From Phaffia rhodozyma (lineage: Eukaryota > Basidiomycota > Tremellomycetes > Cystofilobasidiales > Mrakiaceae), in contig JACGZH010000008.1 in NCBI GenBank assembly GCA_014706385.1, forward strand, positions 1,240,001 to 1,304,000: a stretch of 64,000 nt of DNA, read 5' to 3'. The notes under the pieces were generated by a model, which saw only the letters and a list, made by a program, of their open reading frames with translations, did no database searches and had not been told where the DNA came from. The position numbers and the translations under genes were made by a program. Positions within the stretch are counted from its first letter, which is position 1; each line of letters starts with the position of its first letter. Below are positions 1-64,000 of the stretch, one piece after another.

Positions 1-3000
1 TGCGATCGCCAACATTCCAAGGATGATGATTGCTCCTCTCCTCTGAGGTCGAGGGATATCCTGATCTGCGTCTGTTCGTTTCATTCCATTGGCCATACGT
101 AGATGCGAAGGGAAAAAAGCAGGAAATAATTGTAAGAGATAAATTCTTCTAATTGTAGGTCTGGCTCGAATAATTAGGAACAAAAAGAACGTACTGTAGA
201 CCTGCCAGAGCTTTGCGATGACATCCGGGTGGATTGCATCCTCAAGCATCAAATTTCGCATCAATTCTTCTAATGAAGTGATCTCTGCTAACGTTGCTCC
301 GTAAGTCAATCTGCCGATCCCACCGAAGCCCAAATGCAACAAAGATGTCAGGATACTCTTCTACTCGGAGCGAAAAGACTCCTCATTGAACAACGAAGAG
401 AACAAACTAACTGGATCATATTTTTGGCGATCCTGCTGATCTGCTGCTTGGCCGTCATATCGGGGTCGGCAGATGCTTCAAAATAGAGCCCTTTGTAGCA
501 TTCGATAACCCTTGCTCGGATGCCTTTAAGTTCTTTACCGTCCTCGACAACCGCACTGTTGTCTTTTGTCCAGATCAAGTGAAGCATCGCCTTCAAACCA
601 ACCTGTTTGGTTCCAAAAGCCAGACCCCGAGTATCCATGTTAGTGGCAACTCTTCGAGCTTGAGTTGAGACCAATCAAAATGCCTTACCGAGGCAGATTC
701 AAACTCGTACTCGTGAGCCAACTTGAAGAAGTCCATTGCTTCCAAAACCTCAGCCCGACCTGTCGATACGAGTAAATCTTTCAATTTCGGCATAGCCAAT
801 TCGATCTGTCGGATAAACTTGAGAGCATCGACGTGGTACTTTTTCATCAACCGAAGTTGGGTTAATTGAGCCGTCTCAGCCATCGTCATCGGCGCCGCCG
901 GCGCGCTAGAAGTCAGAGAAGCTTTCTTGGACTTGATCGGCTTCTCGTCCTCCTTCTCGTTCTCGTCCTCCTCTGGTTCCTCAGCTTCCTCTCCATTTTC
1001 CTCGTCGATTCCCTCCAAGCCTTCAGGAAGATTCTCCAGCTCTCGTTGCTCTAGAACCTTCAATCTTGCAACTACGCTCTCATATCTTTCGATCCATTTT
1101 TGCATGTTGAGGTCTCCTCCGTGCAACATACCGAACGGATGAGTCATGATGAGTTTACTCAATAGCGCGATAGCGTATCGTCTGACCGACGCGGATTTAT
1201 CTTCAAGGTGGCGAATTGCGAGCTCGGCAAGGATCGGTCGTTGCTTTGTGAACTTGACTTCCATGCTATTTGGTCGTTTTCAGAACAAGGGATCCTACAT
1301 TCAGCCCATGATTGATGCAAAGAGGGAGACGACGACGACAAAGAAGAAAGGCATGAAATTAGGAGGGAGAGAAAACTCACTCCATCAATTTGGTAACTGT
1401 TTGAATGACTTTCATTCTCACCCAACTGGTAACGTCCAAGAATCGATCAGTCAAGATCGCCCAAAAGTTGTCAACCTGTTTCTTCTTATTGGCTTCTTCG
1501 TATTCCTCCGAAAGGGCGAGGTGTCGAACCAGAGTCCCGATGACTTCAACCATTGCCATTCTCATCGAGTAAGACTAGATGATATAACGATTAAAGCTGT
1601 CTTTCAGAAAAATTCTGTACCAAACAGCGCGTCTCGCTTGTCCGAAGAAAGGTAACAAAAAAGGCGACCAACCTCGCTATTCAGATGAGTTAAAAGCAGA
1701 CTGATCTGTTTCATCACGACCCTGGGCGTAAGTTCCGCGATCTTGAGTAGGAATCTAGAGAATGACCTAGGTCCTTTTGTGTCCTGGGCGTTGAATGTCT
1801 TTGTAGAAATGTCTCGGAGGACTTCCTCCGTGAGCTGAGTGAAGTCTAGTTCTTTAGTCAAAATAGACAGGAGCTCAGCCATGGGTTCCGATAGATGCTC
1901 GAAATACTGCAAGGCCTGAATGATAGACGTCTGGGCGCCTATGGGCCGATGTAAAGAGAAGAAAAGAAGATGAAATTAGTTCAGCTCTAGATGAACCCTA
2001 GACGCATGATTAGAGAGAGAGACAAAAGAAATATCCAACACTAACCAAAGGAATGGCCATGGAATTTGACGGAAAAGCAGATTACTTTATACATTCCCAT
2101 CTTAATCTCGGGAATCTTCATGTAGGCTTCGTTTTCCGCGATGTGATATACCGGACGGGTAAAGCAACTACCAGACAACAAGTAAGCATAGAAAAATCAG
2201 ACCGGACTCAGATACTCCACGGAAGTAACGAAATCGAATAACTCACTTGATATATGCATCTCTTTCTTGGGTGGTTGTCCAGATCCTCTCGGTGTTCATC
2301 CTAAGGGCCTTTCTCATGAAGTCCAACGTGTTTGGCAACTGAGCTTCCCAGGACCATTTTTCTCCTTTCTTCCCACTGCTCGTCACTTTCCCTCCGCGTT
2401 TCTGTAGGCCGGTCGAGTGGGTAAGCGCAAAGACAGTTGTTCACATACGATAGTCGCATCGGAACGATGTTGATAGAAAGCACGAACCTTTTTTCCACTG
2501 GCCGTGTTGTTTTCATCTTCTTTTCCTGCCGCCTTTTCCGCGCCAGACATGAACCACTGCAACAAGAATGCATACATCTCGAGCGGCGTCTTGTGCTCCA
2601 AGTGAGCGGATGGATCATTCGAGGCGAGTGATCTTGTGGCAGCCTCTATCTCGGATTGAAGAGCTGGTATGACGAATGTCGAACATTCAGCCGAGGTTTC
2701 TTACGACCAATAGAACGGTTTTCTTTTTCTGGTAGAGGAACACTCACCAGAGAGAATGATATCCAGTAACTTAGATCGAACGATGGACGTCAGTTGAATT
2801 TGGTACCTACAGCCGTCAGATGTTTGAAAGTATATTAGGAAATTGGTACCGCAAGCTGTCTGACTGAGCTAGCGTTCGACTTGATCAACATACTTCAGAA
2901 GACTTTGGAAGATATCAAATACTTCTGGGTAGAGAATAGCTTGAGGAGAATCCGTTACAGCATCGATAGCGCCTGAAATGTAGATTGAGGGTTGGCTTTA

Positions 3001-3199
3001 GTACCGATAGGCCTCGAAAGCTGATTCAGAGAGAAAGCAAAACAGAGAGAGAAAGTGTGAAGCGATACGAACGTTCCAACACGGCCATCACCTCCTTTTC
3101 GCTCAAATTTGGCACATCTACCTCACTCTCGATAGAAATCACATCGTCCGGATCCTGTAAGATCAGGACGGATTCCTGTAGGTTGAAGGCGGCTGCCAT
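1..3199 (-). CDS. YCS4: Condensin complex subunit 1 (YCS4/CND1), 5' part, C-terminus beyond left edge
   Basis: HEAT-repeat subunit of condensin, which with the SMC2/SMC4 ATPases compacts mitotic chromosomes in the nucleus. The start is the ATG at 3199 (MAAAFNLQESVLILQDPDD), which opens an acidic N-terminal domain. At least eight exons follow. Downstream exons carry family stretches such as DGKELKGIRARVIECYKGLYF (about 490-600), and the leftmost exon ends with RRGAIIILGMLA. Only about the first 60% is present and the gene is cut by the window edge, so it is partial rather than broken. An acidic linker (EEDENEKEDEKP) lies near 950-1010. It is divergent from COX20; four ACGCGT boxes lie about 95-130 bp upstream of the ATG. 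Family assignment is recognised from conserved blocks; exact exon ends are inferred. Confidence 0.86.
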
Positions 3200-3291
3200 A
3201 GAGAGAGATGATGTCTCTGTAGATTCGAGTGATGTTCAGAAGTCCAAAACAGCAGCTTTGTTGAGACTCGAGAGAGGCGACGATAAATCAA

Positions 3292-3328
3292 ACGCGTCGA
3301 CGCGTAACACACGCGTAACCAGACGCGT
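3292..3328. promoter_or_regulatory. Cluster of four MluI cell-cycle boxes (ACGCGT)
   Basis: ACGCGT occurs at 3292, 3300, 3311 and 3323, four copies in 37 bp. The cluster sits 93-129 bp upstream of the condensin start codon and about 540 bp from COX20. In ascomycete yeasts this palindrome is bound by MBF (Mbp1/Swi6 type) and drives G1/S transcription. A role here is inferred from position and density. Confidence 0.7.
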
Positions 3329-3869
3329 CAAGAGGCAACCCGTCCGTTAGGAGTGAGGATTGACTTGCACCGTCTGTCCAGCCGACGATGAGTCTGGCTG
3401 AGTGTGGGAGATACGGAGATCAGGAGAAACAAAGGAGTACAAGACTCTCTATCTCTGCTGGTTCTTCGATTCAATTGGGTAGATGATGTTAGCTTCTCGG
3501 TCATGTTGGCGCACTCCGTACATACTCTACAAACGGACTTGAGACACAGAATGGGAGAGGATCGACTAGCAGTCTCATATGATTGAACCTTTTTCTCCAT
3601 CAAGCGACCCTCTTGTATTCACCTTCTGTGTTGTTTCTGATCTCAGCACAAATTACCGGACAGAGATTGTTCATGACGATGGGTCTGTTTTCTTGGCGGT
3701 TATGGTGGGTTGTAAAAATCTGAGTTAGGGTTAATCTCCCAAATCGGCTGCCACTCGTCGTCATTCCGTCCTCGATCTTACATTGACTCACTTGCCTAAC
3801 CTTTATTTCTCTACTTGACTTCTATCACTTGCTTATACGTTCATATTCACCTGATATCATCTGTCTAGA
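3329..3869. other. Divergent intergenic region, condensin / COX20
   Basis: About 540 bp with no supported gene. The COX20-proximal 100 bp is CT-rich, as expected for a fungal core promoter and 5' UTR. Short ORFs here look random in composition. Confidence 0.5.
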
Positions 3870-5174
3870 ATGGCTGTTGGTTCTTTTCCCGATCAAGCAT
3901 ACGATCCTTCTAAGGCGACTCCCACTGGTAACCAGTTCTATCCACCTCAAAATGACCCAAACGTCACCGTCCTCCCGCCCAAGAGAGCAGAATTGACAAC
4001 CGCCAATCTCTGGGAAGCTATCAAGGTAAGGCTCTGTCAGCTGTTTACCTCTGTTTCTCTCGATGAAATATGTCTGATATGGAGTAGTGTTATTCGTGAT
4101 ATACGTACCTGGTCGATTGTTTCTAACCAACTCGTCTGTTTCGTTCTCTTTTTACCGATCTTCACGTCCCTTGATCGTACCTTTTTCTTACCGCTTTACT
4201 CTAGATGACCAAGCTAGAAGATCTCTCTCCTTCCAAGCTCGGTCAGATTCCGTGTATGCGAACGTCGATGCTTCAGGGTATCGGAGGTGGTGTGGGATTC
4301 GCAATCATTCGATTACTGACCGGAAAGCCAGGTTCGTTCATACCTCGTTTTTCCAAGGTGGAGGGGCGAAGAGATAACTTTTTCCCTGGCTGTGACGACA
4401 AAATCGATCTTTGTCCTCGACAACTGTATCAAAAGCCTTATTCATCCACCTGCTTATATGCATTTGGGATCAAGATGAAGAGCAATCATCTTAATCTTCT
4501 CTCTGAGCCGTCATCATTTTTTCAAGCCCCTCTCATCGATACCTCTGATTTTTCTTTAGCTTATCTATGAAACATGCTGACATTAGCTCTGCTGTGGTGC
4601 TCAATATCGACGTGGTCCATGTGATTCATAGGTATCTCAACGGTGTTTTCTGCGTTCGGTTGGTTCAGTGTCGCTTTTACCGGTATCGGAGGAGCAGCTA
4701 AGTTTGTCCCTATTTCTCTCTCTGACCTCGACTGTTCTTGATCTTTCTGAACACGTATCCTTTTCTAATTCTTTCTATCCACCCAGCTTGTACTGCAATA
4801 AGAAACGAACGGAAGAGATCGAGATGATGCGACTCATTCACGAACGATTCCCTGAACGGAGTCTCGCGAACGCTCGTAAACGACGAGAACAAGCCGAGCG
4901 CGAAAACGTCCAGGTGGCAGATCTTCCACCGCCACCCAAGGTAGAGGTCAGCCAGCCGAGTTACATCAGCGTGAGCGACTCGGATGGAAACTTCCTAGGA
5001 AAGATGACACCGGCGATGGCGGAGCTCGCAAAGTCGAGAGGTGCGAATGAAACGTTCACCGAGGTCAAAGCTGGAAGCGCAGGTTCGTCAGCGGTGGCTC
5101 CAGTGGCGACTGGTTTGCCATCAAATGAAGATGGTCAGCCAGAGAAGAAATCATGGAAGACTCTGTGGATGTGA
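3870..5174 (+). CDS. COX20: Cytochrome c oxidase assembly protein COX20
   Basis: Mitochondrial inner-membrane chaperone for newly made Cox2. Four exons: 3870-4025, 4205-4331, from 4632, and a last exon ending at 5174. The core reads LGQIPCMRTSMLQGIGGGVG then GFAIIRLLTGKP, followed by a second membrane segment (VFSAFGWFSVAFTGIGGAA), and then YCNKKRTEEIEMMRLIHERF. This is the usual COX20/FAM36A layout: a conserved Pro-Cys before the first of two membrane helices and a basic segment with Cys after the second. The C-terminal tail (about 100 residues, Pro/Glu-rich) is longer than in yeast or human. REX4 follows 200 bp downstream on the same strand. Confidence 0.88.
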
Positions 5175-5371
5175 TAGAGATGAGATGATTCTGGACCATA
5201 AAGGATTTTGAGCAGGCAGATTGAACGAAGTAGTATCTATAGGAAGACGTCTCATATTTAGAAGCTTAGGTAAGCGCGATTGAGAGATAATGAATTTTCG
5301 ACTGGCAACTTTCCAAACACATTCACGTAGACATCCATAGACATCCCTTCCTCGACCATCATCATCTAGAT

Positions 5372-7121
5372 ATGCCATCCCCTGCCCCTTCCTCTGCCAC
5401 ATCCTCAAAGGGAAAGTCTAAGATGACAGTAGCAGTCAAGGCCGTAACTGTAAAGCCGAAACCAAAAGTGTCTTCCAACTGGGCTGCTCTAAAATCAACT
5501 ATAGCTCCTTCGACCTCGGCTAGCTCCTCATCATCAGGTATTGCAGGCAAGAAGCGAAAACGGGCGGGAGGGGGAGAGATATCTGGGGTCGGAAAATATG
5601 TGGGTGAGCTAGGTGGCCGAGTCGAGAGAAAAGAAGAAAGCTTCAAAAGGTATGGATATGCTTTCCGCCTCTCCTTCCTCTCGCTTGATTCGTTCCGGCT
5701 CGAATGTACGAAGCGCGTCAAAGGTGGTTTTCGATCTAACGGACGTATGAGCTTTGATTCTGTATGTGCATACTTGAGAATCTATCAGAGGTCGAGAAAA
5801 CAATTCTCCGCCACCGTCAACAAGTACTGCGATCTCGGAGTCGTCGACACCTGAGACGACTTATTCGCCTCTTATCCAGGAACTTAGGTCAATGGTGCTC
5901 GGGACTTCGCCCGCTATCGAAACAAAGACAGAGTGCGCATTCCTCGTGTTTATCTTCCGTCAGTATCTTTGATCAAACCTCTAACTCTCGTTTTTATCAT
6001 CCTCTCCTCTTCTAGACCAGGCAAATATCTCTGCATCGATTGCGAGATGGTGGGTGTCGGTGCCCTGGGCGAACAAAGTTCTCTGGGTAGAGTGTCAATC
6101 GTGAACTATCACGGAGCGGTCGTTTACGATACCTTTGTCAGGCCAAAGGAACGTGTAGTTGACTACAGAACGTGGGTCTCTGGTGTTAGTGCAGCGGACT
6201 TGATTAATGGTACGGTTGTGTCTCTCATTATCATGTTGAAACCTCTCTTATCGGTAGAGCGCATGTTCAGCAAATGTGTGCATATACGATCTCTACTGCA
6301 ACTCATCACTTCCTTCGAATTTAATATACAGCACCGACATTCGAAGAAGTCATTGTCAAAGTAGCCCAGGTGATCAAGGGGAAAGTTCTTATTGGGCATG
6401 CTATTCAGAACGATTTCTCTGTTCGTCCCTTCTTCTCTCTCTCTCTCTCTTTCTCTGTGCAGCTTTCTTAGGACGCAGCGCGATCTAACAGTGTATTTCT
6501 TCACTCCCCTTTGGTGGTATTTTACACCCACACGCACACATCAACAAAGGCAATGTTACTCTCTCACCCAGCCCCGTTTACAAGAGATACTCAGAAATGT
6601 CCAGAACTCCGAAAGATCGCGGGCTCGAGACTACCCGGATTGAAGAAGTTGACAAAGCTGGTTTTGGGTTTGGAGATTCAGGAGGCTTCTCATAGTTCCG
6701 TAAGTCATCAGATTCACTCCATCATCCTTCCATCCTTCCATGCTTCTTTTTCGCTTTCTTTCTTATCGTTAACTTCTGGATATCAATCTGTGTGTGTGTG
6801 TGTGTGTGTTTCTTGTTCTGTTCTGTCCACCAGGTGACCGATGCTCGGGCCACCATGGCTCTCTACCGAACGATCAAAGACACTTGGGAACCCACCTTCT
6901 CCGTCGCCATGGTCCGACATGAGCAAAAGACTAAACCGAAATCTAAGACTGCTCCGGCCGAATCTTTCCCCGGTGGAGGTAGACGGGGTGTTAGTTCGGG
7001 GTTGGGATCGATCGTTAGTAGTAAGACGAAGGGAGTGACTAAGAAAGGGAAAGGCCCTGGGGTGGGCAGAGTCGAGGACGACGACAGGGATGATGATGGC
7101 GATAACTGGTGGGATGAATGA
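5372..7121 (+). CDS. REX4: RNA exonuclease 4 (REX4), DEDDh family
   Basis: 3'-5' exoribonuclease of pre-rRNA processing, expected in the nucleolus. The N-terminus is a low-complexity Lys/Ser/Pro region. The catalytic domain is spread over several exons: [12 protein letters not shown] (DEDD Asp and Glu), then [11 protein letters not shown] (second Asp), then [13 protein letters not shown] (His and final Asp). All DEDDh catalytic residues are visible. An [11 protein letters not shown] block sits between them, as is typical of REX4 and ISG20-like proteins. The C-terminal tail is basic then acidic, ending [10 protein letters not shown]. The start is the first ATG of the long first exon at 5372. 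Introns end at 6015, in the TACAG acceptor before CCGACATTC (near 6330), and near 6834. Confidence 0.9.
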
Positions 7122-7354
7122 AACCTTTTTTTCTTTCTTTCCACACTCGGACAATCTCTTTCTCGCACGAAGCCAGGATTATATCGGACAAATACCTTTG
7201 AGAACGCAAACTTGCAGCTATTGACCGAGTCTGATGTGACAAGCTGTGTTAGCGAGAAGACATCCACCACTCCTGTTCATCCTTGTGGTCGTGATGGGAC
7301 GTGGGTCATGCATAGATACAAACGCGCGCGCTCTCTCTCTCTCTCTTTCTCTTC

Positions 7355-10019
7355 TCATTTACTCACCCAGCCGAGTCTTGTGCCCCATGTGCGCCACATC
7401 CGATTCACGACTATCTGCTTGATCTCCGTAGACACAAATGGGTCTTCCAAATCGAGCAGATCCTGCATAAATTCCTGCACATTTCCATTTTCAGATGAAC
7501 CAACCCGAACGTTAGTTTTTCCCAACATCAGCTTCGTTCAATCCTGTAAACATTGTTTGACAAAGGAAAACAAAAAGAAAAAAGAGTGGAAGGGAAGGGA
7601 GAGGAAGACATTAAAAAGAAGAAGAAACGAACCTGCTTTTGTGCAGTCTCGCTGCGCTTGAACTCTCGCTTAGCCATTTCCCTCAGACTGCCAATCGAGA
7701 TGAGAATCAAACCTTGGGTGTCGTAACCACCGATGGTACCAGCATGTCCGCTTCCAGTCTCAGGCACGTCTGGCTCTAGGTGTATCAACAGTCGTTCGAT
7801 CCGTCTGATGATTGCCAGCGCATCGCCCATAAATATTTCGGTCAGACGGGCGTGGGACCACCTTCTTTCGACGGTCTTTGGAACGAACGAAGAAAGGATG
7901 AGGAACTCACCGAATACCTTCCCAACTGGCCCTTCGCCTTTCGCGTCTGTTTGCTCCAAAGCTTAGCCCGCCGGCACTGGTCAGGAATGATTTGAGCCAG
8001 CCTCCAAGAAGATAGACAATCAGGAACGATGGGGCGACTCCCACAAAGGCGAAAGTAAGTTCCTGTGATCGGAGCAATCGGTCTATTCCAGATAGAGCCA
8101 AATCAACATCGACCTGAGCGAAAACAGATGGGCAGAGAGAAACATGAGTACAAAGATTCGAACAGAAGGCAAGTCAAGTTAGGAGGGGATATGAGAAGCA
8201 GAAGGAGGCACCTTTGTCTTCTGGACTTGAATGAGAAGCGATCGGACGAGGGAGCCAGCAATTGCGTTCTTGAGCGGAGACTATCACAACAGAGACGCCA
8301 GAATAAGCACAGCATATCTTGCGGCACATATCCAATCCATCTGAGGATGAGAAAACTAACCTTCATGTCCTCTTCATAGAGTTTCAACACGTCCGAAAGA
8401 TCACCTTCTCTGACTCGTCGAGATAGGCTGACTAACTCAACCTCAGTGTACGCCTTCTTCTCTCTGGCCAAGTCAATGACCATCCTCTCCAATGACTTGA
8501 GACCCCCGGAGTTTTGTCAAAGAGTAACATCTGTCAACTTGAAGTCTTCCAGAACCATCCGCAAGAGAAGGATTTAAAAAAAAAAAAAAAAGAAAAAAAA
8601 AAAGAAAAAAAAAAGGAGAGACCCACGTCCATGTCGCTCTTCATGCCTTCTTTGCTCATCAGTCCTCCACTAGGATGGCCAGTTTCATCTCCGCTTCCGT
8701 GTCTGACGGTCTCAATGATGCCCATTGCTGGTTCGACAACCCATCCCTTCCAGAAGCCGATCGATGTCTCCTTCAGATCCCTCAACAGCGCCTTGACGAC
8801 TGGAATTCGGGGCGCGATGAGTGGAATGAGTAGTGGAAGAAGCAACAGCGGTGGCCATAGTCTGGTGAGGGCGGTCGGTCGAGTCAACGATGAAGGAACG
8901 GTAGTGTATCGACGAACAGGCTTGTCGAAGAGAGCGGTAAGGGTTGGAAGGACACTGGATACTATAGGAGGTCCGGATCGTAAGGTCCCTATCGAGTATG
9001 CGCTCTGTAGCCTTTCCTTATCTCGCTGGTAGTCTTCCAATCGCTCCTCAAAGTCTGGGTCACCAGGATGGCTTTGAGGCGGCTCTCCGGGCGAACCAGG
9101 AATCACATCAACCATGACGTCGAGTATTCGTTTCACTATCCTGATCATATCCCTCATGTCCCACGGTTTCCTGTCAATAAGATCCTGTTCGTCCCAACTT
9201 GGCCCCTCGATTATCAGTTGGCCTAGCCTGCAAGCCAACCAATCTCTTCCAGCTTCGAGCTCTGTGATCCGACGACGGACTTCAAGCCGGGTTAACCGTA
9301 TCAGCGTACGGAACCCGAACAGACTCGGTGTCGACCGGGGAACGGCCGTCGTGGGGAACAAGGAGGACAGAAGATAGGTCGGAGTGAATGAGGCGAGGCG
9401 ACGAGGAGGCTGAGCGTACAGAGAGTGCGTCAGAGATGCCAATCGATGTGGGAAGGCTAGTTCAAAAGAAAGAATGACGATATCAAAATGAGACCGACTA
9501 CATGAGATCATACGACTGATCGATCCGAGTAAGAGAGAAGGAAGAAAGAACACTCGGTCGATACGAACTCATCAGCAGATACCCTCCGATCCCACCCCAT
9601 GCGTACTTTCCATTTCTATCCAGTTTCTTCCACCAAGCGATCTCTTCCTCCCATTGTTCCGCCCAAGCGGCATGCTGTTCGATCTCGAGGCCATACAGAC
9701 TGAATACAATCCTGGCCAACACAGTCCATTCGAGGATTTCTTCCTCCTTTTCTTCTGCTGTTCGCCCTCTTCTACCCAACGTGTTGACAGGCGATCTGGA
9801 TTCGTTCGAAAGAAGAACCTGAAGAACGGAATAGATGTCTGACCGTTCAGGCTCAGAGGGAAGGTTAAGGAGACAATGTTGTAGAGTGCTCGCCCGATCG
9901 CTCGGTCTGGACGGGGACGATAGACGGGCTGTAGACGTGTCTACGGCAGAATGGGGGTATTCTAGCAGGTCCAACCGTTGTGCTAGACCAGATATTCTTT
10001 GGGCCATGAAAGTACCCAT
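7355..10019 (-). CDS. NCA2: NCA2-like mitochondrial ATP-synthase regulation protein
   Basis: Nca2 affects mitochondrial ATP6/ATP8 mRNA in yeast and is a mitochondrial membrane protein. The C-terminal NCA2 domain is clear: LDVMVDVIPGSPGEPP region, then GFWKGWVVEPAMGIIETVRH, SLERMVIDLAREKKAY, EGDLSDVLKLYEEDMK, NAIAGSLVRSLLIQVQKTKV, and DRLLRSQELTFAFVGVAPS. Two hydrophobic stretches (near 8830 and near 8000) are membrane helices. The last exon ends VVNRMWRTWGTRLGW before the TGA at 7355. I take the ATG at 10019 (MGTFMAQRISG) as the start. An upstream GTG at 10151 is open in the same frame but follows stops, so it is an unlikely start. An A/T-homopolymer tract near 8576-8613 lies in an intron. 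Confidence 0.84.
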
Positions 10020-10226
10020 GGTGTGGTGAGAGGTCTGCGACCAGATGAGACTGTTCTGTGTTGATGGTAGAGAAAGACGATCAAGATGGATAGAGGTCTT
10101 GGGCGACGTGATGGTTGATGATGGAGAGGCTTGATGAAAATCCAGTGTCACTCATTCCTATCTTCTTTCCTCCTCCGAACTATCTCGTCTTCTTTTTTTC
10201 TTGTGAGCTCTTGATCTTTCTTTTTT

Positions 10227-10267
<41 letters not shown>

Positions 10268-10620
10268 CATCAGTTTCAATCTGATATCTTGGTCTTGCCT
10301 GTGTGTGCATCTCCACTCGACTGATCAGCACAGTGGCTAAAACTTCTGCTGGAGATATAGCTTTGGGTTATTGGATAAAACTGTACATTGACCATTCATC
10401 GATGGTTGATTTAGATAGAGAAACGGAACAGAAAAGGCTAGAGAGAAGAATTGTGAACGAATGGAGAAACTGCCTTTCCTCCTGCATCCAGTCAGGTAGA
10501 TTTTTTTTTGGGGGGGAAGGGGGGTCAAACAGTGACGACAACAAAGAGTCGAAAGTTTTTGAGAAGAACGAGGAAAGGCGAGATCTAGAGAGAGTGGTGG
10601 AAAGAATAGAGATATAGAAT
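10020..10620. other. Intergenic region between NCA2 and SmF genes
   Basis: About 600 bp between the NCA2 start and the SmF stop, both on the minus strand, so it holds the NCA2 promoter and the SmF 3' region. It contains a (CA)n tract at 10229-10265, upstream of NCA2, and a G/T homopolymer stretch at about 10500-10518. No gene is seen. Confidence 0.5.
10229..10265. repeat. (CA)n microsatellite
   Basis: An uninterrupted 37-bp CA dinucleotide tract, about 210 bp upstream of the NCA2 start codon. Confidence 0.95.
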
Positions 10621-11269
10621 CTACTCCATCGACGAGTCCTGGTCCTTGGAGACGGCATCCTTTGCTTCTCGAATGTATAACACATTGTTGCATCTGATTT
10701 GTTGAGGTGATGGTTGAAGAGAGAGCCAAGGGTCAGCCTTTAGCAATCAACGCGTCCCAGAAGAAGCACACTGATGAATAGAAGACGAATGAGAAGACGA
10801 ACCGAACGAAGACCTCTCCCAACGCTCCGGTGGAGACTCCCTTCTCAATCTCCTCGGCATTGGCGAGCTGCAGTATGCGTACGATGAGAGTCGCAAGAGA
10901 GACACGCCAAAAGTCCCAAGGTCAGTCCATCATTGCTTGTGTTCGATCTGACCTCTCCGATATCACGGCTCTTCTATCTTTCATGGCCAACGTTGGGCAC
11001 TCAAAAAAGCAGAGAAGCCTCTGTATGGTACGAATCAAGTACATACCTGGACGTTCATATAGCTATCGGTTGAGACGAGATAACCCTTGTACTCCACGCC
11101 CCACTTGAGCTTGACATACACGACCTTTCCGGTCATCTCCTGGAGGAACGGCTTGGGGTTAACGGGAGCCTGTTTGAAGAGACCAACCTTGTCAGCCAGC
11201 CAGCCAACCGACAGCACACACCTACACACAGACCAACAGCTCCCTGGGAGTCATACGCACGACAGACAT
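10621..11269 (-). CDS. SMX3: Small nuclear ribonucleoprotein SmF
   Basis: Core Sm-ring protein of spliceosomal snRNPs, about 90 residues. Four exons on the minus strand: a tiny first exon (MSV, ATG at 11269), then [20 protein letters not shown] and [20 protein letters not shown] (Sm1 motif), then [18 protein letters not shown], and finally a last exon giving [16 protein letters not shown] (Sm2 motif) and ending at the TAG at 10621. The first-exon boundary (after MSV, donor GTGCGT) is my choice because it keeps phase 0 into APVNPK. Divergent from NC2-beta with a 260-bp shared promoter. Confidence 0.9.
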
Positions 11270-11532
11270 AGCGGATATAGAAAGATGGCAAGTAGGACAA
11301 GATGGCTGATGGACGTCAAGGCTAAGGGGAAAAAAGGAAAGACGGGGGGGGAAGAAAGCCTGGCTGAGGTGAACCTTAGGTAAGATGGGTTATTCAAATA
11401 TATTCATATATACCTTATCTAAGACTCTTCCGCCTCGTCTTGTTTTCTCCTCTTATTCTATCCGACACACAACCAACACCATACATCCAACACTCACCCA
11501 CTCACCCCCGCCACCTTTTATTCCCCTTGCCA

Positions 11533-12348
11533 ATGTCAGACGACGAAGGGCATACCTCAGGCAGTAGATCTGGTGGAGGAGGAGGAGGGCCACCCGGTGG
11601 ACTTATTGACGATGATCTCACCCTTCCCAAGGCGACGGTGCAGAAGCTGATCAACGGTGCGTCTGGAATGCTCTCTTTCCTGCTCTTGTTCTTTCTGATG
11701 TCCTTGGCTTACTTTCGACGCGTTTGTTTCTTGTTCTTCCTTCTGTTGTTGGGACCTTTGCGAATGATACCTTGTTCTGATCCGGCCCAACCGTCAGAAA
11801 TCATGCCGGACCACATGTCTTGCCCAAAGGACTCTCGGGATTTCGTGACCGCCTGTTGCGTCGGTGCGTTCAAATATCGTTGCTTCTCTATCTGTCTTGT
11901 CGTTTCCTTGCTGATGTTTAGCACGTCTACCAACCCTAAACCCATCAGAGTTCATTCATTTGATCTCCTCCGAGGCAAATGACGCGTGCGAGAAAGACCA
12001 AAAGAAGACAATCTCTCCAGAACACGTCGTCTCCGCACTCAAGTCGCTTGGCTTTGATGACTATATTGAGGAGGTAGAAGGCGTCCTTGATGAACACAAA
12101 GAGCACCAGAAAGTATGTCTGTTCCTCCTCACACTTCTTAACTCCTTTTTTTTATTTTAAAAAATAGGTCTTTCGCCATCTGACTGTGGACCTATCTGTT
12201 TCACCCAACGGAACCAAAGGTCCGACAGACAAAACAGTCAGCCTCGTCAAAAAAGAACATTGGTGTTTCCCAGGAAGAACTTCTCGCCCAACAGGAGCTT
12301 CTCTTTGCCGCCAGTCGAGCTCGTTATGAAGCAGGTGGTAGCACTTAG
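11533..12348 (+). CDS. NCB2: Negative cofactor 2 subunit beta (Dr1 / NCB2), histone-fold transcription regulator
   Basis: NC2-beta pairs with NC2-alpha through a histone fold and binds TBP on DNA. Four exons join to MSDDEGHTSG, a Gly-rich stretch, DDDLTLPKATVQKLI, then EIMPDHMSCPKDSRDFVTAC, CVEFIHLISSEANDACEKDQ, and KKTISPEHVVSALKSLGFDD. The conserved histone-fold core is complete. The last exon starts at 12220 (VRQTKQSASSKKNIGVSQEE) and reaches AASRARYEAGGST before the TAG at 12346. Introns use GTGCGT or GTATGT donors. The start is the ATG at 11533 in front of the first conserved block. Confidence 0.92.
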
Positions 12349-12963
12349 GAGGGCGGTTCATCTTGATCTTGCCTCTGTCTCCATCGTTTCTCTCCATCCA
12401 TCACGCGTAAAAGCAGAAAGAGAAGAAGGGCGTGATGGCAACAGGGCAGGCTTGTTCAGGCCAATCCTCTGACGTCAACCTTTCTCCTCGATCCTATCCT
12501 CATCCTTTCCGGTGCTCTTGGCCATGATCCATTCTCCTCCACTCTGTCTAGTTTACATTGCTCCTCTCATCTTGTTCCCATCTTTCACGCTTCGTGGTCG
12601 TCTTCGTCAACTCCCCCCTACCGTTCCCTCTACAGACCCTCTAAAAACGGCCCCCTTCCTATCCATCAAAGCAGGATTGTTGTACAAATATCCACTTACC
12701 TCACTATCACCACCACCTCCTTCCTTACATGCAGTTTTCGAAATCACATATACGTACATCCGCACTTTTTTCTTTCTCTCTATTTGCAATCTCTGGTTAT
12801 TCATACCTGTGCTCCGAGTCGTGTGATTCCCTCCCCGTACTCTCACATCTCGTCACAAAGCCAACTTGACATTCTCGCATGCACTTCGAAGACATTGCCA
12901 AGTCAATCGTTACATTGACCTCCACAAAGAAAACTAAAAAGGACACATTCATCCTAGATCCCT
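12349..12963. other. Convergent intergenic region, NC2-beta / RUD3
   Basis: About 600 bp, strongly CT-rich on the plus strand, between two converging stop codons. It must hold both 3' UTRs. No gene is seen. Confidence 0.5.
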
Positions 12964-15733
12964 CTACTTCCGATCACTACTCCACGCTTTCTCGAGTCCA
13001 AAGTAACCTGCAGAGCCTATTCTCGGTCTACCGCCTGGCGATCTCACTTCTCCATCTAACGGTCTTGAGGCCGAATGAGGCGAGCTATAACCAGTGGGCA
13101 GTCCTTCGCCTGAAGGAGACGTTGAAGCAGAGTAAAGTCCCGGTGTGGGCCCATGCCCGGAACCGAAGAGAGCGGATGTATTCGATGGTGGTGTAGAGGG
13201 CGTAGAGGGGGGTGCACCCGAAGAGACCTCTTTCAACAGATATTCGACAAACAGTTGGGAGAACGACTGTGGGTGAACGGGCCAGTTCAAACAAGCGCCG
13301 GGCATCAGTTCACTTTTCTTCATCTGTCATGAACGGACATCAGTGCAAGTCGACAAACCTCGTTTGCTGGTTCAGCCTTCTCCAAACTCTTCCCACTCTG
13401 TCTCAGCTGAGCACCTCCGTTTCCTCTCTTGGCTCCTGCCCCTCCGACCGTTGACCGTTGTAGCCCTGCGGTTTCCCTCTCGGCCTCGTCCCATGAGAGA
13501 ATAGAGGACAGAAGTGAAAGCATCTCGAACTTTTTCGGGTCCGCACGGGGAGATGATAGGAAGGCGAGCAGAATATTGGTTACAAGGCGGCTAGAAGAGT
13601 TAGAGTAGAAGAATCCGAAAAGGGTGGGTAATTAGAGATCTTGACAAGATGGAAAGGATAGCGTAAAAAAAGACAAACCGATCCACGTTGGTGTCCGAAG
13701 TGTTCTTTCGTAACCGACGAAGTGCCTCTGTCAGGTGTTCGTTCATGATTACATCTAGAAAAGAGGTCATAGAAAAATTGAATGTTGAGCAGGCGATCTC
13801 AACGCGCAAGGGGAGGGCAAAAGTAAAAAGAAGAAGAAAAAACTGACTCTCGTGTCTAAGCTTGCCTATGAGCAAGTTTTTCTCTTTTACCTCCTTCTCA
13901 AACGTCTGCGCTCTCATTGCGTTCGTGTTTAGCTCATCTACCTGGGTCTATCGTTCAGACGTTTTTTTTTTAAAGACAGTAGTCAAATAAGAAGAATGAT
14001 CTAGGGTTAGACTTGTATCCGAAGAATTTTCGCTCGAAAGGGCATGAGGATAGAAACAACTTGCCTCGGCTGTGGATGCACGGAGCTTCCAGTCGGAGAG
14101 AGATGTGATAGTATTTCTCAGATGCATTTCTAACTCTGAAACTGCCGAGTTCAACTCTGCCTCTTTAGCTATGGTATTGCGTGAACCAAGGGAAAAAAGG
14201 AAGAAAAAAAAACACATCAGGATGAGTACTTCTAGCTTTATATGCGTAGACAACCTTAATGAAGATAAGGAGAAACAGGCGAACCAGCTTGAAATTCTTC
14301 GAGCACACTCTGCAGGTTATCCGCTCGTTCTCTCTCCCTCTTTGCTTTGATCTCCTCCTTCTTCTTCTCTTCCTCCGCTCTTCTCCAGCGGGCCTCTTCC
14401 TCCATCCCCTTCCGCTCTTCGTCCTCGGCACGCTCCTTTTCCCTACCGGCGGCTACCTCCCACTCTTCCTTCTCCAAGCGAAGGGCCTCCATCTCTGCTT
14501 GAAGTTCTCTAAGATCCCTGGTTCGAAGGAGAGCCTCATTCGAGGCAGAGCTCGAATGTTGTCGGACCTGAGAGAGTTCAGCCGAAAGCGCGGAAGTCTC
14601 TTGGTTGAGAGATCGAAGTTCTATTTGGAGTGTTTGCACGGTCGATTGAAGCGTTTGGATGGTCGATTGGGAGGTCTCTTGATCGGACTGCAAGGTCGAG
14701 AGTTCCGAGGAGAGTGTGGTGATTTGGGCTTCTCGGCGATCGAGCTCCTCCTATAGTAATTAACAGAAAGAAAAAAAAGGGAAGAGGGGAGGGAAGGAGA
14801 GGGAAGCATCAAACGACCGGTCCAGGAAGATTACAACACCATCAGTTCTCTTCAACGCCTTTCTATGCTCTTTGATCGTAGAAACGACGCGTCTATCAGT
14901 TTGAATGCACGAGACAAGAATAACTTACTGCATCCTCTCTCAACTTTTTACCCAAGGTATCTCTCATGTTACCAACCTTGGCCACCAAGGATTTGTACTG
15001 TTTTTCCAGCTGTTCCTTCTCTGCTCTTGTCTTGTCCAACTTTTTCTTCAATAATTCGACTTCTTCAACTCCATTGGTAGTACTGTTAGTACCACCACCA
15101 CCACCGGTGATGACGCTGGTTCCGGCTGGTTCTCCTATCGGAGACAATCCAGTTGATGTAGGATTCAACGGTCGGACGATATCGATCGACGACTTGGGTG
15201 TCCCGGTCTCGATGGAGGTTAGAGAGTCAAGCGTGGCCGTCGCTTCCCTCACCGCTGTCTGTTCGCTCGGTTTGATCACCGGCGGTTCAGATGGTTCTGT
15301 TGGAGCAGACGTCGGGACCGGGGGTTCATCTTTTTCAGTTGAACTCAAGGGTGGTACAGGAGCAACTGCTGCTGCTGCTGCTGTTGTTGTTGTTGTTGTT
15401 GTTGTTGTTGATGAAGATGATAATGAATCCGAAGCTGGTATTGATGATGGCGACGTTGCCGTCGCTTTCGTTGTTTCTGTTTCTGTTGATGAAGGTAATA
15501 CAGTCGTTGTCTGAACCAAAGGAGATGATGAATCCGAAAGAACGACTGGTTTCACATCTGACGAAGGACCTTCGTTCAACGGAACCGATTCGGGCCCGAG
15601 AGCAGCGACAGGCTCTGTGGGTTCTTTTACTGGAACAGAGGGAGAGACAGCAGTCGAAGGTGAAGGTGAAGGCGAAGGATCTCTTGATGCTTGTTTAGAC
15701 GAAGCTGCCGAGCTCGTCGTCAATGTCGGTGTT

Positions 15734-15765
<32 letters not shown>

Positions 15766-15798
15766 GGAGGAGGATTTCTTGTGTGATTTCTTGCCCAT
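12964..15798 (-). CDS. RUD3: Golgin with GRAB domain, RUD3/GMAP-210-like
   Basis: Coiled-coil tether expected at the cis-Golgi, recruited by Arf1 through its GRAB domain. The start is MGKKSHKKSSSQ at 15798. A roughly 250-residue low-complexity head (Ser/Thr/Pro, poly-Thr then poly-Ala, an AQ repeat) comes first, followed by long heptad-rich coiled coil (VEEVELLKKKLDKTRAEKEQ onward; later LRELQAEMEALRLEKEEWEV). The C-terminal block NLLIGKLRHE, DVIMNEHLTEALRRLRKN, LVTNILLAFLSSPRADPKKF and ILSWDEAERETAGLQR matches the GRIP-related Arf-binding region. The last exon starts SFSQLFVEYLLKEV and ends at 12964. At least seven exons. The poly-Thr/Ala tract makes this a candidate for length variation. 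Confidence 0.82.
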
Positions 15799-16335
15799 GC
15801 TTCAAGAGATTCTTCAAAGGATCAGACAGACGAGTAAAAAAAAGAAAGAGAAGAGGAAAGAAGAAGCTGAAGAAACGAAGAGAGAGAGAGAGTGATTGTT
15901 GATGATGATCGAGGCCAGGGTAGTAGTGAGATGGCTAAAACCGAGGGTGATCGTCAACCGGGCCTGCTCCCTCCGCAGCGGACGCGACTTTCGAGCTTCG
16001 TCTTGACGGCCGACATCTTCTTTGATGGTCTTGTACAACTTGAGAAACGTCCCATGTATCGCCGGTTAGGAATGTATGTTTCGAGAGTATGGGAGGAAGA
16101 TAAGATCGAACAATAAAAGTAGGACAAGCAGCTTCCAAAGAATATTGAACAAGAACAAAGAGCGCATGACGGGGTGAAGAGATCGATTTGATCGGGGAGG
16201 GGGTATAAATATGTATACGTATTGAGGATCTTTGTATTCGGTCAGCCTGACGAGAGAAGAATGAAATAAGAAGAAGATAAAGGACACAGAGATATAGCAC
16301 GACAAGAAAACATATATGTGTAACTAAGCCAGAGG
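15799..16335. other. Intergenic region between RUD3 start and MAPK-1 stop
   Basis: About 540 bp between two minus-strand genes; upstream region of RUD3 plus MAPK 3' UTR. It has A-rich and GA-rich tracts near 15838-15890. No gene is seen. Confidence 0.5.
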
Positions 16336-18802
<2,467 letters not shown>

Positions 18803-20009
18803 GAGGTTGGTGTATGTCTTGCAGAAGGGTTGCCTAAGGAGAGTTCTTCTGAGATGGGCTGATCTGGGGCGAGACTAGACTAGACTAGACCGAGGAAAGG
18901 ACGAGGACTATGAACGAGAAGAGACCCCAAGGTGATGTAGCTGATGCGAGGCCTTGATGGATAGCCTCCCACAACCGGGACTGGGACAGAAAGGAGTGAA
19001 GGATTTTTGTTCTTTTTTCTTTCTCTCTCTCTCTCTCTATCCACTGAAAGAACAGAGACACTGATCAGAGATGATCTATGCAACAGAGGCAATACGTATG
19101 GAACGGTGAGCGTTGTCTAGATAGCAGTCGACGGATGAAGCAAGACAGTTGAAGAAAGGATGAGTGTGCGTGTGTGTTGTGTCTGGATGAACGATCACGA
19201 ATGTCTCACAGTCCGGAAAGAGAAGAAAGAGAAAAATGAAGACAACATAGAAAGGAGATGTTCTTGGGATCTCTTGTAGTCCTTTCTTTGTTCTCATGAC
19301 TCTGCTTGGAAACAGTTCTCACTTTGTTCCCTTGTGCGCCATCCGGTCTACGCTCCGTTCCCATCCGGTCTATCAGCTCGGTTCCCATCAGAGACAAAAG
19401 AGCAAGCAGGACAAAAGGATTCTGTTAAGGATCATGAATGTGAGACATGGCCGGAGATTTCCGTTAGGGTTAATCTAGATTGCTGCCTAGACATATGCCT
19501 TTGTTCTTCGGTGGCATCGGTGTGTTGAGAAGAGAGCGCGCTCTCGCCCGGGACAAAGAAGAAGAAGAGAGTTGTTCGGTGATATGTGTTTTGTTGTGGG
19601 GAACGTCTCTGAAGAAATGTTTGTGTTTTGAAGAAGTAGGAGAGCACAACCACAGACATGGGCGGACAAGGTGGTTTCGAGAGCAGCACAGACATATATA
19701 GGATGATTGCATTTTCTGCCAACAAGAACTAGTCCTGATTCCACACATACTATCCACTGGGTTGCTCGCTGAACGTTGCTCGGTCAAGAGAGGGTGTTTC
19801 TCTATCTGAGGAGCCAACAGATGTTGAACGATTGAGGATCTTTAAGAACCGGTCTTACCGTTTGGAACACAACCAGCGGTGGCGGCGGCGGCGGCGGCCG
19901 ATCGTCCCGGCCGTGATCTTCTCCCTTCTTCCTTTTTGCTTGATCTACTTTATCTGCTCTCTCAATCATCCTCGTTCGTTTCAAATTAAACACTCATACT
20001 CTCATAAAG
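18803..20009. other. Divergent intergenic region, MAPK-1 / small membrane protein
   Basis: 1.2 kb with no supported coding region; the overlapping ORFs on both strands have random-looking composition. It contains a (CT)n stretch at about 19021-19040 and a GGC repeat near 19876-19897. It should carry the kinase promoter. Confidence 0.45.
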
Positions 20010-20633
20010 ATGAACACACCTCAATCAGTTGTATGTTCAGATAGCTTCTGTGGTGCTTGTGCTTTGAAGATGAGAAGCTGATGTCCTTTTTGTTACTCGT
20101 TGATTTTCTTGTTCTCTCACTCAGGCCTTGGGATGGGGAGTCCTTCTTGTCGGTAGGATGCACCTCTTTGTTTGATTCGAACACTCTTATGGCTTTCAGA
20201 TCTTCCGTCCTGACATCATTCCTGGTCAACTCTTATCTCGTTCCAATTTTTAATTTTTTTTCTTTGGGTTTCTCTTTTGTGTGAACGACATCAACAGCCG
20301 CCTCGGCATCGTACTACTACGCGAAATCAGATATTGATGCCCGACGACTCGACCAACAACGAAAAGGGTTGAGACAGACCCAGGTCTTGACTTGTTCGTC
20401 CCTCTTGATTCAATCCTCTCTGTGTCCTTGTTTTTTCCTTTTTCTTTTTCTTTCTGTTCTGACATGAATCGATTGGATCGGAACTTTCTGAAGGGGAAGA
20501 ACGTCTGAAGCTAGACGAGCAAGCAGCCGCGGCAGGTTTGCCTCCACCTCCTAAACCGGTGACGGGCGGACCGACTCCTGCGAACCCAGTATCGGATTCA
20601 GCAAAAGTTATCCCCCCACCAGTAGGGAAATAA
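20010..20633 (+). CDS. Small single-pass membrane protein, possibly DUF4748-like
   Basis: I assemble four exons: 20010-20031 (MNTPQSV), 20125 onward (ALGWGVLLV), then AASASYYYAKSDIDARRLDQ, and a last exon giving GEERLKLDEQAAAAGLPPPP and ending IPPPVGK at 20631-20633. The product is about 90 residues: a short N-terminus, one hydrophobic helix (ALGWGVLLVAASASYYYA), a charged Arg/Lys-rich segment and a Pro-rich tail. Small fungal proteins with a membrane helix followed by YYxAKxDIxxRR are, as I recall, in the DUF4748 group, often mitochondrial; that link is from memory and tentative. Splice phases all agree, which supports the model. Confidence 0.6.
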
Positions 20634-21119
20634 AAGACGATATGAATCTGTGCTCTCGTATAATTCACGTATCCAAATATCCCAATGATAGTTGACTTTG
20701 TCGTCAAGAGCTTCCCTTGACGGTCAGTTTGGAATTTGGATGTGGATGGGGTGGGGATATGTTGAGGTTTGGGTAAGGTGTCTGGTCCAACGCGCATGTA
20801 CAAACGCTCTTTTTCCTTGTTCGACAAAACAGGAGCTCGTTCGCTCTGGCTGCAATATACACAGCACACATCGCACCTCTTGAAGAGAAAATATATAGGA
20901 GAAACGCGTACGTTTGAGAAAGAAAATAAGGGGAGATTGAGTAGTGGTATAGAGGCAAAAGAAAGAAAAGGGAGAGAGGGAAGATAACTTTCGAGGCTGC
21001 TCGGAAAATAAACAAACACACTCCCCTTCCACCTCCTCATTCAACATTGGCTCCGTCCGTTCTGTCTAGACAGGAAGGGAAGGGAGAGAAGAAAGAAAGG
21101 TGCAGTCGATCCCGCGATC
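20634..21119. other. Convergent intergenic region
   Basis: About 490 bp between the small membrane protein stop and the MAM33 stop. Two 3' UTRs expected; no gene seen. Confidence 0.5.
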
Positions 21120-22605
21120 TTAAAGATCGACAAAGGTCTTGACGTTCTCGAGCCAAGAGACGTACTCCTATGTTGACCCGCTCAGCCGATAAAGAGCTCG
21201 AGTCAGACCCATGTTCGTTAAGAAAAGCGAGAGAAATGAAAAGGACCAACCTTCTGCTCCTTGTGGCGCTGGTACTCGCCCAACTCGGATGCAAACTCCT
21301 CGTCGATTCCTCGGGAGGTCAAGAAGGAAGCGAATTGCTGTAAACGGTTTGGTTTTTGATATTAAGAAAAGAAAAAAGAAAAAAGAAAAGAAAAAAGAAA
21401 TGACAAAACGTTCAGATCCATATGTACTTTTCTTTTTCTTTACCCAAATCACATTGCAAACAGGAAGGAAACCATAAAAGACTTACGTCCTGAACTTCAG
21501 GGTCAAGGTTCTCAAAGCCTAACGGACAGAACAGAGAAAGGCAAAGACAGATTTTTAGCGTAAACACTTTCAAGGCGCCCAACAACAGGGAGAAGAGAGA
21601 GAACTAACTGGGTCCGTCGTAGACACCTCGCTTCTTGAACTCGGCCTCGGCAGTCTCCTCGGTCTGAAGTTTGGAGTCCTTGTAAAGCGAGACCCGCTCG
21701 ATGGTGAAGTCACCGTCCTGAATAGTGGTCTGGAACACAAGGGCCTGGGCGTTCTCCTTGGGCTTGAACGTGGGAGAAAGGATGGGATCCAGATAGTGAA
21801 AAGGTTTTAGATGCAAAAGACTAGAAAGGATATGATCCAAAGCAAAGAAAGGGTGCAAAGAGAATGAAAGATACATACCTTGGTGATCGAAACTGTCACA
21901 ATAGTTCCAGGCATGTCATCAAACTCGTCGGCCTCGACGTCCTCCTCCTCTTCCACGGGCTTCTCCTCGGGAAGGTCAGAAGCGGCGATAGTGACCTTGA
22001 TGCTGTTACGACCGAATGAGTCAAAGAGGGATAGATTCGAGGTGAGAACAGGATGAGAATCGAACATTATAGCAAAAACATACTGACACCTCGTTCTCGA
22101 TCGTCTTTGTGAAAGTGACCTCCTCATTTCCAGGCTTGTCGGTAATCTAGGTGTCATATGTTCAAGATTAGCTACACGACGTCGTCCGGCACGCCGTAGC
22201 GCGCAAACAAGAGTAGGGACAAGGAAAGAAAGATGAGACGTACTTCCCAACCTCGAGTCTTCAAGTTCTCGGTCGTAGTGGCCAGATCATCCTGGGCAAT
22301 GTTCTCGTTCTCGAACGTGATTTCCTGGCTAAGAGCGGAAACCAAGGCGATGTCGTCTAACGAAGGGAACAGGGTCTCGACAAAGAGTCAAAGACACAAA
22401 GAGACGTTTGTGATGAGCCAAGATAACGGGAAACGATGAAAGGAAACGACCTACCCTGTCGGCTAGCTCTCTGGAAAGCAGAGAGAGAGAACGATCGGGT
22501 GGCCACAGGGATGACGGCCCGGAGGGAGGACACGGCGGAGGACCTGGCGATGAGGGAGGGAGCGGCAGCTCGGGAGACAAGAGTTCTGAGAGTTCGGGAA
22601 GCCAT
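21120..22605 (-). CDS. MAM33: MAM33 / p32 family mitochondrial acidic matrix protein
   Basis: Trimeric acidic matrix protein linked to oxidative phosphorylation and mitochondrial translation. The start is MASRTLRTLVSRAAAPSLIA at 22605, a clear Arg-rich presequence ending ATRSFSLSAF. Then come the family blocks LSQEITFENENIAQDDLATT, GWEITDKPGNEEVTFTKTIE, VTIAASDLPEEKP with an acidic loop (EEEEDVEADEFDDMPG), TIVTVSITK, ALVFQTTIQDGDFTIERVSL, and YDGPSFENLDPEVQDQFASF. The C-terminal exon reads GIDEEFASELGEYQRHKEQK and ends FVDL at 21120. At least seven exons. Divergent from ISA1, another mitochondrial gene. Confidence 0.92.
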
Positions 22606-23131
22606 TCTGGTAGCAGTGATGATGAAGATGAAGTGTGTAGTTGTGAGAAGAAAGGATGTAAGGAAACACGGAACGAGGACAACAGTTGATGGCAAAAGGG
22701 TTCAAACAATGTGGAGAGCGTCTTGACCAAAAAGAAGGAGAAAGAAAGAGATAGAAGCCGATGGGCGGGAATTATTTTGAGGCACGTGTGAGCACAGCTG
22801 TGCAAGACATATGCTTAGTCATACCGTCAGGTACACCGACGCTTGTCAGTCTTGTCCCTGAGTTCTTGTGCCTGACACGCAGTCACACAAACGGTTACAC
22901 CCACGGCTACACCCACGGTTACAGATCCCACCCTTTTTCCCCGTCTTTCTTCCCTTCTCTTTTCGACCAACCAGATCGAGCGTATCCCGTTAGGTCGTTT
23001 TTTTCCATCCTTCCTTCTATTCATCATCATCTACATTCTTTCCTCCCTATCCATCCACACAGAGAGCATCTATTTCGCTCTTGACTACATCCGTCTACAC
23101 GTACTCTTCTATACACTCACCCAGACATAAA
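22606..23131. other. Divergent intergenic region, MAM33 / ISA1
   Basis: About 525 bp shared by two nuclear genes for mitochondrial proteins. A short repeat of GGTTACACCCAC type lies at 22890-22925. No gene is seen. Confidence 0.5.
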
Positions 23132-24215
23132 ATGCGTGTTACACTCAATCCTACAGCGTTCGCTAGGCTCGTCCCTTCCGCCGTCGCCACCGGTCGTTCA
23201 GCTCATCCTGCCTTTCGTTCGGTTGGCACACCTTCTCCTGTGGCTTCTTCTTCCAGATTGTTCCTCTCGTCCAACCGATCAATTTCCTTTTCCTCATCCT
23301 TCTCTGCTCCCGGTTTCGCATACAACAACTATCCTTCGCCGTCGTCTCCTCTTGCCTCGTTTCCTCCTGATTTCCACACCAACCCAGAGTTACTCGCTCT
23401 AGGAGTTCCTCCATCCACCCAACAGCCAGGATCAAACAAGGGCAAAGGCAAGCAGGTCGATACCCAGCACACTGCTGAAGGTGGTGAAGTCATCAAGAAG
23501 CCAAAGAGAGTGTTGCGAGCAAAGAAGGCTGCCATCACCATGGTGCGTTCATACTTTTCTCCGTTTAACCTAGTCATCAGACTCGGTGCTCTTGGCTGAT
23601 CATCCGTCTTCCTATTGGCTACACCGGTATCAATCTCGATCTTGACCTTTTCGTCTCTCTCCGCTCCATCACTCCCGGCCCGTCATCCGCTTGTCGTTCC
23701 CCTTCACTTGAACCAATCGTCTGTTTGCTTGTCTGCGTCGTTCTCTACTCTACTCTTTTTTCGTTTCTGCTTCTGTAACGACCCCTCCATAGACCCCAGC
23801 GGCTGTGGCCCACCTTCGCACGCTTTCCCCTTTCGCATCCTCCGCACCGGCCTCCGCTGAACAGACATTACTCCGGATAGGCATTAGAACTAAGGGCTGT
23901 GCCGGGATGGCATACCATCTCGAGTATGTCAACGCTCCAGGAAAGTTTGATGAAGTGGTCGAGCAGGATGGAGTCAAAGTGTTGATCGACAGCAAGGCAT
24001 TAATGTCCATTCTCGGAAGCGAGATGGATTGGGTCGAAGACAGACTAAGGCAAGTTCCTCTTCTACATTCTCACCTTTCTTCCTGTCGACCCGGTTTGCT
24101 TATCTCTGACATATCTTGTATACACTTTTACAGTGCCAAGTTTGTGTTTCACAACCCAAATATCGTCGACGCTTGTGGTTGTGGAGAGTCCTTCAACGTG
24201 GCTGCCTCGTCGTAG
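23132..24215 (+). CDS. ISA1: ISA1-type (A-type) iron-sulfur cluster assembly protein, mitochondrial
   Basis: HesB/ISCA fold protein needed for [4Fe-4S] maturation in mitochondria. Three exons. The first (ATG at 23132, MRVTLNPTAFARLVPSAVA) encodes a long Ser/Pro/Arg-rich presequence region of about 130 residues. The second starts TPAAVAHLRTLSPF and holds LLRIGIRTKGCAGMAYHLEY (first conserved Cys) and VLIDSKALMSILGSEMDWVE. The third reads SAKFVFHNPNIVDACGCGES (the CxC pair) and ends at 24213-24215. All three cluster-binding cysteines are present. The second intron (24050-24133) begins GCAAGT, a GC-AG intron; only this boundary keeps the conserved reading frame. Confidence 0.92.
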
Positions 24216-24699
24216 ATTCCATAGAACTGATCTTGTCGTTCACGTCAGGATGAGCCATCCTGCATCACTCATCCCACTTGTACATTATACACTTGGACCT
24301 ATTCGGTTCACTCTTCCACACTTTCTCCCATCTACACAGGGTTTCTCTTTTCGATCTCGTTCGCTCTTCACTACTTTTCTCCCTTCTCCGCCGGCCCTTC
24401 TTGGTTTTTGTTACAATAGATCTTTATTCTTTTTCGATCTTTTCTTCCTCGCTCCTAATGCCTGTCCATTTTATTCCCTCTTGTTCAGAAACATATCCAC
24501 TGTCGATCATGATACTGTCTCGTTTTCTTTGCTTTAACCTAGGGGTACGTTAGAAACACATGGTGATAAAACATAGAGCAGATAACAGATATGTGAGGAT
24601 GGATACAGTGGTACATGATAATTATACCAAGCCTCTCAATCACGTAGACAACAAGAGGTAAAAAGATCAAGTGACAGAGTCGTGTTCGTACCCAGAAAA
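24216..24699. other. Convergent intergenic region
   Basis: About 480 bp between converging stops; the left half is pyrimidine-rich on the plus strand. Nothing else is recognised. Confidence 0.5.
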
Positions 24700-25511
24700 C
24701 TATTGACTGGTAGAGTCTCGATTGGGATTCGAAGATGAGCCAGTGCTCTGATAGCCATCGCCCCTTGCTTTACCCTTTAGTGACTTGGATGTTCCAAACG
24801 AACCGAACGTCGGTCGACCGATTCCTGCAAACCAGGCCAGACTGTTCCGTGCAAAAGGTAATCAAGAGTTACTTCGATATTACTGCCTGACACGTTCCAG
24901 AAGAGAGGAGAAAGAATGTAAGAAATGAAAAGATCAAACCCACCGAACGAAAGCGGGCAGAGCTGTACCCAACACGTTTCCCCAGAGCATAATCGTCCAT
25001 TTTTCAAATGGAGCCGTCCTCACTTCAGCCGGCATGAGCGCCAAGATGACGGAAATATGGAGCGCGTCCCCAATGGAGAAAGCAGCAAAGTACCGTGTAA
25101 GGATTGTCTCGTGAGATTGAGGATCCTTCTGAAGGGTGGCTTGAAGAGCAGGTATGACGAGGAATGATAACAGTCCAAGGATTGCCATGCCTAAGTTGAA
25201 CAAACAATAGTTGTGCACACGTCCCTCCAATCAATTTCATGCCTGGCCCACATCTGAAGAACACAGAGGAAAAGACTATACACACAGCTTCCCATCCCAC
25301 CGGCCACCAAGATCCCTCTGGGTCCACCTCCACCCCCACTGACGAGTGAACCGGCCAAGACACCCGCGTCTTCCGGTCGCAAGAACCACTCGAAGAATCG
25401 GTTCGGAAAGAAGATTGCGTACGCTCCCGCGCCTAGCATTCCCAACGGCTCGCCGATCGCGAGTGCATAATAGTATGGTTTAGGAAGTGGACTAGCTCTC
25501 GGGAAGATCAT
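24700..25511 (-). CDS. Four-pass membrane protein, fungal DUF7704-like
   Basis: Start MIFPRASPLPKPYYYALAIG at 25511. Membrane segments: ALAIGEPLGMLGAGAYAIFF, GILVAGGMGSCVYSLFLCVL, NLGMAILGLLSFLVIPALQA, and a fourth near ALHISVILALMPAE to IMLWGNVLGTALPAFVRWAW. The cytosolic tail is Ser/Gly/Lys-rich (FGSFGTSKSLKGKARGDGYQ) and ends STSQ at the TAG at 24700. Three or four exons. I recall similar short fungal proteins with an N-terminal membrane domain and the residues ERYFAAFSIGD-like before the last helices; the family number is tentative and function is unknown. Divergent from UTP25. Confidence 0.65.
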
Positions 25512-25829
25512 TCTGTACGTGGCTAACTATGTGAACGTCAATTGAGAGGATGGAGAAGAGATGATCGAGAGACGACAACGAGAGAAACGATCGAGGGATC
25601 CCCTCAAAGGCAAGTCGGGGAGAGCAATGACGACGGAGGGTTTCATTCAGCACGTGGGGGCACAGCTTTCGTCACAAGTTGTAACCACTTGCTTTTTTGA
25701 ATCAAGATTATTGTACCAGAAAAATATACAGCCAGAATATACACCTCTTCTTCATCATAGTGAGGACGCAAGTTTGAACATATCCACGTATACGCCTACG
25801 CCTACACCTACTCATCTCAAGCTCTACAG
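25512..25829. other. Divergent intergenic region, membrane protein / UTP25
   Basis: 318 bp holding both promoters. It includes a hexamer repeat (CCTACG-type) at 25793-25812 just upstream of the UTP25 ATG. Confidence 0.5.
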
Positions 25830-28600
25830 ATGTCCAACTCGGCAGCTCTCAAGCTGCTCACGCTGATCAACGTATCGGCCGCTCGGTCGACTGCCCGACC
25901 ACGCTCAATCCCTGCTTCCAAAGTTGAGGACACTACTGCCGAGTCTGGTCCTCCTAAGGCAAAGAAACGGAAGACTGTCATCTTCGGAGAAGAGCTCATC
26001 GGTGGTCCCAGTGGCAGCGGAAGTCCAGTGGTTGCTACCGGAAATAGCAAAGGAAAGTCATCAAAAAAGGCCAAGGTCGAGATCGACAGTGCGCCAGCCG
26101 AAGCGGCGGTTAGAAAATCAGGTGGAAAGGATATTGAGCTCGACAAGGGAGACTCTGACGACGAGGATGGGGATGGCGAGGGGAAGGGAGAATCTACCAG
26201 TTAGCACTTTTATTCTTTCTGTCTGAAGTCAAAAGAACCGATTGAACGATGAACTCATTTAAAAAATCTCGCTTCTCCTAACCTAGCTGCATCTTCCATG
26301 AAGACCGACGCGTTCCACACCCACTTTGGGCCGTCCTCTTCGGCCTCTTATTTCACACCCTCTACAATTGCGTCTGCTGCTGAAGGCAAGTGGACTCAGT
26401 CCAAGCTCTCCGACACTAGCCTCGGTAAACTTGTTCAATCGGTTCCGGAAGGAATCGACGCTTCTTCTCTTGACGGAACGAAAGCCAAGATTATCGAGTC
26501 TCTCATTGAACAGTTCGATAATCTTCCCTCGAGTTCAGACGGTCAAATGGACGATTTCCAGACTTCGATCTTGTCCCTCATTGGCGGCTACAAAGATCTC
26601 TTCCTCTCCAGCTTGGAGTTGAACCAGCGAGAGAGAACAAGGGATGTCGTCCTTCTGCATGCGCTTAACCATGTGCTCAAGTGCGTGTCAATCTTTGGTT
26701 TTGATTCTATTCATACACAAACAGAGAGCTGATCATCGTCTCAATCTACTTCTTTTTGCCGTAACAGAACTCGACGACGGATCTTGAAGATGAATGAGAA
26801 ACTCGCCCACGAAGCTGCTGCCGCTGCTGATGCCAAGGCTGCTTCCGCCACCTCTGCCCCACACCCTACCCCTACTTCATCTGCCTCTACTTCTGACCCC
26901 AGAGATCAAGGGTTCACCAGACCCAAGGTTCTCATCCTTCTCCCCTTCCGATCCAGCGCACTCCAATGGGTGACCTCTCTTCTAGCACTCTTCCCTCCTG
27001 CCACTCAATCACAAACCGAGAACAAATCTAGGTTCTTTTCAGAGTTTTCGCTTCCGCCTGGTGTATCAGACCGATTGGTAGAGAAGGCGAGCGAGTGGCC
27101 GAAGGATCACGTCGATACATTCAAGGGAAACGTAGACGATAACTTCAGGGTCGGAATCAAGATTACCAGGAAGAGCGTCAAGTTGTTTGGAGGATTCTAC
27201 GGAAGTGACATCATCGTGGCTAGTCCTCTGGGTTTGAGGATGAGCATAGAAAAGGAAAAGTACGTCTCCTTTTCCCATATCCTCCTTATTTCAACATCTT
27301 GTTCTCTGTGGAACACAAACTGATCGCATCAAGCCTTCGTCTGTCAAACATAGGAGTTCTGATTTCTTATCATCGATAGAAGTCGTAGTCGCTGACCAAC
27401 TGGATGCCATGTCGATGCAAAACTGGGAGCACGTTCAGGTTAGTATTTGATTCTATCTTATGGGAACGTGATTTCGGCGCAGGCGAATCATGACACAACA
27501 TGTCACTGACATTTTGTACTTGGCGAGCAGTTTATCTTCTCCAAAATGAACGCCTTGCCCACGGATTCTCACGGATGTGACTTCTCACGAGTCAAGCCAT
27601 GGTACCTGGAGGGACAGTGAGTATTCCCGTGCATCCTGTGAATCTTGACGGCTAGATCTCATCTCTCCAATCTCTTTTCTGTTATTTGCAATCTACAAAA
27701 GGGCGCAATACCTTCGTCAAACCATCCTTCTTTCGTCCTATGAGACTCCAGAGATGCGGTCACTCTATAACAAAAGTCTGACAAACCTGGCTGGAAAGAT
27801 TCGAACAGAACAGCGGTTCGAGGGAGAGCAGATGAAGATTCGGAGAGGTGTCAAGCAGGTTCGTCAAGTTTTCCTCCACCAGAGTCTAAAGCATTGTTGT
27901 TCTTTCTGACATAAGTTTATGTTACCCTCCTCACTTCTAGACGTTCACCCGATTTGAGTCTGTTGATCCCAACTCGGAAGCAGACATCCGATTCGATACG
28001 TTCACCAAGCAAGTCATGCCCTCTGTGCTCAAATCGGCGGTCATGTCTCAGAACACTATCATAGTCGTGCCGAGTTACTTTGATTTCGTCCGAGTGCAAA
28101 GTTGGATGAGGAAGCAGCCTGACCTAAGCTTCGCCGCCATTTCCGAGTGAGGCTTTCTTCAATTTGCCTCCTATCGGTATCATTGATAAATCAATGTAGC
28201 TAACTGATCACTCTCTGTCTTGTCGATTCATTCATCTAGGTACTCTTCCAACCCGGAGATCTCTCGGGCGCGAACATCCTTCTTCAAGGGCTCAAAGAAC
28301 CTCCTTCTCATCACCGAGCGTTTCCACTTTTACCGAAGATACCGACTCCGAGGAGCCAAGACCTTTATCTTCTACCAACTCCCCGATCACTCAATCTTCT
28401 ATCCTGAGCTCGTCAGTTTCGCATTCCTAAAAAACAGAGAGGGTGATGAATTGGACGACGTCGAGGTTGATGAGGGAGAAGTCTCGACAAAAGTTTTGTT
28501 CTCCAAGTGGGACTGGATGAGATTAGAACGAACGGTCGGAACGGAGGATGCGAGAAAGATGGTTCAGCCCGGTGGAGATAGTGTGTTTACGTTCATCTAA
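25830..28600 (+). CDS. UTP25: U3 snoRNA-associated protein 25 (UTP25), DEAD-box-like
   Basis: Nucleolar small-subunit processome factor that is helicase-like but degenerate. Start [20 protein letters not shown] at 25830; the N-terminus is a Lys-rich and then acidic linker. Family blocks: [54 protein letters not shown] then [36 protein letters not shown] (degenerate DEAD position), [70 protein letters not shown]. It ends [13 protein letters not shown] at 28600. About nine exons. No Walker A lysine motif or DEAD tetrad is seen, as expected for UTP25. Confidence 0.93.
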
Positions 28601-28882
28601 ACATGACATTTTCTCTCGCCAGAATCAGAATGATGCAGATGAGTCTTGATAAGTATATTTGTTCAATGCTTGTCGATTCAACAGACGAGATGAAATCTAC
28701 AATCAAGAACCTTCACGACGGTACGATGGGGTATGAAGCATATATAAAAGAGTGTATGAACAAGAACAAAGATTTCGTCATATTATAAGTACGGTAGAAG
28801 AAAGATTGAAGAGAAGAAGAATGCATAGACGATTTCCAGATTAAAACATCGCTGACAAGGTTGTATCAAGAGTTTCTTCATC

Positions 28883-31726
28883 TCATGATTCTTCAGTGGT
28901 TGGATCAACAAGCTCTGCCCAGGGCCGAGGTCGAATCCACATTTCTGTTGGCCGCCGAGTGACAGCCTCGGCGAATTTCTCTCCGTTCGGATCGGCCAAA
29001 GAGGCGGGCAGGATATCCAGAAAATACCGCCGAGAGAGCGTCATGATGAACGATCTGAGCTCGAGTTGCTGATAGCATCATCACAGCCGAGTAACCAACA
29101 GAACAAAGAATAGATCAGAAAACAGAAGTGTTAAAGGACTGAATGCTGAATTGGATATGTACCGCTAGTCTCGAGCCATAACACGCTCGAAGACCTGTAC
29201 CGAAAGGTATACTTGGCCCAGCGTTGATGTCAAACGACCCGTCGGCTTTCAACCAGCGTTCCGGTCTGTTTGGTTTACCATATGCAAATACAAAAGGTAT
29301 GAATCAAGACAATATGGGCGATGTTTATTTAGTTTGAACTCAGATATGACAGATGGCAACGAACCTGAACTCATCAACATCGACCTTGTCTTCCCATCGG
29401 AACCTCCTTGGTACTGTACCTTTCTCAGCCTCCAATCTTGGCAAGGTGCTCGACTTTGTAGCACAACCGGCCATGCCCATCATGAGAAGGAAGGTTGTCC
29501 CCTTTGGCATGACACATCCGTTGACGACAGTCTCTACCGTAGCTAATAGAAGAAACACAATTGAGATGAGCCTCTGATTGCGTAGAGAGAGAGGGGGGAT
29601 GATAGGGCATAGATCAAAGGAACGATTGTGCAATCAAAGAGGGTATCACCCACAAGTCCGAAGAGTGGTCATGACCGTCTGAGATACGCGCAGAATCTCT
29701 TGTATGACTGCATCAAAATCTGAGGAGATACGAAGAGTTTAGCATGAGCTCAATACCGATCTATAACATTAGCAAGTTATAGTCTCAATCTGATCTGATT
29801 TAAAGATAAGGAGAAGAACCAACAAGGGAGCGAAGTAGAGTGTATATCCTCGTAAGTGAGAGTATGCTCTCTAACGTCGGGCAAGACATGCTTGATCTCG
29901 GCGTGTAACCTTCTCTGGACGTCTGGATTGCGTGTAAGGAATCTCAGCGCCCATCCCATGGTTGAAGATGTTGTGTCGTCTCCCTGGTATGTATGGAGAG
30001 AGAAAAGAGGTGATCAAAACTTTTGGTATCACGATAGTATTCGAGATCTATGCTTCTGACGTACGGCAAGAAGCAAAGTGCTCATCTCGTCCCTGATCTC
30101 CTCAATTCGAAGATTAGCACTCTTCCCATTTTCTCGCTCAATATCCCACTCTTTTTCGAGGACCATTTCTAACAGACAACTCTCTTTAGTTTCACCTAGC
30201 CGAACTTTTCTCCGTCCCTCGATGATCTTCTTGTTCAGCGAGTCTTCCATCAGTCGCTCTGCTTGACGAAACTTGGCCGATCTGAGACGATAGAAGAAGT
30301 GAGAGACCGATGGAAATGTAGATTCGACGGGGATAGCCTAGATGATATATAACATATCTGTATAAGGATGGAGGCAAACTTATTGACATCTGACAAGTAT
30401 ATAATGCGTACTTCGAAATACATTCGACTAGCTCGGCCGAGTGCGTTGGTCTCGATAGGGAATCGGTTCCGTCCCATTTTCCCTTTCCGTTCAACCACGG
30501 CGATATTAGCCTCCAGTTGATGATATCCGAATCCGAAAGCGATATCGGAGATAATATCCTATGATATGTTTCACGAAAGAGCGGATAAGCAGCTTAGGCC
30601 ATGAATCGGAAGAAAGAGAGCAGTAGGATCTTCTTGAGAACAAACTCACGCCAGTCAGAAAACTCAAGTCTTGCATCACTTCAAAACATCCCTCTTCAGA
30701 AATCCGTTGAACTGCATCTCCTAAAGCTTCACGTTTAGATTCCCATCTATGTATCAAGGAGATAGACAGAGATTCCGATGGTCTAGCTAGCTAGCTCGCT
30801 ACTTGTTTCTATTGGCCATATAAAGTACTCACAGATTGAACAAGTTCTCAGTAGTTTGCACAATGTTGGGCGTCAGTAACTTGAGATTATTTTGGTTCAT
30901 AATAGGCCCGAAGAATCTTCGATGATTCTAAGGAATAGATCATAAACAAGACAGTAAGTTTAACACAGGGAAGCAACGGTTGGTGCGAAGGTAACAGAAG
31001 TAGACAAACACACCTTCCAAACTGCGTCTGTCTCGGCCAAATGAACAAATCCAGTCAGAATATCGAAGTACCTCAACATATAGAGTGACTGCCTCGCTCT
31101 CACTCGTTGGTAGCGCGAGAGATCCCCCTTGAGTATAGATGATGACATGGTTGTTCAAAACATAACACAATCAGCATTATCTGAACCTTTATGTACCAGC
31201 AATGATTGATCTTTGCTTACAAGGAGTGATAGGCCCAAAGGCCTTCAAGAGGTCATCAGATCGTCGGAAAATTGAGTCTTTCTTCATAACTAGGTAGTTT
31301 TGTCGAACATGGCAAAAAACACCTGTCAAAATATGTAATATCGAATGCCAGGTATCCTCTAACTTACTATCTTCAATTATCATCGGGTCGCATATCACCA
31401 CGGCCGTATTCCAGGCAAGCCAATGGAATTGATAGAAACCTAGAGAGACGATCAAAAACCTCCATATCAGGGTTCGTAGGACAGTCCCAACAATTGGCAA
31501 GAAAAATCGGTAGGCGCTTACCTCCGGGAAAATTGGCTGCAATGAGCTCGTAGTAATCATGAAACTTTCTGGTTCGAACGTAATTCTTGATGATTGGCCG
31601 GAGATCTCCAAAAAACCACTCCGTGGTTTCCATATGGGGAACTCCAGGAATATGCCTTGGCTTGGACTTGTAAATGATGAAGCATGCAAACGAAATAGCG
31701 AGGATGTAAATCGCGATCCACAGCAT
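28883..31726 (-). CDS. Cytochrome P450 monooxygenase, microsomal type
   Basis: Heme-thiolate monooxygenase, substrate unknown. Start MLWIAIYILAISFACFIIYK at 31726, an N-terminal membrane anchor followed by a Pro-rich hinge (KSKPRHIPGVPH). I-helix: EMSTLLLAGDDTTSSTMGWA. ExxR: DFDAVIQEILRVSQT. PERW: VDEFRPERWLK. Heme loop: PSIPFGTGLRACYGSRLAQL with the axial Cys. The C-terminus is RRPTEMWIRPRPWAELVD, with the stop at 28883. More than ten exons with very short introns. Everything needed for activity is visible. Neighbours (UTP25, a SNARE) give no biosynthetic-cluster context, so I do not guess a pathway. A TTG at 31831 is also in frame but is an unlikely start. Confidence 0.9.
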
Positions 31727-32251
31727 GGTGGATGAAGGCAGATTGAACAAATAGGCGGATAGAGATTGGTGAGATGGTAGATGGGTCACGGATGGATAGG
31801 TGATGGACAAGACAACAATCTGGCTGTCCAAGATTCCTCTTGTGTTCTTTTATAGTGCAGGCTCAAGTATATTGCACGTGTTTAAAGAAAAGTTCAACGA
31901 ATATGGTGTGATGGTATCTCGTCTTGAAGAAGAGGTAGTATTTTCGGCCAAGGATACGGCCCAAGTGAAGTGAGAAAGCTTCTCTGTATCAACCCGAAGT
32001 GAATGTGAAGAGATAAGATAAGAGACGGGCTTTCGACACGTGACGTGATGATTGCAATTACGTAATTAGGGGCGTAACCATTTTGTGCGTCGATCACCCC
32101 AATCCCAGCACGCTTGATAACCCTACCCCTAACCTGAGCTCCTTCGTACTACCTACGTCGTTCCATCCGCTTATATCTATCGCCATCATCAGATACATCA
32201 CAACAGCAAGTGATAGAAGAAGAGGCTAAGACACTGAATACATATCTCGAC
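31727..32251. other. Divergent intergenic region, P450 / Qa-SNARE
   Basis: About 525 bp with both promoters. A short AT-rich block lies near 31860-31900. No gene is seen. Confidence 0.5.
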
Positions 32252-33752
32252 ATGTCTTTTAACGATCTTGAACGAGGAGTTCCTCTCACCACGACTAACG
32301 CATCCTCTAGCTCGAATCAAGAGTTCGACAAGCTTCAATCCAGTCTATCCCTTCAGATCTTCAAGATCAACGCGAACGTCAAAGGAATCGATAAACTTCT
32401 CCTAAAGCTCAATGGAGCGAACAATCTGACGAGTAGGAATGTTCGGGACAGTCTGTATGTCCACTTTTCTTTTTCTGTTTTCACATGCCGGCCTTCGTCG
32501 TCGTCTTGGTAGTTCGTGAGCAACTCGCCGAACGTACTTCTGTATATTCACCAACCCTTCGATTCGGTCACCCAGATCCGGCCTCTTAGATTCAACTCGG
32601 GAAATTGTCAAGCACTCTTCATCGGACCTTAAGAAGTTCACCGCATTCCCACCGTCTCCTAATGCTCCTGTGAGTGACTTTCTTTGTCATGATTCAGATT
32701 TGTTCCGTTCTAAAATTGGCCGAATGTATGCAACATGCCATGTTGGCTAGAATAATCACTGACTGGTGTCCTATGAATGTATTCACTTATCGTTCTCGCA
32801 CTCCCAAATCTATTGACCGCAGAATCGAAAAGCTTTGCAGACAAAGCTTTCCAGAGAGTACCAAACTTCCATCTCGGCTTTCCAGAAGATTCAGCGAATA
32901 GCAGCAGACAAGCAGCGTCTCTTGGTCGAAGACCAACGGAAGGAGGTCAACGAGTTGCGTTCTTTCATTTTCTCCGTCTATACTACCTTGACATCAGATG
33001 ACTTACTTTCTATGTGCTCATGGCGTTCTCTCCCATGAACAGAGAAACTACTCATCTATTAGACTTGGAAGAACAAGGCAGCAGTCAAGAACTTCAACAG
33101 CAGCAACAAGAGCGAATACAAGTGTCGTACGTGCTCATCTCCTTTTGTCTATCTATCCTCATCCTCCCGACTGATTACTGACACGTGTCGTTAATTTATT
33201 TGGAACCTTGTCGAACCGATATGTGGATGGTAGTCAAATTCCTGCCCATGAACTTGAATTTCAGGAGGCCCAGATCGCGGAGAGAGAGGTCGAGATTCGA
33301 GAGATTGAGTCCGGGATCCACGAGCTAAATGAGATTTTCCGAGACCTTGGCACGATCGTCGTCGAGCAGGGTGGAATGATTGGTTCGTTCTATGTTAGCT
33401 GAAGAACGTGTTCGGACAGATGGGTGGATTCCTTTAGGGGTTAAAAAGAATTAAAATGCTGAACTGTCCAAACACTTTGACGGATACATCCAATAGACAA
33501 CATCGAGTCCAATATCACCTCGGTCGAACGTCACACTTCGGCTGCCAACCAGGAACTCTCGACCGCGCACGAATACCAGAAGAAAGCGGGCAGACGGATG
33601 CTTTGGCTTATGCTCATCTTGTTAATCGTCTCGGCTATCGTTCTGACAGCGGTAAGTGTGCTTTGCCAGCTTCGCAGCTTAAACGTCAGAGATATAATAC
33701 TAAATTCGCGCTGGACTTGTCTTTGAATCTCGTTCTCAGATCCTTTCTTGAG
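32252..33752 (+). CDS. PEP12: Qa-SNARE syntaxin, Pep12/syntaxin-7 type
   Basis: Endosomal/vacuolar t-SNARE. Start MSFNDLERGVPLTTTNASSS. The Habc region follows (FDKLQSSLSLQIFKINANVK, GIDKLLLKLNGAN, then DSLSGLLDSTREIVKHSSSD). The linker is NRKALQTKLSREYQTSISAF then QKIQRIAADKQRLLVEDQRK. The SNARE motif runs from AEREVEIREIESGIHELNEI through FRDLGTIVVEQGGMIDNIES with the zero-layer Gln (VVEQGG). It is followed by KKAGRRMLWLMLILLIVSAI, the C-terminal anchor, and ends TAILS at 33750-33752. I infer seven exons; every junction phase fits. The Pep12 versus Vam3 choice is by similarity of the linker and is not certain. Confidence 0.85.
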
Positions 33753-34101
33753 GCTTGTAAAGTCATTTTTGTGCTTCAGATTAAAAGCGACCATCCTCAG
33801 AACCCCTTCATTTCTTTTACTCGATATTCTGATCTAGCTTTGTACTTTTCACTCTATAGCAATCTCTTGTTTGATATGTTCGGTCAATGTTCCTCACCTA
33901 CGTATCTTTGGATACCATCATCGCTTCACAAGAGATCCTAATCATCTCTCTTCCCTTGCTCTCTTTGCAGTTGTTCAAGTCGAAACGACCTCTTGCTATC
34001 TATACTGCCATCATGGACTCCGCTCGTGTTGTACTCCTTGTCTTCTACATTTTGATAAATGACACATTGCGTTACATCTTCATATGGAACATCTTTGGTG
34101 C
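33753..34101. other. Convergent intergenic region
   Basis: About 350 bp between the SNARE and AIM18-like stops. A hydrophobic short ORF (33887-34105) is present but has no start context or relatives I recognise. Confidence 0.45.
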
Positions 34102-35475
34102 TTAAGCGACCTGTCCGCCTTGTTGAAAGCCCTGGAGAACGCTGTTCTTGAGCTGTCATTAAACAGCAATGTGACTGTCGAGTCAGAGTTGATCGAACAT
34201 AGAAAAAGAGAAGAGCAGACAGGATGATATGGGAAAGAACCTACCACTGGACTGATCTCTTTTCCATCGTCCAAGAAGTAACCGATCATAAGCAACTTTC
34301 CAATTGCCTTCTCTTGGACTTTGCCCAAAATCTCGCCCTCAAACTCGACCACAAGTTCTCCCGAGGAGAGTCTAATCAACAAGAGTTCCTCTCCTTTAGC
34401 GGCTGATCGTTTGGGGAACATCGCCTTGAAAGGCGTTAAAGCGCTCTCGATCGCCTGCGTTTTTAAGGTGGCACATCTGTGGATCAGTATGATACATATC
34501 TAGCTCATGTACGATCAAAACTCACCTCGGCTTCGGATTCCGACATTTGACTAGCTTTGGAGAGGAGCTTGACTCTAGCCTGAATGGCACGAACGAATCC
34601 ATCTCGGAGATGATCAAATCCGGTGTTTCTCGTAGGAACTGATGACAACAACGGGCGGATACATGTAAGACTGGAAGCTTTGGAAACGACACATCCAATG
34701 GCATCAACGTACCGATTCGTAGGACACAAGGCTGATCGGACTCCAAAAACTCTTTCATCGACGCTTCACTCTATGCGAAACCAAGCCCGGTCGACGAGAA
34801 CAGATACAACACAAAGGATGATACAGGCCAAGGACGTCATGGCTGATCAGAACTTGATACTGAAATCGAAAAATGAAGGATGGTTATGTGGAAAAGACCT
34901 ACTCCCATCCCAGGCTTCTCCCACCAGGTCCCCTTGGGCGCATAGAAACCAGCAGCATAGACCTTGACTCTCAAGAAAGACACCGTACGAACTCCAAGTC
35001 CAACCAGAGCCAGAGGGGCGCTCGACGGACTAGCCGACTGGAGAGATTTTGGTAGAATAGAAAGAGGGAAAGGAAGGGATGTAGAGCTATCAACTAGTTC
35101 AAACAGAATCAGCAACAAGTGGAAATCAGATGAGCATAAAACCAAGACGTGGACAAACTCTTCACATTAGAAGGTGGAGGTGCCTCCAGCTCCAACACCG
35201 AGAGAAGTCGAGTAGGCGCAAATTCGAAATCTTGATCAATCGTACAGATGAACGGCAGGATGTCAGACACAGAAGAAATAGATGAACAGGTCTTTTTCGA
35301 CGACCAGAAGAGACGAACCCTTGAGCGAACTACCGACGATCCAGCCTGTTGTAGCCAGAGCTGCCAGTCCGATGACTGCTCCACTCGGTCTGACCCATCT
35401 TGCGGCCACGGGTGCGACTCGAGGACCGGCAACGTAGCTCAGCTTGGAGGTTGATCGAAGAACCTGTCTGATCAT
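34102..35475 (-). CDS. AIM18/AIM46-like chalcone-isomerase-fold mitochondrial protein
   Basis: Fungal mitochondrial protein with a chalcone isomerase-like fold; the yeast members bind heme and are not flavonoid enzymes. Start MIRQVLRSTSKLSYVAGPRV at 35475, an Arg-rich presequence, then one membrane helix (GAVIGLAALATTGWIVGSSL). The CHI-like domain follows: LALVGLGVRTVSFLRVKVYA then AGFYAPK, SMKEFLESDQPCVLRIVPTR, GFDHLRDGFVRAIQARVKLL, ALTPFKAMFPKRSAAKGEEL, and LLIRLSSGELVVEFEGEILG. It ends LKNSVLQGFQQGGQVA at 34102. At least six exons. Family identity comes from the FLRVKVYAAGFY and FxxxFP blocks; the gene number (18 or 46) cannot be decided. Confidence 0.82.
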
Positions 35476-35706
35476 ATTTGATGTAGATCAGTATGAAGGT
35501 AAGTGGGTAAGATCTCCTAGATTTGTGCCGATCTATCCGATCAGTCCACAGATAGATGTGGTGAGGTTCTCTGGCGGTGAGACATTTCGTTTTCTCTTTC
35601 GTCTCTTTCCTTCCATCAACGATCATCCTGCTTGCCCTCAACCAACCCTCCTTTCTTCTCTTCTCATCCCGTTCCGTCTTCAATCTTTTACCTGAGCAAC
35701 CTTTCC

Positions 35707-36801
35707 ATGTCCGTTATGGCAGCTCATCCGTCGTTGCCTCCGACACCTTCAAATGCAGGCAAACACCTCTTCTCTACGCGACCTCGCCAGCAACCTCCCC
35801 GAGCCCGTTCTGCCTCCGCCTCTCCTCGACCCAAACAATCTCCAGCAATCGGACCATCTTTCCCTTGCTCACCACTAGCTAAGAATTCTCAGTCCCGACT
35901 CAGTCAGTCTCGGCCGGTCAGTCCTGTCAAGCAAACGTCTGAATTGACACTATGGCCGCCAACAACCGCTCCGAACGCGGATGAGCGTCGGAGTCGAAGC
36001 CGTGGAGCCAAGAAAGGAGCTAGAGGAAAGGAAAAGAAGATTGTCCTCGAAGAAGCATTCAGCTCCCTAGAGCTCGACGCTGGAGTCCCTTCTGAAGCGG
36101 ATGTTTGGGATATGCCGATCAAGGCGAGCGGAAGAGATGTCCTTACGGTAAAGCTTTCATTTAGTTCTCTGCACTGTCTCTCTTGAGCTCATCCATTCGT
36201 CCGTCGTAATTCATTTCATTCAATCTATCTTCAGTGGCAGCAAACCTCTTCTTCATCTTCTCCCTCGAAGCTTCCTTCTTCTCCACGACCCCGAGCTGCT
36301 AGATCTCAGCAGGGACAGCCGGTCTCGACGTCCAAGTCGATCGCTCCGTTCAGCAGGTCCTCGAATCAACCTCTCGCAGGGCCTTTTCATCACGCTTCGT
36401 CCTCATCGATCACTGCAGTCAGCTCTAATTCTAATCTGACCTGGCAACAAGCCTTATTCGAGACGGCCCACCCTGCCTCATCTAGGCCAAAGATCCGACG
36501 CCGGGCATCTCTGGGAAACGAATCGGGTACCGCCCCTGTTCATCTTCCTAGATTGGGCGTACCCGTCAAGTCCAACAGCATCCACCATAGCTCGTCTATG
36601 AAGAACAAGCGCGTATCAGGCTCGCCTCCCAACAATGGGGAACGCGTGAACGGCTCGTCATACCCGGCTGGAACGGTCGGATCGGATTCTGGAGGAGTCA
36701 GACGCCCTGAGGGCGAAATCAACACCTATGCTGGAGGAACGTTCCAGAACGCCCCCTTGGCAGGGGACTTGCCCAAGCCCCGATTTGGTGCTCGCCCCTA
36801 A
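35707..36801 (+). CDS. EDC1/PNRC-like protein with C-terminal decapping motif
   Basis: Two exons: 35707-36147 (MSVMAAHPSLPPTPSNAGKH) and 36235-36801. Nearly the whole product is low-complexity Ser/Pro/Arg/Gln. Two conserved-looking islands stand out: LTWQQALFETA in the middle and TYAGGTFQNAPLAGDLPKPR then F near the C-terminus. The last resembles the PNRC/Edc1 short linear motif, in which an LPxPxF stretch binds the Dcp1 EVH1 domain and activates Dcp2. I therefore infer a cytoplasmic mRNA-decapping co-activator. Evidence is motif-level only; the rest of the protein is disordered and not diagnostic. Confidence 0.65.
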
Positions 36802-38161
36802 GGAGTTGGAGAAAGGGAGGCCTTCATTTCTTTGGAGGAGCTCCTTACTCGTGTGGCCGAGGACAGAAAGAGCGATGAGGGATCTTCCCTTCAATCTTTT
36901 CTTGAATTGTCCATCACGTCTGGCAACCTTTCCTAAACTGCTCCCTACTGCTTGGGGTCATCTCCCGAGTACATATTTCTCGCCCCTCTTCTCTCTTTCT
37001 ATTCAGGTTCATTTTCTTCGGCCAGCATCAACTTTGGCCTTCTATTTCTTCTTTTCTCTCGGCTCGGCGACCTCGGTTTCAAAACGTACCGAACGCCAAA
37101 CAACAGCTGTTTCTCACGAAACAGTCTTTTCTCGGCCTTTTCTATCATACTCGTCTATTACTATCACCTCAACTCCCTTTTGACCTACACTCGCCCACTC
37201 GTTGTCCTCTTGACAGAACTGTCAACCATTCAAACGCATCTTTATGCCACCTTCGACCAACCATTCGCCTCTCGTTTCGCATCATACCAAGCTTGGTGCT
37301 TGACGGCTACAACTATCCATAGTCTCACTGTTTCTTGTGTGTGCATGCTCTCGAACTAGACTCTCTCTCTCTTGTCCTCCTCAATATGTAACTTCTCCTG
37401 CGTTACTACTCCTTCTTTGAATCAATTCTATCTGGGTTTTTTGGTCTCGGTGTGTTGGCTGCTTTGCGGAAAAAAAGAATGACTTATTTCCAAGGTCTCT
37501 CGCTGTCGCTTTACTTGCCTCGTCGTAAGTCCTGCCTATCGTCGTTTCTTCTCGTGTGTACGTTCGACCTGACTCATCGTGTTCTACTCTTGCTTTGAAC
37601 TGCCTGTTCGTGATCGTTGCCTGACTCGTACAGCCGTCACCGGACACGTTCTATAAATTCTGTCCATGTAGAGATGCTATTCAACTAGCATTAATTGCCA
37701 ATATCAATCGCTATCATCCCCTGCCTCCTACCTTTCTCGTTATCTCTGCCCTGTTCTGTTCTGTTCTGTTCTGCCCTGCGCCTGTCTCTTCTCCTTCTTC
37801 TTAGTCTCTTTTCGAAGCTTTGCTCTAAGATTGAATCTGATATGACTTTGCGGTCGTTTATACTTGAAGTCAACCTTCTGGGCGTTTGCCTTTCTCTTCG
37901 TGAAGTGATCATCATGTTTGGATTATAGTTTCGTCCAGTAGAAAAAAATACAATCGATGATTCATGCTCAAAGTCCGTGAGAATGAACTATACGTACCAG
38001 AGACAGTTCTGGTTATTGGAAAGAAGGTCATTCGTCAAGGGTTTCACGGGTATTGATCTGCTGAACGCGTGAGCGGCCCCCAGTCGGAGAGATCTGTCGG
38101 CTGAGTCCGTAAGAACGATGTGAATTTCTACAGACTTTCCACCATCTCTCTCTCACTCACC

Positions 38162-38209
<48 letters not shown>

Positions 38210-38220
38210 ATATCATCAAC
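36802..38220. other. Long intergenic region with microsatellite
   Basis: 1.4 kb between two plus-strand genes. The first kilobase is CT-rich (37741-37775 has repeated TGTTC). An (AC)n tract at 38165-38205 ends 15 bp before the next start codon. A 30-codon ORF at 37964-38056 is the only notable open frame. No gene is claimed. Confidence 0.45.
38165..38205. repeat. (AC)n microsatellite in 5' UTR of the MAPR-like gene
   Basis: 41 bp of uninterrupted AC, ending 15 bp before the ATG at 38221. Confidence 0.95.
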
Positions 38221-39622
38221 ATGGCTAGGATCATATCCTCTCCTCCACCGAGCAGGTCGACATCGACGCCAACATCAACGCTCGGACCAGACAGCCAAGA
38301 CACCTTCAACCCATACCCTCATCAGAAGACATTACCTGGTTCGGCGCCAGGCGAACAAACGTATCCGAAGGTGTTGGACCCGTACACCGGTCGGTATGTA
38401 TCTACGAAACCTGCGAACATGCCGTTCTTGGCCCACCAACGGTACAAAGCGTCTAAAGCGGCCGCCGATGCTGCCGCTGCTGCCGGCAAGGATGAGAACG
38501 CGAATGGGAACGACGGACGGACTCGATCAGAAAGCCAGACGACAGAGAGGGGTATGCTCGGGTGGCTCAAGACGGTCGCCTGGGCGATCATGTTGGCTTG
38601 TGTTCTCGGCCGGTTCATCACTGGGAGTCCCGTATGGGGGTATGAGGATGAGATTCGATCTGTCTGGAACAAGCATCTCTGGAAGGTTCGTCCTTCTTTT
38701 TTTTCCGTTGAGGAGGGCAGAGGGAATGCTGTTCAACTCGGTCTTATTCTTTCTTCTTCCTGCCTTCATTCCTCTTTTCATCGAAACACCATCCCTGATG
38801 GCCATGGACCCAATGGTTTCTGAACATTTTCTGCGTTTCTTTTCCCTCTTGCTCTTCGTCTCTTCCTAGCCTAGACAAATCCAGTTCAACCTGGACCAAC
38901 TGTCCGAATTCACAGGCAAGAACCCGGACAGACCGATCTACCTGTCGATCTCTGGAAAGGTTTACGACGTCTCGAGCTCGGCTAGGATCTACGGCCCGGG
39001 AGGATCTTACGGGATGTTGTATGTCCAGTCAGGAAGAGAGGAGAGAGAGCAAGGAAGTTTCATTTAGTCTTTCCTGTGAGCTGACAGCACGGGCTTTTTC
39101 TTCTCATTTCCTTTCTCTTTGTTCATCCTCAACTCTGACAGAACAGGGAAAGACGCATCGAGAGCGTTCGTCACGGGCTGCTTCCAAAACCATCACCTGA
39201 ACCATGATCTCCGTGGGATAGGACCTGCTGAACTCAAGGTGAGTACACTGAATGAGGAAACGCAGACCAGAGATTCGACTGTGCCTCTTGTGATCATGAA
39301 TGATCGACGTTCTCACCGATGTATCCTTTACCATTGGATCATTCCTCCCCCCTCCCCCCCTCTACGGGTGTAGTCCCTGACGAACTGGGAAAAGTTCTTC
39401 GCCAACCACAAACGATACGTTCAGGTGGGAACCGTCAGCCTGCCGCCGGTCGACCCTAGGGAACCGATCCCGGGGCCGTGTATAGATTCTGCGCCGAACC
39501 CGCCTGCCACTCGACGGGGCACCGACCCAGCCGTCCGAGCGCCGCCTGTCCCGCCCGTCCAACCGGAACAGACGGACGAGCACGACAAAAGGGCCACACT
39601 TTCGGAACACAAAGAGCTATAG
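38221..39622 (+). CDS. Cytochrome b5-like/steroid-binding (MAPR family) membrane protein
   Basis: Four exons: 38221-38685, 38870-39018, 39142-39240 and 39375-39622. The N-terminus (MARIISSPPPSRSTS) is disordered; one membrane helix (TVAWAIMLACVLGRFITGS) follows, then the heme/steroid-binding domain: QIQFNLDQLSEFTGKNPDRP, IYLSISGKVYDVSSSARIYG, PGGSYGMLTGKDASRAFVTG. The YLSISGKVYDV and YGPGGSYxxLxGKDASRA blocks are diagnostic of MAPR proteins (Dap1, PGRMC, neudesin), in which a Tyr rather than His pairs binds heme. The C-terminal Pro-rich tail ends LSEHKEL. The long N-terminal extension and tail differ from yeast Dap1, so I leave the symbol empty. Confidence 0.87.
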
Positions 39623-40396
39623 AAAAGGACGGTCTCCATGCTTTCTATCAGATGAAGCTCTCTGGCTTGGCGCGCCCCGCGTTGTTTCCAATCAGAGAAA
39701 GAAAAAAAAGAGAAAAAAAAAGAAAAAAGAAGACATCTGATATCGACCAGAAGCTAGTTATATTCCTCTCCCTCTCGCTTTGTAAAGGATGAGAACGAGC
39801 GAGATGACAGAGGACGAGCTAGAAAAAGAGATTGACTGAGTGCAAATGTATTCAATCAAACAAGAACGGCTGAACGAAAGAAAAAGAAAGAGGAAAAGAG
39901 TGGCCACTTCTTGTTAATGATGATGATGATAATGATGATGGTGATGGTGACGATGATGATATTGATGATAACAAAGGTGACGACGAAGAGAAAAAGCCCG
40001 GTAGGAAGAAAAGATCCAAAGAAAACAGGTTTTGAGAGATGCGCGCATAGAATGTCAATGTAGGTTTACAAATTAAACAAACAAAAAAACAAAAAAAAGA
40101 AAGAAAGCAAAAGGGATGGTTAGGAAAAGCAAGATCGATCAGACCACGATCAAAGACTCGGCTGAAAGAGAGAGTAGAAAAGTCCGAACGTGGTGTATAC
40201 GAATGAAAACAGACATGATGGAGGACAGATTGTAGACAATACAACTTGGAGAGAAAGAGAAACATTGTGAGAAAAAGACCGATATGTACACCCTACGAAA
40301 GTGCAGATAGCAAAAGAAAGGAAAAAAGAAAAAAGAAAAAAGAAGAAAAATGCAGAGAAAGGAATCTCCGAGCTGAGCTGTCTAAACGGACAACAT
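39623..40396. other. Convergent intergenic region with simple repeats
   Basis: About 770 bp between two converging stops. It holds A-rich tracts (39698-39730, 40080-40110, 40318-40350) and an imperfect ATG/GATGAT repeat at 39917-39968. No gene is seen. Confidence 0.5.
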
Positions 40397-43300
40397 TTAG
40401 AAACCCGATTGGCCCCTCGACCGGCACTCAACTTTGTCGTCGACGACAGGAGGTCGATCGGTGTCCCAATCTTCGACCCCACACACCAAGTCATCAAACT
40501 CATCCTCCTCCTCGGCCAGTCGTCTGTACCTTTCTACTGCACCTTCCTCCTCGTCCTCCCACCGGTCACCCTCTTCTCCCGCCCGGGGTCCGTCCAGGGT
40601 GGAAAGTGTGAACTCTGTAGGATCGGACACGGTCTCATCTTCGAAGGACAGCCCGTTCGGTCTGGTATTCTTGTCGGCGGAAAACCTTCGGGCGACAGCG
40701 GTGGAAAGTCCGTTTGCTGTTCCACTGGCAGCACCGGTTCCAGGCAGCAGATAGTTGTTGTTACTAAACGAAGAATGACCCGAGAATGAGCCCGACGGGC
40801 TCCCCACACGCTCGCCTATTTCTCGTTTGAGTTCACCGAGCGCGTTGGCCGTGGTGCTCATCAGCACAGGCACCCGTTTCCATGACCGAGGAGAGATCGT
40901 CGGGCCGTCTCCGTTAGGATAGGCCGGGATGATCGGCCGGGCGGGCCGACCGGTCGGATCACCTAGCGAGGATTCAATCGCCTTTTCGAGCAACCGGTCG
41001 AACGATCCTCCGCTATGGGAATGGGAGCCGACAGGAGTGTTTCCTCTGGACGGATGGCTTGTCGGCGGGGTCAGCCCGTCGGTCACCGGGTCGAACGGAT
41101 AGGGCGAGGTGGACGGGGAGGTCAACAGAACTTCGTTCCGAACAACCAATTTAGACGTCGATGGGAGAGATGGAAAGACGTGGTGGACCGAAGGGCTGAC
41201 AGGAAGAGGAAGATGATGAAACTCAAACTGATGAGATAGATAGAGCGGTCCGGGGAGAATCTTGAGCGACGAGGAGATCGTCTGAATCTCTGCACGGGAA
41301 AGCGACCTAAAGTTCAAGGAGACAAATCCCGAAAGATGTGATGAGCATTTTCCGTTCAGCCATCACGAGCAGTAGAGGAAAAAAATGTTGAAAAAGAAAA
41401 GAAGGAACGAGGGAGGTTAACTAACCATGGCACCAAGCCCTGTTTATGATTCTCCGCCAGACTACCTTGTTTACCGTCTGGTTGGGTTGATTCGAAATGC
41501 TTCAATCCGATATCCTCGATCTCAGACCCGACTGTGCCGAGCTCCCAAGCGGCCCCCTCCCAGGACTTGACCTCGGCTTCGAGCCCGCCGATGTTGGAAC
41601 CAGAAACGATGCCCTCCGCTCTTTTCTTGGCCATCATCATCAGGCTGAGCGCCGACGACGGACCTGTCGGACTTTTGGGGGTCGGACTGACCGATGGGGT
41701 TGATTCGACCGACGTGGGTAAACTCACAGGACAGAATAAGACTTTCTGGAGAGAGAGCAGGCCGACGGTCGGATAGAACACCAGTATGTCTTGTGCAGTC
41801 TCAGGCAGGCCCAACGGACCAGAAACGGCGTCTGCGTGTTGGAACCGACCGGGTGAAAGGTCTGCAGGACGGCTGATCCGACCGGATTCTACCGACCGGA
41901 CTCGTTCGGGAGCGAGGAAGCAGCAGGTGACGGGAGGCAGGGAGAGGTCACCGACGTTGGGCGCCTTGAGCCCGGTGCTCGAGAGAAGGGCGGACGGGGC
42001 AGCAGCGGCAGAAGACGCAGATAGCTGGGAGAGCTTTCGAAGAGAAGAAGAGAACGGAGGAGAGCTGGGCGGCGTGAGGCAGTCTCCCGGAGGAAGAACC
42101 TTAGGGATGGACATTGGGGAGGGTGTCGAAGAAGGAGGTATCTGTCTAGTTTGATGGATCCTCAAAGCGGGTTGAACGGCTGTCGAGAGAGGTTGCTGAT
42201 GATTTGGCAAGCAAAGGAAGATCAGTCTAGGACGAGAGGAAGAGAAAGAAGAATAAGCCGGATCGACTCGAGCGGCCCAAAGAAAGAAGGATACTAACCA
42301 CGTCGAGAGCGTTGAGGACTTTGCCTTGCCTGTGGCCTGTAGGAGGTCCTCCGTACGGGTTAAGAGGGTAGACGTCTACACAGAAGAAGAGAGAGAGAGG
42401 AGGAGGAGGAGGAGAAGAGGGACAGGTTCCAATGTCGGCCGTCCGGTCAGGCATCTTTACGAGGACGACAGAAAGAGAGACAGCGATCTGACTTACGGAG
42501 CGTGCCTTTCCCTGTGGCAACTGCCACCCATCTGCCAGCGTTGTCCCAACTGACGGACTTGACGACGGCTTCACTGACGCCTCTTCTGAGGACGTATCGT
42601 TCCCAAACTTCGCCCGAGGAATGTCCTGGTGCCGGGTGTGGGGACTTTCTAGGCGGTCGGATCTCGACCACGGCAAAGGAGCACGAGGGGGCCTGGGAGA
42701 TGAGAAGCATCTGACTGTTTGGGGAGAACGACAGATGATTGATCGGCTGGGCCGAACGGGCGGTCGGAGATGGGTAAAAGTGAACGAGAGGGGATCTGTT
42801 AGCCGGGAGGGAGGAAAGGGTGTTTGGACCGGTGCTGTTGACCGAGGCAGAGGAGAGTGGATGAAGGTCAATGATCTGAACAGATTGCTCTACCCTCGGG
42901 AACGAAGCCTGTTGGCCGGGATGAGATTGATGCGAGTGTTGGTGGGATGAGAAAGCATGTTGACGGGACTGGAAAGAGTGTTGAGGAGACTGATAGGAAT
43001 GCTGACCGGTCGAGTACCGATCTCGTGAGGAGGAGGCAGGCGCAGGGATCGGCCTGGACTTGGGGATGTGACCGTCCGGGGTATCGGCTAACGAAGAGGA
43101 AGAGGAGGAGGACCGGTCGATGGTGCCTCCGGTCCATTCACCCTCTTCGTCGTCGTTGGCGATCTTGCTAGGATCTTCCTCGGTCTCGATCACCCTGTCA
43201 TCCGTCCGACCTGACCTCGAGCGAGATGAATCTGCCGAGCCCCATGCGGGTAGGTTGTGGGCGAGACTCGGTCTGGGACGGTCGTGAAGGATGGTCTCTG

Positions 43301-45337
43301 TTCTAGTGCCGGAGGCCCTTTGGAGGAGCGGGGCGGAAGGTCCGGGCGGCTGGGTGGTAGCAAAGGCAAGCAGCCTGTGTGAGAGAGTGAACACGGGTGC
43401 TTGGGACGAGGGATAAGATGCAGGAAACGTGATGGGTGGGCATAGTGTGTGGAAGGTGGCAGGATGAAAGAGATGAATAGCTGGTGGATCGAGTGTGCTC
43501 TGTAGGTGTGGGCGCGGGTGCGGGTGCGGGTGCGAATGTATCCGTGTAAAGACAGAAAGAGAGGAAGAATAAGGGGTCAGCATAGCCGATGGCTAGAGAG
43601 ACACGCCAAGGGAGAGTAACCAAGCTAACGGACCACTACAACTGCATGGGATGAGCGTTGAACGTTGATGATCTTTCCATCGAGGATGATTCTTTTCTGA
43701 AACATCAATGTCTCTGGGTGATGTAGCACGATGGCCGACACAGGTTGATTCTTGTCTGGCGCTGGAAAGTGGAGCCTGTGAAGCAGGGGAAGCAGAAGAT
43801 GAGGGAAGAGGATAGACAAGAAGATCAAGGTCAGAAGGATGACTGTCTGTAGAGGTAAGAGGGACGACCTCTTAGAGGTATAGAACTGACGCGACGAGAA
43901 GCCTATGCGGCTCACGAATGAGTGTTCCGAGTAGGACGTTTCCTTTGACGCCTTGATGGACCCAGTCATCTTTGCGATCAGAGGTGATGGTAAGAAGCTC
44001 GATGACCGAGTCGGTTTGACCGGAAGATCTGCCGAGGGGTGCGTCCCAGATGGTGAGAGATCGGGCGGTAGCGGTCAGGAGACATCTATAGCAGGGGACC
44101 GGATGATGAGGGATTGGCAAGAGGACGGAACATGAAGGTCAGAGACAAGGGACGGAGGGGCTGAGCCAAGGAAAGTAGAGAAGCAAGGAGAACATGTAGA
44201 AAAAGGCCGTACCGTTGGGGAGGCTTGTTTTTGACCAAGGGCACGATATCCCACCCGGACCAAACGATGTTGGGTTCTCGATCTGTCCTGTCTGACCGGA
44301 TCGAGATGATGTCTCCGAGAGATTGAGAGGATCGGACGAGGTCCGGTGTGACCGTGGACGACGATGATGATGCTGGTGGTGGTGGTGGCGGCGGCGGAGG
44401 TGGTGGGTGTGCGATGAGGGACGAGAAGTGATGAAAGGTTGAGGTGAGGGCAGAGACGGTTGTGTGTGAGACGGCAGCTGCTGCCGACTGTGCATTTCTA
44501 GCGAACGACGTAGGTACCGGCGGTTGTGGGCTATTTCGACATGTGTGTGTGTCAGGACAGATGAGCAGAGTTGCAGAAAGAGCGTTGAAGACAAGACTTA
44601 CCTTGTATGTGTGGCTGGAAGAGAGCAGGAGAGGGAGAGAGAAGGACATGAAGGATGAGGCCGAGAGATGGACGACGATGGTGACGACAGAAACAACAAC
44701 AGAAAAAAAAACAATAATAATGATAACGAGAACAAGATAGAACCAAGGCCAACCGAGGACGACGACCGGACACAACAGAGAGAGAGAGAGAGAACGAGAC
44801 ATGAACGATGAGTGCTTCTGACAAGGGCGAGAGACCAAACGAAAAGAGAAAGAAGGACGACGTACGATTGACGACCTGACGTTCTCTGTCTGACTGTCTC
44901 TGTGTGAGCGGGAGATGACTGACAGGGAAGCGATCTGGACCGGTGGTGGAGACGATGCTGTCAACCATTCCGGCCGGATCTTGAAGATAACTCGGTTGTT
45001 CGAACGACGTGGTGGAAGCGGGAGCGAGAGCAAGAGCACTACAGACAGCCGGACGGACGGAAGATGTTGTGCAACTGGTTAGATTATCCGAGGACGACAG
45101 AGAGGACGAGGACACCAGAGAGGGTTGATCAAGGAGACGATGATGATGATGCTGATGATGGATGGAGGCAGTAGTAGTAGAAGTGGTAGTAGAAGTGGTA
45201 GCAGGGGTAGCAGTGGTAGCAGTGGTAGCAGTGGTAATAGCAGCAGTATTAGCGGTGGCAGGAGTCGTAGTCGCTGTGGCAGTAGAGGGCGTGGAGTGAT
45301 GCACCGGTGGAAGGACACGCCTGTGGCGCTTTGTCAT
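40397..45337 (-). CDS. BCAS3-domain WD40-like protein
   Basis: Large protein (over 1,100 residues) resembling the BCAS3/ATG18-like propeller family, which in animals acts with PHAF1 at autophagic membranes. Landmarks on the minus strand: NIVWSGWDIVPLVKNKPPQR, WDAPLGRSSGQTDSVIELLT, then VWERYVLRRGVSEAVVKSVS and WDNAGRWVAVATGKGTLHVY leading to PLNPYGGPPTGHRQGKVLN, which is the BCAS3 signature (HVFxINPYGG). Long Ser/Pro/His-rich insertions separate blades. The C-terminus is acidic (EEEEGAVERYRRLAEEEDEF) and stops at 40397. I take the ATG at 45337 (MTKRHRRVLPPVHHS) as the start; the first exon is a Thr/Ala/His-rich low-complexity stretch, so the true start could be further in. About nine exons. 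Confidence 0.72.
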
Positions 45338-45717
45338 TCGAACAGGCACACCCGACTTGATCCGAGGGGGGAGGGGGGAGAGGGCAAAGGAAAGGCTGGC
45401 TTGTGTGTATGCGTGTGAGTGGGAGTGTGAGTGTGTGAAAGGGAGCGACCGATTGACCGACAGAGGAACGGATATGCAGACGGAGCGAGGGAACGAGGGA
45501 GAGGGAGAGTGAAGTTGAAAGTGAGTGAAAGCTAGTGACAGGACAGACGGAAGAGAACGGTGCCTTGTTCCTGATGGGGTAAGGGACACTAGACCGAGCA
45601 CAATAGATGACGAGTGGCAGCAGGAGCAAAACAATAGAGAGATCACACAGCGCGAGAGATGGATAGATAGACAGGTAGACAGGTAGACAGATAGATAGGC
45701 AAACAGATAGATAGGCA

Positions 45718-45718
<1 letters not shown>

Positions 45719-45773
<55 letters not shown>
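45719..45773. repeat. (AC)n microsatellite
   Basis: About 55 bp of uninterrupted AC, the longest of the three AC/CA tracts in the window. Confidence 0.95.
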
Positions 45774-45775
<2 letters not shown>

Positions 45776-46255
45776 TAGACTGATAGACAGATCGCCAAAC
45801 ATTCATACAATCCACAGCCAAAACAATCTACAGGCACACAGTCTATAGGACCGGATTTGGCCTGGCTGGACGGAGCGAAGTCTGCTGCGGAAGAAAGGGC
45901 GTCGGCTGACGTAATCGGTCGTTCTAGGCCAGGCACAATGTGAAACGACCGAATCCGTGCCTGACCGGTCGCCCCTTTGGCGCCCCCCCCGCCCCCCTTG
46001 AGTGCGTCCGCAGAGTGGGCCGCCCATCGGGTTCCTTGTGCCTGTGCTTGCTGTCCTCTCCTTCATTGTTCTCTCTCTCTATTGTCCTGCTTATCGGTTG
46101 TGCCTTGTGCCTTATACCCTGTGCCCTGTGCCTTACGCCCCCCCCCCCCCTTCTACTTGTGCCTGTCCCTCGTTCCCTCCTCCTTCCTTCTCCCTTCTCC
46201 CCCGGTCACTCCCATTCCTTTCTCCTTCCCTTCTTCTCTTCTCCTCTCCTCTCCC

Positions 46256-46296
46256 GACCCTCCACCCTCCACCCTCCACCCTCCACCCTCCACCCC
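46256..46296. repeat. CCACCCT heptamer tandem repeat abutting the MAPK-2 ATG
   Basis: About six copies of the 7-nt unit CCACCCT, running directly into the start codon at 46297, so it lies in the 5' UTR or core promoter. Confidence 0.85.
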
Positions 46297-48686
<2,390 letters not shown>

Positions 48687-49260
48687 GCACTTCCTCTCGT
48701 CTGCTCTGTTTCAAGCCGATCATCTCGCCCTCCATCACTTTATCATCATCACCACGGTCCCCGTCACTCGGTCCTCACCCGCCCCCGCCCCGTTGCTTTT
48801 CAAACTGTTCATGTTTCACTTGGCGTAGTTCGATCCTAGGCTGGTCCCAGAGATCCGACTCGTCCGTTCATCTGATCCATCGTCTCACGTCTCACATCTC
48901 GCGTCTCATGCTTCTGACCTCTTTAAGTCACGTCCTCCTCTTCAACGATTCAGTTTGTTTCCCCTCTCTCTCTCTCTCTTCCGTGTGTTCCACACTTCGA
49001 GCCATCTATTCAATAGGCCTTGTTTTGTCCATCTTTCCTTTTCCGATCTGTAATCCTAGACACCAGTCCCAACCGCATGACCACAACGATCCTTGATTTC
49101 TTTATGTTTCGTTTCTCTTTCTCTGGCTGTGTTCCGTCCGTCGTTCCTTGGTATTCTTTTTCTTTTTTTGGGGTTCTCTTGGTTCTCTCTACGCGACTCA
49201 TGATTTTTTTGCCATGTCCTTATTTCCTTTCAACGCCGTGAACGTTGATGATGATTATCA

Positions 49261-49291
<31 letters not shown>

Positions 49292-49717
49292 CTCGGATTT
49301 GATGAACACCGAGCCATTTAAGCAAAGAACAGAAAGATTGAAAATATGTATATTCTTGAAAACCAAGCTAGAAAAGAAAAAAAAGGCGTAACAACAGGCA
49401 ACCTCCTTCTTCTCGGAAAGGACACGTACACACGAGAAGCGAGGACGAAACACAGAGAGAAAGAGACAGGGAAGAAAACAAAAAAAAGAGTCTTTTGAGA
49501 CGAGAAAGGAATATATATATATGATGTTGTCCACAACCAGATAACAAAACTATATGACCACCTTCCAAGCGAGGAGAAAAATAGCCAATCAAAAGGCGAA
49601 TATCCTAGCTCCCCAAAGACGCATTCCGACCCACCGCACCGGAAGAAAACGTTGTTAGCGTGATTCTTGAAGAACGAAAAAATAGATAAATAGATAAAAC
49701 GAATCAAAGATATGAAC
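48687..49717. other. Convergent intergenic region
   Basis: About 1 kb between the MAPK-2 and RPA14 stops, with a (TTG)n tract at 49261-49291. Both strands show only random short ORFs. Confidence 0.5.
49261..49291. repeat. (TTG)n microsatellite
   Basis: Ten copies of the TTG trinucleotide in a 3' intergenic region. Confidence 0.95.
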
Positions 49718-50850
49718 TTACGAGGATTCATCGTGCTGTTGGGCGTGCATCATCTTGACCACAGCGTCGACCACCGAGAGGTCTGACGTTCAAATGACAA
49801 CGTCAGAAATCAGCATCAAAATCACGATCTAATCCTGGATCAAATCGTGCTGGAATAAAACTAGGATATATATGTATATATATATAAGCAAGAGAAGTCT
49901 CACCTAGATCAGCACCCATGTCCATCCCCGTCAAGACTTTTATGCTCAGGTCGTCGCCTACCTTTCCGATCACTTCCACGTACGGGTCCGACAGATGAGA
50001 TTCCTTTGAGTTTCGAACGAGGAAGCAGAGGGCGGAAAGGATTGACAGTCCAAAAAGTTGTTTATAGCTCTTAAGACGATGGACCAAGTGGACAGAAAAG
50101 AAGGAAGAAGAAAGTAGCCAAGCTAGGACAAACCCTGTTCAAGTGCAAATCCACCTAGAGTCGTGCCCCCCCCGGAACGAACGCCAAGAATGAAAGATGC
50201 TCTCAAATTTCAGCAAACTTACCAGACGAGATCACGTTTCTTTCACCCTGACTCTCTCCGTCTTCAGTGTCGATATCTTGCGACGATACTGACCTGTCCT
50301 TGATCACTAGCCTCGACTACAGCGGTATCCCCGTTCAACTGATTATCATCAAAAAAAAATCATAAAAAACAAATAGCACACAACCCTGAAGTCAGTCTTT
50401 ATATCTCAGGCCCAGACAGCTGGCTCGTTTTCCAAGGGTGAAAGACTCACCTTTATAATTTTGCATGTCAATCGGACAGTCTGCCAACATGCGTTTCAAC
50501 ATTTGAGCCGACCACGATCGCTCGTCAGCTTTGCTTGAGGTTCGAAAGTGCACTAGAAATATAACCCTCTTACCTTGCCTCTGTACTCGTTCAGGCTGAT
50601 GATCAAGACGTCAGAAATCAATGTGTTCAACACAAAGAAGAAGATGATCAATAAAAGGAAAAATTCCTGTCAGAACGAAGTCTTGAGGGAAACCCGAGAA
50701 GAAAGCAACGTCATCTCTCACAGAGCACTGTTGACCCGAGCTATCATATCCAGTAGCAACGATTAAAAGAACATGGTGTAAACAAGAGCTGGCTGTCGAA
50801 GAAGAAACCCAAACAAGTGAAACCTTACGGGTGTTCGAAAAAGAAGCCAT
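49718..50850 (-). CDS. RFA3: Replication protein A 14-kDa subunit (RPA3/RFA3)
   Basis: Smallest subunit of the single-strand DNA-binding complex of DNA replication and repair. Seven tiny exons rebuild to MASFSNTPRVNSALLNEYRG, KTVRLTCKIIK, LNGDTAVVEASDQGQ, VDLHLNR, ESHLSDPYVEVIGKVGDDLS, IKVLTGMDMGADL and DLSVVDAVVKMMHAQQHDES, with the stop at 49718. The OB-fold start (RVN, LLxEYxGKxVRL) and the YVEVIGKV block are characteristic. About 110 residues, as in other fungi. Exons of 20-60 nt are well below single-ORF detection, so phase agreement is the main support. An ACGCGT box with flanking variants lies about 120 bp upstream. Confidence 0.9.
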
Positions 50851-51346
50851 GATGAGGTCGAAGAAGCGATGAAATCGAGTTGATGTTCGAGTCGGAAGGT
50901 GTGTTTGATCACAACTTGAAGTGGCAAAAACGCTGTAGTTCATATATCGTGACGCGACTCGACGCGACGCGTTGTATGCCACATCTTACGCGACACACCC
51001 CCGCCTTTCTCAGACCCGATTAACAGCAAGACACAACTGATAATTCAATAAATCTTACACATCACCCCACAGAACAAGAAGAAGAAACCTCTCCAAAGAC
51101 GAAGATCAGGAAAATCGAGTAAAGAAAACAAACACGAGAAGGAAATAGATATATCTCGTTTGAGATCAGGATAAGAGAAAAGATCAGGAAAGGAAAGCTT
51201 AAAGTATGGCCAGCAACAACAACAATCTTGCGCCCGAGGAAAATAAAGAGAAATTGAACAGACGGAAACTAGAAGTATAGGAAGCAAAAGAGTTCGAAGT
51301 AAACGCCGTCTTCATCGACGAATATCGGTTCGGATCCAATCCGCGT
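50851..51346. other. Intergenic region, RPA14 promoter and phosphodiesterase 3' end
   Basis: About 500 bp between two minus-strand genes. The RPA14-proximal part carries the cell-cycle boxes; the rest is A-rich and lacks genes. Confidence 0.5.
50951..50993. promoter_or_regulatory. MluI cell-cycle box with ACGCGA variants upstream of RPA14
   Basis: A perfect ACGCGT at 50967-50972 is surrounded by ACGCGA at 50952, 50962 and 50988, four related hexamers in 43 bp, 102-143 bp upstream of the RPA14 start codon. This is the same kind of site as the cluster upstream of condensin. Confidence 0.6.
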
Positions 51347-54300
51347 TTAATTACCACTCGCATAATAATTCTTGTATGTCGACCGTAGCCCACTTCCACC
51401 ACCTAGACTTTTTTCTCCAGAAGCTACCACTGGCGAAACAGGGTCCACAGCAGGTCCAGGAGGTGGAGTCGCCAGCAAGGCCACTGGTAGTGCTAAGGGA
51501 AACAGGGTTCGATAGTGCGACTCGAGAGAACAAGGTATTGTCGTTGACGAGGTGTGCGAATGTAGGGCATGGCCAGGCAACTCTGCCCCATTGGCTTGAA
51601 GCTTATTTAAACGCTCAAACCAGAGAGTTCGATTCGTAGCACACTGTTGAGCATATGGCGCAAGGTCTTATCGTCGGGATGAATATAAGTTGACCGAATA
51701 AATATAAGTCACGTTACCCCTGTGGGAAATGTATATTATGAAACACAACTTACCTGGCATCACAGTGGCGGCACCATCAAACAAAGGTTGAGTAAAAAGG
51801 TCGATGAATGCCACCTGTCCTTTAGCTTGCATCGCGGCATCGGCTTGCTGTACAACAGAGACTGGTAGACGTAAATCGAGTTCCAGGTTGGCTTGGTTGT
51901 GCCATTCCTCTACAAGAAGAGAAATTCAAATCAGTGAGTAGGAAGAGAACGAAGAAAATTGGAGACGCAAGGCAGGAGAGGCTTTACCGAGTAGAGCAGT
52001 CGACCAATACTCCGATATTTGGTGAGGCCGACACTATTTACCACGCAATAAAATGGTTAGTATGAGTCTAATATCATCAGAGAACATACTGTGAACGAAC
52101 TGGGTTGCTGATGTCTGCACATTTCATCAATGCTTGATGAAAAAGAATACGATCCCGCTCTATAGATGTCTCCTCCGTGGCCACCTCGGTGAGTGAAGCC
52201 ATGAAGGCGAAATGCATAGACATATCGGTCGCCAAAATAGTGCTGAACAAGATTTTCCGGAAATCACTGAACGTCGTCGAGATGTTTTCGCGAGCCTTAT
52301 TCACTTCTGGATTTGATGCCAAGGCAGTCGAGAGTCCACTATCGTCCGAAAACTCGGATGTAATTGGTGACTTGGACGAAAGATGCCCAACAAACAAGAA
52401 GCCAAAGCCGTGACGCTTAAGAAGACTAGCGATGAGAATACAGTGCATGTTTTCGAGAGCAGACTTGTCTCCATATACTAGAGATAATGGAGCCTTCGCA
52501 TTTTTCTACAAGAAAAGAAAATTTTGAAAGTCATTGGTCAGCAATTTGATGTCAATCCGTACACCCGGTGTTATCATGAGGAACATCAAGAAGTCAAAGG
52601 CTCACCAAGAATGCGTTGCTCAACCCTGGGTGTGCTCCGTCGTGACCGATAGCAGCAAGCATGAGCGTTAAGATATCTTGGGGTCTGAAAACTTCCGAAA
52701 TCCTTCCTGTTTTCTTGTCCAACGATCGTTTCCAGGGTGTCGACGGACGGTCTCCGTCGCAATCAAGGAGCAACTGGAGCGGAGGAACGAGACCAAGGTT
52801 TAAAAGAAAGGTATACGTTGCTTGTAGGACATCGCAACCATGTTGGTAGTTACTATTCGCGGTTGAAGACATACATCCATGAAAAACAGGAAGCCATAAG
52901 CTTATCGACGTTCTGACGCCGATGTCGAAGAATGAAGCGAGAGCAATTGTCAGAAGAAGAACTAACTGGTAAGGGTTGTGCGTGTGATATATTTGACGGA
53001 TGGAGAGCAAGAATCGTCTCATAGCCACTATGGCATCATTTCAACAATACACAGTTAATTTTTCCTCAAGTATCTGAAGATGAAGAGGCAGAAATATCAT
53101 ACCTGCATCGATCCCGAGATCCCAGACCCCCTCTGTCATAAGAACAGCCTCAAACAGAATGCATGTCGTCCGATACAAATCATCTCCGGATAGTTCGTAG
53201 GGTTTGAAGTCCCAACCAGAAAGCTTCTCGATCAAACGTGTTCTGGTGTCTTGATTCATTGGCCCTAGCAGCCTATGATGTATTTCGATTGATGAATCAC
53301 AAGATCGAATGAGTTTCCAGAATTAGCGGTTTGAGACACGAAGAGAAAATTTCGACCTACTCCAAATCTGCTACTTTGTCTGCACCCTGAATCGTCTTTT
53401 TGACCTGAAGGTGCATCTCACTGACCAACTCGCAAAACAACGCGTCTCCACTTTCTGCTGCTATTTCAGCCACCGGAGTCAAGCCTCCCTCACTCCAGCC
53501 TGCACCAACCTCCGCTCCGTCCGCAACAGCCTGTCTCCACGGACCCCGCCCCTGTTCTGACTGTTGCTCCGGCAAGTAGGCCGATGAGATCTCCCCATCC
53601 GATCCACATGCTCTCGACAACGTCAATGCAAGTCCACCCATATCAACACTTGCCCGACGGGGGAGATTGTAATTTCCTATTGAACAAAGATTCGCAAACG
53701 GAGCGGATAGGTCGGAGATCGTGAAGAGATCCTTTTGGTCAGGTCGATCGGGTTTGTTGGTTCGCGGTGTGAACACAGTTTGCCGGCGTAGGTTTTTTGG
53801 AGGTAGTTGGAAAGATGGGGATGGAATAGCCGGCGTTATTGTAGAAGATATGGACGGAGACGGAGACCCCGAGACTTGTGATTGAGAAGCGTGCTCCATA
53901 GCGGATTGAATCTCTTCAGTCAAACGAGAAGTATGAAAGGGGAAGGTGATCACTCTATCCACCCCAGCCTTCTCGCAAGAAAGCAAGGTACTCGGAGATA
54001 GTCCAGAGTCGAGGGAGTATACTATGATCGCAAGCCTTGAGTGAGTTTTTTCACGACTCGAGACTAACAGCTTAATCTCTTTCAAGCACTCGACCACGCT
54101 TTCGTCTATCTCTGCCAAGCCTGCAGGACTTTGGTCCTCGAAGCAGACCGCGGTTGAAGTAGAGCTTTCCTTAGCGTTCACATTGGAGGCATGGATTCGA
54201 GGGGCCGGGATGTGATTTATCGGTATGAACGCGACAGTCATAGCTTCTTGAGGGGAGGATGAAGTTGGCGAGCTGACATCGGCTAGAGTAATTGAGATAT

Positions 54301-54511
54301 CGCTGGCCGACGATTTAAGCAGTACTACACAGATACAAGCGAAAGAAGAGCAGAGTATGAGAAACAAGAGTGGACCATGTCAGCGACGTATGTCAAGTTT
54401 TTCTTTGAGATCCAAACCCCCAAATATCGGTAAAATTAACGTGGTGATATGGTATAGATATCTGAAGAGAATCAGATAGACTATGAGTACGACTTGGATG
54501 GGATTGAACAT
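51347..54511 (-). CDS. PDE2: Class I 3',5'-cyclic-nucleotide phosphodiesterase (PDE2/PDE8-like)
   Basis: Hydrolyses cAMP and so damps PKA signalling. The catalytic HD domain is complete: NPYHNYQHGCDVLQATY (HNxxH), LTLMLAAIGHDGAHPGLSNA (HD motif), ILFSTILATDMSMHFAFMAS, ALMKCADISNPVRPHQISEY (metal-binding Asp), LPVSVVQQADAAMQAKGQVA then FIDLFTQPLFDGAATVMPDL. The C-terminal tail is Pro/Ser-rich, with a stop at 51347. The N-terminal roughly 330 residues include a stretch (SRLAIIVYSLDSGLSPSTLL then AGVDRVITFPFH) that resembles a degenerate response-regulator receiver. I place the start at 54511 (MFNPIQVVLIVYLILFRYLY), a predicted membrane anchor; this 5' exon is inferred and could be wrong. Confidence 0.85.
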
Positions 54512-54614
54512 CTGACATTCGTTTTGTCACTGGCCGGTATGTTGAACGATGTAGGTGACCCAGTCATATCCCTCGAAGCAACACAACACACATATGAACT
54601 CATCTACTTCTCGA

Positions 54615-55212
54615 CTATAACCTCAATCCACTTTCTTTGGGTGTAGTCGATACAGGCTGTAATGAAGGCATCGTAGGACACGCGACAGAGGATGGAGACA
54701 TACCTGTGATGCCTAGATTGACTAACGAGTCCTTGATCGAACCCGCACCTTTGGATGACTCCCAAGTGGATGGCAGATAAGGACTAGTTGTCGGTCGTTT
54801 ACTCCCACTCTTTTTGCTCCTGTGCTGTTTCCCCGACTGGTATCCAAAGGCACCCGGTCCTGAAGAGAATTGCGAGACCGAGGGTGAAGTATGAGGACCG
54901 TTGTTGGTAGCAGCTGCAGAAAAAACTGAAACCGATTCGGGATTGCTTCCGTCTTGTTGATTTGCGAACTTCGTGTTAAACGGGATGAGAAAAGCGGTGA
55001 TGGATGAGAACGGTAAAGGCTGAGACATGTCAGTCTGGCGAGAGAGGATAAGACAGGACCAAGAGAAAGAAGAGGGGAGGAAAGAAAGTTATGTTGTAGT
55101 AGTGGTCAAGGCAGGAAGTAATAAAGAAAGAACAAATGAATAGATGGCACATCAAGGTCTCTCTGGCGGTGAGCCAATCCGTTAATTGCTCGAGCGACTT
55201 GTAATCACCCAT
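54615..55212 (-). CDS. Hypothetical gene or upstream exons, uncertain
   Basis: Two open segments on the minus strand: 55212-55030 starts MGDYKSLEQLTDWLTARETL, and 55028-54615 reads MSQPLPFSSITAFLIPFNTK then a Ser/Gly/Pro-rich stretch ending KESGLRL. Composition of both looks protein-like, and a good acceptor (CGCCAG) precedes the second, but no donor gives matching phase. They could be a separate small gene, or 5' exons of the phosphodiesterase. I do not recognise the family. Confidence 0.35.
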
Positions 55213-55970
55213 CTTCGACGCAAATCATTTGCTCATTTCAACTTCATCACATTCGTGATATTTGAGAAACACATCTTGCGCAAACAACAATGGTCAAATA
55301 TCTATTCCATATTCATTATCATAATAAAACGAAGATGAAATGGCCATGCTTGAAATCAGATGAGGGTGATACCCAACTAAAGGTTAGATCCAGGAGCAGA
55401 AGTGCCCGGCAATCATTATGTCGCTACTTGGTTCAACGATAGATTATGTTGTCAGGGTTTGTTTCGAAGCTCAGATTCTCGACAGATTATGGAAGTGCCA
55501 TAGACATAGGCATATGCATGGTGATAGACAAAACGAAAGATGTCTCGAATGAAGATGACAGAATCCAAGCTTGAGAGAACAGAGAAAATAGGAAAAGAAC
55601 AACAGTGAAGAGGAATGCGATGAAGTATTTGTATCTCTTCGTCGCTCGGACATAAAAACAAGACAGGAAGGGTGTATACAGATATCGAAAACAGGAAGGT
55701 AGGAATCAGATATAGTCAAGGTTGTTTGCATTAGCACACAACTTATCCCATCCAGTGTCAGGGGCGCAGGCAAGGGGGCTGAGTGGGGATGGTACTCAGT
55801 ACGCTTGAGCTCCCAAGAGGGAAGGGATCATGCAATATTGCAGAGTAATATAAGGAAATTGCTGAAGGGAACCATGAGGATTTGACGAGGTTCCAAGCTT
55901 GAAAGAGAAAAGGGGAGACAGCTAACGACTACCTAGTATATATGTCATTCGAGATATCAAGCCAAGCAAA

Positions 55971-56010
55971 CACAAGCAAACACAAGCAAACACAAGCAAA
56001 CACAAGCAAG
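55971..56010. repeat. CACAAGCAAA tandem repeat, four 10-bp units
   Basis: Four consecutive 10-bp units, the last with one change, 320 bp before the first tRNA gene. Confidence 0.9.
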
Positions 56011-56328
56011 AGCGAAGAGATACCAAGGAAGAGTCAAGATATAACCAAGAGAGAGTTGAGCAGTACCAAAAGACTGTTGCAAGAATGGGTCTACATTGCG
56101 CAAGGTCACCCTGCGCGGGTCCAACCGGGTCAACTCATGACATCCAGTGTCATATTCTAAAGCAGAGACGATGATCAATTCAAAGGGAGCAGAATCTAAC
56201 AAGATAACCTGGTAGATATTGAGAGTGACAATTTCTGATTCAACATGATCGTTATTTTGGTATGATGCTATCAGAAACAGAGTCTTGGTTGCAAAACCAC
56301 ACGGAATCTCTCGGCGGGGGGCAAAAGA

Positions 56329-56410
56329 TGAACAGAGGGGGATTCGAACCCCCGCATCTTGCGATATCAGAACTTGAGTCTGACGCCTTAGACCGCTCGG
56401 CCATCTGTCC
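56329..56410 (-). tRNA. tRNA-Leu(CAA)
   Basis: Acceptor GGACAGA pairs with TCTGTTC, discriminator A. Anticodon stem TCAGA/TCTGA closes loop CTCAAGT, anticodon CAA. A long variable arm, as expected for leucine. T arm GGGTTCGAATCCC. No intron. First gene of the array. Confidence 0.95.
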
Positions 56411-56440
56411 GGATGGGGTGCGTGAGGTGTGTGTGGGTGC

Positions 56441-56490
56441 GGGAGTGTGCGGGAGTGTGCGGGAGTGTGCGGGAGTGTGCGGGAGTGTGG
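56441..56490. repeat. GGGAGTGTGC tandem repeat, five 10-bp units
   Basis: Five consecutive 10-bp units between the first two tRNA genes; the last unit has one change. Confidence 0.9.
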
Positions 56491-56529
56491 GCCGGGTAGA
56501 GCGAGTGCACCCTGCCCGGGCACACACAC

Positions 56530-56615
56530 GCCCCGTTGGCAGAATGGTAACGCGTCTCCTTCCTACTGTCTGGTGAGAGAGGTGAAGATTCTGGGTTCAA
56601 TCCCCAGGCGGGGTT
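56530..56615 (+). tRNA. tRNA-Arg(CCT) with 14-nt intron
   Basis: Acceptor GCCCCGT/GCGGGGT. Loop TTCCTA, anticodon CCT, then an intron at 56566-56579 after A37. The anticodon stem TCTCC/GGTGA has one T-T mismatch. The D-arm and TGGCnnAATGGTAACGC layout match the fungal CCU-Arg tRNA. Confidence 0.85.
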
Positions 56616-56803
56616 TCTCTTTTTTTGCGGCGGGCGTGGTTGGGGTGTGAGTGGGGTGTGAGTGGGGTGTGAGTGAGAATGTGAGTGAGAAGGTGGGTGA
56701 GAATGTGGGTGTACACGTGAGACGCTTGGTATGCTGGCGGGCTGTAGAGTGTGGACTGTATGCGCAGGGTATAGGACTGATGTATGTGGACCCTCCCATC
56801 AAG

Positions 56804-56875
56804 GGGATGTTCGTATAATGGTTATTATTCCAGATTTCCATTCTGGAGACAGGTGTTCGATTCACCTACATCTCA
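56804..56875 (+). tRNA. tRNA-Gly(TCC)
   Basis: Acceptor GGGATGT/ACATCTC, discriminator A. Stem CCAGA/TCTGG with loop TTTCCAT, anticodon TCC. T arm AGGTG TTCGATT CACCT. No intron; 72 nt. A T-run terminator follows. Confidence 0.95.
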
Positions 56876-57053
56876 TTTTTGTCATTTTTTTTTTGTGCGC
56901 GTGGCGGGGGCGGAGGCGGTGGCAGTACAAGACACTGTGCGGACGGCGGCAAGACTCTGAGGCACACGACCGGGGCGTGGGAGGGGCTAGTTGGATGGTG
57001 GCGTTGGTGTCTAGGGGTACGGGCCGGGCTGGGGACTATAACCGCCCTGTTAG

Positions 57054-57137
57054 CTCAATCGGTAGAGCGTCAGACTCTTACCCAGTCTCTTGACAGTTGG
57101 CATCTGAAGGCTGGGGGTTCGACCCCCCCATGGGGCT
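57054..57137 (+). tRNA. tRNA-Lys(CTT) with 21-nt intron
   Basis: Acceptor GCCCTGT/ATGGGGC. Stem TCAGA/TCTGA, loop CTCTTA, anticodon CTT; intron 57081-57101. T arm GGGGG TTCGACC CCCCC. Confidence 0.93.
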
Positions 57138-57355
57138 AGCTTCGTTTTTGTGTGTTGGTGTGATTTTTTGTTTCTGTTTCTGTTTCTGTTTTCGTTCTTT
57201 GTGTTTTTGTTTGCTGGCTTGGTGTGTGCTTGGTGGGCCGTCGACGGTGGAAGGGTGCATGGAGGGTTGAACAGAGGTGAGAGGTGGGTCGGCTGGTGGG
57301 TCGCGCGGGCATGTCTGACGATCTGGGCTGGCAGCACGGACAGACAGACACACAC

Positions 57356-57428
57356 GGGGATTTAGCTCAGTTGGCAGAGCGCAATCTTAGCATGGTTGAG
57401 GTCGTGAGTTCGATTCTTACAATCTCCA
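57356..57428 (+). tRNA. tRNA-Ala(AGC)
   Basis: Acceptor GGGGATT/AATCTCC, discriminator A. Stem CAATC/GGTTG, loop TTAGCAT, anticodon AGC. T arm GTGAG TTCGATT CTTAC. No intron; 73 nt. Confidence 0.95.
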
Positions 57429-57633
57429 CTTTTTTGTGTCGTTTTTTTTGTGTTTTTTGGTAGTCTTTTTTTTTTTTTTTTCCGCCCGCTGCCTTTTCTT
57501 GCACTCTCTTCTTTCGCTCTGCTCCTCTCGGTCATGCTCCGTCCTGCCCACCACATCACACACCATGTGTTGCACCGAGACAGGCCGGCTGCTGCGAGCA
57601 CACTGGCCGACCGGCCGGACAGGCCCTCATCCA

Positions 57634-57726
57634 GGTGAGGTGGCCGAGTGGTCTAAGGCGCTGTGTTAAGGCTCTTTCTATGCCCCGCAGTCAGTAATGG
57701 CGCGAGTTCGAATCTCGCCCTCATCA
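57634..57726 (+). tRNA. tRNA-Leu(AAG) with 13-nt intron
   Basis: Acceptor GGTGAGG/CCTCATC, discriminator A. Stem CTGTG/CGCAG, loop TTAAGG, anticodon AAG; intron 57672-57684. Long variable arm. Close sequence relative of the Leu(TAG) gene at 58439. Confidence 0.93.
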
Positions 57727-57897
57727 CTTTTTGTCCGGCCGGCACGGGCCGTGCCTCTCGGGTCTGCCTGGCCGGGCTGTGCTCTCAGGTGCGGTGCCAT
57801 GGTAGTATGATGCCACGTTGCAACACTGCCACACCCCCTTGCTGTCTGCCGGTCCGTTTTGGACTGTGGACTGAATGAACAGACCGTACAGCATCCA

Positions 57898-57968
57898 ACA
57901 GCTGTGGTGAAATGGTATCATTGGTGCTTGCCATGCACTAGGCCGGGGTTCGATTCCCCGCGGTTGTA
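57898..57968 (+). tRNA. tRNA-Gly(GCC)
   Basis: Acceptor ACAGCTG/CGGTTGT closes with three G-T/T-G pairs and an A1-T72 end pair, unusual for Gly. Stem GGTGC/GCACT, loop TTGCCAT, anticodon GCC. T arm CGGGG TTCGATT CCCCG. No intron. Confidence 0.88.
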
Positions 57969-58159
57969 TCCTTTTTTTTTCTCGTCCCACACACCGATCG
58001 GCTCTGTGCTGGCGGGTGCACATCTGCCGATCGTCCGTGTTCGGTCTCGCCGGCTGGTGCGATGATGGTGTGTGCTGCCGTTCGGACGAGCAGTGCGTCT
58101 GTGCCGACACAGGGGCAGGACACGAAGGACGTACCGACGCGCTCGGTGGACACCAACCG

Positions 58160-58232
58160 TCCTTCTTAGCTCAGTTGGTAGAGCGCGACACTAGTAATGT
58201 CGAGGTCAGTCGTTCAAATCGGCTAGCAGGAA
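58160..58232 (+). tRNA. tRNA-Thr(AGT)
   Basis: Acceptor TCCTTCT/AGCAGGA with one mismatch at 5-68. Stem CGACA/TGTCG, loop CTAGTAA, anticodon AGT. T arm AGTCG TTCAAAT CGGCT. No intron. Confidence 0.9.
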
Positions 58233-58438
58233 CATTCTTCTTTTTTTTTATTCTCCGTTCCGTTCATTTCTTCTTCTTCTTTTTCTGTTGTATCCTTCCC
58301 TGTCGCCCCGGCGGGCGTCTGGTCGACGCGTGCTCGTTAGGGTTCCGCACAAAGCACAGCACCACACCACACCACACACCACAAACAACACCACAAACAA
58401 CACCACAAACAACACCACAAACGCAGGGAAAGCATGCT

Positions 58439-58537
58439 GGTGAAGTGGCCGAGTGGTCTAAGGCGCTGTGTTTAGGTCTCTCTTCCGAGTCCAGACCGCA
58501 GTCAGTAATGGCGCGAGTTCAAATCTCGTCTTCATCA
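58439..58537 (+). tRNA. tRNA-Leu(TAG) with 19-nt intron
   Basis: Acceptor GGTGAAG/CTTCATC, discriminator A. Stem CTGTG/CGCAG, loop TTTAGG, anticodon TAG; intron 58477-58495. Long variable arm. Confidence 0.93.
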
Positions 58538-58571
58538 TTCCTTTTGTCCCGGCCAGGGGGGCAGGGCAGCT

Positions 58572-58653
58572 GGGGATTTAGGCTAGTTGGTAAACTGGAC
58601 GCTTCGCACTGTCGATCATGTGTCATTCCTGGGTTCGATTCCCGGAGTCTCCA
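58572..58653 (+). tRNA. tRNA-Ala(CGC) with 10-nt intron
   Basis: Acceptor GGGGATT/AGTCTCC, discriminator A. Stem GACGC/GTGTC, loop TTCGCA, anticodon CGC; intron 58609-58618. Starts only 34 bp after the preceding tRNA. Confidence 0.9.
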
Positions 58654-58810
58654 TCTCTTTTTGGTGTGTTTCGGTGTGTTTTGTTTTATCTTGGCGTATT
58701 TGATTTCGTTGCATTTCATATGGCATGTTGTGTGTCGTGTTCTGTGTGTCTTCTCTTGGTCTGCTGCCCACCGGCTTGTGCTCACCGCTCACCGAGCGGC
58801 GTCCATCCAA

Positions 58811-58920
58811 GGCCGTTTGGCGGAGTGGTCTAACGCGGTAGCCTCGAACGAGTCCCCTCTGTGGGACGACGCGACAGCTACTCTTCTCTGAAGGCGTAGG
58901 TTCAAATCCTACAGCGGTCG
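58811..58920 (+). tRNA. tRNA-Ser(CGA) with 27-nt intron
   Basis: Acceptor GGCCGTT/AGCGGTC, discriminator G as in serine. Stem GTAGC/GCTAC, loop CTCGAA, anticodon CGA; intron 58849-58875. Long variable arm (CTTCTCTGAAG). Confidence 0.94.
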
Positions 58921-59062
58921 TCCTTTCTCTTTTTCTTTTTGCCCACTTCCGTTCTCTCTGCCTTCTGTCGCGTCGATCCTTCCTTGCTGTCTGTGTTTGC
59001 TGTCTCCGCATGCTCACACCCCGCCAGGCAGACAGACAGACGGGCTGACGGGCTGCCATCGT

Positions 59063-59156
59063 GCGTGATTGGTGTAGTGGTATCACGCCAAGTTTGGGCA
59101 CACTTTCTGCCGTGCACATCTCTTGGAGGTCTTCGGTTCAATCCCGGAATCGCGCC
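59063..59156 (+). tRNA. tRNA-Pro(TGG) with 22-nt intron
   Basis: Acceptor GCGTGAT/ATCGCGC, discriminator C. Stem CCAAG/CTTGG, loop TTTGGG, anticodon TGG; intron 59099-59120. T arm TTCGG TTCAATC CCGGA. Confidence 0.93.
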
Positions 59157-59287
59157 TTTTTGTTCGGCCCGTCTGGGCGGGTGGCGTGGTCGGTGTAGGG
59201 TTACTTGCTGTGTCAGTTGCTGTGTTACTTGCTGTGCTACTCATAGGATTACCCGCCACATAGCGTCCGCTGTTACCCTATGCTGTG

Positions 59288-59493
59288 TACTCTTTTTTTT
59301 TTTCTTTTTTCTTTTTCCTCTCCCGTTTTTTCTTTGTCCTTTTTCTTTCCTCTTTTTTCCTCTTTTTTCCTTCTTTTTTCCCTTCTTTTTCCCCCTCTTT
59401 TTTCCCCTCTTTTCCCTCTTTTCCCTTCTTTTCCCTCTTTTCCTTTTTTCTTCTTTTTTCTTCTTTTTTCTTCTTTTTTCTTCTTTTTTTTCT
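59288..59493. repeat. 206-bp polypyrimidine tract inside the tRNA array
   Basis: Almost pure T/C on the plus strand, made of irregular TTTTTTC, TTCCC and TTCTTTTTTC units. It fills the largest tRNA-free gap of the array (59157-59688). No gene is seen in this gap; a run of similar GAGAACACAA units lies at 59581-59616. Confidence 0.9.
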
Positions 59494-59699
59494 GTCAACG
59501 ATAGATGCATCAATATAGAAAGAGAAAAAGACATATGGCAGAAAGACAACAGCATAACAATGGCAACACAGTAAAAACATAGCGAGAACACAATGAGAAC
59601 ACAACGAGAACACAACCATGCAATGCAATGCACCAGCAACACAGTGTCAACACAGTGTCAACACAACAGAAAGACCAAAACAAAAGAAGGCAAAGATCC

Positions 59700-59796
59700 T
59701 CGTAGTCAGACGCCTTACCGCTGGGCCACTCGGCCAGAGCGAATGGGTGGTGGGACCACTAGACCAAGACGGGGTTCGAACCCGCGATTTCCTGAT
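59700..59796 (-). tRNA. Circularly permuted tRNA-Arg(ACG): 3' half upstream of 5' half
   Basis: Read on the minus strand, the first segment (59796-59761) is tRNA positions 38-73: A38, TCAGG (39-43), AAATC, T arm GCGGG TTCGAAC CCCGT, CTTGGTC (66-72), T73. A 25-nt spacer follows. The second segment (59735-59700) is positions 1-37: GGCCGAG (1-7), TG, D arm GCCCAGCGGTAAGGC, G26, TCTGA (27-31), CTACGA (32-37, anticodon ACG). Joined in tRNA order, the acceptor pairs 7/7 (two G-T), the anticodon stem 5/5 (one T-G), and the D and T arms are complete; total 72 nt. The stem-loop TCTGA/CTACGAA/TCAGG is that of fungal Arg(ACG). In normal gene order neither half has a partner. Seen directly in sequence; expression and maturation are inferred. 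Confidence 0.85.
59736..59760 (-). other. Spacer joining tRNA 3' end to 5' end in the permuted gene
   Basis: 25 nt between T73 and G1. On the minus strand it contains GTGGT CCC ACCAC, a 5-bp hairpin with a 3-nt loop. In known permuted tRNAs the equivalent spacer is removed by the 5' and 3' end-processing enzymes. Confidence 0.6.
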
Positions 59797-59844
59797 GCAT
59801 ACAAGCTGGCAGCCGGCCATGACGACCGTTCCACCATCTTTGCC
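59797..59844 (-). other. Leader of the permuted tRNA with anticodon-pairing segment
   Basis: 48 nt upstream of position 38. It starts with the inverted-repeat arm and ends CTTGTA-TGC. CTTGTA (59805-59800) can pair with TACGAG (anticodon region, 59702-59699 and neighbours: T33 to the G after A37), like the anticodon-intron pairing of ordinary tRNA introns. It also contains TGGTGGAACGG, which resembles a Pol III A box. Confidence 0.6.
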
Positions 59845-60029
59845 TTTAGCTTTCGTCTGGTTGTGTGGATGTATGGCCAAGTGGATGTGTGGGCGTTGGC
59901 TCTGCTAGGGTTATCCGAGGCGGTGGGCGTCCGGCCGATCCGTCCGATCGCCCATCGGATATCGGACGTCGGACGTCGGACGTCGAGCCCCGGAGTACGG
60001 AGCCCGGCGGAGAAAAGGCCGTGTCGATC

Positions 60030-60113
60030 GGTCGCCTGGTCTAGTGGTATGACGCTTGCTTCACATCTCACCCGGTGCGCAATAGGTCGCCAGTTCGATC
60101 CTGGCGGTGACCA
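60030..60113 (+). tRNA. tRNA-Val(CAC) with 12-nt intron
   Basis: Acceptor GGTCGCC/GGTGACC, discriminator A. Stem CTTGC/GCAAT (one mismatch at 27-43), loop TTCACA, anticodon CAC; intron 60066-60077. T arm GCCAG TTCGATC CTGGC. Confidence 0.9.
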
Positions 60114-60337
60114 TGACGTCTTTTTGCCCTCAGCACACGCCCACGATGGACAGACCGAGAGAAGCCATCGCAAGATAAGATGCATGATAAGATACACAGC
60201 CAGCCGACAGAGATGGCAGATAAGATCGACAGACACGATCGATCGGCAAGAAAGAAAGAAAGAAGATAAGATGGCGATAAAGACAAAAGACAAAAGACAA
60301 AAGATACAAGATAAAAGCCAGGTCGGCAAAAAGACAA

Positions 60338-60437
60338 GGCGCGATCCCGGGATTGAACCGAGGACCTCCGTCAGACACGTGTTTCATGCGAGCCAGCAAA
60401 GCCCGAAGACGGCGTGATACCACTACACCAATCCCGC
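60338..60437 (-). tRNA. tRNA-Pro(CGG) with 28-nt intron
   Basis: Acceptor GCGGGAT/ATCGCGC with a G-G mismatch at 4-69, discriminator C. Stem CCGTC/GACGG, loop TTCGGG, anticodon CGG; intron 60374-60401. Same 3' end as Pro(TGG). Confidence 0.9.
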
Positions 60438-60515
60438 CAGTGATCGCACAGGCCTGGCCGGTCAGTTTGTCGGTCTCCAGCCGGCCGTCCGTCCGTCCGT
60501 CCGGGAGGCAAAAGA

Positions 60516-60613
60516 TACTCCATATGAGGTTCGAACTCATGATCCTTGTTAAGCACTAGAGGCACGGACGGCAACCTATAAGAACAATGCGATAACCACT
60601 TCGCCAATGGAGT
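60516..60613 (-). tRNA. tRNA-Ile(TAT) with 25-nt intron
   Basis: Acceptor ACTCCAT/ATGGAGT, discriminator A. Stem TTGTT/AACAA, loop CTTATA, anticodon TAT; intron 60552-60576. T arm ATGAG TTCGAAC CTCAT. Confidence 0.93.
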
Positions 60614-60775
60614 AAAGGTAAGCGTCGGTGGAAAAAGACGAGACAGGACGAGACAGGACGAGACAGGACGAGAGAAGGCCGCACCGGACGGCACACGCCA
60701 GACCGGGCCGAGTCCGACAGAAGACGGCACAGGCGGCAGGAGGAAGGACGGGAAAAAGAGGGCAAAAAAAAGGAA

Positions 60776-60858
60776 AGGTCCTACTCAGATTCGAACTGGG
60801 GATTCGAGAAGGTGAGTCAATCAGAATCTCGCGTGATAACCAACTTCACCATAGAACC
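60776..60858 (-). tRNA. tRNA-Gln(CTG) with 10-nt intron
   Basis: Acceptor GGTTCTA/TAGGACC. Stem CGAGA/TCTCG, loop TTCTGA, anticodon CTG; intron 60811-60820. T stem CCCAG/CTGAG with one mismatch. Confidence 0.9.
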
Positions 60859-61050
60859 GGTCGTTGTCGGCCTATTGCCCTCGCGAGTCTCGTTCCGGCG
60901 GTGTGTCCGCTGGCAAGGGTCCGTCGGCGCGTGTCCGCTGGCAGGTGTGCTTACATCGCTGGCCGACCTGTCCGCCCGCCGCACGTGGCCCGGCCGGCAT
61001 GACACGCACGGCCGACCCGATACACACAGCGGACATCGGAGCAAAAAGCA

Positions 61051-61123
61051 AGCCCAAACGCGGATTTGAACCACGGACCTCACCGTTACGAGCGGCGCAC
61101 TATAACCACTTAGCTATTCGGGC
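61051..61123 (-). tRNA. tRNA-Thr(CGT)
   Basis: Acceptor GCCCGAA/TTTGGGC. Stem CGCCG/CGGTG, loop CTCGTAA, anticodon CGT. T arm CGTGG TTCAAAT CCGCG. No intron. Confidence 0.93.
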
Positions 61124-61274
61124 CTGGTGCCCGTCGCCCGGTCGTGTTGTCTCTAAGGGTGTTGGTGTGTCGATGTGTTGGTGTACCGGTGTGGTCAGGA
61201 CCCGGCCCACACCGTCCGCTCGGCCAGACGTAGCCCATCGAGGTCGACCGCCGGGGCGGCTGGGCAGTCAACGT

Positions 61275-61361
61275 GCCTGGGTAGTTTAGTGGTAAAACGT
61301 AGGTCTCATACCGTCACCCGAGTGTGATCCTCAGCCGCGAGTTCGATTCTCGCTCTGGGCA
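61275..61361 (+). tRNA. tRNA-Met(CAT), elongator type, with about 15-nt intron
   Basis: Acceptor GCCTGGG/TCTGGGC, discriminator A. Loop CTCATA, anticodon CAT; intron about 61311-61325. The anticodon stem TAGGT/ATCCT pairs only 3 of 5, so the intron limits are uncertain or the stem is weak. T arm GCGAG TTCGATT CTCGC is intact; TTCGA (not ATCGA) marks it as an elongator. Confidence 0.78.
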
Positions 61362-61603
61362 ACTCTTTTTTTTCCTCTTTTGCTGTGTTTCCCATCCTTC
61401 CTGATGGTTGGTGGGCGGCCGGGCTGGGCCAGGCGGAGGTGCGGTCGGATCCGGCCGTCAGATGGGCTGAGCATGACGGCAGTGGAAGTGGCGGCGGTGG
61501 CGGTGGCGGTGGCGTCGGCAGTGCTGATGACGACGACGACTGCTGCTGCGCAGAGTCCGCTTGGACGAGAATCTATCCGGACAAACGGTGCTGGCACCAT
61601 ACC

Positions 61604-61690
61604 CGCCGCTTAGCTCATCTGGAAGAGCGTTGGTTTGTAAAGGATACACTTGTTCACCGAAGGCACTCGGTTCGATCCCGAGAGCGGCGA
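61604..61690 (+). tRNA. tRNA-Tyr(GTA) with 14-nt intron
   Basis: Acceptor CGCCGCT/AGCGGCG with the C1-G72 pair and A73 expected of eukaryotic Tyr. Stem TTGGT/ACCGA, loop TTGTAA, anticodon GTA; intron 61641-61654. Confidence 0.94.
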
Positions 61691-61912
61691 TCTTGTTTTT
61701 TTGCCTTTTGCTTTTTGTTCTTTTTTGTTCTTTTTTTTCTGCCTTGTGGCTGCTTCCTCTTTGACTGCTAGGGTTCCTGCCTTCGGTCCAGTCCGGTCGC
61801 TCTCACGCAGCATGCGCACTGTCTCGGCCAGACGGGCGATGCGACCGATGACGTTCTCCCAGCTGCTGCTGCCGATGTAGTGGTCACCGGGGCAGGGCAA
61901 GTGATCATATCT

Positions 61913-62011
61913 GGCCGATTGGTGTAGTGGCTATCACAGCAGTTTTCGGTACTCGTCCGCAAGGTCGTCTTCGCTCGCTGCTGGTCGTCGGTTCGATCCC
62001 GACATCGGTCT
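61913..62011 (+). tRNA. tRNA-Glu(TTC) with 28-nt intron
   Basis: Acceptor GGCCGAT/ATCGGTC. Stem AGCAG/CTGCT, loop TTTTCG, anticodon TTC; intron 61949-61976. T arm GTCGG TTCGATC CCGAC. Confidence 0.92.
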
Positions 62012-62225
62012 AAATGTTCACTTTTTGTGTCCCCCTTTCTTTTTTGCCCTCCTTTTTGCCCTTCTTTTTCTCTGCACGCTCTCTCTGCACTCTGTTTCTA
62101 TCGGCCGTTGTGTGGGTCACTGTCTGTCCGACCGGTCTGGCCTGTGTGCGCGTGTCCACCACGGTCGAGCCAGGTCGACACAGCTCCCTGTGGTGGGGCA
62201 GGCAGACGGGCGGGAAAACAAAAAA

Positions 62226-62299
62226 AGACCCATACCCGACTTGAACGGATGACCTCAAGATTTGGAATCTTGCGCTGCTACCAACTGAGCTAATGGGTC
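62226..62299 (-). tRNA. tRNA-Trp(CCA)
   Basis: Acceptor GACCCAT/ATGGGTC. Stem CAAGA/TCTTG, loop TTCCAAA, anticodon CCA. T loop TTCAAGT. No intron. T-run terminator immediately downstream. Confidence 0.94.
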
Positions 62300-62456
62300 G
62301 CTTGCCCGGAGGCTCCGTGCCCAGAGGGTATGTCGAGCGCCCGGCTGGCTGGCCGTACAGACGGTGGCACCATGCGGCCGGCTTGCAGGCCTCCAGCACG
62401 GACGGCCGGACGGGGGCTAGGGAAAAAACCGAGGGAAAACGAGCAAAAAGACAATG

Positions 62457-62528
62457 TTGCCAAGGCCCGTCTCGATCAGGCGACCTCCGGGTTATGAGCC
62501 CGGCGCGCTTCCACTGCGCTACTTGGCA
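62457..62528 (-). tRNA. Initiator tRNA-Met(CAT)
   Basis: D arm GCGCAGTGGAAGCGC, stem CCGGG/CCCGG with loop CTCATAA, and T loop ATCGAGA (A54, A60) are initiator hallmarks. Acceptor TGCCAAG/CTTGGCA, discriminator A. The end pair is T1-A72, the reverse of the A1-T72 usual in eukaryotic initiators. No intron. Confidence 0.93.
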
Positions 62529-62579
62529 TTGATGGGAGACCATGGCTGAGGAGTGTGTATGTGGTGTCGGCCGCAGGTC

Positions 62580-62672
62580 ACGTGCCGGTGTCGATGTCAG
62601 TGTCGACGTCAGTGTCGATGCCAGTGCCAGCACCAGTGTCATTACCAATGCCAGTGTCAATGCCAGTCACAC
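62580..62672. repeat. Degenerate CAGTGTCGATGC-type repeat between tRNAs
   Basis: About 90 bp of irregular 12-bp units (CAGTGTCGACGT, CAGTGTCAATGC and similar) in the spacer between initiator Met and Ile(AAT). No coding function apparent. Confidence 0.75.
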
Positions 62673-62736
62673 CATCGACTGGTGCGACCGACGGTACACC
62701 TGGCCATGGTCTGCCGGGTGGGCCTGACAGTCATCG

Positions 62737-62810
62737 GATCGATTAGCTCAGTTGGTTAGAGCGTGGTGCTAATAACGCCAAGGTCGCGGGTTCGACCCCC
62801 TCATTGATCA
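62737..62810 (+). tRNA. tRNA-Ile(AAT)
   Basis: Acceptor GATCGAT/ATTGATC, discriminator A. Stem TGGTG/CGCCA, loop CTAATAA, anticodon AAT. T stem GCGGG/CCCTC with one mismatch. No intron. T-run follows. Confidence 0.93.
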
Positions 62811-63066
62811 CTTTTTCTTTCTTTTTCTAATTTTCGCCATCTTTTTTTGCCATCTTTTTTGCACCCCTCCTGTTCTCGACCGTTGCGGTCTGTGTGGCAT
62901 TGTTGTCGACTGGCACGCTCCATGGTGAGCGATGCAGTGTTGTGACGGTGTGACGATGTGGTGGTGCAGTGGCGACGATGGGAACGCAGATATACACCCG
63001 GCTGTGCTGGACAGTGTCCGACCAGACATGGGCCTATGGTGTCTGGGCTGGGCTGGGAGGCATCGT

Positions 63067-63153
63067 GCATGCTTGGTGTAGTGGTATCGCGCCATGTTAG
63101 GGTCTTTGCGCCTTGTCTCATGGAGGTCCTCAGTTCAATCCTGGGAGCGTGCC
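63067..63153 (+). tRNA. tRNA-Pro(AGG) with 15-nt intron
   Basis: Acceptor GCATGCT/AGCGTGC, discriminator C. Stem CCATG/CATGG, loop TTAGGG, anticodon AGG; intron 63103-63117. T arm CTCAG TTCAATC CTGGG. Confidence 0.94.
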
Positions 63154-63362
63154 TTTTTTCCTTTTCCTTTCGTTCTTTGTTTCCTTTTCCCGAGCGCTTC
63201 CTGTCGCTCTTCGTTGTTTTCTGCCACTTTTCACTCACTTTTTGCCACTCTCCGCCACTTTCTCGGCAGCAGACAAGCGATGTGTGCACCCGGTGGAGAC
63301 GTCTCTGACGCATGGACAAGCTGTCTGGACAAGGTGTCTGGACACGGATGACAGCCATCAAG

Positions 63363-63434
63363 TCCTCAATTGTCTAACGGCTATGATAACCGCCTCTCAC
63401 GCGGTAGGCCCGGGTTCGACTCCCGGTTGGGGAT
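63363..63434 (+). tRNA. tRNA-Glu(CTC)
   Basis: Acceptor TCCTCAA/TTGGGGA. Stem ACCGC/GCGGT, loop CTCTCAC, anticodon CTC. T arm CCGGG TTCGACT CCCGG. No intron, unlike Glu(TTC). Confidence 0.94.
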
Positions 63435-63664
63435 CTCTCTTTTGGTCTTTTCTTTTGCTCTCGTTTCTTTTTTTCTTTTTTTCCTTGTCCTTCTTTCCTT
63501 TCGTCTTTCTGTTTCGTCTTGTTTTTGTATGTCCGTTCTGACCACTGGTATCAGCGCTGGTGTGTGCCTGCGGGTACTGTGTGGTTGAATGCACGGTATG
63601 GGGTGCATGCACCGGCCAGCTGTCCAGCCACCTGGCGAGCGGACAAGGCTGACATCCAACCGAC

Positions 63665-63736
63665 TCTTGGATGGTCTAACGGTTATGATTTCCGCCTGTC
63701 ACGCGGGAGACCGGGGTTCGACTCCCCGTCCGGGAG
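63665..63736 (+). tRNA. tRNA-Asp(GTC)
   Basis: Acceptor TCTTGGA/TCCGGGA, discriminator G. Stem TCCGC/GCGGG, loop CTGTCAC, anticodon GTC. T arm CGGGG TTCGACT CCCCG. No intron. Last tRNA before the right edge. Confidence 0.93.
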
Positions 63737-63769
63737 CACTTTTTGCCTTTTGCTCCTCTCTTTTGTACT

Positions 63770-63817
63770 TGCATTTGTACTTGCATTTGCATTTGCATTT
63801 GCATCTGCATTTGCATT
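63770..63817. repeat. TGCATT/TGTACT hexamer repeat
   Basis: Seven to eight copies of a 6-bp unit (TTGCAT with TTGTAC and CTGCAT variants) downstream of tRNA-Asp. The remaining bases to 64000 are CT-rich with no gene seen. Confidence 0.85.
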
Positions 63818-64000
63818 TTTTCTTTCCATTCTCTTTTGCTGTACAGCTGTATGGTTGTCTTGCTTTGTTGTGTTTGTCCGTCGACGGCCATCGATCGTTA
63901 TCTTTTTTTCTTTGGTCTGTATGTCTCCTTCTTTTTCTCTTTCTTTTTCTTTTGCTCTCTTTGACGGCGCATGTTTGGCAGCACACGCTCCGAAAGACGC

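Follow-up and report, generated by a model that had tools for sequence, protein, structure and literature searches.

A candidate circularly permuted tRNA-Arg(ACG) gene repeated in the tandem tRNA arrays of an apparently fungal nuclear genome

Permuted tRNA genes are known from few lineages. A 2014 review counts 34 of them, spread over six algae and one archaeon, mostly with the junction between positions 37 and 38 and with spacers of 1-74 bases over all permuted types, and states that most eukaryotes are without such genes (PMC3978253). Arg(ACG) is absent from the 34 genes of Table 1 in that review, which describes TATA-like signals upstream of the permuted genes and, for Cyanidioschyzon merolae, unusual splicing enzymes and a lack of TFC1 and TFC3 homologs (PMC3978253). 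The green alga Auxenochlorella was reported in 2025 to have permuted tRNA genes, and its likeness to the present case is that the genes were found because the usual tRNA search had left the set incomplete (PMC12636532).

The stretch of DNA analysed here, called the window throughout, is 64,000 nucleotides long and corresponds to positions 1240001-1304000 of contig C13 in a 19.77-Mb assembly of 15 contigs. The first-pass annotation of the window had placed the 3′ half of a tRNA-Arg(ACG) before its 5′ half, and the sequence bears out both this order and the coordinates given for it, with the 3′ half (59796-59761) lying upstream of the 5′ half (59735-59700) on the same, minus, strand. The parts of the locus, with the evidence for each, are as follows.

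59761..59796, minus strand: 3′ half, tRNA positions 38-73 (sequence, ARAGORN on the joined halves, pairing)
59736..59760, minus strand: intervening sequence of 25 nt joining both acceptor ends, without a T4 run (sequence, alignment of copies)
59700..59735, minus strand: 5′ half, tRNA positions 1-37 (sequence, ARAGORN on the joined halves, pairing)
59772..59782, minus strand: B box, in the T arm (sequence)
59826..59836, minus strand: leader sequence that resembles an A box and matches TRGYNNARNNG in full (motif; putative function)
59836..59846, minus strand: leader arm of a leader-trailer clamp (11 Watson-Crick pairs with 59687-59697; in the lowest-energy fold)
59800..59805, minus strand: leader stretch for a 6-bp anticodon-leader helix (fold with the cloverleaf enforced)
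59687..59697, minus strand: trailer arm of the clamp (complement of 59836-59846)
59681..59686, minus strand: T4 run (59685-59682), RNA polymerase III terminator-like, directly after the trailer arm and the only such run at the locus, downstream of the 5′ half (sequence)
56258..64000, no strand assigned: first unit of the ~9.7-kb tandem tRNA array on the contig of the window, cut at the window end (copy searches, ARAGORN)

The earlier limits of 59689..59844 hold for the locus, and have to be widened for the complement between leader and trailer, which reaches 2 bases beyond them on each side.

This arrangement is like that of the type II genes of C. merolae and the prasinophytes in having the 3′ half first, both halves on one strand, a 37/38 junction and a short spacer (25 bases here), and also in having a downstream T run, a CCA that is not encoded and joined halves that form a standard tRNA. 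It is unlike them in that the host here is apparently a fungus and that the gene is found in at least 44 tandem-array copies; it also carries an A-box-like sequence in its leader, and the genome encodes a Tau95 domain, in contrast to the TATA-like signals and the lack of TFC1 and TFC3 homologs in C. merolae noted above. Compared to canonical intron-containing nuclear tRNA genes, the junction site is the same and the same endonuclease and ligase are expected to act on it, whereas the order of the halves is reversed and a leader and trailer replace the intron. We consider it very probable that the locus is a functional type II (37/38) permuted tRNA-Arg(ACG) gene in an apparently fungal nuclear genome, the array copies probably being the only source of this tRNA; it differs from the known type II genes in its host group, in its number of copies and in having a leader A box. 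To our knowledge, no permuted tRNA gene was previously known in any fungus. A literature search of titles and abstracts, with preprints and subscription papers largely outside its scope, found none, and the parts consulted of PMC3978253, PMC12636532, PMC8450103, PMC10085705, PMC4090602 and PMC13353863 contain no fungal case.

The two halves joined in tRNA order give a 72-mer that ARAGORN reads as tRNA-Arg(acg). A pairing check confirmed the stems described in the first-pass annotation, with 7/7 pairs in the acceptor stem (two G-T), 5/5 in the anticodon stem (one G-T) and normal D and T arms (D stem 3/3; T stem 5/5, one G-T), and inspection found T8, G15-C48, G18G19, T33 and TTC54-56 all present. 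The junction falls at 37/38, the canonical site in the anticodon loop, the exact cut sites being those implied by a standard 7-base loop. In collinear order the locus yielded no tRNA from ARAGORN, nor from cmscan at the gathering score (best sub-threshold Rfam matches: YrlA, 18.0 bits with a cut-off of 69; tRNA, 16.3 bits with a cut-off of 29), in keeping with the earlier statement that neither half works collinearly. A permuted-tRNA search, in which 160-base windows were doubled and passed to ARAGORN over 74 kb, recovered Arg(acg) split at the anticodon loop. Of the 70 distinct junction-spanning matches in the scan, almost every one came from a collinear tRNA, either wrapped round or lying nearby, and only Arg(acg) was found in 4 overlapping windows, at both copies within the 74 kb; five dinucleotide shuffles used as a control gave 12 matches in total, one of them in at least 4 windows. 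Folded by itself, the joined tRNA has an energy minimum other than the cloverleaf, the gap being 2.8 kcal/mol, and the same is true of 6 of the 14 usable collinear tRNA controls (gap range 0 to 3.5 kcal/mol; AsnGTT excluded from the count).

The permuted locus sits in a ~9.7-kb tandem unit, 44 copies of which were found on nine contigs. Sixteen units lie at the end of C13, and the other 28 copies at the right ends of C9, C10 and C12, at the left end of C11 and on the small contigs C4 to C7, which measure 19 to 55 kb and have array copies along their length. Because the orientation of the array relative to the contig end is the same on all five large contigs, arrays at chromosome ends would fit better than one broken internal array; inspection of the terminal 600 bases of C13 revealed no telomere repeat. 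Each unit has 34 tRNA genes, the permuted one and 33 collinear ARAGORN calls, the latter number being derived from 35 calls over a stretch that repeats two genes; the assignments of Ala CGC, Val CAC, Arg TCG and Arg CCT were re-read by hand. Such units bring to mind the tRNA arrays of Entamoeba. Literature searches on tandem tRNA arrays yielded no usable paper.

All 44 aligned copies are permuted, with the 3′ half first. Over 59700-59846 (147 nt comprising leader, halves and spacer), 39 of the 44 are identical to the copy in the window, one further copy, truncated where C6 begins, is identical as far as it goes, and indels occur in the remaining four (units 4, 9 and 11 of C13 and a copy on C4), so that at least 40 copies have both halves intact. 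A pattern for the 3′ half (positions 39-72, 34 nt) had 41 exact matches in the genome and one for the 5′ half (36 nt) had 42, neither with any match at 1-3 mismatches; the copies absent from these counts are the indel copies. Across the 16 units of C13, the permuted core shows 0 substitutions and one indel column in 147 bases. In 29 collinear tRNA genes (2,433 bases) the counts are 0 shared substitutions and 7 indel columns, and in 6,700 bases of intergenic sequence they are 107 and 413; within the trailer, 59680-59699 shows a single shared substitution together with two indel columns. Since 29% of intergenic 147-base array windows vary as little (at most one variable site), the conservation of the core is weak evidence, and we rejected it as proof of function. 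A tRNAscan-SE paper, by contrast, treats identical copies with identical flanks as a hallmark of repeats, one that authentic tRNA genes of fungi do not show (PMC8450103).

An ordinary Arg(ACG) gene at another place in the genome would have counted against the permuted reading, and none was found by half, BLAST or pattern searches. A BLAST search of the genome with the joined 72-mer, in which 40 candidates out of 44 were scored, gave 80 matches, each of them a half-length piece lying in the array. A pattern combining a TACGR anticodon with a T loop at intronless spacing had 39 genome matches, compared to 47 for a reversed control; with intron spacing it had 85 compared to 8, all but four of them within the array. 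We examined 43 stretches, namely the 39 intronless-pattern matches and the four intron-pattern matches outside the array, and ARAGORN at default settings called no Arg(ACG) in any of them, giving just Lys(ttt) and Gly(ccc) among 40 and nothing in the other 3. At a lowered ARAGORN threshold 3 of the 40 read as Arg(acg); their arms are implausible, and they were rejected. The joined anticodon arm, allowing up to 2 mismatches, matched the genome 4 times (reversed control, 3), and these were rejected too: 2 of the 4 keep ACG without T33, and ARAGORN at default or 85% called a tRNA in 0 of the 4. The exact 3′-half pattern had no match in viral contigs. A BLAST search with a generic fungal Arg(ACG) query gave 0 matches and is uninformative, because the array itself was also left unmatched. 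Of 2,082 candidates in the tRNA family search of the whole genome, 63 were scored, so a divergent collinear Arg(ACG) could be missed. An NCA2-like stretch has 3 CGT and 0 CGC codons, a MAP kinase exon has 0 CGT and 1 CGC, and four open reading frames that are candidate exons have 11 CGT and 4 CGC. Together, these results suggest that the permuted copies are probably the sole source of tRNA-Arg(ACG).

The sequences flanking the two halves would bring the ends of a precursor RNA together. Leader 59846-59836 and trailer 59697-59687 form a perfect Watson-Crick complement of 11 bp, a length reached in 0 of 20,000 shuffles. When the cloverleaf was enforced in the fold, U33-A37 and the first trailer base paired with leader 59805-59800 in a 6-bp helix; the unconstrained fold of the precursor was 9.6 kcal/mol better than the enforced one. 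A check for a BHB-like motif found both the anticodon-leader helix and the clamp, with C32 facing U at -3 and able to pair only with G at -2, one base out of register. In the 12 collinear array tRNA introns examined (window 57044-64509), all located at 37/38 and 10 to 28 bases long, 11 allow a pair between base 32 and intron base -3, G-U pairs being counted. A review describes duplexes between the anticodon loop and the intron as not required for splicing in yeast and Xenopus extracts (PMC4090602).

Signals for transcription may also lie in the flanks. The leader contains a match to TRGYNNARNNG that starts 54 bases upstream of the start of the B box. This motif is the A-box consensus. Its density in the window is 0.0006 per base, giving a chance of ~3% within 50 bases, and the leader A box is offered as a suggestion for this reason. 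The sequence does not support an origin of the locus as a relic of tandem duplication, the resemblance of the leader to the 5′ half having a shuffle p of 0.43 and that of the trailer to the 3′ half a marginal p of 0.055.

The genome encodes domains of the machinery that such a precursor would use. These include an RNA ligase domain of the T4 type (E = 3.9e-38), which we take to be linked to the fungal and plant Trl1, and a splicing-endonuclease domain that is over the cut-off on C11, with a second, borderline match on C10 (26.6 bits, or 27.4 with its neighbours, for a cut-off of 27). For TFIIIC, the Tau95 domain is encoded, as is a B-block domain, of a family that also matches in four prokaryote controls. 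Open reading frames of the window contain NCA2, UTP25, PDEase and other domains; the UTP25 exon had no match among solved structures, and a MAP kinase exon had its best solved-structure match in yeast FUS3 (6e-16), compared to about 3e-11 for MAPK1 chains. From these few matches, the FUS3-like exon and the T4-type RNA ligase, we take the nuclear genome, with some reserve, to be fungal, as the first-pass annotation did.

We infer from these features that the permuted locus is transcribed, and that its RNA is cut, joined and used in decoding. RNA polymerase III would produce a single RNA consisting of leader, 3′ half, spacer, 5′ half and trailer, stopping at the T4 run, and the A-box-like sequence of the leader may restore for TFIIIC the order of A box then B box. 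The two halves would pair into a cloverleaf, with the 11-bp clamp and the 6-bp anticodon-leader helix holding both ends at 37/38, where the splicing endonuclease would cut each of them. The T4-type RNA ligase would then join A37 to A38 into a circle, from which RNase P and tRNase Z would free the 25-nt spacer before CCA is added. It is likely, although we hold this with less assurance than the permuted reading itself, that the locus is the first permuted tRNA gene in fungi or in opisthokonts, that it provides an essential tRNA as its sole, multi-copy gene, that TFIIIC is recruited through the leader A box and that the ordinary splicing machinery performs the circularisation.

Three other explanations were weighed against a functional permuted gene. 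The copies could represent a scrambled tRNA pseudogene fixed by homogenisation of the array, the working Arg(ACG) gene lying outside the assembly or having been missed. Concerted evolution keeps any sequence uniform, as the 29% of intergenic windows that vary as little as the core illustrate, the contigs end inside arrays and the family search scored a small share of its candidates, all of which is compatible with this explanation; however, at least 40 of the 44 copies have two intact halves, and a pseudogene leaves unexplained the 11-bp clamp just outside the junction, the T4 run after the trailer and, within the searches made, the absence of any collinear match. We regard it as improbable.

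Less probable still is a split tRNA, as in Nanoarchaeum, with the halves transcribed separately and joined in trans. Split tRNA halves find each other through complementarity of leader and trailer, so that the complement seen here would also serve their pairing, and 44 copies would supply both pieces. Here, however, the halves do not occupy separate loci: they lie on one strand, 25 bases apart and without a T4 run between them, and a single transcript is expected for this reason. A local error of assembly is hardly credible. Tandem arrays are hard to assemble and four copies carry small indels, but a rearrangement of this sort, which had been named as grounds for abandoning the permuted reading, is excluded because all 44 copies, on nine contigs, have the same permuted order. 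The reading as a circularly permuted tRNA-Arg(ACG) gene is supported by the same 44 of 44 copies and by the lack of any collinear gene among the matches found.

If the functional permuted gene is real, its presence in a genome with TFIIIC, endonuclease and T4-type ligase domains would suggest that ordinary eukaryotic machinery is enough for a permuted tRNA, and a fungal case would support repeated independent origin of these genes. The locus would offer a way to test whether the anticodon-intron pair is needed, as well as the leader A box and the clamp. Since ARAGORN and Rfam scans miss the permuted locus, similar genes may be hidden in further fungi whose tRNA set looks incomplete.

Several observations concern other tRNAs of the genome. 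His, Gln TTG and Leu TAA tRNAs are among the isoacceptors not located with 63 of the 2,082 family-search candidates scored. Dispersed tRNA genes outside the array include Arg(TCT), Thr(TGT), and Lys(TTT) and Gly(CCC), the last two with an intron. At about 61275-61361 of the window lies a tRNA whose anticodon is CAT and whose anticodon stem is unusual; it is probably an elongator Met tRNA with an intron. A T (U) at position 73 is common to the Arg ACG, TCG, CCT and TCT tRNAs read here (sites 59761, 62011 and 56615, and loci L001-L003 and L006-L010; Arg TCG and CCT assigned by hand).
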